The position numbers and the translations under genes are program-made. Positions 1-64,000 of a stretch of 64,000 nt of DNA are shown in pieces. Numbering within the stretch: the stretch's first letter is position 1; the number at the start of each line of letters is the position of its first letter. The notes below the pieces were generated by a model. The model was not told where the DNA came from. It saw only the letters and a list, made by a program, of their open reading frames with translations, and did not search any database. Origin of the DNA: Onthophagus taurus (Eukaryota > Arthropoda > Insecta > Coleoptera > Scarabaeidae); assembly GCF_036711975.1 (NCBI RefSeq), contig NC_091972.1, forward strand, positions 7,693,001 through 7,757,000, given 5' to 3'.

Positions 1-479
1 ATAACTTTGCTATTAAATTTTCTTTAATTTAATTTTTTTTTGAGTATTTCAATTTTAACATTATGGTTTTCTTGACTTTAACATTACTGGGATTGTAATT
101 AAAACTAATGACGTTTCGGCAGTAGGAGAGGTGTCGTTAGGGATCCTTGTGCTGCTGGTGAAAGGTTAATCAGAATCGAACAAGTCCGGGTTGATGAGGG
201 CTCATTAGCCGATACGTTAGGGAAAGCAGTCCCTTTAATTAGACAGTTTCTGAACTGTAATCTCAGAGACGATGCGCTCGGGACGAAAACGGAAATTATC
301 GATGATGATGATGAGGGGAGGAAAGGGAAAGAATCGAATTCCTCGTACGCACATTAATTGAACGCGCGCATATTTTTCGTGAAGAGATAGTTTTTAGTGA
401 CGGCAACGGGGACATGTGATCACTTTAGGTCTATTTGAGTTGCAAAAATGTACGCGCGCATAGGGTTGTTTCAATCGAA
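1..479. other. spacer, no gene seen
   Basis: AT-rich sequence moving into a mixed region from about 115. There are short open frames on the minus strand at 394-579 but no start, domain or splice pattern that supports a gene. I see nothing specific here. Confidence 0.5.
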
Positions 480-1250
480 TGTGGCCCTTATGAACGGTGG
501 CGGTTGAGCATTCCGATTTTTCGGCCCCCGTGGACTCTATACGCGTCGTTTTTAGGGGTGAGATTGGCGTGTCAGCCAACGCCCGCCTAGTCCTTAACGG
601 TTTTCCAGCTGGGTTTTCAACTACGGAGCCATTTTGCGCCCGTCCAAGGATCGATTCGGGAACGGGTAGGTGGTCCTACGGGCTGCCGCGCATGCCGTAT
701 TTATCTCTTTTTGTCTTATCGTCTCTCGCTTCTGCCTTCTGCACCCTCTCTCACCCTCGTCAGCTCTTTTTTCACCGTTCCCCCACCATCGAAGCCACCG
801 CGACAGCCTCGGTACTACTCCTGCTGGATCCCTTCTCCATCTCTCTTTCTCTTTTTCACCCCTACCGACGTTACGATCTCCCATCCTTAGCATCTTTCCC
901 CTTTTTGCGCACTCTACGCTCACCACGCTCTCTATTTTACGAGACCAGCCCCACTTCGCTTGGCTCACGGACGTGCACAACACGTTCGCTCGTCCGACAC
1001 GTGTTTTTTGTGGGGATCTCTTCGTCACACAGCAGCGCGGTTTCAATACCTATCCGTTCCTACCTACGTGAATGCTGGTTCGAACCGGTTTCGTTTGCCC
1101 GCGGGATCCACGGCTACCCCAAAATCTTTCTACGTAATGCCACCGAACGTGCGTGTACACACACGACGGCCCTCCAAATCGTCCCAACATTTTTTTCAAC
1201 CGGCAGACATCGATCGAGCCTTGCTGCTGAGAAAATCCCGGGAAAATTCA
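480..1250. other. GC-rich island with overlapping spurious ORFs
   Basis: A GC- and CpG-rich block with long polypyrimidine runs (CTCTCT and TTTCTC stretches at 700-900). Open frames exist on both strands: plus 497-1273 (258 codons, opening at GTG) and minus 621-1046. Their products are runs of Ser, Leu, Arg and Phe or Arg, Lys and Glu, which is what a polypyrimidine tract gives when translated. No domain is visible. I read it as a promoter or enhancer-type island rather than coding sequence. It resembles the islands at 8.4, 15.0, 36.0, 58.8 and 62.9 kb. Confidence 0.45.
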
Positions 1251-4200
1251 ATAAAAAAAAACACCAAGTTTAACATTTTGTTGCACAACAAGATAATCAT
1301 AAAAAAATATACTTGATTTGTTAAGTAAATTAAAATACGTTTTATTTTTGATCAATTTTGAAATAAATCAGATAATAAAGCATAAGCAATGTGTACATAG
1401 GAATTACATAAAACTGTCGGGTATTAAACTTCATTTAGATAAATCCACGTCAAAGTAGACACGTATATCCGACCGGGAATATGCATGCCAGCATAGAACA
1501 TCGCCATATTGTGCCACTAGAAACTTTTGGGCCGTGTGCCACCATCCCAGGTTATAGAGGAGCTCCATAATTGCAATAAAATAGTTTTCGGCGGGGTCCA
1601 TTCCTCGTTCCGACGTGCTCCCGTACTATTTCATCCGGTTTGAAACGGGGGGAAAGAGGGGTGGAGGCGCCGGGGCTTGTACGACGGTGGTGGCGGCGGC
1701 GGCTTAGTTTGAAGTACGGAGCAACGGCGAAACTAGCCCTAACTAAGCTTTGAGCGTAATGCCGCAATTCTAATATCGGCTTTCCCGAATGCTAGACATA
1801 TTTCGGCGAAATGCGGTTTTAACGAAATTGGAAACTATCCTGGGGGCGGGAGAGCGTAATGACGAAGTTGGGGGACGAACCCTAGGGCTTTTTGGGGATC
1901 TCAACTTAGTAGCAACGGAAATTCTAATTTCATTACGACCAATTCCCCTCGTAAAGGTGGTTCAGAAATAATTTAAGTTCCAGACGATTTTAAATTCCTT
2001 ATATACCATATTCCCGGAAATTAGAGAGTTTCCTGCTTGAATTATTTAGACAGGAAATTATTGTATGTTAATAGCTTGCTTAGGTCCTATTGGGTCAGTA
2101 AGTTGGAGAGAGATGGAATATTAATTACATCTTCATTATACACAAAGTCAATAAATATCGTTTTATTTTTAAACCGAACGCTTTGAGTAACTGAATAATT
2201 CACCGCAGATATTAATCCTGGTTGTCTGGATGTTTTCCGAGAGAACAGAATCGATTGGGACTAAAAGTATAGAAAATTCCGAGCGCCACCTTGCAGTGTA
2301 TGCAAATTTTATGGCTCGAATGCATTTTTTAACTCGGTCGCAGACTCGGTTGAAATCAAAGAGTGACCGTTGTCGCTTGGTTGCACTCGTTTTACCTTCT
2401 ATTATTAAAGAACCGAATTATTTAACCTCTTGCCCAGACGACCAACGTAAATATTAAATTACCCCGCTATGTTCCCGCCTTTTGTTAATCATCGTCCTTG
2501 TACATTTTTCACCAAATCGTTTAATCGATAACATATATTTAACATAATAAACAAAAACAAATTAAGAATTTTTTTCGCCACAAACTACATTAAAAATCAA
2601 ATCAACTGTAACCCATTTAAAACTACATTACAAAAATTAAGTAATGAAATTTTTTTTAATTCCACTCCAATTATTGAGTTGTACAAAAGGAATTTACTTA
2701 AACGCAAAAGGTAAATCTTAATTACATTAATTTCTTTAAAATTTCTTCAGCACACCGTTGTTGAACATAAAAATAGCACAAAAATTAATCAATATCGTTG
2801 GTTTGAAAGAAAATAAAACGAAGAAAAACAAAATAAAGATTAAAAAAGGGTGGGTTTATAATTTATGTACATTACGATGAAGCTCTGGCGATTAATCCGT
2901 CTGTTTGGGTCGGTTCGGTTTGTTCTCGCGTGTGCACGTTTGTACACGCATACCGGGTGGAGAGATCGAGAGCGAGCGAGGCAAGCGAGAGCTGGATAGC
3001 TTAAAGATGATATCGCTTTTTAAAAACGGGTTCCGCGGGTGTGCGCTGAGTTTCCGCGGCGCACGCGAAAAATGAGAGACGCTTGGTTTTAAAGCTGCGG
3101 TATCCGTTCAGATTAGAGAGAAACCACACTGTTTTGCCGTCGATGACCTTCCCTTTTTCTTTTCTACCCTTTCCGTATAATGTGTGTAAAGCTTTCGTGC
3201 TTTGAGCTTCTTCCGCTTCGACGACGACCACGATTTTTGACTATTAGCACAGATTCGTGAATCGGGAATCATTTTTTTTTCTTGTTGGTTTTCTTTCTTT
3301 CCATTCGAACCCAGTTACACATTTCAACCGTTATTTTTTAGGATTTGAACTTCCGTTAGTGCTATAGTTTTTTCTCATTACATTGTTTACGTGGATTTGA
3401 AATGGGAAAAAAAACACAATTTCTATTCGTATGTAGTGCGTGAAAACCTTATATAATTGCAAAAATAAAACGCACGTAGAACGTTAACGTGGTTCGCGTT
3501 TTTAATGACGCCTCTAAAATTGTTCTGTCAACTGAACGATTGTACGTGATGAAGGCAGATTGATTTTTGATATTCAGAAAAAGTGATTTTCCATCGCCAG
3601 CGTTGGCGGTCCCCGTCTATTTAGTTCAGCGGCTAAATGACTTTTATCGTAACGTTTTGAAACGGTTTATTTACTCACTCTTTAATAGTTATTTATGTAT
3701 TATTATTAAATATTTTTTGTTGATTTAGAATGGAAAGAGAAAATGAAATTTATTATTTCTCGTTGGAAAACCACTGGGGTAAAACTTTCCATTGAGCCCA
3801 TTAATCCCCCTACTCGTTCTCTTCCTTGTCTTAAAAAATCACCCCCAACGTGTCTGGCGAGGATTCAGGAACAAAGGGGAGTTCCGTGCGCAGGGCAACG
3901 ATAAGGTCGAGAGTCGCTTGACACCTTCCTTCGGCAATAAGGAGCGGTTGTGCTTGTAAATGGTGTAGAGCCCGGCCAAGCTAAGCTAAAAATCTTGCAG
4001 AAGCTGGAGCTAGCTGTATTGATCAGCAGAAGAGGAGGGTGGCCAGTATAAGAGTGGGAGCTGGGGTTCTAAGGGCGGTTTAGGAAAGGACAAGGGAGGG
4101 TTGCGGTCTTAGTCCCTACCCGATAGCCCTGACACCCTCATCTACCACGTTCCCACTTGCTTGATTTATATTTCAGTCGAGGACCCTCTCTCACTCTCTT

Positions 4201-7200
4201 CCTCGATGGTGGTGGTGGTGGTATTTCTGTGTCGGGACGCCCCCGGGGCTTCTCGGACCACCGACATTATTTTTCACTGCCAGGGTACGATTAAAGGGGG
4301 ATAAATCTTCTTTTAGCTTTTTCCTGGTGAATGGGATATCCCCGTTTCCCAACCCTTAAAGTCTCCTATACGAGAAAACTCAACGCGTTCTTTTTCGTTG
4401 TACTTACCCCGTTAAAAATTCAACAAGTTGTTTTAAAAGAGAAAGAAAAAATTAACACCCCCTAAAAGCATTTCAAAGTAAATTTGCTTACATTGTACGC
4501 TGCGAAGATTTTTATTAAATTTCGTACACATTGTTGAGATCAAATGATGTTGGTGAAAGGTAATGCACACGAGGGTAATTAAAAACTCGGAATCACTCGA
4601 TAAAGTTACCCCGTAAATAAATATTACAAAGATTTTCCTTTCGATTTCAAGTAAATTTTTATGACTTAATTGACTTAATAAATTCTATTTCTAGATAATT
4701 ATTAAATTATTCTCTCACATTTAAAAATATGTTTAAAAGATATTGTTGGGATTTACAAAATGATTTAATTGAAGTTAAAAAAGAAGGTTTTGGGTTTAAT
4801 GTGGTATGAATTTTATCGGTTTAGTTAGGTAATCTTTTTCTTTTTATAATGAATAGCTAAAGTAAAACATAACCTGAATTGGAATGAAATTTTAAGTTTC
4901 AAGGAGCTTAGAACATTAAATCGATCTTTTCTCACAGATTGACAATTTGATGGTAAATCGTAGAAGTTACTATTTGCATAATTTTTCATCGAATGAGAAT
5001 TTTACGCTGAATTTTACATGAAGCTCTCTAGTACAGCGGTCGAAAGCGGTGAGTTTCAGTTTTGAGTAATAAACAGTTTTAAATTGACTTTTTTCATTAC
5101 ATATTTTCGCTTTAGCAACTGGAACTACTGCTAACTATTTCACCGCGATTGATTTCGAGTTGGATTTATACCAATTTAGATTGGTTACGAAAATTATGAT
5201 TTTTATTATGAAACATTTACATTCTAAACACTTTTCACCCATAATTTATTTTCTGTTTTGGCTCTATTTTATTGATTCTAAAGATTTTTTCTAATTTTCC
5301 TACAGTATTCTCTGAATTATCTCCTCACATCTACTTTCAATATTTAGATGCAGTAAAGTTTAGTGAAGCCATGCCATTCTTAACACGAAAGATGAATATT
5401 TTGCAGTAACCAAGTTTATACAGTGTATATTATATTTTCAAACATCTCTGCACTTTAGCAAATAGTCCCGCAGATATTTTCTATACATTGTTGCTAATCC
5501 TCTATGTTAATAATAAGCCTGGAATACACAGCGATTTTAAAAAACTTCAAATGCAAAAGTCAATCTGATTTATGTCAAGCGATCTACATGGGTAATCATT
5601 GGATTCTTTCGCCCTACCGAGCTGATGTTATAGTTTAACCTAAGGTTGCGTCTAAAATTTAAGTAAGCATCCTATACTATTCAGATTAAAGTGTTGAATA
5701 AAAAGATAAGATAAATTTCACCATTTAAGCAGTTTTCGTAAAAAATACTCATCCATCTTTCTTAAACCAGTTTGTTAATGCAAGAAGTGTATTTCATTAA
5801 CTTTTTGTTTTAATAAATCATCACTTCAAGTCTGTTTGTCGCCTCAGGTCTCAAAAACGTAAAAGGTACAATGATTTTTCTTGAAGTTAAGGGATCATTT
5901 TTCAGTTTCTTTTTTTATTAATCCTTTTTCCATTACAAAATGAATCTTATTACATCAAATTTATTTAGTTTCATATGTTAAGTATTCCACACCTAGTTCT
6001 AAAAAATCTCTAAGAACAATTCGCACCAATACAATAATTGATTTGATTCTCTTAACAGAAGGTCCAAGGTAACACTTCAGCGATTTTCTATAGTTGTTTC
6101 AGAAATTGTGCTATATGTACTAATTAGTATTGCAGTATAACCTGCATGCGCCTCATCATGATTTCTAACTTCAAAGTTATTTGTTTGTTAAAATTCAAGA
6201 TATTGATTTTATATGAATTTTTGAAATTAAAAAAGTAAAAATTGTTAAACTCGAAATTTTGATAAAAATTCAAAAATGTATTTCTCCACAAGTTTTTGAT
6301 ATGGATTTCTTCCTTCCTTTCCTTCCAACCTTATTGTTCTGATTAACTAGACTCTCATGCTATGCGATATGAAATTTATTGTCTGTACAGTTTTGCTGTT
6401 ATAAAGATTTTTCTTTTGATATAGAGTAATTGCAAAAAGTGATAGAGAGTTGTGGAACTTAACTAGAAAAGAAGGAATTGATCAATACTTTCGTGAAGCA
6501 ACCTCAAATTTTTAGGACATCCTACAGAATTACAACGAAAATCTTGTAAAAATTCTTTGAAAAATCATCTTTCTGCACTCTGAGCTAGTGTGGTTTATTT
6601 ATTTAGAAGCTTCTTGTTGTTGCCAAGCTAAAGAAACAATTTTATTTTTCGGGTTCGCCTCCTGCCATCCTATTGTGGGCTTCTGTTCCGCAAAACTTGT
6701 ATTGCCATCCTGATTAGATGCTTCATTTTAGATGTGCCATCCATTTTGATAAACTTTTATTTTTCTTGTGTTTCAATTTAATATATTGTTTCGTTGATGT
6801 CATTTATCTCAATGGTATCGTTGTATCCTTCGGAGTCTTCGAAGTCTCTGCATCAAACTGCAGGCGTTACATAACAACCTCTCGAATTCAGACTTCGATA
6901 CCGTATGCCACACTCAGATCTGGCTACATTCCGATATTTATTCTATCCAAAGATTACCTTTAAAGATTAATAATTAAGGAACACCTTAACCGGATTTTTA
7001 TAAAAAAAAATGTATATTTATGTCAATTTAATCCCACTTTCTGGAATCGTTTCGCCGTATAACCACATAATTCTGAGACGGTGTCGATTGTAGTGCCTCG
7101 GCCGCAAGTGTCCTCGGCTTAAAAGTAAATCATCGTTGCGTTGATGTATAAAATGATGTGAGTTTTGTATAAATATCATATTAACGTGATATAAGAGTAA

Positions 7201-8429
7201 CTGTGTTCTTTATAGAAATCCAAATTAATATAATATTGAACCATTTCAAATTTGTTTGATTACATTCCTATACCGAATAAGAATAACAAGGATTTAGATT
7301 TACACTTGATTTATATGTTATACTGTTTATGCATGTATGAAATAAACCATGTGACATATGATGAATAAATGTTAAAGGTTAAACTATTTTCATGTGGTTC
7401 TTTCCGTTGGTTATTTTTCTTTTCTATGTAAAAATATAGATAAGAATAAACGAAATAAGAAGTAATGTGATGTAAATTCAACATTGATTAATGTTTGGAA
7501 GTGAACTACATTTTGTGTAAGCAAGTATTGAATAAACCCCCGAATAATGATGCGGATTATTAATTATTCAAGGTTATATCTACGAAGGGGTCTTTTGTGC
7601 AGAAGAAGAACAATTCCCAGTACACTATACGACCATTAAGCGCGTACGCAAACAATTATACATAATTTCCAAGTCTTTTACGTTGTTTGGATTTTTGTTT
7701 CAGCCGGTGGGTTTTCCGTGGAAACAATTCGCGTCCTCCGAGACAATATCTCTTTGTTTTTCGCGGATGTTGAATATCTCCTTTGTGAACAGAGAAAACT
7801 TCAATTCGATGTTAATAATCTTGTTGTTCTAAATTGAGAATGGTTTATTACTTATTTATATTTTATGGTCATAACAGATTTGCTTTAAATATTCCCTCAA
7901 AAAATCATAATTGCTCATTCATATTAAATAATCCCCCCAATTTTCCTCTTTTTTCCCTCTCTTTGCTTCCCTTCGCCTTTTCTTCCTCAATATACTTTAA
8001 TTTTTTTTTTTGAAACAGAAAAAAGTATTCATTAACTCAGTCTTTTGATGTACGAGGCGTGTCGACGATTAAAATGTTAATTAATACATCCAAGCCGGTC
8101 CCTGGCTGTTATTTAATGTGCGATAATATAAAACAATGAGGAAAAAATAAGAGTGGCCCGTTTTGTTGGGGGTAAAATAATTGCGCTCACGGAGAAAATC
8201 TAACTCCCCGAGGAACAACGTCGCAAGGGGTTTATGAATTTTTATGATAAAAAATGGGGGAGTTCTTTTTATGATTTATTTTGGTAGAATTTTAAAAAGC
8301 ATTAATCTTTTAAAATCTTATTTAAAACATTTTATTTTCGTTTTGAAAATCGATCCGTTATCACAAAAAAAAATAAAAAGAAAAAAGACACGCCGGCAAT
8401 AGAAGTCATTAAGAGAATTATCCCTCGCA
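1251..8429. other. long AT-rich spacer, no gene seen
   Basis: About 7 kb without a supportable exon. Two modestly GC-rich patches are present: 1590-1900 and 2880-3240. The second has GAGCGAGCGAGGCAAGCGAG-like purine repeats at 2960-2995. A mixed-composition block lies at 3780-4340 with a short GGTGGTGGTGGTGGT run at 4207-4221. Open frames of 60-81 codons (for example 6718-6963) show no family resemblance. The segment may be intergenic or intronic; the sequence does not decide. Confidence 0.4.
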
Positions 8430-9270
8430 AAGTGCGGTCCGATCCTCATCCCCCCGAGTTTTGTCCCCGGTGGCCCCGAGTCTGTCCCAAAACCCCCCCG
8501 CGACCAACCCACCATCCAGTTTCCCCCCTTCTAATCTTACTTTTCCCACTGAATGTACCTAAATTTTGCAGAGAAGTGCTCCGAACACGTTGTCCCCGAA
8601 TGTACACCTCTATGTATATGAACCTTTTGCTAGCTAGGGTAAACCTACCCAAGGGGGGTTCGCAGGGTTCCGAAAGGGTGTAAACGCACGAGGGGAAGGG
8701 ACTTGTAAATGCAAACTAAGCACAAGGAGTGGGGTTACTAATGACCGCCAACGTTTGCGCGAATATCGACCAAAATGCCACAAAATAACCAAGAACAAAA
8801 AAAAATAAATTCGTTTTAAACAATCTCCAAAAATCAGTTTCAAAAAACCATGAAAGTTTAGGATTTAAGATTTTTTTTTAATTTTACCGAGTTAAAAGAA
8901 AGAAATAACAAGGAAAAATAAATTGTTTTAAGAGAACTGTTATATATTAAGTTTGCATGGTATCTCTAAGTGCATAATGTAGTTTGAAAGCGAGCGAAAG
9001 AATTTCTTTTTAAAAGCTTCCAAGCTGTTTTTCGTGCTCTGCTGGACGTAATAAGAAGCGAAGAACTCATTGCGCGACTGTACTGAATGCGACAGAGTGC
9101 ATTTTTCTTAAAATCTTGCGCACACGAACCTTCTGTAGTGCGCGGATCGTTAGGCACTTTTACAAACGCATGCGCCGTTCCTCTTTCGCACGATGAAAGC
9201 TCGCTCGCAGAAGCTCACCGGGACGATGCCATCTAAGACCAACAAAATGGCTGTCTTAGATTACGTCTTT
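8430..9270. other. GC-rich patches, possible regulatory DNA
   Basis: Two GC-rich patches (8430-8760 and 8960-9240) interrupted by an AT-rich stretch. Overlapping open frames on both strands are short and without domains. Near 9229-9261 a small hairpin can form between ATCTAAGA and TCTTAGAT. No gene is supported. Confidence 0.35.
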
Positions 9271-11019
9271 AAAAAAAACTGGAAAAATTATAAAAAATAC
9301 AACTTTTTTACTTTTTTATGGCACTTTTAAATTTTTACGCTTTTTTTCATACATTTTTTTCAAATTTTTTTTACAAAACCAAAGAATGTTTAAAATAATA
9401 AAGAAACAAAAATTAATAATTAATAATATCTCAATTATAAAACTTTTATGATTGTTATTCTTTTTTCTTTTCAGATTGTGCTTTCTTGTGGATGATCTCT
9501 ACTAAAGGTATACTTGGAAAGCTGACCCTAAATCGAAAATAAATAACAATGGAAACGCCAAAACGTAGTGGGGTAATTTATGCTTGTAAATATATTGTTG
9601 TAACAATAAACGCTTGGCCGAACGTTACCGCTGTAGCTTTTGCGTAAATAATGAGCTTTTAGGCTGCGTCGAGCTTTTAGTTGGCTAGCGGCGTGGCGTC
9701 GACCGACCTACCACCACCTAGCGGATAGTGGACGTACCTATTATTCGGCGATGTCGTTCAGACGGAAAGATGGCGTTCAAATCGCTCAATAAAGAATCAT
9801 TTTTAATACATAATTTGTGCTTTATTTCGCAGCGCTTTTATTAGTTTAGATTTTTTTGCGTAGATTGAAATAAAATGTAAATTTAAAGGTAAATATTTTT
9901 AGTAAATAAATATCTTGCTATTAGTTGCTCCACACCGATTTTTTTACATATTTTGAATATAATTATTTTCGGGTATAATTAATTTAAAAAAATAAACGAT
10001 TAAAAATATATTTTATAAATCAACTCAATGTAATTCAAACATGATAATAAACAAACCTACGTTTTTGATGTGTTTTTTTTTTAATTAAATAATTTAAATT
10101 AGAATGAAATGAAAAATAAAAGGAAATTCACCTGTTGCTAAAATCAAATCAAAGGAGAAGAAAATCTCAATAACGTGTTAAACCCATCGTTAATTAGAAC
10201 CGCAGAAATCCCAACATCTCTCCTTCGGTTTTAAAGGTTTTCATTTGATTTCTTGTTCTATTTCTTTTAATCGATTTTTTTTTCACCATTTTCTTTTATT
10301 TCTTGGTTCTTTCAACACGCTTACGCTTTTGATTGTAATTACACCGCTTAATGTAGTTGATTCAAATTTTAATTTAAAAGCTTTGTAGGTAAATCCATTT
10401 AAAGGTAAGTGAGAAATTTGTGCTTTTGAATTAATTTGAAACCCGTTTTATGATTATGTAAGTTACATTAATAAATTATGCTTTTCGTTAGATATCTGTT
10501 GGTTAATCTGATGCTGTAGAGTAAAACTAATTTAAATATGCTTCATCATTTATCCATATTTAGTAAATGACATCGACCAGCACTAAAACAATTGTATCGC
10601 CAGGTAAATTTATTTTATATTTATGTTAATAATATAATATTTGATTTTAAGCAAAATTTCACACATCGTTTATCCATTACTAAATAATAATTAATATATT
10701 TAATTGTTTAAAGTACTTTTATTATTTACATGCTTATTTCGAGACGAATTTATTTTAAATAGCTTTTTTATTTAATTCGAAACGTATTTAATGTTGCGAC
10801 ACATCGTAAAAATATCCACACCTGTGACTTCGAAGTTACAGGTTTATTCCCCCTGTAAACGGAACATTGGCTGAGCAAATTGCATGAAGTTTCGCGAATT
10901 GTAATGCGTACTAGACACATAGAGAGAGTAACGGTTTTGGTCGGGCGTTGGTAATGTAAAACAAACGGACTTATATTTTCAATTACCGCGGCGTAAACAA
11001 AGGAAGACACATTTTGCAG
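9271..11019. other. AT-rich spacer, no gene seen
   Basis: Mostly AT-rich, with one short GC-richer block at 9610-9780 that holds several GTCGAC/CGTCGA-like CpG words. The open frame at minus 10768-11010 has no recognisable domain. Nothing else supportable. Confidence 0.4.
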
Positions 11020-11430
11020 ATGTCACTTTCGGGTGGCGGGGGGAGCTCTCCTCCACCCGAATACACCCCCGCGTTTGCTGCCCCCCAGTTTCCCTGGCGC
11101 ACTTTGTTAAAGAGCTCCATTATTTATTGCCTCCGGCAGGACAATGCAAAAAATATGTTCGGCGCCGAACCGTAGAGGCACGGCTACGTGCAATTCTGTG
11201 CAAGCGATTAATAGCAGTAAATTTGTACTAGTCCACGTTTTCACCGAGAGAGAGCCTGAGAGCACAAAGGGACTCACACGTTCGCGCAAGTATGTTCATG
11301 TACATATATATATATATATATATACATATATATACATACGTCGACCACCGCACACGACGGTGTGGTGGCGGCATCCCATCAGAACAGACGGAATACTCCC
11401 TAATACCGTATACGAAAAATAATCATCCAC
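11020..11430. other. GC-rich island with embedded TA microsatellite
   Basis: GC-rich flanks (11030-11100 and 11340-11400) surround an uninterrupted TA dinucleotide run at about 11303-11336 with two single-base breaks. The open frame across it (plus 11144-11422) simply translates the TA run into Tyr-Ile repeats, so it is not a gene. Confidence 0.5.
11303..11336. repeat. (TA)n microsatellite
   Basis: Seventeen or so TA units interrupted by single C substitutions, lying inside a GC-rich island. A likely length-polymorphic site. Confidence 0.85.
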
Positions 11431-13000
11431 CCCGTTTTGTTATTGGTGCAATGGAAATCGCTTCATAAACGGGAAGAGTTCATTAAAAAGATCGCAACGC
11501 CACGCTCAGGAATCCCTTGCACAAAAGAGCTTTTAAGAAAAAAAGAAAAAAAATTTTCGACCGGAATCAATGTAGTTGTGTAATAACCATCCCTAAAAAG
11601 ATAAACAAAAAAAACTTTTTTATTGATCATTTTTAACAAGAATTATGCAGAATTGTGAAGTTATTTCACAACAATATTCAATAGGTTCAATATTCACATT
11701 TTCTTGCTTTAGCTTTGGTTACTCCAGGACTTTCATTTTTGGTTCGTCAACACTTATTCTAAGTTTTCATTAAGATGGGTTCCAGAAGGTTATCATTACT
11801 TTGATCTCCGCAAGCTTTTAAATCACTATCTATATTTATGCAACTCCCATATAGTGCTCTGATCTTCTTCTAATTGGTGGCTGTTCTTGATCTTCTCAAA
11901 ATTAGTCAACATCAATTTGTTCATCAGACTGGAATATGTTTATCTCCAGCTTTCTTGAAATAATTAGAAATCATGTTCTCGCTTATACTTCAAACCAAGT
12001 CAAACCCAGCAAAACGCGTATCCTGCAATAAATTTATTTCCAGAACAAAAAATAGGACAAACTTTAAAATTAAAATTTTGAATAATGCCTTGATCATGTA
12101 GCTGTAATACTTTTTTCTGAACGAAAACAACAATGGTACTTTTTTTCAAATTTTATTTGCTTTGCTAAAACCAGTATCCATTCTCAAAAGATCACTCTTC
12201 TCTAAAGAGTTTTTGTTACTATTATAGCTCCTAGAGTGTCTTAACATTTTTGAAACAACCTGGTTTTTTGATTTTCCAATCAAAAGCAATAGTAACTTTC
12301 TTGCTCCATACTCAGTTTTTCTGATCCATAACAATAACGATGTGTAGCGTTCTTTTACTGTCTTTGCCATCATGACAATTATTGGTTTTGAGATGGCTTT
12401 ATCAGGAAATCGTTCAAAAAAGAAGCTCATTCAAGTCAACCATTATTAGCGACAAAACCTTGAAGACCATTTTATTAAACACTCTTCAAAATTTGTAAAT
12501 TTTGGCCGGCGCAACTTTGTTCTTTTAATAATGCGTGTTAAGCTATCATCGTTTCAAAACACGTATAAACGTTTTCTCGTTCCTCCTATTTATAGAGGTA
12601 AAAAGACACTAAAGAGGAAACATTTCCGCAGTTTTTTCAATAAGTCTTATCAACCTGGTATTTTCAAATCTAAATGTAAGTGGTTGCAAATTGCTGCAAA
12701 AAAAACAGCATTTTGTTGAATATTTTGGAAAAATGACACATTATGCAACCTATTAGACCTATTAGTGCAACTATAAAAAAGTTCAGCGATCAATATTAAG
12801 CCAATGTACCCAAACAAAAAGATGTTTTTATGTTAAAATATTTTTAAATTTATAATTCAAACTGGTTTGATACCAAGATTAAGGAGAAGTTGATATAATC
12901 CAAGCAAGTAATTATAAATGAACATCACAATGAGAAAGATGAGGAGGCGATAGATGATTAAAAGATCTCAAAAACGATATATGTAGCTGTAGATGTATAT
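11431..13000. other. AT-rich spacer, no gene seen
   Basis: No supportable exon. Minus 12146-12430 (94 codons, Lys- and Leu-rich) and plus 12531-12719 (62 codons) are open, but neither shows a domain, and both sit in ordinary AT-rich DNA. Confidence 0.35.
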
Positions 13001-13001
13001 A

Positions 13002-13252
13002 CAGAGTGATTCAAAAAGCGCTGACATACTTCTAGGGTATAATTTCCCATTTGACAAAATTAGCAATGGCGTAGACAATATTTTTAAAAAAGAGCTTTTT
13101 ATTGCAGATAATGTTTAATTTTAAAGAAACTTTGACCCGCTATATCTCGTTAAGGAGGCATTTGCGACCCCATGTATATTAAGACTTTTCATCTTAATTT
13201 TTGATGTATTACCTTCCCTAGAAGTCTGTCAGCGGTTTTTTGAATCACCCTG
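13002..13252. mobile_element. MITE, CAGGGTGATTC-type ends
   Basis: A 251-base element bounded by imperfect terminal inverted repeats of about 40 bases. The left end reads CAGAGTGATTCAAAAA, and the reverse complement of the right end reads CAGGGTGATTCAAAAA; both continue into a shared CCGCTGACA-like word and a CTTCTAGGG word. The interior has no coding capacity. Flanks are AT-only, so the target duplication cannot be read with certainty. The end type matches the right end at 25,037 of the decayed transposase copy, which suggests one source family. Confidence 0.75.
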
Positions 13253-15035
13253 AATAAAACATGTAGTTCCATCTCATTTTATATTTAACGATATCGTTCG
13301 TAGCGTCTCAATCGCAAGCGACCTGTTAGCCTTTTAACGAATAATCGATGTAGCACTGTGCATTAATGTAATTAAAGAATGTTCTAGTACTGAATACGAG
13401 TGAATATTTAGCGTTAGATTGGAAAAGAGAGCTAAAAGACAGCTAGGTATTCGTTTCGAACATGTGTGCATTGCAACGATGAGATGGATCACGTTTTATA
13501 GTATACTAATTTATACTACTTTTAATGAACATTTATAGCACTGTTGAGACTGAGCTCAATAATAATGTGTCTTTTTTGGGCACTAAAGTTATTAAAACTA
13601 AATTTAAACACTACACCATATTTTTCTAGCCATTACATTAATTAAAATTCAAATTATCTAATTAATCGCAAGTTGGTCACACTTCATAAAGATAATTCTT
13701 TCTGATATCATGTCTTCCTAAAACAATCATTTGGTCGATTTCAGCCTATTTTACTCTATTCTTGGTATATCAATATTCCTTTTGCCAACGTTTCATCTCC
13801 AAAACTTAGTTCAATTCTGAAATGAGACAATGTCAAATATTAAATAAAACTGAGCTTTTCTTTTCCTGTTCCTCTGTTGGTGTATAGCAAGTATAGCAAG
13901 CGATCTTGCAATTACAGCATTACATACGATTGAACTCAGAAAATACTATTCAACTTTATGTCATAAAGCATCAACTCCCAAGAAAATGCCTCATCAAAAT
14001 ATTCCAATGCGAACCAATTTTATTTTTGAATGACCACAAAAAATGGTGACTTACCAAATGTCATCAAATCTTTCAATCTAAATATTACTATCCACTTCTG
14101 ATCATTTCTGCTATCTAAACAAGCACTATTCAAAACAGTTGATAAATTTCGATGACTTTAAAATTTAATTAGACTAAAAAGAATCGAGATTTCAAGCAAA
14201 AAATCGTAGCTTCCTTAAAAGTCAATTCATATCAAAATCTGAAGTGTTTAAATCGTCATAAAATAAAGTTCTTGCAGTTAAGCTCAGTAGCAAAATTCGT
14301 ACATATTTGAGAAATTTTTTTTTTAATCCATTTAAACCATGTACTAAAACCTTTTAGTTTTAATATAAAATACTATTCTAAAGAAACAGATTACCTTGAC
14401 TTAATCATTTATTTCCTCTTGACGACCTTTATATCAACAGGTGTATAATCAAACCACATGATGTCAATTGTGTTGCAATATGGTAATAACACATGTAATC
14501 GCCTTGTTAGCGATGATGGAATCTAATTAAATAATGATTTAGTACGGCATTAATGAATTAAAGTTTAAAAATTATTGGTCGTAAAATTTAAGATCGTTAT
14601 TCGTTAAAGGAATGTGGGTTGAATTGGCGTGGTGATGATGATGATGGTTCGTTCGGCAATCAGAAATGAATGGATCTGCGCAGTACGTTTGTGTGTCGTC
14701 TACAACAGGTGACAGTAATATCGCTGGCAATTAAATCAAATTGGAGTGATTAACTAATTTTACGAGTGACTTAATGTTTGGTGTTTGCCCTACGTCGTTT
14801 ACTCTATGGCATGTAGTGTGTGTACATGGGTTAAAATACTTCAAAAAGAAATTTAGAATTTGATAAATTATTTATATTAGAAAATAAAAGTTTCGGTTGT
14901 GACCCTATTCAACCTCCAATTCGCATAAATCAAAATGACACAGACCGTGAAATTATTATAGACAACAATGTGCGCATATAGAAAACGCGGCATAAGTGAC
15001 AATTAATATTAAAGCATTATCATAATAAACATTTT
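13253..15035. other. AT-rich spacer, possible enhancer block at 14.60-14.78 kb
   Basis: No exon supported. The segment 14,600-14,780 is less AT-rich and contains a CAGGTG E-box (about 14,706), several TAATTA/ATTAAT homeodomain-type cores and a GATGATGATGATG run. This is only motif density; no function can be shown. Confidence 0.25.
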
Positions 15036-15990
15036 CCATTTAATTTCAATTTATGGCGCTCGGAGCCCCGGACATTCTTCCGGTTTAGATATAATTCACG
15101 CGCGTGTATTCGGACAATAGTAACGAGACGCGAGTGAAAAGGAGAGAGAGAATTGGAGCCGGTGGCGACGGCGGCAATTGAGGCAGTTTTTCGGGGGGCT
15201 ACTACTAGAATCCGACGATAAATAAAACCAAACAAACCGTCAATAAAAATCTCTTGCCGGCCAAATCCTAAAGCTCAACTTTAAACACGCGATAGCTCGG
15301 CGGAGGCTGACCGCCCGCGACGGGGGTTGCGGCAAAAACTCGCCTCGACTATCAATCCTACTTTCCGCAAAAACCGCCCCCCTGGCAAAAAATGACCCAA
15401 AACTGCATTTCAGGCGGCCATTGGAACGGCTATGTATTTTTAAAGCCCGGATCAAGGGGAGCTTTTTAGGCTCAAAGCTCCCTCGCCTCTACCCCCGGCT
15501 ACCCCCACCACAAAAAAGCTCAAGTACAAGCGCCGCCCACACTTCCGTTCGTGCCTAGCGCCCATTGGCCAGAAAAAGTTCAACACGCGAGCATATCATT
15601 AAGAAGGCCAGGGGTAGTTTTACAAAACGAGCGAAAATCGACCTTACGCTGGGGTAATTTGATAGAATCGACCGAAAACTTTACTGCCATAAGGATCATA
15701 ATCGTTCAACGGAAGGGCATCATTAATACTGGAACGTGCTCTTCGTCTCTCACCCCTTCCGTAAGTACCGTCCAGGGTGGCTTCGCTGCCATGGAGAACG
15801 TTACCCGTTCGTTCGTTCTTGAAAACTGAGAAAAATTGGTGGCCACTTGGTCAGTATCCTCAGGATAATTTATAGGCAATTTTGGGTCACGTTGCGATAA
15901 CGAAAATATGTGATACGTAGAACTGTACGAAACGAAACGATCGCAAAGCAAAAAACTTTGGCACTCTTCTCGCTTTTTAAAACCCATTTT
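15036..15990. other. GC-rich island
   Basis: CpG-rich block of nearly 1 kb, strongest at 15,060-15,560. Overlapping open frames in several registers (minus 15020-15235 and 15240-15455, plus 15551-15829, minus 15706-15987) carry no domain or consistent codon use. It contains a CCATTGG/CCAAT-type pair (15,419 and 15,562) separated by about 140 bases. A promoter or conserved noncoding island is the simplest reading. Confidence 0.4.
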
Positions 15991-16310
15991 ATTCTTTATC
16001 TAGCCACCCCGTTGCCGTTTATATCCTCTTTTGCATCTCTTTGAGCAATCATGGAAATTACCTTGATGGAATACGAGTTTTTTTATGGGGCGGATTAATA
16101 TAGGAACTAAAGGAATAAAGATTTTCGCTGAATTTTATCCTTTTTTGTAATATTTTGTGTAATTTCCCAATTAACCAATCCAACTAAATACAACATTTTT
16201 AAAGGGATTATAAAAGTCTAGAATTTTCTATAAAGCTTCATATTAATCCAACTGAAATAATAGATGGACAAACTTTGATGTTCTCGCTCTTTTATCTTGA
16301 TTTGAACTTA

Positions 16311-17064
16311 TATATGTCGGAGGCAAATGATTATTTTAGGTAGATAGTTTTTTCCTAGTCAGATACTGTCTGCCTAGGCAAACAGTAGTTCGTTACAGTT
16401 TTATCATTAAATGTCTAGGCAAATACTATTGGACAAGACAAATAGTATCTGTCTAAGCTTGTTTTAGGCAAATACCATTTTTCCAATAACAGTAGGTACC
16501 TGTTCACAATAAAATAAAGTAATTCCTATCGTTATCAACCTACTTTTCTTAAATTAAAGTCACGAATGAGTGTCAAACGAGTCAAATTATTTGGGTATCA
16601 TTTACAAAAAATGTACAACAGTTTCATATACTTTTATTACGTTTAATAAAAGTACAAATAAACGATTTATTTCTTGAAGAATTAAATATTAAATTCAAAA
16701 ATTTACTTGTTTCGACAATTGTTATTGGAATGGCATCTATTACACATCATCTTATTTTTGAAACAAGTACACCTTTTTGTACTGCACTAAAATTTCGGAT
16801 GCTGGCACTGGCATTTTGACATCGCTTGTCCAGAAAACAGTGACTGTCAAGTGCAGGCCTCTCTTAAAGAACTAAGGCATTCCTGGGGTTAGGTTGGGTT
16901 GGTTTAAAGAGCTACTTGCCTGAAAATATTTTAGCCATATGCTATTTGCCTAGGAAAGTAGAATTTAGACTGAAATAAATGAAATAAAACTATTTACCTA
17001 GGTAGATATTATCTGACTAGGGAGAAGCTATTTACCTGAAACAACCATATGCCTGCGACATATA
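16311..17064. mobile_element. non-autonomous inverted-repeat element
   Basis: A 754-base element. The left end TATATGTCGGAGGCAAATGA is matched in reverse complement by the right end, which reads TATATGTCGCAGGCATATGG. The inverted match continues through GGTAGATAG and CCTAGTCAGATA words for about 75 bases on each side. The interior repeats TAGGCAAATA-like words in both orientations (16,415-16,480), giving further foldback potential. No transposase coding remains. The superfamily is not determined. Confidence 0.75.
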
Positions 17065-18094
17065 GACAAGTCTGACACTAATATTTTTCCTTTTCATAGT
17101 CGAAATAACGTATTAGCTTAATGTACAAATATACAATGTATTTATTTTGGATTAACATAAAACCCCAAACATTTTCTAGAGAGAATTCTAGTAGATTAAA
17201 GTGTTCATATTCGCACAAAGAAAGATTAAAAAGGACGACATTTTTAATAACTGAAACTCTCCAAGAATACAATGAAGTTATCCACCACTGTTAAATAAGC
17301 TTTTGGGGTGAGCAATGCTTGAAAATTAGATGGACATCTTATCTAACTGTTGGTCAAAATAAGGTGAAGAGGAAAGAAAGAGATATTTAATAAACGTGCA
17401 CGTCATGAGCAATCACATCGAAAATAATAAACTATATCATATAATGTTTATCTTTTGCCTGCAGTATGCAGTTCATTAATATCTCAAATTCTGCCTCTAA
17501 GTTTTCCCGCAGAAACAGCTCATAAACTTACATGTTCCAACACATGGAACCAGAGCTTTATCATTGCCTTCATTATTACCAATAAACAAGTCAACTCTAG
17601 TAAAACATTACATTTTGGAGTATTGACATCAGCGAAGATTGAAATGGACTTTGATAAAGAAAAAACCAGCAGTAAAAAATTTCAAAATTTAAATAATTTT
17701 GCATAAAAATTGTTTATCACTTTCAGTTTCTCGGGAAAAGTTACATTCTCCATACAAAGCTTGATCACAAAGTAACTGTGACGCCTCGTCCACAAGCGAC
17801 CTCAGCTTAACTGAAAACGAAGATAGTATGAGATTGCCTGATAAGGCTTTACAAGGTGTATGATTATCTTTAATTTATTTTTATCTATCTCCTTCCCTCT
17901 ACGTGCAAAGCGTGGTCTCAAAGCACTAAAATATGAGTATTCTGTTTATGTCTAAAAAATAAAATTGACGCCTCCTGGATAATACTGTAGGCAAAGACAA
18001 ATTTATTGTTAAATAGTCAATTTAAAGTTAAAACAAAAAGTGTGCAGAAACAATAAATTTTGTAGTCTAAAATAGGAGTATAAGCCAGAGAGAC
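17065..18094. other. AT-rich spacer, no gene seen
   Basis: Short open frames (minus 17078-17272, plus 17455-17706) show no family signature. A 30-base word around 17,783-17,813 (GCCTCG, CACAAGCGAC, CTCAGCTTAA) resembles one at 7,094-7,126 and may be a dispersed repeat fragment. Confidence 0.35.
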
Positions 18095-18660
18095 TTTCAG
18101 TTACAGTAAAAGCAGAACTACCACTAGCACTATTACTGGAACTAACACTAGATCTAGAATTAGAAACTTTCGGGTTAAGCCGTGCATTTCTTAAGATGGC
18201 TAAACCCGAATGATTCTTGTTCTAGGTCTTGTGTTGGTTCTAATGATAGAGCTAGTGTAAAACTAGAACTAATACTAGACCTAGAACAAAATAGTTTCGG
18301 GTTTTCAGACGCACTGCCTTAGTTCTAGTTTTAATTCAATAAAAATATGCAACACAGTCATGTTTAATGCTAACTAGCGCTATCTAGCACTGTCACTACA
18401 ACTAACATTTGATGAAACATTCAGGTTTAGCCGTTTTAAGAGACGCATAGCTAACCGGAATGATTCAGGTTCTAGTGTTAGTTTTACTTTTCGCTCAATA
18501 AAAACATACCACAATCTAACGCTGAATAACAATTAAAACTAGAATTAATACTAGACCTATAAACATTCGAGTTTAGCCATGCGTCTCTCAAGACGGTTAA
18601 ACCCTAATCTTTCTAGTTCTAGGTCTAGTGTTAGTTCTAGTTTTAGTTCAATAAAAATAT
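18095..18660. repeat. palindromic dispersed repeat, locus 1
   Basis: Several diverged copies of a palindromic unit: an arm with CTAGAACTAACACTAGACC, then a central stem of TTTAGCC(G)...GGCTAAACCC, then the complementary arm GGTCTAGTGTTAGTTCTAG. Copies here are more divergent and separated by spacer such as TTTTATTGAACT and TATGCAAC words. The same spacer words reappear at 61.1 and 62.3-62.5 kb, so the family has a longer ancestral unit than the palindrome alone. Open frames here translate the palindrome and are not genes. Confidence 0.85.
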
Positions 18661-20495
18661 GCAACCCATTTAACGAATTTGATGGTATTTTCTTCTCATT
18701 ACAGAAGCGTACAGAATTAACTAGAATTATCTCTAATTCTTTTCTCTCTAATTTTATTTTTATCTCTCTTATCCAGTTTAACAATTGCTCTGGCTTGATT
18801 TTTAGTCTCGCCTCATCTCATCCCATCAACACATCTTCTTAAAGTTTTTCTAATTTTTAACATTCCACACTTTTTCACGTCGCCATTCCTATTTCATCTT
18901 TTATCTTCATTTTGTTTATCCATCAGATAGCAAAATGCTTTATTTTCATTTAATTTCCAGTCTACACCTATTATAGCTTCATTGCCTTTGTCGGTGATGA
19001 TGGGGTAAGCCGAAACAAGTACGACTTTATATAAATAAATGCAAGTTTAGAAGCTTTTACATGGTTTTTATTTAACTAGAATTAGTTCGTTGAAAGAACA
19101 AATTCTTGCTCAATTTTTCAAAATAATATTTGATGTTATCGAAATTTTCAACAAAAGTTAATTTGAAACGTATGGTGTACATTTTCGGACATAGTGAGTA
19201 CATAATTAAAAAGTGGTGAACAATAAACAGAAAAAATAAGTTAAATTTTCTGGATATAGCTTTACTGTTGTCAAAATAAATATATTTCATACATAGCACC
19301 GTGTACGAAATAATCCAAATATAAATGACTGTATTTTCCATAAGCCCCTGGTTTTAATGCTCCGCATATAAATAAATTCTTTTTCCCGCCACCAGTTAAA
19401 AATATTAGATTTCTTCTCTGTCGGCAGAGAGCAATTCCTCTATAATACATATATAAAATTACAACATGAACGTCTCTGTCTGCGGATATAACATATTAAA
19501 AAAACTTCGGGCTTTGATATGGACGCATGAAATACGTCACAGGGTGGATAATAAAAACGCGACGTTCGTGTACGTCGGAGATAGAGGGCGCAATTATAAA
19601 TTTATAAAATAAAAAAATCGTTGGGGAAACATTTTTCAGTCCCGAGGTTACATGCTGCAGGTTGTCGCGGAATGTACGACACAATAAATTCTCTCAGGTC
19701 GCACAACTCCCGTCTCCCGAAAAACTAACCCAAAAAACGAATACTGGCCATCAGGGGATGTATACGCGAAACAATATCACGGAACAAGGAACTATTTTAT
19801 TTCTTTGGTTAACAGAAAAATATTTTCGACAACCAGTACTTTTTGTATCAAAAATATATTTTTCATACAACAAAACTTCTAAAAAATTACAATGATTTTT
19901 CGTATTGACACGCAAATCGAAACCAGGACTAGTCCTATAGCATCAACAAACCATTAACAATAAATTTGAACCGTCGCGTCGTTTCAGCAATGATCGGTAG
20001 CACGTGATTTTAACAGACTCAATCATTGTTAACGGATAGATGATGACTTTAATGATCATATTAATGCCATTTGAATTAGTACACGCTCCCGTATTACACA
20101 TCCGCACATACGTTCTACTTCCTCATACACTTGTCTTTATGTGCAAACAAAACAATTAATCATCATGATCAAATTCACACAAGAAAATATTTTCTTCAAC
20201 AACTTGTATGAAAAAGTTTTTACAAAAAGTTTTAATCTATTGAGAATAATGAAAACAAAGCACCTTTTGATTGTAATTGTCTAAGTTTCTGGGATGATTC
20301 AAACTACTCTAACAAGCCTAGGAATTATCTCTTCATATTCCAGAAACTGTATGAAACTCCGAGATTGCCTTCTCTTCGTTACTAAACAATGTTGAGAAAA
20401 GTTATGTGCAAACGGATGTTCCCTTGGTGGTTGGAGGCGATGCTATACCGAGCTTTTATTTCATCTTTCAAAGGATTACGCGAGCAATTTAAATT
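18661..20495. other. AT-rich spacer, no gene seen
   Basis: No exon supported. Open frames at minus 19072-19341 and plus 19662-19895 are ordinary for AT-rich DNA and show no domain. Confidence 0.4.
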
Positions 20496-21260
20496 CAGCT
20501 AAGGCGTGGAGACGCGTTATTTTTCACGTGTTCTCCCAGAGATTAAAGCAATATTTTACGGGCTCCGCGAGCGAAATTAAAGTTTCCAGGGGGCTGAGCC
20601 AGGACCCGACCCGGCCCTTATCTCCGGGGCGTAATGGGGATTTATTTTTACGGGCGCCGCGCCCAACCCGTCCAACTTCTCTAAAAGCTTTTTCGCGGTT
20701 ATTTATTCGCTCCTCTTAGAACCTCCACACGAGAATAAAGCGAAAACCCAAACGCTCTCGCACAACTCTCTCGTAATTGTATACCCAGATGTGGTTTCTA
20801 TCGGGAATATATCAGAAAACATTTTCGATTTCAACTTTTAGTATCATCGGAATTAAATTTTTATTTAAAACTGTGTAGTATCCTTTAGATTTTGAAATTT
20901 AATCAAAACTTTTTTTAATTTTTAATGACTCCTTTTTTTTCAGCTTAGATTGATTAAGCTTTTGTCTTTTATATTAATTAAAACCGATTTCTCCAACGTC
21001 CTACTACCACTACTACTTTAACCGATTTCGGTTTTTTGTCGCTCTTCGGGTGATACAGTCCCGAGTGTTTTTTGCGCATTCTCTGGGTATATATCACGTA
21101 AACGTCCGGCCGCTTGGAAATTCTGTCGCGTCACAAAGGACCCGGACCTGTAAAAAAAGGGGGCGATCGCGTACGCGACGCGGGTTAGTCAAAGCGTGTA
21201 GAAGAGCTTTAGCGGCACCGCGGCGTAAAACCTCTGAGAAAACAATTAATCACCCAGATT
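20496..21260. other. two GC-rich islands
   Basis: GC-rich patches at 20,500-20,760 and 21,020-21,250 separated by AT-rich sequence. The first starts with a CACGTG E-box (20,526-20,531). The second is rich in CGCG words (21,166-21,182). Arg-rich open frames over them are composition artefacts. Confidence 0.35.
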
Positions 21261-21615
21261 AGAATATGTCACGTATAAAAGGAAAATGGGGGAAAACCTT
21301 CGGTGCGACAAAAAAAATTAAAGCTCTTTGAAATAATATCGGAAAAAAATTGTGATTACTGTGATAAAGATATAAATATTAAAGAAAATATGTATTTATT
21401 TATCATTATTTATTAAATATTAAGAAACTAAATTAGTTGAATCTACTTAATAGTTTGATGGTAATGCGTAGTGCTTCACGTATGGACGATCTTTCTGTTG
21501 GTTCCCTTTGGAAAGGGGTAGACGTTTCGCCAAGATCTCACCTGGCATCTTCAGTGCGTAGTCGGATAAAATCTCGGATCGATCACAACAACACATATAC
21601 TTAATATTCTTTATA

Positions 21616-22297
21616 CAGGTTTCCCAAAACTCCCGGGACGGAGCTATAAGTTATGAACGAGTGATGAAAAAAAATTGAAAATTTGGGGATCTCTAAAAAG
21701 TAATAAAAGCTGCATTCTTAGATAGTTTAGAACTTTCATGCAATGTGGAGTTGCTTTAGGGGATGACCACCCCTACATTTTTAAATAGCAACCCCTGTCG
21801 AGTTTTACCTTATTTTGAACGGAATGAAAAAAGAAACACAACCCCATAAACCAAAACCCGACATCTTAATTCTTTTAAGAATTATGAGGTTTTCTTTCGA
21901 CTGTTTTCAACAAACTTGTTTTCAAAACTTTACTTTTATTAACTCCAAAAATGGCGCAAAAACTGACCGAGAAAGAAAGAATCACTTTTACCAATTTCAT
22001 GTACCTGAGACTTGAAGGTTCTTCAATAAAAGACAGTAACACTTCTTCGGTTTTTTTCTGGAGTTGGTTCTTTCGACTGTTCATTTAGAAATGGACCCCA
22101 AAGCCACGAATCATTAAAAGAGTGAAACACTCCTTTAAAAATGTAGGGGTGGTCAAAAAAACTCCACATTGCATGGAAGTTCTAAACTATCTAAGAATGT
22201 AGTTTTTATACCTCTTTAGTGATCCTCAAATTTTAAAATTTTTTTCTTCACTCGTTCAAAACTTATTGCTCCGTCCTGGGAGTTTTGGGAAGCCCTG
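21616..22297. mobile_element. TA-flanked inverted-repeat element with transposase relic
   Basis: A 682-base element flanked by TA on both sides. The terminal inverted repeats run about 170 bases: the left end begins CAGGTTTCCCAAAACTCCC, and the reverse complement of the right end begins CAGGGCTTCCCAAAACTCCC. Both continue through GGGACGGAG-like, TTAGATAGTTTAGAA and ATGCAATGTGGAGT words. Inside, at 21,951, an ATG opens a short frame beginning MAQKLTEKERITF, which has the look of a transposase N-terminus, but it stops after about 45 codons. TA flanks fit the Tc1/mariner superfamily; that assignment is inferred. Confidence 0.75.
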
Positions 22298-22741
22298 TAT
22301 ACATAAAGAAATGAATATGCCTTAAAGATTCCGTCCTTGAATATTCGAAAAAAAATTTAGTTTTAACCGTATTTATAGAATATAAGATACAAATTTGTGG
22401 AATCAATAACTAACCGGCTAAAATATTTGGCACCAATACCCACAACGTCATTTCATGTCATCCATCAATTTAGACCAATACTGTAGATTAATGTAATACA
22501 TCGACAAGCATCTCTTAAATATGACTAAGCCATTAATACTATTGATACCGTTATGAATTGAACGCTGAATAGTCGAAAGTGAACATATAGATAAAATCGC
22601 AAGAATTGCAACAATTAAAAGTAGAGATATCAAACGCCTCAATTGCAACCAAACAATTTTAAGCTGTTCTACCTTTTCTATATCATGCGGGGTTTGTATG
22701 CAAAATGTCTTTTATTGCATAGTCATCTTACATTGCATTAT
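22298..22741. other. AT-rich spacer, no gene seen
   Basis: The open frame on the minus strand at 22448-22648 contains a Leu/Ile-rich stretch but no family signature. Nothing else supportable. Confidence 0.35.
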
Positions 22742-24013
22742 ACTATAATTTCAAAATAAAACTGACCTATCCTAACATTCCTTCACGCTATAATTAAGGA
22801 TTCTTCACGCTTTAATTAGGGTTTCAAAAGAAAACTACCGGTCTTAACATTTCTTCACGCTTTAATTAGGGTTTCAAAATAAAACTGACCTATACTAACA
22901 TTCCGTCACGCTATAATTAAGGATTCTTCACGCTACAATTAGGGTTTCAAAAGAAAACTACTGGTCTTAACATTTCTTCACGCTTTAATTTGGGTTTCAA
23001 AATAAAACTACTGGTCTTAATATTTCTTCACGCTTTAATTAGGGTTTCAAAATAAAACTGACCTATCCTAACATTCCTTCACGCTATAATTAAGGATTCT
23101 TCACGCTATAATTAGGGTTTCAAAAGAAAACTACTGGTCTTAACATTTCTTCACGCTTTAATTAGGGTTTCAAAATAAAACTGACCTATCCTAACATTCC
23201 TTCACGCTATAATTAAGGATTCTTCACGCTATAATTAGGGTTTCAAAAGAAAACTACTGGTCTTAACATTTCTTCACGCTTTAATTAGGGTTTCAAAATA
23301 AAACTACTGGTCTTAACATTTCTTCACGCTTTAATTAGGGATTCTTCACGCTATAATTAGGGTTTCAAAAGAAAACTACTGGTCTTAACATTTCTTCACG
23401 CTTTAGTTAGGGTTTCAAAATAAAACTGACCTATCCTAACATTCCTTCACGCAATAATTAAGGATTCTTCACGCTATAATTAGGGTTTCAAAAGAAAACT
23501 ACTGGTCTTAACATTTCTTCATGCTTTAATTAGGGTTTCAAAATAAAACTGACCTATCCTAACATTCCTTCACGCTATAATTAAGGATTCTTCACGCTAT
23601 AATTAGGGTTTCAAAAGAAAACTACTGGTCTTAACATTTCTTCACGCTTTAATTAGGGTGTCAAAATAAAACTGACCTATCCTAACATTCCTTCACGCTA
23701 TAATTAGGGTTTCAAAAGAAAACTACTGGTCTTAACATTTCTTCACGCTTTAATTAGGGTTTCAAAATAAAACTGACCTATCCTAACATTCCTTCACGCT
23801 ATAATTAAGGATTCTTCACGCTATAATTAGGGTTTGAAAAAAAAACTACCGGTCTTAACATTTCTTCACGCTTTAATTAGGGATTCAAAAGAAAACTACC
23901 TGTCTTAACATTCCTTCACGCTTTAATTATGGATTCAAAACAAAACTACCTGTCTTAACATTCCTTCACGCTTTAATTAGGGGTTCAAAAGAAAACTAAC
24001 CTATCCTAACATT
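22742..24013. repeat. minisatellite with 122-base higher-order unit
   Basis: About 1.27 kb of tandem repeats. Two related monomers of about 50 bases alternate. One has TTTCAAAATAAAACTGACC followed by TATCCTAACATTCCTTCACG. The other has TTTCAAAAGAAAACTACTGG followed by TCTTAACATTTCTTCACG. A truncated 21-22-base monomer (ATTCTTCACGCTATAATTA) sits between them, so the compound period is 121-125 bases. The truncated monomer recurs at about 22,798, 22,919, 23,093, 23,214, 23,336, 23,461, 23,583 and 23,814. The last 150 bases are more diverged single monomers, as expected at an array edge. Confidence 0.95.
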
Positions 24014-24111
24014 ACCCAATATTTTTGTCAGAGTTGAATGACATTTGTAAACAAATCTAACCTAACTCAACTTTTCTTTTCTGGAAAGTTTGTTCATTCT
24101 TTTTAATCTTA

Positions 24112-24318
24112 CTATGTTAAAACAGTGTTTTTGGCATTAGCAGTTTCTAGAATAACGAGATCATGACATAAAGCCTTTTTTTCTATCTCTTTTAGTTTCG
24201 GAGATAGCCTACACGAATAACGAATTTGTAACACCTGTACCAATATAGTTTTCAGTTCGACCCAAGTCGATTCTGGATACCAATCAATTGACATCCAGAG
24301 CTTCTTTAGCTCTTCCAT
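24112..24318 (-). CDS. short open frame, unrecognised
   Basis: A 68-codon frame starting at a true ATG, Lys- and Leu-rich, downstream of the decayed transposon and next to the minisatellite edge. I recognise no family. It could be a decayed piece of the same element or chance. I list it only because it is an ATG-initiated frame in an otherwise gene-free stretch. Confidence 0.12.
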   Translation of the reverse strand: MEELKKLWMSIDWYPESTWVELKTILVQVLQIRYSCRLSPKLKEIEKKALCHDLVILETANAKNTVLT

Positions 24319-24479
24319 CTAACTTATCCGTAAAGATTATTAATAATCGGAAGGACCGTTCTGGCAATGTTAGGATTAGGCATGAGGGATTTTTCTATCA
24401 AATACTCACATGTATTAACATAACTTCTTATTATTGTTTTATCTCCGCTAAATGGCGGAATTAAGTTTTAGTTACATAG

Positions 24480-25037
24480 GTCTACCAGGTTATCAATTTT
24501 GAATGCAACACTTGTGTGCTATTCTTCGAGTGCTGATGGAAGGATTATTAATGACAGCAGTAATTACAGCTTCTTCGTCCTCTACATTAACTACATGCGG
24601 TCGAATAGCTTTTGCTGGAGCAAGATTACCAGTTTCTCGAAGTCTTCTGAAAGAATCGCTAAAAACTGAATAATATGGAAAATGACGATATGGAAATCTT
24701 CCTTGATATTCTCGTACTGATTGTCGAGTATTTCCATTGCAAAAACCATACCCAAAAATTCATCAGCATACTCTTCAGTGCTATAAGCGTACATTTTGAG
24801 TTTCTTCTTGTATGTAATAATTAAACCTTACAGCAAACTGACATATTACAATGACAACTTTGTTGTTGTTGAATGTTTGATTTTACTGACTATTAATAAA
24901 TTCGCTGCAGAAACCTTTAAAGTGTTATAATTTCGTAAATAATTGAAATACGACATATGTTCATTCCAATTTTTTTTTGGTAATTGGATTAGCTATCATA
25001 TGTCAAAGTTTGATGGTGAACTAATAAATCACCCTGT
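24480..25037 (-). pseudogene. 5' end of decayed Tc1/mariner-like transposon
   Basis: A minus-strand relic. Its 5' terminus at 25,037 reads ATACAGGGTGATT, the end type also seen at 13.0 kb. About 240 bases inside, an ATG at 24,794 starts a frame MYAYSTEEYADEF. After a frameshift the product continues with words such as YGFCNGNTRQ, FRRLRETGNLAP and INNPSISTRRIAHK (to about 24,500). The R-L-R-E-T-G-N-L and NPSxSTRR(I/L)A words match the N-terminal helix-turn-helix region of the transposase at 56.1-57.15 kb, where the equivalent is NPQVSTRRLA. No catalytic core follows: the 200 bases beyond are unrelated, so the copy is truncated. Confidence 0.7.
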
Positions 25038-25514
25038 ATTAAGATGGCAATTATAATCAAAACGTAATATTTATTAAAAAAAAATTCCCTTAACTTTTTT
25101 TTAAAGGTAAACAGGTTGTTTTATAAGGCATCCGTATATCACGTGAATTTCAAGTTTTATAGCCGTGTAGCGAAACAACGGTCCGCAAAAACGTCCTTTT
25201 TGTTCGTTCTATAATTTTATGGGCACTTCCGACGGCTTTGGATGCGTTTCAGCGACCAACTGCGAGAGCTTCTAAGCGAGACTGATGCTGAATGCAGTCG
25301 GCAAAAACCGAAAACATTAAACACTGTTATAAAAGATATGTAAATATCGCGCGGATTCGTATAAATATTATCGAAGCGCGCGGAACGGTACCGGAAAACA
25401 TTGCAATTGCGATATTTTACTACACGCAACGCCGACCGTTTTACCTGCGGATACTAGCACAAAATACACATATACAAAATATAACACATTGTGTATTCTT
25501 TAAATAGCCAAAAA
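25038..25514. other. spacer downstream of the PDHA-type gene
   Basis: Contains a moderately GC-rich patch (25,160-25,440) with CGCG and TCGAAGCGCG words. No exon seen. No perfect AATAAA polyadenylation hexamer lies directly after the PDHA stop on the minus strand. Confidence 0.35.
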
Positions 25515-27054
25515 TTATTTTAGATTTACAGCTAATCCTGTTACTTTATGTTCAAGTGGTTTATCATAATGAACAGTTCTTATTTTTCCTTCCAAATTAA
25601 TAGCGTAAATATCGTAAACAAGTGCGGGTGCATCAAGAAATGGTTCTTTAGAAGCTCGATCAGCAGCTTCTTTTAATTCTTTTTTAACTTTAGCATCCAC
25701 ATTGTTGAATTCTTCTTCGTTGCAAACATTTGCCGCAGTAACCTTTTTCTTAAACTGCATTATTGGATCAGATGACTCACGTTTTTGTTTAATTTCATCT
25801 CGTGATCGATAACTCGTACCTGGATCTGACATAGAATGTCCATGATAACGATACGTTACTGCTTCAAGAATTATCGGGCCTTTTCCGCTCAAAATATATT
25901 CCTTACAAAACCGCGTAGCTTCACGTATCGAAAAAAAATCCATACCATCTGCTTGAACACCAGGGATATAATCACCTAAAAAAAATCTTGGTTTTGTGAA
26001 AATGTTAAAAAAACCGAAAATTTTAAAATAAAAGAATGAAAATTGAAAAAGAAAATATTGGACGAGTTTGTTAGAGAAACGATTCAACAGACGAAACGTG
26101 CTATTCAGTTAGAGAGCTCATTCGGCGATGTCATCTTCAACGCAAAATTGAAACTGTGGTTTATGGAACACTGCATACCCTCCGTAACCGCAACAAATTG
26201 TAATTTTGAGTCTGTACGTAGTCGGTCTGCGGAAATGGGTTCTAGATCGAAATGGTGGGTATTCCCTTTTGTTACACTTGCACTGTTGCCTACTGCTTCT
26301 AATTAGGAGTTTATTAACATCGTTTATTCGTAATGAAATTACCTCTTGTATAATAGTCTGGATTTGCAGATGATCTTTTCGAACTTGTTCCCATACCGTA
26401 AAGATTATTCTCAACGACATAATAAGCCGGTAAGTTCCACAATTTAGCCATGTTATAAGCTTCGAAAACTTGTCCTTGATTAGCAGCACCATCTCCGAAA
26501 CAAATCACAGATATACCACCTGTGTTATTATATTTATGTTGCAAAGCCATTCCAGTTCCTAAAGGAACGTGAGCACCAACAATTCCATTTCCACCATAAA
26601 AATTTTTCCCATATGTATGCATCGAACCACCTTTACCTTGCGAAACTCCCGTAGCTTTTCCGATTAGTTCGGCTATAACACCATGCATTGAATTTCCCAT
26701 CACCAAATTCCAACCATGAGCTCTATACGACGATATTATATCATCTTTATCACTCATCATTGATTTAATTCCAACACAAACAGCTTCTTGACCATCATAT
26801 AAATGACAAAATCCACGAATTAATTTTTTAGTATAAAGCTGAGCCAACAAGTTTTCCATTCGACGTATTGCGACCATGTATTCATACATTTGTAACGCTT
26901 CTTCTTTGGCAATTTTTGAAGTTTGTGACGGTTCTGATGGTAATTTATGAACTTTATACGGGGATGTTTTAATTTCCGCTTCTGATGAATAATTTTTCTT
27001 TTGAAATATATTGATAAATTGGGTTCCTCGTGTTAAAATTCGACATGGGTACAT
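25515..27054 (-). CDS. PDHA: pyruvate dehydrogenase E1 component subunit alpha, mitochondrial (two exons)
   Basis: This is the alpha subunit of the E1 heterotetramer that decarboxylates pyruvate with thiamine diphosphate in the mitochondrial matrix. Exon 1 is 27,054-26,343 and exon 2 is 25,975-25,515. The 367-base intron starts GTAATT and ends TTTTAG, and joining restores the conserved YYTRGDYIPG. The product is 390 aa, the length of human PDHA1. I start at the ATG at 27,054; the upstream frame extends only to a TTG. The first ~28 residues are basic with no acidic residue, as in a mitochondrial presequence. Visible motifs: YRAHGW, the thiamine-diphosphate/Mg motif GDGAANQG...ENN, and the loop YRYHGHSMSDPGTSYR with both regulatory serines; the third kinase-site serine (GMGTS) is kept too. 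Oddities: NNGYGMG of usual E1-alpha reads NNLYGMG here, and the C-terminal third is divergent. It has only one coding intron, so it may be a secondary, possibly germline-expressed copy rather than the main gene. Confidence 0.93.
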
Positions 27055-27335
27055 TTTTAAAACAATTTCTTTTAAGATCCATAAACTAAAGAAACAAACC
27101 AAACCTTTTCTTTAGGAAAGTTATATTATATGTGTCATTTATGACAATGTCAGAAAAAAAAAGTGATTTTTAAATAAATAAAAAATATATAGTTATCATT
27201 TAAATATACTTTCATCTTAAAGCTTAATCTTTTTCAATGATTAGATGTTATATTTCTTAAAGATCAAGAATATTGTCTTTAGATGCACTTGAACCGGAAC
27301 TTTCTAGTTTTTGCTTGTTAATCAGGATTAGATTG
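27055..27335. other. upstream region of the PDHA-type gene
   Basis: About 280 AT-rich bases between the PDHA-type start and the palindromic repeat cluster. A TATAATATAA-like word (27,117-27,130, read on the minus strand) lies about 65-75 bases upstream of the ATG and could serve as a TATA element. A TTCTTTAG word at about 27,078-27,085 (minus strand) could be an acceptor of a 5'-UTR intron. Neither can be proved. Confidence 0.25.
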
Positions 27336-27740
27336 TTGTATATTTTTATTGAACTAAAAGTAGAACTAACACTAGACCAAGAACTAGAATCATTCGGCTT
27401 TAGCCGTCTTATGAGACGCACGGCTAATCCCGAATGTTTCTAGTTCTAGGTCTAATGTTAGTTCTAGCGACAGTGCAAGTGTAAAACTAGAACTAACACT
27501 ATACCTAGAACTAGAATCATTCGGGTTTAGCCGTCTTTAGAGACGTGAGGCTAAACCCAAATGATTCTAGTTCTAGGTATAGTGTTAGTTTTACGTAGTA
27601 ACAGTGCTAGTGCAAAACTAGAACTAACACTAAACCTAGAACTAGAAACTGTCAGGTTTAGCCGTCTTAAAAAATGCACGGCTAAACTCGAATGTTTGTA
27701 GTTCTGGTTATAGAGTTAGTTCTAATTCTAGTGTTAGTTG
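27336..27740. repeat. palindromic dispersed repeat, locus 2
   Basis: Three units of the palindrome family in tandem. Their centres (at 27,396, 27,523 and about 27,654) are spaced 127 and 131 bases. Arms read CTAGAACTAACACTAGACC and its complement; the centre reads TTTAGCCGTCTTxxGAGACG. The cluster sits 280 bases upstream of the PDHA-type gene. Confidence 0.9.
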
Positions 27741-28440
27741 TTACGCAAGTATCTGAACTTATGACGCATATAGTTTAATTTATATAGATTTAATACAGAA
27801 AAGCAATTGTAAGGTTAAAACCTAACTTCTAAAACGAATTATATGCCTGATTAATACGTGTGTTTGATTCATACTGCGCACTCGGGTATGTTTCACCCCA
27901 CCACACTAATTAATAATTAAGATAGATTCGCTAACTATTACAATATGTTCACTATATAGTTTCTGTATTGAGATGGTAATTTTTATTGTAACAAAATTTG
28001 TGGTGTTTAAACATTGAGATTATTTCACGAACAAACATAGCATATAATGGTTTTTCCAAACTGGATCTGCGCGTAAAAAGTCGCATATTGTTTCTACGTA
28101 CACGCGATCTATTGTTTACGTACATAAAATTTCCATTAGTAGTTCTTTTTTGAGGGCAAAAAAAATAAAACTTGCCAATGCAATGGCCATATTTGTCGGC
28201 GTGTACAACCAAGCGATACACATTGCTCTATGTGTGTATATGATACTTGAAAAAGCATTGTGTATTTCAAAAATTGCACAATATAACATTTAGATCATCC
28301 ATAAAAATTATTGTTAAAAAAATTGTATTGAAAAGAAAAATGGTTGTTCACAAATCAAACTGAATTAATAAAAACGAATCATTATTAATGAGTTTTAACA
28401 CTTAAATAAAAAAATTCTTGGCCTGAAAATGCGAGATATG
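27741..28440. other. AT-rich spacer, no gene seen
   Basis: No exon supported. The open frame at minus 27952-28221 is without a recognisable domain. Confidence 0.4.
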
Positions 28441-29470
28441 GTTTAAAAACACAATCGATACAACTTCATTATGGCCTGGCGGAAAATATAAGCGTCCTGG
28501 CAAACATTGCTGACCAATGGAACGGTCGTCGGACGTGGGTCATAATCGACATTTTGTTTACCCGTGTCGCCGCCGTGAGGGCCGAAGTGGTCCCCACTTA
28601 GAGGAGGGTCGGACACCAACGAAGGCGACCGTGAGACATATTTGCCGACGTAATGACCGGTACACTCGGGCGAATGGATTTTATAAAAATTGATGTCGTT
28701 TTGATGCAACGGGCAAACATCAACCGGGATGATTAATTGCGTTCTGCCGCTCGCCACCACCACCGACGCCGCTGCCATCCATCCCTCCGATTTCCACGAA
28801 TTTTAATTCTCCACTTTCAATACATTTACCAATCATAAGTTTTTGTACAAGAAATCTACTTTTTCATCATGAATTACATTTATTATATAGCCTAATACGG
28901 TTTTTGGGAATGTTTGATGTACCTATCTTATTTGTCTGAACCCATCAAGGTTGGGGGGATATCAGAGAGGTGGAGAAGGGTGGCAAGAGTATTAGCGGCC
29001 CTCCGAGAGGGGGACTTTGAACGGGGGGTCCAAAAGGGGTTTGAAAGGGGCGGAATGGTGGTTTTGCCGTATCCAGAACGGTTCCACGTAGAGAAAGGGC
29101 AAACGGGGAAAACGAGGGAAACCTGGTAGACGGGGAATACCGGGAGGAACCCGAAGGGGCGCCTTGATGGATGACCTCCGGGCCGCACCGCAGGTCCGAA
29201 CCGCCACCACCTCCTCTTCCTCCGCCTCTTCGGAGGACGTCCTCTACGTTGAGAACGGGAGGGTTTTTACCATGTTCTACGAAAAATTTCATTATAACTT
29301 TACTTAACGGATACAGCACGTAAGGTATTACCCCGTCGAGACGCCTCCGGTGTTGGCGTCCGCCCGCGGACCTCTCGTCGACTACCACCACCGAGAGCCT
29401 CGTTACCGAACTTTACCCATTAAAAACTTCATTATAGTTCGGCGGAAATTCCTAAAAAGCCGGACGTTAT
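28441..29470. other. GC-rich island with ATG-initiated minus frame
   Basis: CpG-rich DNA in two blocks (28,460-28,790 and 28,940-29,430). A minus frame at 28,778-28,443 starts at a true ATG and runs 111 codons (beginning MAAASVVVASGRTQ), ending in AT-rich DNA. It has no domain that I recognise. The frame at minus 29,391-28,945 opens at GTG and is Pro-, Gly- and Arg-rich. I favour a regulatory island; a short first exon inside the 28.4-28.8-kb block cannot be excluded. Confidence 0.3.
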
Positions 29471-30389
29471 TTGGAACTAACCTCACACCACTTCCAACGT
29501 TCTTAAACGATAAAAAAACGATGTAGTAATCGTAATGAAAATAGATTTATTAAAATTATCAAAATCGATGTTGTAACATATACCTAGGTAAAGGTGTCCA
29601 GTTGCAAATTGGTTATGGAAACTTGAACACAGACGATATCCGTATTTTACAGTTTCATTCGTTTTAAGCTCCAATGGCATAGCTTTAGCTCGATTTTAAA
29701 ACGGGGGTGAAGTGCATTTTTCATCGTTACCGGCAAGTTCGTTGCACCAAGTGACTCGGGAAAGCTTAACGAATCCTTTGATGATCGCAAACAAGCGTGG
29801 CGTTCAGAACTTGAACTTTAACGATATACCTCTGAAACTATTTGATTATAGTGCTCTAACTTTGTCTCTAAATTACAAAAGACAAAATTACTTTACAAAA
29901 TGAAAAAAAATGTATTTTGCGAAAAAAATCTATAAACAATAGCTGATAGAGAAGTGCGAACTTGATATGAAACTCTTAGCGAACTCAGAGAGAACGATAG
30001 TTGTACTTACTCTCTCAGCTACAAGAAGTCAATTATGAGATTAATCAACTTAAAAATGCAGGCCTACAAATGCAAAACAATGAAACAACAATGGACGTGC
30101 ATTAAGTTAGAGTTAGTTATCAAGATCGATTAACAAGAGCAACGTCTCCGGTACTCCGATAGGAATACTACAGAAGAACTTTCCAGAGAAATAGTGTAGA
30201 GTACAGTTAAACATAAGAGTAAGAAACGCAAGAAGAACACTACACCTGATAGAACGCTCATAAAAGTGTCAATCTAAAACACTTGCAAGCAAGAAAATTC
30301 TTAAATGTGTCAATTCTGAAACCTATAGAAAAGTAGCAAGACTACAGCAACAGCAAAGAACAGCAGAATCATTGAACCCAATGATTCTG
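29471..30389. other. spacer, no gene seen
   Basis: A-rich sequence at 29,930-30,370 with many AGAA and CAAGA words looks like the decayed 5' part of an element but has no readable protein. No exon supported. Confidence 0.3.
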
Positions 30390-30764
30390 CTATGGATTCT
30401 GCCAAAGGATAAGATAGCTGATAACATTCTATGATTGACAGTATCAAAGGCCTTACTGTAGTCTAGCAGATTCTAGCATATTTGCTGTATCGCAACTGTA
30501 GTTAGCACGAAATTCAGACTGTGTCCTAGACAAGATATTAAGTTTATCGACAAATTCCCGAATTTGATCATTCATAATTTTTTCCAATACTTTAGACGAA
30601 ACAGGTAAAACACTAATTGGTCGCAGGTTCGAAAATGTTATAGGATTTTTATTCTTTGGCAAAGGTGTTACCAAAGATTTCTTCCAACATTTTGGAAAGA
30701 TATGGAAAAGTATGAAGCATTGGATGAAGAATTTAATAGGTGCAAAGTTTACTGCACAAATCAA
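30390..30764 (-). pseudogene. LINE reverse transcriptase fragment (CR1/L2-like)
   Basis: Minus-strand frame with reverse transcriptase palm and finger words in the right order: CWKKSLVTPLPKNKNP, then LRPISVLPVSSKVLEK, then a degraded QSEFRANYSC. After a frameshift near 30,460 the first catalytic-aspartate motif follows as LDYSKAFDTVNHRML (to about 30,400). The order and spacing are those of non-LTR retrotransposons; the SKAFDTVNH form is most like CR1/L2-type elements, though the clade is uncertain. It is truncated at both ends and frameshifted, so it is not functional. Confidence 0.8.
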
Positions 30765-33700
30765 CCAGAAAAAGCAGCAAAATGGAGAAGTGCAGTAAAA
30801 CTGAGAGTGGAATTGATACTAAAATACCAATTCAATCAATTTTTAACTAATTCATTAAATTCTTGTTTAACTATTTTTTTTGACGTATATTTTGTACAAT
30901 ATTATTCCTTGATTCAACTTGATCTTTACGAGACAATATCGACGTTGAAAACCACAGAGTGGGGTCGATATACACGAAGTTGAAAGCTTCGAACATCATC
31001 CCCGATCCTCGTACCGCGGCGACGGACCTATTAACTTTCTGTATGGACACATTGTTAATGTGAATGAGTCTTCGGGGGCATTGACGGTGAGCAATTGGGC
31101 AATTCTGGATAAAAATTCATTATTCTGTTTGAAATTGAACCACCACGAGCCTCTCCCACGTGGCCACCTTCCGATCTAGATTTAAATTGATTAATTAGAA
31201 ATTTAATTATCTTCGACTCTCTTCGAATTACGGATAATGGACAAAATGATGAAGTCCTTCTTTATTTTTTGTTCGATTTGGTGAATATATGACGACGTAA
31301 TTGGGGTGAAAGTAGTACTCTGGGAGTGGCATGAAACTTAATCTAAGTTAAACGAAACGTAATGGTAACAGTGAGAATAAATAAGGGAAAATGAGGAAAA
31401 GATAGAAAAAGAAGGGTGTTTGAATTCATCATTCATTACAATTATTTACATTTCGTTATTTTATTGGTTGCTTTCAATAATTTCAACTACAGACAATATT
31501 TAAAACATCAGTGGTTAATTAGTAAATATCAATATTATATTATTGATCATAAACATGAACAATTCTCTCTAATAACTAGAGGTTTTATCCATTACTGAAT
31601 TTTATAAATAAACTGTTAACCGAGAATCATTTAAATTCCAACAGAATAAACTGAAAATTTTATATCTAAACAATGCTAAATAGTAAAAGTTGTTTTTGTT
31701 TTTTTTTAAATATTTTGTCTATTTTATTCATGGCAGAAAAAAACGAGGTCAAATTTGTTTTCGGAAAAAAATTTAAACAAAAAAATCTAAATATTAATTT
31801 CAATGTCATTGCCGACCAGACATAGTTCGGCGAATAAAAGTAAAATCGGGGCGAACGAACCGTTCGGGGCCGATTTAAATTTCAATTCATTAAGCTCTCG
31901 ATAAAAATGCATATAAAAAAACCGTTACCGGATCGATGTAACATTTTTATTTTGTTTATATTTAGGTCATTTAGATGTCGGGCACCTGAAAAACACGGGT
32001 TGAAATGAAAAAAATTACGCAAAAACCGACGGCACCGTTAAAAAAAAAATAACCCACGCACACACCGTTGTTCCCTCTCAATTATTAATATAAACAGCCG
32101 ATAAATTCTGTGTCGCGGTACAACAAAAACAACAAAACCAAAAAAAGTCGACAAATTTGCGGGTTGTGTTAGAGAAGGACGGAGCTAATGGTTAATGGCT
32201 CATAAAGCAATTTTTAACTTTCAATTTCGATATACGAACAAACGCATTTTAAACGGGGAACGTATTGATTTTAATAATTGTACAGGCATATTATTTCATT
32301 CATTCGTTGTTTCATTATTTTAATTGTGTTCATTATCAAGATGTTCATTCATACCCGGAATTTTATTGTAAACGCTTCGGTCCCGTTTATATATTATTTT
32401 ACCGAATAATTTAATTTGCGAATATAACACCAACCCTGTACAAATTATTGCTTTTTAAACGGTTCCTACTTTTATGACCTCAATACATGTTTACATTTTA
32501 TTATAAATCGGTCATTTGCAAAAGTGTTAAATTAAACACAATTATTTTAATAATACAACCTGATATTCATTAAAACTTTCACTCTTTTTTCATTTTATTA
32601 TCAACTCACTTTTTAATCGACTTTTTTCTTCTTTGTATTTCCACCCTAAAGGGTGTGATTGACGAACGATGTAAAGGACTTTCTGGAGTTAACCGAATGG
32701 TATTCGAGAAAGAAAACCATATAGAAAGTGGTAGCCTGCGGCCGAGTTTGAAACGATGTGAAAAAAGGAGGAGAAACGATGGACAATTCATTTGGGCCCG
32801 TCGGCTTACTAGGCACACATTAAAGTAATCAATACTGGGTCCTCCGTCACTGGTTACTACCGCACTAAAGGCGCCCACGTATAAAAAAATATATAAAAAC
32901 CAGCAAAAAAGGGAACAATAAAAAAAAATCGGGACTGAAGAGAAAAAAAAAAAATAAAAGGCGAATACGAGGAATACAAAAAAAAATCGTTTAATTCCGT
33001 TTTAATTAGACAATTAATAACGAGGGATAAAGTTTAATTAAAATTTAAAGAGGAGTTAGAATAATTACGGATAATTAAAAGGTTAAAAAGAGGAAATAAT
33101 AAGTTTAAATAATGAATGTATAATTGGTTTTGATAAGTTATTTAACTTAATTGATTAAAAGAATTGTTATACCATTTAATTAATGGATAACATCAATGTG
33201 AAAATCTCAACGAGATTAGAAGCAAAACACAAAAGTTTAAAGTTGTTTCTTACGAAAATGACATTTAGCTTCAGGTGCACCTGAACAGATACAGAAGAAT
33301 GTCTTAACGAAGGTGTATCCTATTTTCTATAGAATTGATACTAAAATCGGAACAAGAATGATAAGATTCGTTATGGCAATCAACTCCCAGTATGAAGATA
33401 AAAATAAAGTTAGTCAAAATAATCAGAACAATCGAAGACATCCATACCATAGAAAGGAGTAAAAGTAAAAGTAAAAACCACATGTTGTTGAAATCAGATC
33501 ACAAGTGCATCAAATAAGGAACTGAAAAAAGAACAGTCAACATGAAGTACAACAAATAGTGTCAAACAATGTGATAGAAGGAATACAGGACTTTGAAGCA
33601 AACGTGAACTAAGTAAGATGGAAAGTTGAGTCAAAAGATGAAACAAACTTTGAAGGTTTTTGAGAAACTGAGAATTTTTTTTTTCAGATGAAATTGATAT

Positions 33701-33999
33701 TATTGGCTTTAGGTGCATCACAATGTCTTTAGTATGCAAATCAAAAGCTTTGGAAGCAAACTTACTATATGTATAAACTAAAACTGCAAATCGAGTTTTA
33801 TGTCAAAACGATGTTAGAAAAGAAGAGAAAAATGAAATAAAACAATCGACGAAGTACAAGAAGGCCATAATCAACAAAATGAAATTTAACGAAAAAACGA
33901 GCAAAATAAGGAAATGGCATAAAAATGTTCTGCCTCGTTCTGACTCTGACTGTGCTACTAATTGTGATATGTTATTGTATTTACCTCATTTCAATGCAT
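30765..33999. other. AT-rich spacer with short mixed blocks
   Basis: Mixed-composition blocks lie at 30,960-31,180, 31,800-32,170 and 32,600-32,880. The first carries GGGGTCGATATACACGAAG and CCTCGTACCGCGGCGACGG words. The frame at minus 32,606-32,878 opens at GTG and has no domain. From 33,200 on, the sequence is A-rich on the plus strand with no readable exon. Confidence 0.3.
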
Positions 34000-34077
34000 T
34001 AAGCTAATAGAACTAAATGTTTCAACAGAGAACACATTTTTTGAATGTGGATAATTAAAGCTTCCCTCAACCGTTCT

Positions 34078-34160
34078 GATAAATACCTTTTTGGGAAGCT
34101 TACCATTACTCTCACTTTACTATTTCACTAATTCTTGGTCCCATCCGATTTCTAAAATCT
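34078..34160 (+). repeat. local direct repeat, copy 1
   Basis: About 80 bases including ACCTTTTTGGGAAGCTTA and CATTACTCTCACTTTAC and ending near TTCTTGGTCCCAT. The same block recurs at 34,548-34,630 with a 3-base insertion and several substitutions. Confidence 0.85.
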
Positions 34161-34547
34161 AAATGATTTCGATAAAAACGGAAAATATGGTACCATTTGC
34201 TGTGATAGCAGCAAAAAGATACTCACAAAGAATAAAAAGCAAAGGTACACGTTTGAAAACCTCATAAAAATTACATGGAGTTTTTAAAATCCTTATTAAA
34301 TCTGTATCAAGTTCTTGAAGTCTGCAACAAATTTGTATTGACTAATGATAGATGTATTATGTCTCGATCAGATCTACTTTAAATCTCTATTATTCTTGCA
34401 CCAAGTCTACACCAGATAACTCCTTATAAAGTATTCATCATCTTTGCATTGAGTCCTTATCACCAAGATCACCTCATTTTATTCCTTTAGGAATGTTTAA
34501 AAAGTAAAGGTTTCTCTATATTGCCAAATGTGTAGAAAAAATGGAGA

Positions 34548-34630
34548 AAAAAACCTTTTTGGGAAGCTTAATGCCATTACTCTCACTTTACCATTTCACT
34601 AATTCTTGGTCCCATATGGTTTCTAATGAT
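34548..34630 (+). repeat. local direct repeat, copy 2
   Basis: Second copy of the 34,078-34,160 block, same strand, 470 bases downstream. The repeat gives the local open frame at 34,541-34,768 its beginning, so that frame is not good evidence for a gene. Confidence 0.85.
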
Positions 34631-35990
34631 GTAAATACACTTAGCCTTGCGTGCGGAGATAATTTCAAAACGACAATATCTATTTATCTTTTGGCGAATG
34701 TGAGCATTGATTTTAGGAAGCTTTTTTCAAAGTATTTTCAAAAACTGTTTCTTCCACCCAGTCGTTAAAGAATATAAGGTTTCCGGGTATCCTATCTTAT
34801 GTTACATGCTAGATATTACAAATCAAGACAGCAATTATGACACCAATTATGTCATAAATGTAAATGTTACACCATTGAATGCTCATGAAAATAGACAATA
34901 ATTAATTGTTGATTCACCACCAGATAACATCACAATTGTGTTGTCTCAATGAATACATCTAATTTTGTTCTTCAACATTAATTATGCATTAATATAAACA
35001 ATACATTTGAGCTATTCTACAAACAAATCAGCAACTTAAAACTTTTAAATAATAAACGAAAATTATCTACGTATTTAGATTTGAATGAATACATCATAGA
35101 TCGACAAATTTCAAAATAATTCAATAATTGAGGCATATTCTGAACTAATGACTTTAGGGTTCGTATTGTTCTCTGTTATTTGTTGTTGTGTTTATAAAAG
35201 TAACAGCTATTTAGTAATAATTGTATTTATGGCCGACACAACATTATTTTTTTTTATGTAGAAACAATTAATAGAAACAAACAAAGCAAAATTAATTACT
35301 CTTCTATTAAACATAGATGACCAGTTCATTTATTCTATCGGATCTTTTGATGCTGTAAATGTATCTCACACAACTATTTTGTTCATTATGCATACTATTA
35401 ATAGTCACAACATCAATAGATGGGTGGAAGAGTGGGGCAATGTAATTAAATTGTGACCAATTCTCTCAAATTTTTTTTTATATCAACAGTTACTATAAAT
35501 AAGTAAATATCTGTTAGTACTTATTTTAAATTGAGATTACAATCATATAATTTCATCTGGTTAAGCACACGATCTTGAGCACAAAATCCTTCCTCGTTTG
35601 AGATTGAATCTTTTAAAGAAATGATTTGTTAATTGTGGAGTGCAAAATATCCATGGACTTTGTAATGTTCAGCTAACATCTGTCTACAGTGGCAACCAGT
35701 TGTGGTGAAATAAAATTCGTTCTCTGAGTGCCAGTTTCAGTCAGGATACAGCTATTCGATTAAGTATTGAGCTTTCTAAACCAAGTACAAAACCAAAAAT
35801 GAAGATAAAATAAATAGTTTTAGATCATAAATAAAATGGATTAATTTAACCTATTTATTATTGTTAAATGTTTGATAGTAAATTATTTAAAAAGAAAAGA
35901 AAAGTTTTGAAAATAATTTTAATCTAACTTGAGACCAACACGTAGCGATTTGAAATTTAAATTTCAAACGGGGCAATTCATAAATATTGA
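34631..35990. other. AT-rich spacer, no gene seen
   Basis: No exon, no inverted-repeat element and no tandem repeat seen. Confidence 0.4.
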
Positions 35991-36775
35991 TGTCGACGCG
36001 GCAACAGGACTAAAAATAAAAGTCCGGCCGTTGCAGAAGATAGTTTAACCGGGCAGCAGGGCGGTCAACGACGACGACGATGACCGCCGCCGGGGGTGTA
36101 TAGAGTAAAAAAGGGGGCCGTTCGGAAAACAGAAAAACCGTCTCGTTTAAGCCGCTTTCCGAAAAGTTTTCCTCCACCGTCCTCGGCCATAATTTCGAGA
36201 CTCCGGGTTTCGCTCTGTTTAAACAGCGGCCGCGAAATTGAATTACTCTCATATTTTTTACGGCGCGGCCGCGTCCTAAGCAGGCCGTTTAAAAAACGCG
36301 GCGGCGGCGGCGTCGAGGGCGCAGCACCACCACCACCACCACCATCACCATCAAAAAAGGGAGATGACGAGTGAAAGAAAGAAAGAGAGGATGGAAAAGA
36401 GAGAGCGGAGCTTATAAAAGAGGGGTTGCACGTCGGTGTGCTTGTGCAGCGGCCAGCACGTGCAGGAGAAAACTGACGCCGAGCTCCGGGGGAGGCGTGG
36501 CCACATGAACTTTTCATTGGTCGCAAAAGGGTTGGTCCGGGGTTGGGGGTGAAAAAAAGTCCGTACGCATGTACACACATGCACACGTTACCCTCGAAAA
36601 CGTACACGTTCGCCTCCCTTTTCGCAAAACCCCTCTTTCTATCCATCTCTCTCATTTTGCGTTACACCCTCACGAACCCCGCGGGGTCAAAGGGGTGAGG
36701 AAGGGCTTGAAACGCGCACCTCTCGGGCAAACATTATTTTCGGATGCCATAAATTTACGGGGTTAGAATAAATAT
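35991..36775 (+). promoter_or_regulatory. GC-rich island with TATA box, candidate promoter
   Basis: CpG-rich block with long C- and G-runs, a CAC-triplet run (36,327-36,350) and a clean TATAAAAG at 36,414-36,421 on the plus strand. Downstream is an Sp/KLF-type GGAGGCGTGGCC (36,491-36,502) and an ATTGG (36,516). Overlapping open frames exist in five registers; the longest (minus 36,655-36,065, 196 codons, ATG start) is Pro-, Ser- and Arg-rich with a poly-Gly run from the CAC triplets, and has no domain. I therefore call a candidate promoter or enhancer rather than a gene. If it is a promoter, its transcript would run toward higher coordinates, where I can identify no exon. Confidence 0.35.
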
Positions 36776-38879
36776 TTTTTGGAGGAGTAAAAATGTTAAG
36801 GACTTTTCATTATTATCGTTGTGTTTCTAAGGGGATGATGTTGTCTAATATTTTGGATTTTAAGCAACAATTTTTTTTTGGCTTTTTCAAACAGCGCGAA
36901 AATTACTGTGATTAATTTTGAATACTTCATGAACCGTGAAACAGTTTTTGATCCCATGACATTGCTGGGTATAGTATGTACTTATTGAAATGCAGGGATG
37001 TTTTGGTAAGCTGACATCTGTAGCGGTGTTACTAACCCTCAATTGAAAACCAAAGGTAATAACGGTGATTCATGGTTTACAATATTTATTTGTAGCTAAA
37101 CACGTTAAGTTTTGATTTATAACATTACAAAATTAATAAACATTTCTGAATTTCCTCTTAATTTAAAGTTATTAATACACTTTTTTGGTACATTATTAAG
37201 ATAAAAATTTATTAATTATGAAGAGCATTAAAGAAAACAGGATTAATATATGTTGTGATTACAAATCATCAATTTGCCACAACTGTTTCAAAACCGTCTA
37301 TCAATAAATGCTCTAAATGTTCAAATTTCAAATAAACTAAACCGATTTAGTCGATCATGTCCACTAATTTTCAAGTACCTTTTAGAACATTACCTAATGT
37401 TACTAATGCGTAAACCCGAAACCAAATTGTTTAGGTATACAAAAAGTCTAATTTTCTTTTTGTGACTCGTGATGAGAAAGAATGACCAAGGTTGAACCTT
37501 GGTTTAGCTGCCTGATTGGAAAGGAGAATCAAGTAAATCAGTAGTGTTTGTAAGATATCGCCAGTTTGCAATAAGTGAATAAACTATGAGAATGCTTTCA
37601 TTAAATGTGAATGTCTATTGCAATCCGTTAGCTTTGGTCTTCGTACTTTCAACAAACTGTTTCTATTGAATGAGTGAGTACGGTTTGCGTGATTGTTTGC
37701 TGGTTTCTAGTGTATTTGTTACTAAATCAATTAAATGAAAAGCCCAATAAATCTCATTCTAATTCTATTGTGTCTGACAATATCTGACATAATCAGGCCT
37801 TGTAGAACACAATAAGAATTCATTATTGACTACAATTGCTGTTAACAATTTTTGAAGACAACAAAAAACAGTAGATCATGATTAATTGCATCTAAGATCT
37901 TTGAAAACACAAGATGGTCTAATATAGTCAACATTTGATTCAGAGATGTGCCTATAATCTAAAATATTCATAGAATACGCTATTTTAAAATCTAGGCAGT
38001 TCACAAATGATGAGTAGAAATTATTGAGACTTCGCATCTTCGAATTCCTTTGTGTTTCTGTCACTTTATTGAGTATAGAGATTCGTCTAAACAAGAATTC
38101 TAAAAAGAATTTGCAGTTTAAGGAGTGGATAGAAAAAGTAATTGAACGAAATGTGCAAAGTCTAGTTACAAATCAAAGGAATTTATTCCCATGTCATGTT
38201 ACTATATGTCATGATTGTTTTATACATTCTCATCATTGTTTGTCGTTGTAAGTTTTGTGAGTTGAATACATGGTCTAGTGTATGCTCTTCTTCCACTGGT
38301 TGTGTATCTAGTTATAGTTATGTCAACTTTCTAGTAGTTTCCTTCTGGAAACTCTCCTGTATTTCTACGAATTTTAGATTTACTGTATTTAATTTATTAA
38401 TCTGTTATCCCTGTTTGTTCCTGTTGTGGCTTATTCTGCACCTAAACTACGTCTACACCACGAAATAAGCCACAGTATGCTCTCTTTCATGTCTTGACGT
38501 CCAATATACTGCTTGCTGTCCTTTCATTGGTCTCCTTGTGCAGAGAATGTCCTCCTACAGTATTCATGAAGTGCTATTCTTATGCCCATTATGTGCCTGA
38601 TATCATTTCCTGGTGATATTGTTGGTTTGTTAATATTGGCATTAATTTACAAATCCCACAATGAATTAATTACAAATTTATCGAATGTACTATACCCTGA
38701 AACAGGTTCAATGCAATATCTCAATCTTTACGTTTCGATACAATAATACAACATTGTCACAGCATATAATAAAATATTGTACCACGAAGAGAATTTTGCT
38801 AGGTTGTTTTAGTAAAAAAATTGTGTACTACGTCAACTTGTGTGTTGATGATTTGTTCTGATCAACCTCAAATTCTGTC
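36776..38879. other. AT-rich spacer, no gene seen
   Basis: Open frames at plus 38,024-38,251 and 38,196-38,468 are Cys-, Ser- and Phe-rich without a domain. The part just before 38,880 may belong to the LINE fragment but is not readable. Confidence 0.35.
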
Positions 38880-39375
38880 AAGTAAACTTTTAGATGTAGC
38901 TAATGCCTTTGATACAGTTTGGACGGAGGGATTAAAATTCAAAGTATTGCATCTAGGTCTAGATGATAATATTACCGCAATACTTATGCCATATCTTCAA
39001 GAATCAACTTTTTGTGGGAGAATAAATGGGACCTATTCAGATACAAGATGTATTAGAGCAGGAGTTCCTCAAGGAGGTATATTGTCACCAACCTTACTTA
39101 TTATATTTATACATGATATACCGTGCCAAAGATGCAATGAAAAAGCTCTGTTTGCTGACGATATGTTGATTATGACCCAAGGTTGTGATTTGGAGGAAGC
39201 TACAGAACAGCTACAAGATGCTATTAACGACGTGCAGAAATGGCTTAGTAAATGGTCCTTACAAATGAATGAAGATAAATGTGAATCTATGATCTTTACG
39301 TTACGACGTTACCAAAATCCAACACGCATTATAATCAATAATACAGAACTTCATTGGACTCCTAAAGACAAAGTA
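38880..39375 (+). pseudogene. LINE reverse transcriptase fragment (jockey-like)
   Basis: A plus-strand open stretch encoding the core of a non-LTR reverse transcriptase. It shows LLDVANAFDTVW (first catalytic Asp), then AGVPQGGILSPTL, then FADDMLIM (catalytic Asp pair), then the thumb-side LSKWSLQMNEDKCESM. Such order and the FADD form fit jockey/X-type elements of insects. The frame runs on to 39,519 but the last ~45 codons are unrelated. No endonuclease domain, RNA-binding ORF1 or poly(A) tail is visible, so this is a fragment truncated at both ends. The open frame opens at TTG (38,821), not a true start. It is a different lineage from the 30.4-kb fragment. Confidence 0.88.
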
Positions 39376-39519
39376 ACAATTAATTCTCATTTTCTTGATG
39401 CAATAATCTATAATATACAATTTTTGATATTATTGATGTATGAGTTTAAAGTTTATTGTTTGATAATTAGTTTTGAAATGAAGTTTGAAATGATTGACGA
39501 ATTTTTGGTATTCTTTTAG

Positions 39520-41500
39520 TGAATTCTAAATATTAAAAAATTTAGTTCAAATTCATTTATGGTAGTTTAAATTCAAAATGAGGCCGTACAAAACAACCCG
39601 ATACTATCCGGTATCACGTACTTTACCTACTTTATAGTTTAGGTTCTGATTCACATCTGTTTGCACGAATAACATGCCAGAAATAAACCAATATAAACAA
39701 GCAAAATTACATATCTCTTTCAATTAATTCATTGTTTGCGTCCAAATATCCATATAACGGATTACTAGATGCATATCTTTTATTTGTTCAAAATAGTTAC
39801 CGGTACAAATTAATGTACCATTCTGTCATAGATTTTCTGTAAACATTGATTTCAAAGTTTTTACGTGAGAACTGAGTTGAAGCGATTCACCCTATTTTGT
39901 AACGATGCACATTGTGGGTCAGTTAAAGTTCGTTAAAACGGTCTTTCTTCGCGGGTCGCGACCCTTTATAATAAAGCTGAGTAGAAAACTCGCGGATAAC
40001 GCAAGACACAAAAGGGAGGAGTACACCCTATCCGCAATATTTAGGGTGAGAATTGCAAAACAGGATGGACCGGTTGTGCAAAAGTTTTTTTTTCAGTCGC
40101 GAATAATAAGTTAAATTTGAACTTAACTGGTTTTATTTTTTTTATGTAGAGAACACGCTTTGAAAGGATTAAAATTTAATTTCATCAAGAAATCGAGAAA
40201 AGGTAGAGTTTTTAAACAGCTTCTAACTTTCGAGGTATAATAAACCATCATTAAGACAAAATTAACGCGAACGTGTCCGTGGGTTACAAAAAGGTAACGA
40301 CTCTGAAAAAAATACATTCAGAAAAAACCCTGCGCGAAGTTTTACGATAAATTAACATCCGAGTTGGACGGTCGCCTAACTCCGTTTTAATTCGCGAATT
40401 TCGCATAATTACCCCGTAATTTTTCGAGGGTTGCAGGGCAAGGATGTTACCAAGGGTGAAAAAAATCGTCGACACAGACCGCACCAAAAAAACAAAAAGA
40501 AATTAGAAAAGCAAAAGAAGGGTGTTTTTGGGGAGTTTTAGAGGACGAAGAGACGTTTCGGGATAAAGTATACGAGCACAGCACTTATAATTGTCGTTTT
40601 GATTAATTACCACGTAATTGCTGTAATAATTCTTTTCGGTGACGTTTGTATTTTTCGGTGAAATTACAAGTTTGGTACTCATTTTTCATTTAACTTTTAA
40701 AACATTTTTATCAAAATAAGTTTTTGTGTTATTTGTACAAAAAAAAGTTTTAGTTGTATGATTAATAATTACATTTTGCTTAAAGAAAACTAAATTTATT
40801 TAAACAAAGGCGATTTTTATTTCAATCCCTAATCAGATTTAATTCGTCTTTCTATAATACCTCTGTGTCAACGAAAAAAATAAAACAGCACCAAATAACA
40901 ACAGTTAACGTTTGCGGATTTACGTGGTTGGGGTTATACGCGAATTAAAACGAACAATGCGTATATAGTACTAGTAATATACGAAAAAGTTGCCCTCTTA
41001 TCTCACTTTTGGGGCGGTTTTTAACGTGTAGGTCAAAAAATTCGCATTATCGCCGTGTCACCAGTTTTTACTGATACTTATATTCGGCCTCTGGGACGAT
41101 GGACGTCGACGCAGAGTTTTTATCTAAACGCGAATGGCGATTACGTGCCATTACCTGCTCTCGGTACGAGTAAATGTGCTGAAAGCTGAAAGAATTTTTC
41201 AACGTGCAACGACGAAACGTCCGACGACCAGAGACGGACGTGAACACCGATGACATTAATTTTAATAGTAGCAGGGTAAGGCCATTGTGTTGCTCACTGA
41301 AAGGGAAAATGGTTGGACGTAAAGGTGATTTTTTTAACAAAAAATTTATAGGTTGCGATACAATAGGATTTGGGATTAGATGAAACAATTGTATAAAAAT
41401 AATTCCAAATTAATGGAGTTAATCTGTTGGAAAAAAAGTTTAAAAAAAGGATTCAACTTTAAAATGTCGCGTCATTTTCAATCAAAATGAGTAGAAATAG
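39520..41500. other. spacer with mixed-composition blocks
   Basis: CpG-containing blocks at 39,900-40,090, 40,230-40,460 and 41,040-41,300. Short open frames on both strands show no domain. The blocks may be regulatory; no exon is supported. Confidence 0.3.
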
Positions 41501-41509
41501 AGGAATTTT

Positions 41510-41995
41510 CGTCGAGAACAAACGTAAATTAATGAGAAGGGTCCTGAAGCTGATTATTCAAACGGAGCCGCACAAATCCGCCTACGAAGTAGAGAATATC
41601 TACAATTTATAAAGTTAATGCTATTATTAGTCTCCGTTGGTTCGCGGTGGGCGGACTCCTGAAAAGTTTTAGCGAGTAGGGATTTGGAAGGGTCCTCTGC
41701 GGTCCGAAAAAAGGAATACAACGAAATTCTGGGAAAATGGGGACTATGTGGTCTCTCTCTCCTCCTCTGTGAAAAGCTTTGCGGCCGAACAGAACTTTCC
41801 GCTCGGGACGGTTCTCCAGACGCTAAATTTTAATTATTAACCATCCATTAGAGGAAAGCTCCTGGATTGCGACGCCATTTGCATATGCATAAAGACTCGG
41901 GACCAGGCCAGAAGAGCTGAATAAATTCCCTACGCCATTATCTTTCCGCCCGCTGCAGAAATATATGGCCGACAGCACGAAAAGTTCTTTCCTTA
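41510..41995. promoter_or_regulatory. motif-rich block, candidate enhancer
   Basis: A 480-base block of balanced composition between AT-rich flanks. It has a double octamer at 41,877-41,893, where ATTTGCAT overlaps ATGCATAAA read on the other strand. It also has TAATTATTAA (41,831-41,840) and a CCATTA homeodomain-type site nearby. Such octamers bind POU-domain factors in animals. There is no open frame here. It ends about 325 bases before the first gene of the secreted-protein cluster, but whether it acts on that cluster cannot be told. Confidence 0.3.
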
Positions 41996-42266
41996 ATTAA
42001 AAAATTACAAGGTAGTTAATACTCGGGCAATTTCTACCAAAAAAATTAAATTCTAAAAAATGCGCAAGTAAGTCAATAATACACGTTATATTTATAATAC
42101 AAAGGCTAAAATTTTATGATTCGTTTTAATTTATTATGTTATCTAACCAAAATATAAATGTTTACACATAATGCAAATTACGTAAATGCATCCAAAAATA
42201 AACCTCGTGCAGCACAAAAATATATTAAAAAAAGCAATTAACTAAGTAAATTTACATTGTTGTAAA

Positions 42267-42274
42267 TATAAATG
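42267..42274 (+). promoter_or_regulatory. TATA box of the first cluster gene
   Basis: TATAAATG lies 46 bases upstream of the ATG at 42,320, matching the TATA-to-ATG distance of the other cluster genes. Confidence 0.5.
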
Positions 42275-42319
42275 TAAAAAGAATGGGTGGGATCAAAAAT
42301 TTCATCAGATTCTTTCAAA

Positions 42320-43700
42320 ATGTTAATTAAAGAACATCTAATAATTTCTTTCTTCATTACAGTTTATTTAAATTTTTCAATTGGTCAAGAATTATGCCTT
42401 CACCCTAAAACTATTAAACGTTTCGACGAAGTACCGGTAACTCTATAAATAAATTTATTATATAAAATATATGTTTTAATTATTTTATGAAGTGTGCAGA
42501 GAAAGTATGGTATATTTACGCTGGAAGTAGTCAGTGTGAAGGATGTTGTATAACTCGTAGAATGGTGTTATTGGAACCTGGTAAAATCCTAGTAACAGAT
42601 ACAACAACAGTAAATGGGTAAATATTTAAAAAATTTGTTGGTTTGTATCTGCTCCATTTTGTTATCAATTTTGTCAAAATTCATGGAACCATTTTCTATA
42701 TATTTTCTATTTAAAGCACAAAATGATAAAAGAGTAAGTGATTCTTTAGAATTTGAGAAAATTGGCAAATTAAAAAATCCATTGATTCGGGTGTTTTGAG
42801 CGACTGTGTGAATTTTGTATTTGAAAAGTATCAAACAAAGATATCCTCAATATTTATGGTTCTTAGAACAAAAACCTTTCATTTTGAAAATGTTTGGCTA
42901 AAAGCCAAAACGTTCTTTCCCGTAAAATGAATGAGTTTTACATCTTTCTTAATATCAAATTTTTAATATTTTTGATTCTATCGAAGACTTTCTCAGTCTG
43001 AAAGAAGAGATTGTACTGTCTAGAAGATTAGGAAACATTTCTTGTTAAAAAAAGACAAAACTTGCTATCGACTATTAACTTATCTTGTTTGAGCAAAAGG
43101 TTTTGGTAGCTTATAATTTAGATTGTTTTGAATTTATTAGTTATGAGTCCTACTTTTGAGAGTTCTTTTGTGAGTTGAAGACATTTTTCTGCTTACTAAA
43201 ACATTCTAATTGACAAATGACTAAAATTATATCGTGCATCGCAATCATTGGGTACTTTTGTAAAAATTCTGTTATTGCTTCCAAATTCATATTATTAACA
43301 ATGAATTTATTTTAGTGAAACAACGTCTGTAACATTTACTGCGCAAAGAAATAATACTGACGCAACTTATTATTTACCAGGAAGTAATTTTTTAAAACTT
43401 ATTTCTATAAAATTGTTTAAAACTGCTTTTATAATGTTTTTAGATCCACTCCCAATAATAATATTAGATACTGATTGTCAAACTTATGGAGTTGTTTATA
43501 GTGAACCAACGAGTAAGTTTTTATGTTAAAAAATAAAGTACTTATATTAATCACTTTTTCATTTAGATCAACTTCAAGTGTTTACTTATGAACCAGTACA
43601 AGAATCACACTTTTTAAGAAAAACTAAAGGAATAAAACGATGTGATGCTATTTTATATGAATATAATCCTGCGGTAAATTGTTTAGGAACAGTATCATAG
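42320..43700 (+). CDS. secreted Cys-rich lipocalin-like protein, five-exon type (copy A)
   Basis: Five exons: 42,320-42,436; 42,493-42,617; 43,316-43,383; 43,444-43,512; 43,567-43,700. All introns are GT...AG and the joined frame gives 170 aa. Residues 1-22 are a signal peptide (hydrophobic after MLIKEH), so the product is secreted. The mature part has a Trp strand (KVWYIYAGS), a CEGCC cluster, RMVLLEPGKILVTDTT, FTAQRN, then LDTDCQTYGVVYS and an RCDAILYEYNP tail. A Trp near the first strand, a TDxxxY strand and distributed cysteines at this size recall lipocalins, which bind small hydrophobic ligands in insects; this is my inference and the family may be something else. AATAAA at 43,766-43,771 is a likely polyadenylation signal. 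It is closest to copy F at 49.4 kb, with identical intron phases, and lacks the NMT glycosylation site of the three-exon copies. Confidence 0.8.
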
Positions 43701-44519
43701 AAGAAAACCAAAAAAATTAATTTTAGTGGCCTCTGTAAAATGATATATAATGTCATTATAATGGAAATAAACGTATTTAGTACTTAACATGATTTAAGAC
43801 TAGTTCGTTCTTTACATTTACATAATTTAAAAATCACACCTCCACTCATAACATAGAAGAGAATGAAAAAACTCCCCGGTGGTGTAAGGTTCAGATTGTT
43901 ATTTATAATTTATCGTTAAATCGAAGTGTTTTTAAAGACTTCAAATTCAAATTTTTAAAGAAAACCACAAATAAGGTGTTAGTTAGTCAGGGTTAACACC
44001 TTCAACTATTAAATGAGTATGTAAAGATGTAGAATAGAATACAGGGTAGCCTGTTGCCCTAAGGGCTCCTATAAGGATGTTGCACATACTGGACGAGTAA
44101 CAATTGGTCGTGTTCGGGGAAGAGATTTCTCCAAAAATAAAAAAACTCGGTATAAGTTGTTGATTCCAATATGGAGTAGTCTCCATAGGTTAGATCTAGT
44201 TTCCTTAGTGACAAGAACCTAATAACTGATTCCAGTGATCAGTTGTTAGATGTAATACACATAGTGATTGTTTTCTGCTGTATTTCCAACCTACAAACAG
44301 AGTATTGATGCTCACTGATTTAGTTGAACAACTTTATTTTAAGCATTTATCTTTTATTTGTTCTGTAGAAAGAAATGTTAGCACATTCAGGAGAGTGTAT
44401 TGATTGTTGATCTATGTATGGTGATCTATGATCTGTTGTATTGAGAGTGTTGATTTATTGTGTAGTGACTTTTTTTACAGCGATTTGAGGTTTAGTTGCT
44501 TGCGTTTTTTCTTGACGTG
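43701..44519. other. intergenic, no gene seen
   Basis: The block 43,980-44,220 has a minus frame (43,983-44,186) without a recognisable domain and could be a transposon fragment. No splice pattern of the cluster family is seen. Confidence 0.35.
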
Positions 44520-44520
44520 T

Positions 44521-44600
44521 ACTTTTCATCGACGTTTTATGGGTAAACTAGAGCGTGGAACCAATTTAAATGAATACAATCCCGCATTAAATTATTTTGC
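44521..44600 (+). pseudogene. terminal-exon relic of a five-exon cluster gene
   Basis: About 80 bases alignable to the last exon of copy F (50,041-50,118). The best stretch includes TGAATACAATCCCGCATTAA, encoding E-Y-N-P-A-L-N as in the tails of copies A and F. The upstream part is shifted and degraded, the conserved R-C before it is gone, and no earlier exon is found. It runs directly into a copy of the divergent intergenic segment of the array. Confidence 0.7.
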
Positions 44601-44710
44601 ATAATTTTCAAATAATCACAAACATATTTTGTTTTCTTAATATTGCCAACACATGCATAACTAACACATAAACAAAAATAAGAGGCGTTATCAATAATAA
44701 TAAACCATCT
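44600..44710 (+). repeat. truncated copy of the divergent intergenic segment
   Basis: Matches 45,538-45,650 (between copies B and C) and 48,624-48,735 (between copy D and pseudogene E), including AATTTTCAAATAATCA and TTTGTTTTCTTAATATTG. Here it is cut off at about 44,700 and followed by 3' flank of copy B. Confidence 0.85.
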
Positions 44711-44833
44711 ATACCACCAAATATTGTTACATATTATATACTATTACAAATTATTTATTAAATCAATTACGTTCGCTTTTAAGTACACAACATAAGTATA
44801 TGAATAATGTATATTGATCAATACACAGAAACA

Positions 44834-45480
44834 TTAGTGATTAGTTTTTACACCTTTACAAGCTTCTTTAGGATTATAATCGAACATTTCAATACCACAT
44901 TTTTGTACACCATGCAAACCACTTTGAAAATTACGCTTTTGTTGTGCTTTACCAGTGAGCGTCATTAATTCACCATTCTTGTAATCGTAAATTACACAGT
45001 ATTTCTTACAATCTGTGTCAACTATCACTAAGGGTTGTGGGTCTAAAAAATTAAGTGAATAGTGAAATAAATTAAAAGACAAATTATTAGTTAAGAAAGT
45101 TAAATGTTACCATTATCCACGAAATAAATAGGTTCCGTTCCATATCGCTTAACTTCGTAATTTTTAGGAGTAGATATTCTGAAAATTAATTATAAAATTA
45201 ATGATTAGGGATTGAAATTAACGCATTAAATTAAATATAATACCCATTTATGGTTGTAGTATCTGTTACAAGAATTTTTCCAGGCTCTAAAAGTGTCATG
45301 TTGCGTATAATACAACAACCATCGCATTCAGTACTTCCACCGTAAAAAAACCAAGTTGTGGTAGCACATTCAAATTCGTTAAAGTTACTTGGTGATGGAT
45401 CATTACATACTTGGTAGGATTGGACTGAACCGATCCAGATTAAAGTAGACACAACAGTAACTAAAAATGGTAAAAGACAT
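44834..45480 (-). pseudogene. secreted Cys-rich lipocalin-like protein, three-exon type, frameshifted signal peptide (copy B)
   Basis: Exons on the minus strand: 45,480-45,244; 45,178-45,111; 45,042-44,834. Splice sites and phases equal those of copies C, D and G. Summed exon length is 514 bases, one more than a multiple of three. The extra base is in the signal peptide, where this copy has a T5 run (45,465-45,469, read on the minus strand) and copies D and G have T4. The ATG at 45,480 therefore leaves frame after four codons. Everything after it is intact: TWFFYGGST, CDGCC, RNMT glycosylation site, LVIVDTDCKKYCVIYD and the QKCGIEMFDYNP tail. It may be a recent pseudogene, a length-polymorphic allele or an assembly error. 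A three-base in-frame deletion (SNF for SKYF) also sets it apart. A TATA box is at 45,525-45,532. Confidence 0.8.
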
Positions 45481-45524
45481 TTTTAAGATTTTAGAAAGTA
45501 ATAAGCCGACTCTTGCAGTTTTTT

Positions 45525-45532
45525 CTTATATA
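45525..45532 (-). promoter_or_regulatory. TATA box of copy B
   Basis: TATATAAG on the minus strand, 45 bases upstream of the ATG at 45,480. Copies D and G have the same element at the same distance, followed by the same AAAAAA(C/T)TGCAAGAG-type leader in copies B and G. Confidence 0.6.
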
Positions 45533-45537
45533 GAAAA

Positions 45538-45790
45538 TTATTTTGCATAATTTTCAAATAATCATAAACATATTTTGTTTTCTTAATATTGTCGACACAT
45601 GCATAACTAACACACATACAAAAACAAGAGACGTTATCAACAATAATTAACGACTTACGCATTAATTTTATGTATCATATGCATCAAAACAGACGGTTTA
45701 TCGTTAATTCGTGAGTGTTAATAAAACAGGCAAATCTGTATTCAATATAAATACATGTATTTTTAATTAGTTGAACTCCACAAAGTCCAT
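45538..45790 (+). repeat. divergent intergenic segment, copy 1
   Basis: The region between copies B (minus) and C (plus) is about 90% alike to 48,624-48,868 between copy D and pseudogene E by eye, with few gaps. It includes a TATAAATA element at 45,746-45,753, 121 bases before the start of copy C, which is kept at 48,832-48,839 in the other copy. Confidence 0.9.
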
Positions 45791-45873
45791 AAAAAACAAG
45801 TATGTAAACAGTTGAAGTATCGGTTTTCATTAATCATTTTATTGTTTTACACGAAATAGCACTCGTCTTGAAG

Positions 45874-46523
45874 ATGTCTTATATCAGTTTACTCACCATT
45901 TTATTCGCATTAAACGGGATTGAATTAGTGCACCCTTACAAAATATGTAATAATCCTACACCAAGTCCATACTACAGTGAAGTTGAATGTGTTACCACGA
46001 AATGGTTTGTGTATGGCGGAAGTAACGATTGTACGGATTGCTGTATTACACGCAACATGACGGTTATAGAACCAGGAAAAATTATTGTTACCGACACTAC
46101 AATCAAAAATGGGTTAGTTTCCTGTATTATTACTACATTTGATCGTCAACATGATTAAATTTGTGAACTAATTATATTAATTAATATTTAGAGTCACAAC
46201 TTCTGAAACATATAAAGCTACAAGCTTTGGAGCGGATCCTATTTATTACAAGGAAAATGGTTCGTTATATTAATTGTTACGTTATTGATATTTATTTTGA
46301 TAATTACTTTTCAGATGATTATCCCAAAGTAATAGTCAGTACCGATTGTAAAACGTTTTGTGTAATTTACGATTTTAAAACTGGAGATATACACACGTTC
46401 ACTAATAAAGTGCAACAAAAACGTAATTTTCAAAAAAATTTAGACGGAATTCAAAAGTGTGGTATTGAAGTATACGATTATAATCCTGGAAAAACTTGCA
46501 AAGGTGTTGATGTTTTTCAATAA
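45874..46523 (+). CDS. secreted Cys-rich lipocalin-like protein, three-exon type (copy C)
   Basis: Exons: 45,874-46,112; 46,192-46,259; 46,315-46,523, 171 aa in total. Start chosen at the ATG at 45,874, which gives a signal peptide of about 20 residues (MSYISLLTILFALNG). Mature features: TKWFVYGGS, CTDCC, RNMT (N-glycosylation sequon), a middle exon with TYKATSFGADPIYYKEN, then VIVSTDCKTFCVIYD and QKCGIEVYDYNPGKTCKG. Intron 2 has a weak donor (GTTCGT). The last two coding exons of the five-exon genes are fused into one here. AATAAA overlaps the stop codon (46,519-46,524), and a second copy follows at 46,529. Plus-strand partner of copy B in a divergent pair. Lipocalin-like assignment is inferred, as for copy A. 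Confidence 0.82.
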
Positions 46524-46639
46524 AAATTAAATAAAATACACTGTATATCTAATATTTAATATAAAATTATATGATTTTAAAGTTGTAAGTAATATAAGTT
46601 CTAATTTAAATACCTATTATAACATTATAATAAAAAAAA

Positions 46640-46698
46640 TTTACATATAAATACATGGATATGATGTTAGACGTTACAAAAACGTATTTGATCCTTTT
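46640..46698 (+). repeat. 3' flank segment shared by copies C and F
   Basis: TATAAATACATGGA followed by TTAGACGTTACAAAAACGT matches 50,340-50,395 downstream of copy F. It marks the start of the convergent spacer of the duplicated unit. The match is lost where the hAT remnant begins. Confidence 0.8.
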
Positions 46699-47610
46699 AA
46701 CACAGCTTTTCTGAAGCTATGGCGGGGCGCCCCCAAAAGGAAAAAAAACGATAATTATTAATAAAAAAAATTTTATTCACAGAAAGAAAAGCAAAATAAT
46801 ATTCATGCTGACATTACAAAAAATTAAGTAAGTACAGTACACGTTTAAACTAATATACTATTTAATTATTATAAATATGATTGTATCAGTAGATACTGAC
46901 AATTACCAAATGAAACTAATAATAAACTCATCAGTACTAAATTAAAAGTAGCTTTAATAATTATTAGTGACGGTTTTATATTACAAATAGCCACTCTCAG
47001 TTTTTTGTCTATATTCAATCGAGAACTATATTTTGTCTTTAAAGCAGAAAACGGACAAAATCCATCTTCGCAAAGGTAGGATATTGAAAATGGCAATAAT
47101 AGAGGAAATGCTCTTGTTTTCAGTGGAGAAAAGGCATCATCCACTCCCGCCCAAAATTTAAAGACAGATTTATTACTAAATTTTCTCTTGATTTCGCCGC
47201 TTGCAGTAAAGTCTATGAAGATTTCTTCTTCTGCAGTTGAGAGACCTTCTGGAGTAGTTCAAAATGAATCCCTAACCCACTCATAACTTGCTACCAATTT
47301 GTCGTCAGCAAGAAAATACTTTCTAAAATTCTGTGCCAAGATGGCTAAATGATTTTCCATAGTTACAAATAACAATTTTCACGTACTGTTCTTCTTCCTT
47401 GTATGTTTTGACACATTCATTCACATTTGCAAACATTTCTAGTTTTTTTTTTTGTTTCACATTTCTGCTCCACAGCTGCAACTTTTTACAAAAAGCTAAC
47501 TTTATCATTGCTATCCAACATATGTGTGTTTGTTCCTTGGAGTTGTACATTCAGGGTATTTAATTTCTCGAATATGTCGACCAAGTAACTCAATTTAAAT
47601 TAATCAGAAT
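46699..47610 (-). pseudogene. hAT-family transposase remnant (ZBED5/SCAND3-like C-terminus)
   Basis: Minus-strand relic in several frames. Reading from 47,610 down: SYLVDIFEKLN, LNVQLQGTNTH, FCKKLQLWSRNV, then after breaks EEEIFIDFTASGEIKRKF, FWAGVDDAFSPL, RAFPLLLPFSISYLCEDGF, SALKTKYSSRLN and LRVAICNIKPS. The last words are the conserved dimerisation region of hAT transposases as found in ZBED5- and SCAND3-type proteins (established family feature). At least two frameshifts break it. No terminal repeats were firmly identified, though a GGGGCGCCCC palindrome is at 46,724-46,733. Its ends fall between segments that are adjacent in the sister spacer at 50.4-50.5 kb, so it inserted into the convergent spacer of the C-D pair. 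Confidence 0.85.
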
Positions 47611-47930
47611 TAATCAGTGATGACGATAAGATAGACTCGAAACGTGATAAATAGATGTCAAACACTAACCATGAATTTATTGATGATGAAGACCAAATTA
47701 TTAAATCAGAAACTGGTATTAATTGATTTTTGAGGAAGTTCAATTATATTTTTATAACAGATTTATATGCAAAAAAAAATAAAAGGAAAATGGAAAAGAA
47801 ACCACAATATATTGTTATATATCATACTACTATTACAAATTATTCATTAAATCAATTACCTTTTACATTTGCTTTTTAAGTACACAAAATAAGTATATGA
47901 ATAATGTGTATTAATCAATACACAGAAACA
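47611..47930. repeat. convergent spacer segment, copy 1 (holds the empty site)
   Basis: Matches 50,513-50,578 plus 52,795-53,070 near copy G, for example GATGATGAAGA, AAATTATTAAA and GAAAAATGGAAAAGAAACC-like words. In the G copy the match is interrupted by the foldback element; here the corresponding junction (about 47,675-47,690) has no insertion. Confidence 0.75.
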
Positions 47931-48562
47931 TTACTGATAAGTTTCTACACCTTTACAAGCTTTTTTAGGATTATAATCGAACATTTCACTGCCACATTTG
48001 TGTACACCATACAAACCATTTTGAAAATTAGGTTTTTGTTGTGCTTTATCAGTGAACGTCTTTACATCATCATTCTTGTAATCGTAAATTACGCAGTATT
48101 TCTTACAATCTGTATCAACCAATACTATAGGATTTGGGTCTAAAAAAAGAAAGATTAAAAGACAAATTATTAGTTAAGACAAAAAAGTTAAATAAATGTT
48201 ACCATTTTCCACGAAGTAAATAGGTTCTCTTCCATATCGCTTTATTTTGTATATTTTAGAAGTAGTTATTCTGAAAATTAATTATTAAGAATTGAAATTA
48301 ACCTATTAAATTAAATACAATACCCATTTATGGTTGTAGTATCTTGTACAAGGATTTTTCCAGGTTCCAAAATTGTCATGTTGCGTGTAATACAACAACC
48401 ATCGCAATCTGTACTTCCCCCGTAAACAAACCATGTTGTGGTAGCACATTCAAATTCGTTAAAGTATTTACTTGGTGATGGATCATTACATGCTTGGTAG
48501 GATTGGACTGAACCGATCCAGGTTAGAGTAGACACAACAGTAACTAAAATGGTAAAAGACAT
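47931..48562 (-). CDS. secreted Cys-rich lipocalin-like protein, three-exon type (copy D)
   Basis: Exons: 48,562-48,324; 48,270-48,203; 48,139-47,931, 171 aa. Signal peptide MSFTILVTVVSTLTWIGSV with cleavage likely near QSYQ. Mature protein: KYFNEFEC, TTTWFVYGGST, CDGCC, RNMT sequon, KILVQDTT, middle exon with KIYKIKRYGREPIYFVEN, then LVDTDCKKYCVIYDYKND and the HKCGSEMFDYNPKKAC tail. Nine or so cysteines suggest several disulfides. TATA box TATATAAC at 48,611-48,618. It is very similar to copy G and forms a divergent pair with pseudogene E, as B does with C. Relative to G, the tail has S for I (KCGS) and K for E (NPKK). Lipocalin-like fold is inferred. Confidence 0.85.
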
Positions 48563-48610
48563 CTTTAAGATTTTAGAAAGTAATAAGTAAGTAACTTCTT
48601 GTAGTTTTTT

Positions 48611-48618
48611 GTTATATA
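48611..48618 (-). promoter_or_regulatory. TATA box of copy D
   Basis: TATATAAC on the minus strand, 49 bases upstream of the ATG at 48,562, at the same place as in copies B and G. Confidence 0.55.
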
Positions 48619-48623
48619 GAAAA

Positions 48624-48868
48624 TTATTTTGTATAATTTTCAAATAATCATAAACATATTTTGTTTTCTTAATATTGTAGACACATGCATAACTAACTTA
48701 TAAACAAAAGCAAGAGACGTTATCAACAATAATTAACGACTTACGCATTAGTTTTATGTATCATATACATCAAAACAGGCGGTTTATCGTTAATTCGTGA
48801 GTGTTAATAAGACAAGCAAATCTGTATTCAATATAAATACATGAATTTTTAATTTGTTGAACTCCACA
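48624..48868 (+). repeat. divergent intergenic segment, copy 2
   Basis: Second copy of 45,538-45,790, between copy D and pseudogene E. It ends at TTGAACTCCACAA, exactly where pseudogene E has lost its first two exons. Confidence 0.9.
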
Positions 48869-48914
48869 ATGAATTATTACTTTTTTTATACATTTATTTA
48901 TAATTACTTTTCAG

Positions 48915-49106
48915 GTGATTATCCCAAAGTAATAGTCAGTACCGATTGTAAAACATTTTGTGTAATTTACGATTTTAAAACTGGAGATATGTACACGTTC
49001 ACTAATAAAGTGTCAACAAACGCGTCATTTTCAAAAACATTTAGACGGAAACCTAAAGTTTGTGAAATCCTGGAAAAACTTGTAAAGGTGTTGATGTTTT
49101 TCAATA
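48915..49106 (+). pseudogene. 3'-exon remnant of a copy-C-like gene (copy E)
   Basis: Only the last exon survives. It opens after an intact acceptor (TTTTCAG, 48,908-48,914) with VIVSTDCKTFCVIYDFKTGD as in copy C, then loses register within the QQKRNF region. A deletion of about 20 bases removes the GIEVYDYN part before a degraded GKTCKG end. The promoter segment upstream is intact but jumps straight to the last-intron sequence, so about 500 bases carrying exons 1 and 2 have been deleted. The stop TAA and an overlapping AATAAA are retained. It cannot make the family protein. Confidence 0.88.
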
Positions 49107-49298
49107 AAAATTAATTAAAATAAATAAAATACAATGTGTATCTAATATTTGATATAAAATTATATAATTTTAAATATAAATAATAAGATTAGAAGAAATA
49201 TGACATGTTATAAATCTTACTAAAATATCGTGAATAATTAACACACTAATGTATTGTATGTTCGTGTGCATGTATAATCAAAGCACATTTTAGTTAGA

Positions 49299-49306
49299 TA
49301 TAAATA
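49299..49306 (+). promoter_or_regulatory. TATA box of copy F
   Basis: TATAAATA, 51 bases upstream of the capital-case start ATG at 49,357; spacing agrees with the other cluster genes. Confidence 0.55.
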
Positions 49307-49356
49307 CAGATAAAATTTTAAGTGTATTTCACTTCTTTGTCAACGTACATTTGAAT

Positions 49357-50118
49357 ATGTTGTCTAAAAACATCCCTTGGATATGTTTCCTTCTACTTGC
49401 AAATACTTTACAATTTTCTATATCCCAAGATGTTTGCCGCAAATCTAAATCTATAAAAATTGATAATAGTGAAGCCAAGGTAAAGACTTTAATTTTTTAA
49501 TAAATTAAAATGTAATAAGTGTTAATTAATATGGTTAAGTGTGTGAATGTATCATGGTACGTTTACGCTGGTAGTGTTCCTTGTGATGGTTGTTGTATTA
49601 GACGTAATATGGTTGTATTAGAATCCGGAATATTACAAGTAACTGACACGACAACAGTGAATGGGTAAATAAAAATAAATCTTCTAATAATTTTCTTTTG
49701 TAACAAACTTATTTTAGCCAAACTTCATCGGTGACGTTCACAGCTCAAAGATTTAATGATTATGCTACTTATTTTGTAGCTGGATGTGAGAAAGAGAATT
49801 TTATAATATTTATAGATAGCAGTTATAATTAAGTTTTTTAGATTCACTTCCATTAAAAATCGTTGATACCGATTGTGAGACTTATGGAGTTGTTTATAGT
49901 GAAATAACAAGTAAGTTTGGTTGAAAGATGATAATTTTAATCTTGATTTAAATCAGAATCGAAATTACTACTTTTTTATGTACACTTATTTGCTTGTAGA
50001 CATCCTTCAAGTTTTTACAGCCGAACCAGAACAAACTCCTACGTTTTTATCGAAATTAAAAGGAGTGAAAAGGTGTTCTATGCCTCTATATGAATACAAT
50101 CCCGAATTAAATTGTTAA
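49357..50118 (+). CDS. secreted Cys-rich lipocalin-like protein, five-exon type (copy F)
   Basis: Exons: 49,357-49,479; 49,540-49,664; 49,718-49,785; 49,842-49,910; 50,000-50,118. All junctions are GT...AG and the product is 167 aa. Exons 2, 3 and 4 have exactly the lengths of copy A (125, 68, 69 bases). Signal peptide MLSKNIPWICFLLLANTLQF, then SQDVC at the mature end. Further on: WYVYAGS, CDGCC, RRNMVVLES, VTFTAQRFNDYATYF, VDTDCETYGVVYSE, LQVFTAEPEQ and RCSMPLYEYNPELNC, ending on Cys. Polyadenylation signal AATAAA at 50,153-50,158. It interrupts the E-G segment: the 3' flank of E matches that of C up to about 49,190, and the match resumes after F at about 50,330. F is therefore a later insertion into the unit. 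Lipocalin-like fold is inferred. Confidence 0.83.
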
Positions 50119-50329
50119 TATTATAGTGTAATCTTCAAATCCTACGAAACTAAATAAAAGAAATTGTTGTTTTTCAATTAAAAATTGTTTAATTTCCTTT
50201 AATTAAGTACTTAATATGTAAATTATATATGAGTTAGATATGCTTATATAAAACTTTAGATATATTGCAAGATCTTGGTTATTGCATTAATTTTGGTATC
50301 TTTATATTTTAAAAAATTCATGAACGTTG

Positions 50330-50578
50330 TATAAATATATACAGTCTATAAATACATGGAGATAATTTTAGACGTTACAAAAACGTGTTTGATCCTATAA
50401 GATAATTTTTGTTTAAATTATCGTTGCTTAACTAAGAAAAAAAATGTTGTATCACTTTATCAAAACCGGAAAACATCAACTCAACAATAATCAATATGAA
50501 GATATTGATGATGCTATTGAATTAATCACTGATGATATATTCCAAACTCGATAAATATATTATTATTTATCGATTATA
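50330..50578 (+). repeat. convergent spacer segment, copy 2 (left part)
   Basis: Matches the start of the C-D spacer (46,640-46,698) and then, after the point where that spacer holds the hAT remnant, 47,611-47,680. A 35-codon ATG frame at 50,444-50,551, acidic and Asp-rich (YEDIDDAIELITDDIF), lies here; I recognise no family and take it as chance or a remnant. Confidence 0.65.
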
Positions 50579-51199
50579 CAGGATGTCCCGTTAAGCGTAC
50601 GGAGCGGCTGTATCTCTAGAACGGTAAGGCCAAGAGGTTTGGGAAAAAAATCCTTATAAGCAAAGTGACCAAGAGAAATAGCTGGAAATTATTTTGAAGT
50701 TCGTAATTCGACCGCTAGGGGGCGTAACTGCCATTGAGAAACATAAAGTTGCCGCTATCTCAGAAACTTAGACGATGAGCTATAACTTTGACACCATCAT
50801 TTAATAGCTTGGATAATACCGCATCGCTTTTGTTTTGCGATATTTCTCATATCTGTCATAATAAGGGAGGGGGAGGCCAATGCGTTTTCATATGTTTACA
50901 TTTTAATATCTCCTAGACCATTCAACCGATTTGAATGTTTTCGGTGTTGTTTGAAAGAGCATTTTATGCTCTTTTTAAAGATATTTTCAGTAAGACCGTC
51001 TGCTTTAAAACAAATGAGCTAGAGGACGTTATCTGCAGCGATTACATATTTTTGTGATTTTTGAAGAAAAATTAAATGGAACGATACTATTTACTTCACA
51101 AACCCTTAGTCACCTTAAAATTTGCTAAATTTTAGTGAAAACCGCATCTCGATATCACCACCCGTTCTCGAGTTGTAGAAGAAAATGTTAAAAACTCGA
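50579..51199 (+). repeat. left terminal inverted repeat of the foldback element
   Basis: Arm of about 620 bases; pairs with 52,173-52,794. Landmarks are GACCGCTAGGGGGCGTAACT (50,710-50,729) and a GAGCATTTTATGCTC palindrome (50,958-50,972). Confidence 0.92.
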
Positions 51200-52172
51200 G
51201 TGCCATCAATCGGATCCAGTTACCTCATCGAGAAAAACAAATCACATTACCATGGTAACTGTAAACATGTCATTTACTAACGCAGAAGCGTATGATAGAG
51301 CGTATGATGATTTATTTTCAATGTTTCGAATACGATCCAACTGCATGGCAAAAATGTGCAATGCAATTACGACAAAGAAAGACATTTTTCTCTAGAAGTG
51401 TTTTTAAGATTGACTTAGCGATTACGGAAAACTGGCAACGTGTAGCCCATTCAGACATCTCTATGAATTCGTAAATCATATTGGTGCGCAATGTGATCCC
51501 ACATAATCTGGGAACTCCGAAAACAATTGTCCACAAGAGTTCTCAAGAGAATAATATCTCCACCACGTTGTTTTACATCAGGCCTTAACAGATACCGATT
51601 ATAATAACAGACTGAACTATTACCATTGACTTTTAAATATGATTTGGGCAAATCCAAACCTTTTATCACAAATGCTGTGGATGCATGAAGCATCTGTCCA
51701 CAAGCTGATGTAAACTTGCATAATATGCATTCTTGGTTCGAGCAAAACCCACATTGCTTTCACCCCTTTATCTATTGGGTAGACTAAACGACCTGACTTT
51801 TCAAGAAAAACCAATAACCAGGGAAAATATGACAAAACACTAAATACCAGTAAAAAGTGTCCAGGGAAGAGACTTAGCAGCGCTTTTTTTTTTCGTCGAA
51901 ACTAGATTAAATAAATGCATCGAGGTTTATGTAAGACATTTCGAACATTAGTGAGCTATTTTTGCCAAAAATTTAAGTTATTCTAAGTGTTTCGGTTTAT
52001 TTTGTTTTATTATCATTGTTGATGTTTCATTGATCCGTTGGCTTTTCAACACGCCTCAAAAGTAGTTTTGAAGCAGTTCTAAGCTTGGATAAAGTGTGAA
52101 GGAAGGTTCTAGATAATAAAATTTTTGTTATCTCTTATTTGTTTCCTAAGGTAACTTGATCCGATTAAGATA

Positions 52173-52794
52173 TACGAATTTTTAACATTTTCTTTTATAA
52201 TTCGAGAATGGATGGAGATATCGAGATGCGGTTTTCACTAATATTTAGCAAATTTTATGGTGATTAACGGTCTGTGAAGTAAATAGTACCGTTCCATTTA
52301 ACTTTTTTTCAAAAATCACAAAAATATGTAACCGCTGCAGATAACGCCCTCTAGCTTATTTGTTTTAAACCAAGCGGTCTTACTGAAAATATCTTTTAAA
52401 AGAGCATGAAATGCTCTTTCAAACAAGACCAAAAATATTCAAATCGGTTGAATGGTCCAGGAGATATTAAAATGTAAACATTTGAAAACGCATTGGCCTC
52501 CCCCTTCCTTATTATGACAGATATGAAAAATATTGCAAAACAAAAGCGATGCGGTATTATCCAAGCTACTAAATGATGTTGTCAAAGTTATAGCTCATCG
52601 TCTAACTTTCTGAGATAGCGAGAATTTTATGTTTCTCTATGGCAGTTACGCCCCCTAGCGGTCGAATTACGAACTTCAAAATAATTTCCAGCTATTTCTC
52701 TTGCCCACTTTGCTTATAAAGATTTTTTTCCCAAACCTCTAGGCCTTACCGTTGTTGAGATACAGCCGCTCCGTACGCTTAACGGGACACTCTG
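52173..52794 (-). repeat. right terminal inverted repeat of the foldback element
   Basis: Reverse complement of 50,579-51,199, with the same landmarks: GTTACGCCCCCTAGCGGTCG near 52,646 and a GAGCATGAAATGCTC word near 52,402. Confidence 0.92.
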
Positions 52795-53070
52795 TATATT
52801 CATTGATGATGAAGATCAAATTATTAAACCAGAAACTGGTATTAGCTGATTTTTGAGAAAGTTCCAGTATATTTTTATAACAGATTTTTATGCCAAAAGC
52901 AAAATAAAAGAAAAATGGAAAAGAAACCACCATATATTGTTATATATTATACTACTATATAAATTGTTGTACTACATTATTACATATTATTCATTAAATC
53001 AAGTTCCTTTACAATCGCTTTTTAAGTACATATACAGTATATAACGTATATAAATCAATATACACACAAT
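52795..53070. repeat. convergent spacer segment, copy 2 (right part, 3' flank of copy G)
   Basis: Continues the match to the 3' flank of copy D (47,680-47,930), for example ATTGATGATGAAGA followed by CAAATTATTAAA. Together with 50,513-50,578 it forms one segment once the foldback element is taken out. Confidence 0.85.
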
Positions 53071-53719
53071 TTACTGATAAGTTTCTACACCTTTACAAGC
53101 TTCTTTAGGATTATAATCGAACATTTCAATACCACATTTGTGCACACCATACAAACCACTTTGAAAATTAGGCTTTTGTTGTGCTTTATCAGTGAACGTC
53201 TGTACATCACCATTCTTGTAATCGTAAATTACGCAGTATTTCTTACAATCTGTATCAATCAATACAAAAGGATTTGGGTCTGAAAAAAATATTAAATGAA
53301 TAGTGAAATAAATTAAAAGGCAAATAAATTATTAGTTAAAAAAGTTAAATAAATGTTACCATTATCAGAGAAAAAAATAGGTTGCGTTCCATATCGCTTA
53401 ATTTCGTATATTTTAGGAGTAGTTATTCTGAAAATTAAGTATTAAAAATTAAAATTAACAAATTAAATTAAATACAATACCCATTTATGGTTGTAGTATC
53501 TTGTACAAGAATTCTTCCAGATTCCAAAATTGTCATGTTGCGTGTGATACAACAACCATCGCATTCTGTACTTCCCCCGTAAACAAACCATGTTGTTGTA
53601 GCACATTCAAATTCGTTAAAGTATTTACTTGGTGATGGATCATTACATATTTGGTAGGATTGGACTGAACCGATCCAGATTAAAGTGGACACAACAGTAA
53701 CTAAAATGGTAAAAGACAT
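53071..53719 (-). CDS. secreted Cys-rich lipocalin-like protein, three-exon type (copy G)
   Basis: Exons: 53,719-53,481; 53,427-53,360; 53,279-53,071, 171 aa. Signal peptide MSFTILVTVVSTLIWIGSV. Mature protein nearly equals copy D: SKYFNEFEC, TTTWFVYGGST, CDGCC, RNMT sequon, ILESGRILVQDTT, middle exon KIYEIKRYGTQPIFFSDN, then LIDTDCKKYCVIYDYKNG and HKCGIEMFDYNPKEACKG ending ETYQ. Relative to D, the EPGK strand word reads ESGR here. TATA box TATATAAG at 53,765-53,772. It is the last copy in the array: upstream of its promoter the divergent segment found beside B and D is missing, which sets the array boundary at about 53,775. Lipocalin-like fold is inferred. Confidence 0.85.
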
Positions 53720-53764
53720 CTTTAAGATTTTAGAAAGTAATAAGCCGACCTCTTGCAATTTTTT

Positions 53765-53772
53765 CTTATATA
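53765..53772 (-). promoter_or_regulatory. TATA box of copy G
   Basis: TATATAAG on the minus strand, 46 bases upstream of the ATG at 53,719, followed by the same A-rich leader as copy B. Confidence 0.6.
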
Positions 53773-53774
53773 GG

Positions 53775-54130
53775 TTGATTTTTATGAAAAAGTAAACTTT
53801 AGACAATAGTCATATAAATTAAACGTATTTTTTCCAAGTGTTTTTTGATTGTATATATTATAAATAATTATAAACATTGTACGAAATGTTTTCATGCAGG
53901 TCATAAAGGTGATAAAGTGACATTTCTCTAAAGTCTCTGCTATAATATGTCTTATCTATATAGATTTAGGTAATGACCTTATGACCTCATGACCTTCTAC
54001 TGTATCTTTTCGTTTGAACATCCTTGTCTCATAACATTTTTATCAATTTTAGAAATATTAATTGCGAAAAATCTTCGCCTTTCTACGTATTGTTAGAGTG
54101 AAACTACTTATGTAAAAAAATATTAAAGTA
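53775..54130. other. AT-rich spacer, no gene seen
   Basis: Contains ATGACCTTATGACCTCATGACC near 53,967-53,995, a short GACCT(T/C)ATGACCT-type direct repeat that resembles nuclear-receptor half sites. No exon seen. Confidence 0.3.
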
Positions 54131-54280
54131 CAGTCGTTTCCGCTTAATCAGGACACTGGTTAATCGGAACACCCGCTTATATGGGATAAATTTAAAAAAT
54201 CCAAACTATCTAACTGAGTTAAGCTTTACGCTTAATCGAAACTTAGGCTCTAGAATAACCACAACTAAGCGGAAAAACTA
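54131..54280. mobile_element. 150-base MITE, pogo/Tigger-like ends
   Basis: Left end CAGTCGTTTCCGCTTAATCA; the right end, in reverse complement, reads TAGTTTTTCCGCTTAGTTGT. The element is flanked by TA. TCCGCTTAAT ends of this kind are typical of pogo/Tigger-type elements; the assignment is by end sequence only. No coding capacity. Confidence 0.65.
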
Positions 54281-54624
54281 TAATTAGTGGAAAAAAACTA
54301 TTTTTCCAAATTTTTTTTATTTTAAATTAAGCTGTAATTATAATATAATATATCATATATAATATTCTACGTTTATCAACAGATATTGAATATTAATGAT
54401 TATTTATGGACAAATTATCCGAACTTTGAGAACCTCATGAAGACGTATGAAGCATGGTACAACATTTTGCAATTAAGATTTTCGCTTTAAAATAGAACGA
54501 GGAATGTCGCTACGTGCCTATCCGCTAATTTCTGAACATCCTGTATATCTCGGATAGATACCACGGAGTAAAACAAGAAGCGTGTGTTTAACAAGCACCT
54601 CAAAGATCAATCAACCTTTTTTTT

Positions 54625-54770
54625 ACTAAGGCTCGTTACTACCATCTTCTGGTTAAGCTATCTAAAGGATTATTACCATGGTTACGGCTATTTTACGCGC
54701 TGATTGGCTAGTAGATGTGTTTATCTATAAGATAAATTTAACTAAAAGATGGTAGTAACGGACCTAATAG
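54625..54770. mobile_element. ~145-base MITE, CGTTACTACCATCTT ends
   Basis: Perfect 15-base inverted repeat CGTTACTACCATCTT at 54,634-54,648 and its complement at 54,747-54,761, extended by imperfect flanking matches (CTAAGG against CTATTAGG, GGTTAA against AGTTAA). Non-coding interior of about 100 bases. Confidence 0.75.
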
Positions 54771-56139
54771 GAAGTATTTGTGCAACTTTCTGTAACAGCT
54801 TCGGTAACAACTTCTTCTTTAAGTCTAATTGAAGTACATCTACATACTGTATAGATGGCAAAGCTAAGGACGATGTGATACTTAAATGGCGCAGCTTCAG
54901 TTTGTTTATCAATCGATCAGTTGTTTAAATTATTTAAACTTATAAACTAAATTAATTTTGTCTACTGTAACCCTTTTCGCAAAAAAAGAACTTTCTTTGG
55001 CATGTAATTTATCTAAATAATACTAATACAAATATTTATAAACTTTATAATACTTTATAACATACACTATGATACAATGTATACACTTTTAGAACACATT
55101 ATACAATTTGAGATTAAAAAATTAATTTATGTGCCTATTGTTTTCATAATTTACTATTTCATAACCGACCTACCTATATATAAACCAAGTTGCATATTGA
55201 ATCCGTACTCTGTAATCCTTTCAGTCTCAACATGCCATGTGTTAAATAATGTCTCAAGGAGCATATGTAATTCTACTAATGTACAAAACCAATTCTCTTG
55301 TATTCTTTAATCATAGTTTTTAGCTAGAATATATTATTCGATTAGCGATAAATGCTACTTTATCCAAAAAATAAGGTATTTTATACAATAACATATTGTC
55401 GTTGTCTTGTAAATTTAAAATGCTTGAACGTATCTAATTTTTAAAATATTGATCGTGAAAACAAAGAGAAAACGTGACGTTGAATGAAAGAGGATTGAAA
55501 AGACCCAGAGATTATTAACGAAGAAGGGTTGATTTGAATAATTCCACAAGTCGTTCGGAATTTTAATGCCTTTTTGAATCTAAATAATAGCCCAACGTTC
55601 CTAAACCTTTAAAAGTTAAAATTCGAAAATTACGTCCCTTTCAAATGTTAATTCCAAAATTTACTCAATGTTTTTAAATTGAACGTAAATTTTAAGGTTT
55701 TATCAAAAAAAGGAAAAATAAAAAATAATTTCGGTGGTAATTCAATTGCTATTCGACTAAATTAGTAAACGTGTCTGTACGAGCCTTTAGGTATAGTATG
55801 TCAGAATAGAACCAAGAAGTGTGATGAATCTTTGGTACTATTTATCTATTGCTCTCGCATCTCTGCTTGTTATTTATCGGTAATAACAAATACAGTTTAT
55901 ATCCAATTTTCCGTGAAAGTCAGTATAATCTTTGTATTTCAGGTTTTTTCCATCTGATGATGTAGGATATGAGACATTAGAATTACTACTAGGCTGCTGA
56001 TAGCAGCACCTCACGGCTCCTATCCCCATATCTGGGATAGCATTTTAAGTAGATGTGACGGCATTGTGATATGCCATTCTATCCTGAATACCACATGAAT
56101 ATCTACGAAGCAACATTTTCCTATAGTATCCCAGGGCAA
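54771..56139. other. AT-rich spacer, no gene seen
   Basis: No exon, no repeat recognised. The open frame at plus 55,077-55,310 is hydrophobic but without a family signature. Confidence 0.4.
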
Positions 56140-57150
56140 ATATATCTTTCAACTGATGCCCAGGAGATTAATACATTTATCAACCCTTCTACTAAAACTT
56201 TCTTTACATCTTAAAAGGTTTTCTTATCTACTATTTTCGCATGCATTTCTTATCCGCTCTTTCATGTTTTCTGGCGTAGTCGGTACTTCGCGATAAACAT
56301 TATCCTTAAGGACGCCTCACAAAAAAAATCAACAGGTGTTAAATCAGGTGATCTGGCATGCCAGGAAATTGAACCATCCCGATCTAAAGCTTCACTTTAA
56401 AATTCTTAAAATATGTGGATAATGTGCTGGACATCCATCATTTTGCAGCCACATATTTTGTCTTTCTTCCCTGCTCAAATCTACAAGTAACGTTGGTAAG
56501 ACGTCATCTACAAAATTTCGGTACTTCTCCCCATTCAACATCAATAAAGTATGGACCGAACAATTTATCACCAATTATGCCACACCAAACATTAACCGAC
56601 CAAGGTCGTTGATGTTCTACTTCACGTAATCATCTCGGATTTTCAACGCTCGAATAGTGCATGTTATGACTATTGACTTGTCCTTTGTTTGTAAAAGTAG
56701 ACTCATCCGAGAATAGCACGTTACCAAAGAAATTGACGTCCAACCGCATTCGTTCTTGTGCCCATTGACAAAATGTTAATCGATTTTCTAAATCACCTCC
56801 ATCAAGCTGTTGATGCAATGAAATGTGGTATGGGTGATACTTGTTGCGCTTTAATATTCTTAAAATGCTGGTCTTCGATATTCCGGTGTCAATTGCAAGT
56901 CGTCGAGTGCTAACTTGAGGATTTACCTCAACGCTAGCTAATACCGCAATTTCCTTTTCTTCCGTAGTTACAGTTGCTCGCCGAGTTCTTTTTCTTGATT
57001 CCACATTTCCAGTGTTAGTGAAATCATTCACAACTCTGTAAAAGGTACTTCTCGAAGGCGTTTTCGATCAGGCGTATCAGCAACTTTTCTGCCACTTTCT
57101 CCATAAATAAAAATCATTTCGACTTTTTCTGCCACACTTAGAGTATCCAT
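56140..57150 (-). pseudogene. Tc1/mariner (IS630) superfamily transposase, frameshifted
   Basis: A minus-strand transposase relic that would start at the ATG at 57,150 (MDTLSVAEKVEMIFIYGES). A frameshift near 57,058 moves reading into VVNDFTNTGNVESRKRTRR and the helix-turn-helix region (NPQVSTRRLA, ISKTSILRILKRN). The catalytic region follows: LFSDESTF (first Asp), VENPRW, RPWSVNVWCG, LNGEKYRNFVDDVLP, WLQNDGCPAHY (second Asp), and after further breaks WHARSPDLTPVDFF, which holds the third acidic residue of the DDD/E triad. Stops and frameshifts after that leave the C-terminus unreadable to about 56,140. All three catalytic words survive in order, so the copy is not ancient. Terminal repeats were not located. 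The N-terminus is related to the relics at 24.8 and 51.3 kb. Confidence 0.88.
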
Positions 57151-58779
57151 GATTTAATGACTTAGTTTAAACACTTTGCCTTAATGTAAAACGATGGAAT
57201 GAATTCAGAATTTGTTGCCAAGCAGTTTTAATGTAAATTTAGTTTTACCTGTTACATTTTAAAACAATTCAACCAATTAAGTCTCTGAAAGCGATATTCT
57301 GAAAATGCCGACATAAGCAGTTCCACGAATTCTTGTTTTTTATGCGTTATTATCAAATTGACAAAAGCGGAGAAATGTCGGAACCTTTTAGATCTCTTTC
57401 CAAAGGTATTTCCGACGAGCCAGCTCACCCGATGTACCTCTTCTGGATTTTTTTGTTGAGCATTCTTAACTAGTATTCTAAGAATTAAGAACTAAAGACA
57501 ATGTATCGAAGCGGGTAGGAAAATGTTTAAAAATTCATAAATCTTATTTGTTCTTGCTAGATTATAAACGTTAGTTAATTGTTTCTGAAATTTTTTTCAA
57601 AAGATGTTTTCCGTTGTACTGACAAAACCACACAGTAACATTTTTTTATTTATTTTTTTTAATTACTTTACTTTTATCCACATATTCAGATTTTACCATA
57701 AAATATATATAAATTGGTCGTAACCTTCATATAACCTTGAAAATAAGGGCAAGGTCAAAAAATGTTATCGTCATATGGTTTCCCCATTCGCAAAGAACAA
57801 CTTTCATTTGGTTCATATTTTTATGTAAAATGAACCGTTTTCAAGATAATCGCTTGTCTCACGTTAAATGGAGCCTGTATACTCTCTTATGCGAGAAAGT
57901 AAAAATAAATAAGAATAATAGTGAATGTTAAATCCGATGACAACGTATATCTGCAGATACAAATACATATAACGTTGTGGGTAATATCTAACAGTGAGTC
58001 CGTCTGCGATACAAATCACAATCGAATGACTTGGATTCACCTGGATTAGGGTGAGCTATGCTCGTGTTACGCTATGGGCCGGACATTGATAGATACGCGA
58101 CTGGAGTGACGGCGTTGTACGTGTTTTTTGCGATATTGGAAGATTTTAACGTTCGACGAACACACCGAGACCACGATGACTTTTTGTAATTAAAAGTGTT
58201 TTTAAATGCTCTATCGTAACCGTTCGAATCGCACACAAAAAAGAAATGTGGTTAGGAAACGTTGTACAACCAAATGTTTTCTAACAGCTAAATTTAAATT
58301 TTTAGTTAATATTTAATTGAGTGTTATTGAAATTGTATGATACTAAAGGTGGGGTTTAATTGGTAAGTATTGAGCTGACGAACTCTTCATGTTTCAATTA
58401 AAGTTTTGTTTGTAATTTCAAAAAAAAACGCAAGTTTTTATTGCTAACAAACGACATGTTAACAACGACACAATAGACCACAGCGGATAATTACCATAAA
58501 CCCTGTTGAACGGATAATTACATTTCGAAAGCATTCGCGGAACAATCTCATTTTGCTTTGACAAGAGAACGAAATTTTGAGCACGCGTCCTCTTTGTTTT
58601 CGATATAGTTTAACGATTCCTTTTTGCAAAAAAAAGTAATTTTATAATAAACCGCGAATCGTTTCAAACTTTAGCTTTAGGAAAAGTTTTAAACTGAATT
58701 TCGAAACGCGATGGACTCGGGAAAGGTTTCCCGAAAATAAAACTTTTACGGTTCGACACTCAAATTTCTAAACGGCTCG
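57151..58779. other. AT-rich spacer, possible regulatory block at 57.95-58.20 kb
   Basis: No exon. A balanced-composition block at 57,940-58,200 carries CACCTGGATTAGGG (58,038-58,051; an E-box beside a GGATTA bicoid-type core) and several CpG words. Motif presence only. Confidence 0.3.
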
Positions 58780-59275
58780 GTGATGTTGAGGGCGACCTCT
58801 CGCTATAGTATAGCGGCAACAACAATGCCCTCGGATATAAATAAGAACAATTTATTCCCGGTTACCGTATACCGGGCGTTTGAAATATAAATCCCAGACA
58901 TATTCGGGGCGGCTGTTTCGACCATTTTCGAGGGTTGGTGAAAAATTCGTTCGTTGGTATACCGGAGTCAGCCACTGGGCGTCGCGACGCCACCGTCGGT
59001 AGCGGGGGTGGAAGGCGTCGTCAGCGCTGGCGCGCGGCCTCCGGGTCGATAGAAAAAGGAACAAAATCGATGGGCGCACCCCACAAAAAAACAGAGAGGA
59101 ATGCACACGTCACACACACACCTATGGGGAGCCCAGGCGTGCACGCGTGTTTGTACAGAGTTTTAAAAACGCGCATTCCAAAACAATAATACTCAATCAA
59201 TGATAGCAATGAGCCAATAACCAAATGGGACGTTACATCGGTGGAAGGGGGCGCCCGTGACAACCCTGTTTACAA
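58780..59275. other. GC-rich island
   Basis: CpG-rich block with GGGGGTGGAAGGCG and GGCGCGCGGCC-like words and a short CACACACACAC run (59,107-59,121). Overlapping open frames on both strands (plus 58,935-59,189; minus 58,852-59,106 and 59,021-59,263) show no domain. Confidence 0.4.
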
Positions 59276-60985
59276 ATGTTGCGATTGATTCTTTCAATAC
59301 TGTTTGAGCTGTACTGATATATCCACGCTCCCTCCTCTATATCCACCAGACTACTACTAGTATTACGTGAAATCTGTGCACGATAGTGTTGTCCGTTCTT
59401 TCTACATACATAAAACGTTCACGTTTTCCTTAAAGGGGTTATTATTACAAGAAGCCAATTTTTTGACACTGTCGAAAACTGTAAGTACTGTACACACCCA
59501 CGTAACCGTGGTTTATACCAACATCCCCTCCAAAAAAACGTAAAAAGAACGCCCTAAGTGTGTGTGTGCATCGCACGGTTTTGCGGCCTTTTTATCGATT
59601 TTTAATTAAACATTAGGCGTTCATCCCGTCTCCTTTTTTCGTATTGGCCCACGCCTTTCAAGCTTGTAATGATTTTTTTTTGCTATCTCAAATAACGGTT
59701 AATCGTGTCTCCTTTTATCAACTCGATCAGAAAACAATAAAAATTTACAGCTAAAAGATGTATCTTACGATTCAAATTAAACCCAAATTATGTAGAAACA
59801 CCCACTGCGCAAACTCAAACAAAAAGCTCTCTATATCAAAAACTTTAAAATTTGTAATTAATTTTAACTTTTATTTGTTGAGCTCACTGAGAATTGGTTA
59901 TAACATGAAATGGTTGGTTAGAATCAAAAGTAATCGAATAATGTCAATCGTCCGCGGCCCTTTCAAAGTTGTCCCTACATATTTTACGATTTGACACGAT
60001 GTCGATGTGAGAACCGTGGTTAGAGTACGTAATTGTACGTATAGGATGATGGCAATTCCGTTGTCATATGGAATCAAAGAAGCGAGATCCGTCTGTTCGG
60101 CTCGACGCGACGAGAACAGTCATATATATCATATCACTCGCGGGGAGCTATCGACAGGTGCTCTTATGACTCACGTGCCACACGTCAATTTGACTTTCAC
60201 CTCTCTATCGGATGAGACTACACACGACATATGTCCCAATCGACGACGATATCAACTCTGTCTCTATTGAATACAATGATCTAGTATAGTAAATTTGCGT
60301 TATTAAATAATAAAACATTAAAAATATTAAAATATGAAAAATTGTTGAATGAGAAGTCGGTTTTATTAAGCGTAAAGCCAAATTTAAAACGACCGAATAC
60401 AATTATCTTGGCGTTTACCCTGAGAGTTTCAGGCAAGAAGTATGCTAATTTTCAAAATTAACATTGCCGAAAGCATTATGCAAATTAAAAAGAATTAATT
60501 TAACGTTAAAAGGACAAACAAAAAATGAAAAAGCACATTAATTCTTATTGGGCGATGTTTTAGATGGTGAAAGACTCTTTAGAATGGAGGACGCAATAGG
60601 TAAAAGTGCACCCGAAATTAAAACTTATAATCGGCAAAGGGGAGCTTTTTCAACTCGTCGGCTATTTAGGAAAAGTAGCCTTTAAAAGCGACGGATGTAA
60701 GTACGAAAATCGTTCGTAGTCCGAGTTAATTATAGTAGGGAATAGGTCCGGCTCATCTTTGCGTAGCTGTCGCTAGGGAAAAACGTCCCTTTAGAATGGA
60801 AGTTGAAGGGCGGGTTTTCTCTGTGCGTGTGTATGTGGATGTTGGGCGTTCGACCAAAAGGGTGAATTTTCAGAACCGTATTTAAACTTTCTTTTTTACT
60901 GTATAAAATAAAAATATATAAATAAATTAAGTTAAATGACTTTTTTTAAGTATATTAAACTAATATATGTACGAAGGCTTTCACT
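59276..60985. other. spacer with E-box-rich block at 60.0-60.25 kb
   Basis: No exon. The block 60,000-60,250 holds a CAGGTG (60,155), a CACGTG-like CTCACGTGCC (60,171-60,180) and a second CACGTC within 40 bases. The open frame there (plus 60,007-60,270) opens at GTG and has no domain. The remainder is AT-rich. Confidence 0.3.
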
Positions 60986-62750
60986 GTCGGTATTAATTAA
61001 ACTATAAATAGAACTAATACTAGTGCTAACACTAGACCTGGAACTAGAAACATTCAAATCGCAGAACTATTTCTAATGTTAGTTCTAGTGAGAGTGGTAG
61101 GTAGTGCTAGTTAGCATAAGATATCACTATGTTGCATATTTTTATTGCAATAAAACTAGAACTAACACTAGACCTAGAACTAAAAACAGTCGTTTTGCGT
61201 CTGAAGACGCACGGCTAAACCTGATACTTTTTAATTCTAGGTCTAGTGTTAGTTCCAGTTTTACACTAGCACTATCATTAGAACTAACACAAGACCTAGA
61301 ACTAGAATCATTCGGGATTAGCCGTCTTGAGAGACGTGTGGCTAAATCCGAATGTTTCTAGTTCTTGGTCTAGTGTAAGTTCTAGTTTTACACTAGCACT
61401 ATCATTAGAAATAACACAAGACCTAGAACTAGAATCATTCGGGTTTAGCCGTCTTGAGAGACGTGCGGCTAAATCCGAATGTTTCTAGTTCTCCGTCTAG
61501 TGTTAGTTCTAGTTTTGCACTAGCACTATCATTAAAAATAACACAAGACCTAGAACTAGAATCATTCGGGTTTAGCCGTCTTGAGAGACGTGTGGCTAAA
61601 TCCGAATGTTTCCAGTTCTTGGTCTAGTGTAAGTTCTAGTTTTACACTAGCACTATCGCTAGAACTAATACAATACCTAGAACTAAAATCATTCGGGTTT
61701 AGCCGTCTTGAGAGACGTGCGGCTAAATCCGAATGTTTCTAGTTCTCGGTCTAGTGTTAGTTCTAGTTTTGCACTAGCACTATCATTAGAAATAACACAA
61801 GATCTAGAACTAGAATCATTCGGGTTTAGCCGTCTTGAGAGACGTGTGGCTAAATCCGAATGTTTCTAGTTCTCCGTCTAGTGTTAGTTCTAGTTTTGCA
61901 CTAGCACTATCATTAGAAATAACACAAGACCTAAAACTAGAATCATTCGGGTTTAGCCGTCTTGAAAGACGTACGGCTAAATCCGAATGTTTCTAGTTCT
62001 CGGTCTAGTGTTAGTTCTAGTTTTGCACTAGCACTATCATTAGAAATAACACAGGACCTAGAACTAGAATCATTCGGGTTTAGCCGTCTTGAGAGACGTG
62101 CGGCTAAATCCGAATGTTTCTAGTTCTAGGTCTAGTGTTAGTTCTAGTTTTACATTAGCACAATCATTAGAAATAACATAAAACCTAAATGTAGGATCAT
62201 TTGGGTTTAGCCATCATAAGAGACGCACGGCTAACCAGGAATGTTTCTAGATCTAGTATTAAATCTAGCTTCAATTGTTATTCAGCGTTAGATTGTGGTA
62301 TATTTTTATTGAACGAAGAGTAGAACTAACACTAGACCTAGAATCAGAGCCATTCTGGTTTAGCTATGCGTTTCTTAAGACGGCTAAACCTAAATGTTTC
62401 TAGTTCTAGGTCAAATGTTAATTCTAGTGACAGTGCTAAGTAGCGTTAGTTAGCTAGCATTAAATATCACTGTGTTGCATATTTTTATTGAATTATAACT
62501 ACAACTAACATAAGACCTAGAACTAGAAAGTTTCGGGTTTAGCCGTGTGTCTTCAGAATGTTTCTAGTTCTAGGTCTAGTGTTAGTTCTAATTTTACACT
62601 AGCACTATCACTAGAACTAACACAATACCTAGAACTAGAATCGTTAGGATTTGGCCGTCTTGAAAGATGTGCGGCTAAATCCGAATCTTTCTAGATCTAG
62701 GTCTAGTGTTAGTTCTAGTGATAGTGCTAGTTTTAGTTTAATATATTAAA
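60986..62750. repeat. palindromic repeat array, 127-base period, locus 3
   Basis: About 1.76 kb. The core (about 61,255-62,260) has eight tandem units whose GGG/TTT centre marks fall at 61,314, 61,441, 61,568, 61,695, 61,822, 61,949, 62,076 and 62,203: exactly 127 bases apart each time. Each unit is an imperfect palindrome with arms CTAGAACTAACACTAGACC and GGTCTAGTGTTAGTTCTAG around a TTTAGCCGTCTTGAGAGACG / GCGGCTAAATCC hairpin. Flanking parts (60,986-61,250 and 62,260-62,750) hold looser copies separated by TTGCATATTTTTATTG spacers, the form also seen at loci 1 and 2. Open frames across it are translations of the repeat. Confidence 0.95.
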
Positions 62751-62929
62751 TTAAATTTTAATAAACTAAATTGTGTACAATTATATTTCTAGTGCATTTA
62801 AAAATACCAACAATTTATACTTGATTGATTGAACCGATAGAATTGGATTAATAATTAGTAATACCAGATTTTAATTTGCTAATTCGTAGAATTCATTTAA
62901 TTTTATTGTTGTAAATGACAATGTAAAAG
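62751..62929. other. AT-rich spacer
   Basis: Short AT-rich link between the palindromic array and the last GC-rich island; nothing seen. Confidence 0.4.
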
Positions 62930-63260
62930 CCGGTCCTGTGAAAAGGCGTGGGGGGTCGTTCGTACAAGTTTTTCGAGAGAGGCCGCACAACTTTTGGGGC
63001 CTCCTGTGGGTCTCTCATCCGCTCAGAGCAAACTCCACCCCCCTGTTTTTAACAAGTAGGACGGCCATTTTCACTTGCATAAGTTATTCGCGAACCACAC
63101 CCAAAACGTTCGCGAAAATACAGCGGCCGGGTGCCGGTATAAATAAATAAATAAATACTACACAGTTAGTTCCCCCAAACCCCTCCACAACTCAGCTTCA
63201 CCGCCACCACGAAGCTTTCGAGAAGCGGCCTGGGGGTAATTTCGTTTCCTAAAAACTATT
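62930..63260. other. GC-rich island
   Basis: CpG-containing block with a (TAAA)n-like run, TATAAATAAATAAATAAAT, at 63,138-63,156, preceded by CGGCCGGGTGCCGG. The TATAAATA could act as a TATA box on the plus strand, 45 bases before a CACAGTTAGT word. The open frame at plus 62,938-63,150 has no domain. Confidence 0.3.
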
Positions 63261-64000
63261 TTAACTTTTCGGGACAAATTGTCGGGTAATTCAATTCCGA
63301 CCGTTTGCAACGTGAAGCCCACCCATCCCTTCTACATGAAAGGAATTTAATATTTTCTTGTACCAGGATTATATTACGTTTTTGTATGTTACCTAATACA
63401 ACCAGTAAATTACAACCCTAAAAAAAGATCGATTTCAAAAATCAATTACAAAAAATCAACTTGTTCGTTGGTTAATTCTTCAAGTTAATTAATGGTAGTA
63501 CTTTTCGATTAAAAAAACCGCCGTTAAAGTTACCACCAATTTTTAATGAATACTAAACACGTCCCGTTTACCCCAACATATTAATTTTATGCAAATCGCA
63601 CCCCCGCAATGTAAAGTTTATAAATCAGATTATCGACGTTGTTCTCCAACACAACAAAAAAATAATTCATAAATATGAATGACCCGAATGACCTGAATGG
63701 TCGGGTTAATTTTTTTTTAATATTAATTTATCAAGGCATTTCCATTATAATCGCATTTAAACCGTCAACCTCATTATCCCATAATGTGATGTGCTATTTA
63801 AAAAATTAAAGTAGTCAAATTTATTTATTAGAATAGAAAATAATAAACTATATTTATGTGTTTAAATTTATTAGTCTCATCATAAAATTCTTTCCATTGC
63901 AGGAATTTTCATTTCACTTCAAGTTTCATCGACCACCAAGCAAGATAAATATTAATTTTCATTGTGTATTGATTATTTTTAATAAAAATTTCTATTTTAA
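63261..64000. other. AT-rich spacer to the window end
   Basis: No exon or repeat recognised. GACCCGAATGACCTGAATGG (63,679-63,698) is a short internal duplication. Confidence 0.4.

Follow-up and report, generated by a model that had tools for sequence, protein, structure and literature searches.

A tandem cluster of cysteine-rich proteins in Onthophagus taurus and its likely place as a divergent branch of the lipocalins

A short segment of the genome of the beetle Onthophagus taurus carries tandem copies of genes for small cysteine-rich proteins, and the question raised by this locus is whether these proteins are lipocalins in spite of an unusual cysteine in place of a signature residue. The window, the whole stretch of DNA that was analyzed, covers 64 kb (bases 7693001-7757000 of contig 7) in a genome of 290.8 Mb on 33 contigs. 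Gene models were built by hand for positions 42320-53719 of the window. This segment contains five intact genes, encoding proteins of 167-171 aa, together with a frameshifted copy (c3), a truncated copy (c6), and a short relic. The preliminary description had listed seven copies or parts, five of them intact, and had given the same range of protein lengths. All of this is borne out by the hand-built models (168, 171, 171, 167, and 171 aa), except that the count is now eight with the addition of the relic. The features are as follows, in window coordinates.

42320-43700, forward strand: c1, intact gene, 168 aa, five exons (42320-42430, 42493-42617, 43316-43383, 43444-43512, 43567-43700), GT-AG introns in phases 0, 2, 1, 1
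44567-44593, forward strand: last-exon relic of 27 nt, best matched by c7 (last exon, 92.6% over 27 nt)
44713-45783: duplicated unit comprising c3 and the DNA upstream of it; repeated at 47801-48869, with c5
44834-45480, reverse strand: c3, broken copy, one-base frameshift in exon 1
45874-46523, forward strand: c4, intact gene, 171 aa (exons 45874-46112, 46192-46259, 46315-46523)
47931-48562, reverse strand: c5, intact gene, 171 aa (exons 48562-48324, 48270-48203, 48139-47931)
48916-49107, forward strand: c6, truncated copy, frameshifted last exon only, 86% identity to the last exon of c4
49357-50118, forward strand: c7, intact gene, 167 aa, five exons (49357-49479, 49540-49664, 49718-49785, 49842-49910, 50000-50118)
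53071-53719, reverse strand: c8, intact gene, 171 aa (exons 53719-53481, 53427-53360, 53279-53071)

The introns of the five intact genes are all of the GT-AG type (14 of 14). The frameshift in c3 cuts the start codon off from the downstream frame, and the remaining frame and the splice sites are retained. The relic is found by blastn against the window with an E value of 6.5e-6, and its certainty is low due to its shortness. The two copies of the unit that includes c3 and c5 are 87.8% identical over 1092 columns by blastn, and a second duplicated pair (47675-48619 and 52798-53773) is 86.7% identical. Overall, the repeat units in the cluster span 651-1092 columns at 86-92% identity, far above chance. 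The tandem growth and the pseudogenes proposed earlier are evident from these units and from the broken state of c3, c6, and the relic. The five intact proteins share 37% to 89% pairwise identity, and each begins with a hydrophobic stretch that resembles a signal peptide. Their motifs are as first described, with two departures: the strand with the TDC motif reads TDCKTFCVIY in c4, with Phe for the first Tyr, and DTDC is preceded by Ile in c8.

Relatives of the window genes, sought with family members as protein queries, are located on contigs 1, 2, 3, 6, and 7. Only the best candidates were scored, giving at least nine outside the cluster. Seven of these are fully modelled (g41, g42a, g42b, g43, g44, g45, and g46), and two more, at C6:4252 kb and C7:24516 kb, have the CxxCC stretch and gene models that are not closed. 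The counts given below refer to a set of 12 genes, the five intact window genes and the seven modelled relatives, leaving out the broken c3, c6, and relic and the two loci with unclosed models. In a tree, the window genes form two groups, c4/c5/c8 and c1/c7, and g41 (contig 6) is located within the second. When viral contigs were scanned with the five-protein window profile, 60 stretches fitted a pattern and none of them was confirmed, and a tblastn search of plasmids with c7 gave no match. At the chromosome ends of this genome, (TTGGG)n was seen at 5 of the 12 inspected and N at 2 of the 12, and TTAGG was found at only two overlapping internal places. The (TTGGG)n telomere type is described for some beetles, a lacewing, a damselfly, and a bee in the portions of PMC12564400 and PMC8233369 covered here.

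Four intron sites recur among the 12 genes. Site A lies in phase 0, site B in phase 2, and sites C and D in phase 1; they are occupied in 9, 11, 9, and 8 genes, respectively. Introns A and D are missing from c4, c5, and c8. Five of the relatives (g41, g42a, g42b, g44, and g45) were first modelled with the expected phases imposed, and the test was repeated with all phases allowed. For 32 of the 37 introns, open GT-AG pairs were then found in no phase but that of the model; the other five can also be read in another phase (intron 1 of c1, c4, and c7, intron 2 of g44, and intron 4 of g45). The first donor site of g41 is uncertain. An alternative splice model for g44 was rejected, as it would need a 9-base intron, which is impossible. 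The agreement of intron sites and sequence shows that the 12 modelled genes descend from one common ancestor.

For comparison, three ordinary lipocalins were taken from this genome, where a stretch of ApoD and then the genes themselves served as queries. They are located at C8:6458 kb, C1:3745 kb, and C2:18537-18541 kb and are assigned here to the ApoD/Lazarillo kind. Intron A in phase 0 and intron B in phase 2 are each present in two of the three, intron D in phase 1 is present in all three, and intron C is present in none, compared to 9 of the 12 family genes. In a joint alignment, introns A, B, and D of the two groups are offset by 4, 2, and 6 columns, respectively. Three of the four family introns thus match in phase and in place within 6 columns, with a probability of about 3e-4 for random placement of four introns. 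With a tolerance of 8 columns the probability is 1.2e-3, and with 3 columns only one of the four matches (P 0.08). The six-column offset of intron D equals the size of a loop that is missing from the family, and the split codon at this site is six residues ahead of the Thr of the next strand in c1 as well as in the ordinary genes on contigs 1 and 8. Conserved positions and phases of introns are a general trait of the lipocalin superfamily. In tick lipocalins they serve as a family mark (PMC3695081, in the part covered).

Searches by sequence give matches of graded strength. Scores against the Pfam lipocalin entry PF00061 are below the curated cut-off throughout, the best seen being that of c7 (19.7 versus 23 bits, E 0.001), and 4 of the 12 members match at E≤1. 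A PDB search with the five-protein window profile finds five sequences at E≤10, all of them lipocalins (best E 0.0052). The 12-gene profile finds 16 sequences at E≤1, of which nine are lipocalins and seven are unrelated; the top two are both lipocalins (4.8e-4 and 0.0019), and the first non-lipocalin has an E value of 0.058. With c7 alone, T-cell receptor chains come first (E 0.023) and ApoD is fifth (E 0.42). The receptor matches are taken as chance, because they are absent from both profile searches. Moreover, hhalign aligns the family with the profile of the ordinary lipocalins over 130 columns with a probability of 88.4 and a score of 43.3, compared to a maximum of 17.2 for 100 column-shuffled profiles and 16.1 for the reversed profile. 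The residues brought into register are the N-terminal Cys, the strand-A Trp, the strand-B Cys, and the TD of strand F.

A fold model was obtained for one relative, with exon 1 missing and one intron read through. Its pLDDT is 60.4, with values below 50 for residues 52-109. It has seven strands, one of which (residues 77-82) is inside the intron-derived insert, and the TDC motif falls outside any predicted strand. With this low-confidence model, a fold search gives only Z scores below 8, the caution level of the program, and Foldseek gives a best E value of 0.027, with none of 314 matches at E≤0.001. Among the 50 Foldseek matches listed, 11 are non-lipocalins. The nearest entries, all weak, are tick complement-binding and Rhodnius lipocalins. 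The lipocalin assignment suggested earlier is supported by the profile-profile score against the shuffled null, by the intron phases and positions, and by the PDB and Pfam searches, and weakly by the fold search. The cluster proteins are supported as a very divergent, outlying branch of the lipocalins, which are a known family, and do not represent a new class of protein.

Kernel lipocalins are defined by three signature regions, and the family departs from all three. In region 1 (GxW), the Trp is present in 10 of the 12 genes and the Gly in g46 only. In region 2 (TDY), the Asp is invariant and the Tyr is never found. As first noted in the window genes, the usual Tyr is replaced by Cys, which holds for 11 of the 12 genes (in g41 after one inserted residue), with Ser in g45. 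In region 3, the Arg after the (F/Y)(T/S) of strand H is found only in g45 and g46.

Eight cysteines characterize the family, all in the same columns in 10 of the 12 genes, and five of them are invariant in all 12. The first two are displaced in g46, while g45 is without exactly two, that in the xEC motif just before strand A and that of TDC. The genes c4, c5, and c8 have a ninth cysteine, four residues past TDC. The joint loss in g45, a single gene, suggests that the xEC and TDC cysteines may form a pair that would link strands A and F. A disulfide at this place is plausible, as the first two signature regions adjoin at the closed end of the barrel. In ApoD, the N-terminal Cys pairs with a Cys after strand F. 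The latter residue is present in the ordinary lipocalins and absent from the family, and the N-terminal Cys of the family would therefore need another partner.

By the method of Nei and Gojobori, the dN/dS ratios of the pairs compared are between 0.26 and 0.61. The youngest intact pairs, c5-c8 and g42a-g42b, have ratios of 0.43 and 0.61, the pair c1-c7 has 0.26, and five older pairs have 0.28-0.38. The ratios of the broken c3 to c5 and c8 are 0.51 and 0.55. All of these pairwise values are below 1, and none of them shows positive selection. On average, the proteins are under constraint, alongside change that is relaxed or, locally, fast, and the fast evolution suggested earlier holds in a weak sense only.

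With the gene structure, the homology, and the conserved cysteines of the cluster established, we consider it likely that its products are secreted outlier lipocalins, a compact, disulfide-held, eight-cysteine subfamily with a barrel fold, kin to the ApoD/Lazarillo kind and carrying small ligands. The subfamily would have spread through tandem and dispersed duplication. Each protein would be exported and would fold into the usual cup-shaped barrel of eight strands, followed by a helix and held by disulfides. The xEC-TDC disulfide would link the first two signature regions and stand in for the lost packing of the Gly and the Tyr. The cavity of this cup would hold a small hydrophobic ligand for transport in extracellular fluid, and binding would differ from copy to copy. 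A role as carriers of small hydrophobic molecules is the most likely one by analogy, because most lipocalins are such carriers (PMC8214410, abstract). The same paper argues that semiochemicals may be among the cargo of the expanded and divergent lipocalins of arthropods, and a study of blister beetles proposes lipocalins as haemolymph carriers of a defensive terpene (PMC8576976, in the part covered). In the text covered, neither study tests proteins like those of the cluster.

Alternatively, the proteins may have the lipocalin fold and not be carriers, acting instead as secreted effectors that bind other proteins, or as immune or protease-related factors. Some tick lipocalins do act by binding other proteins, and the nearest Foldseek entries, the tandem copies, the pseudogenes, and the dN/dS ratios of the youngest intact pairs are in line with such a role. 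However, the fold ranking is weak, some tick lipocalins bind small ligands too, there is no sign of a feeding or parasitic habit, and the ratios are below 1. We think this account unlikely, and it is compatible with the other readings. A cluster of mostly relaxed or dying duplicates that have no separate function would agree with the three broken copies or parts among eight and with the ratios of c5-c8 and g42a-g42b. It is rendered quite improbable by the five reading frames that are intact along with their splice sites, by the five invariant cysteines, and by the ratios of 0.26-0.38 in the older pairs. Finally, an unrelated secreted, β-rich and cysteine-rich family with a chance likeness around the TDC strand is very improbable, even with no Pfam match above the cut-off and with T-cell receptor chains leading the search with c7 alone, given the profile score far over the shuffled null, the intron phases common with ordinary lipocalins, and the fold search.

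Within the reading as secreted outlier lipocalins, we tentatively propose an unnamed, lineage-restricted eight-cysteine subfamily, where a disulfide from the start of strand A to the TDC of strand F would take the place of the signature Gly and Tyr that normally pack the closed end. If true, this disulfide would be a covalent substitute for the core signature of the lipocalins, and the family offers a testable case of a signature motif exchanged for a disulfide. With no Pfam match seen above the cut-off, these would be secreted lipocalins that standard domain annotation misses, and arguments on chemical communication may rest on insect lipocalin counts that are too low when such outliers are omitted. 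Further members can be sought with the rule C-x(3-6)-W-[FY]-x(7)-C-x(2)-C-C-x(2)-R, together with TDC, (K/R)C, and a final Cys, and with intron phases of 0, 2, 1, 1. Some family genes depart from single elements of this rule.

The listed titles and abstract openings of the open literature show no lipocalin with CxxCC and TDC, which argues only weakly that none has been described. Tick salivary lipocalins (CirpA, OmCI) and the Rhodnius nitrophorins are likewise compact arthropod lipocalins and the nearest by Foldseek, weakly, but they are absent from the PDB sequence matches of c7 and of both profiles. The expanded lipocalins of Tetranychus, Rhodnius, Bombyx, and Varroa are also multigene, partly clustered, and divergent, and such arthropod lipocalins mostly share 20-30% identity (Zhu et al. 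2021, PMC8214410, main text). In contrast to the present family, no eight-cysteine TDC subgroup was noticed in the parts covered, and in the main text 'disulfide' has no match and 'cysteine' has one, on insect OBPs. The ApoD/Lazarillo kind differs from the family in having longer segments between strands A-B, D-E, and F-G, a single Cys in place of CxxCC, TDY in place of TDC, and a Cys after strand F, and in lacking the extra Cys before strand A. On the other hand, the two share a hydrophobic N-terminal leader, the N-terminal Cys, the Trp of strand A, the Cys of strand B, the TD of strand F, the C-terminal Cys, and introns A, B, and D in the same phases, 2-6 columns apart.

The window around the tandem cluster of cysteine-rich outlier lipocalin genes also contains the following features.

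25515-27111, minus strand: pyruvate dehydrogenase E1-like gene (PF00676)
30453-30818, minus strand: reverse-transcriptase fragment (PF00078, E 3.2e-5, under the Pfam cut-off)
38803-39519, plus strand: reverse-transcriptase fragment (PF00078, E 8.7e-20)
50575-51225 and 52149-52798: inverted repeat, arms of about 650 bases, 91.9% identical to each other
56630-57067, minus strand: frame with a helix-turn-helix match (PF13565, under the Pfam cut-off)

The pyruvate dehydrogenase E1-like gene, matched by Pfam in two frames (E 6.8e-57 and 6.3e-40), is an ordinary neighbor of the lipocalin cluster. The two reverse-transcriptase fragments are retroelement remains, and the helix-turn-helix frame looks like a transposase remnant. 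The inverted repeat is located between the intact family genes c7 and c8, and is possibly a mobile element or a piece of the duplication process.

Two more relatives of the family, on contig 6 (4252 kb) and contig 7 (24516 kb), are very divergent and carry the CxxCC motif, with incomplete gene models. On contig 8, within 6454000-6462000, repetitive stretches with translated frames that recur many times are found on either side of the ordinary, ApoD/Lazarillo-kind lipocalin gene.

Twelve chromosome ends were also inspected, and 5 of them (on contigs 1, 2, 5, 6 and 8) carry (TTGGG)n. In comparison, the usual chromosome-end repeat of insects is TTAGG, in place of which these ends of Onthophagus taurus have TTGGG.
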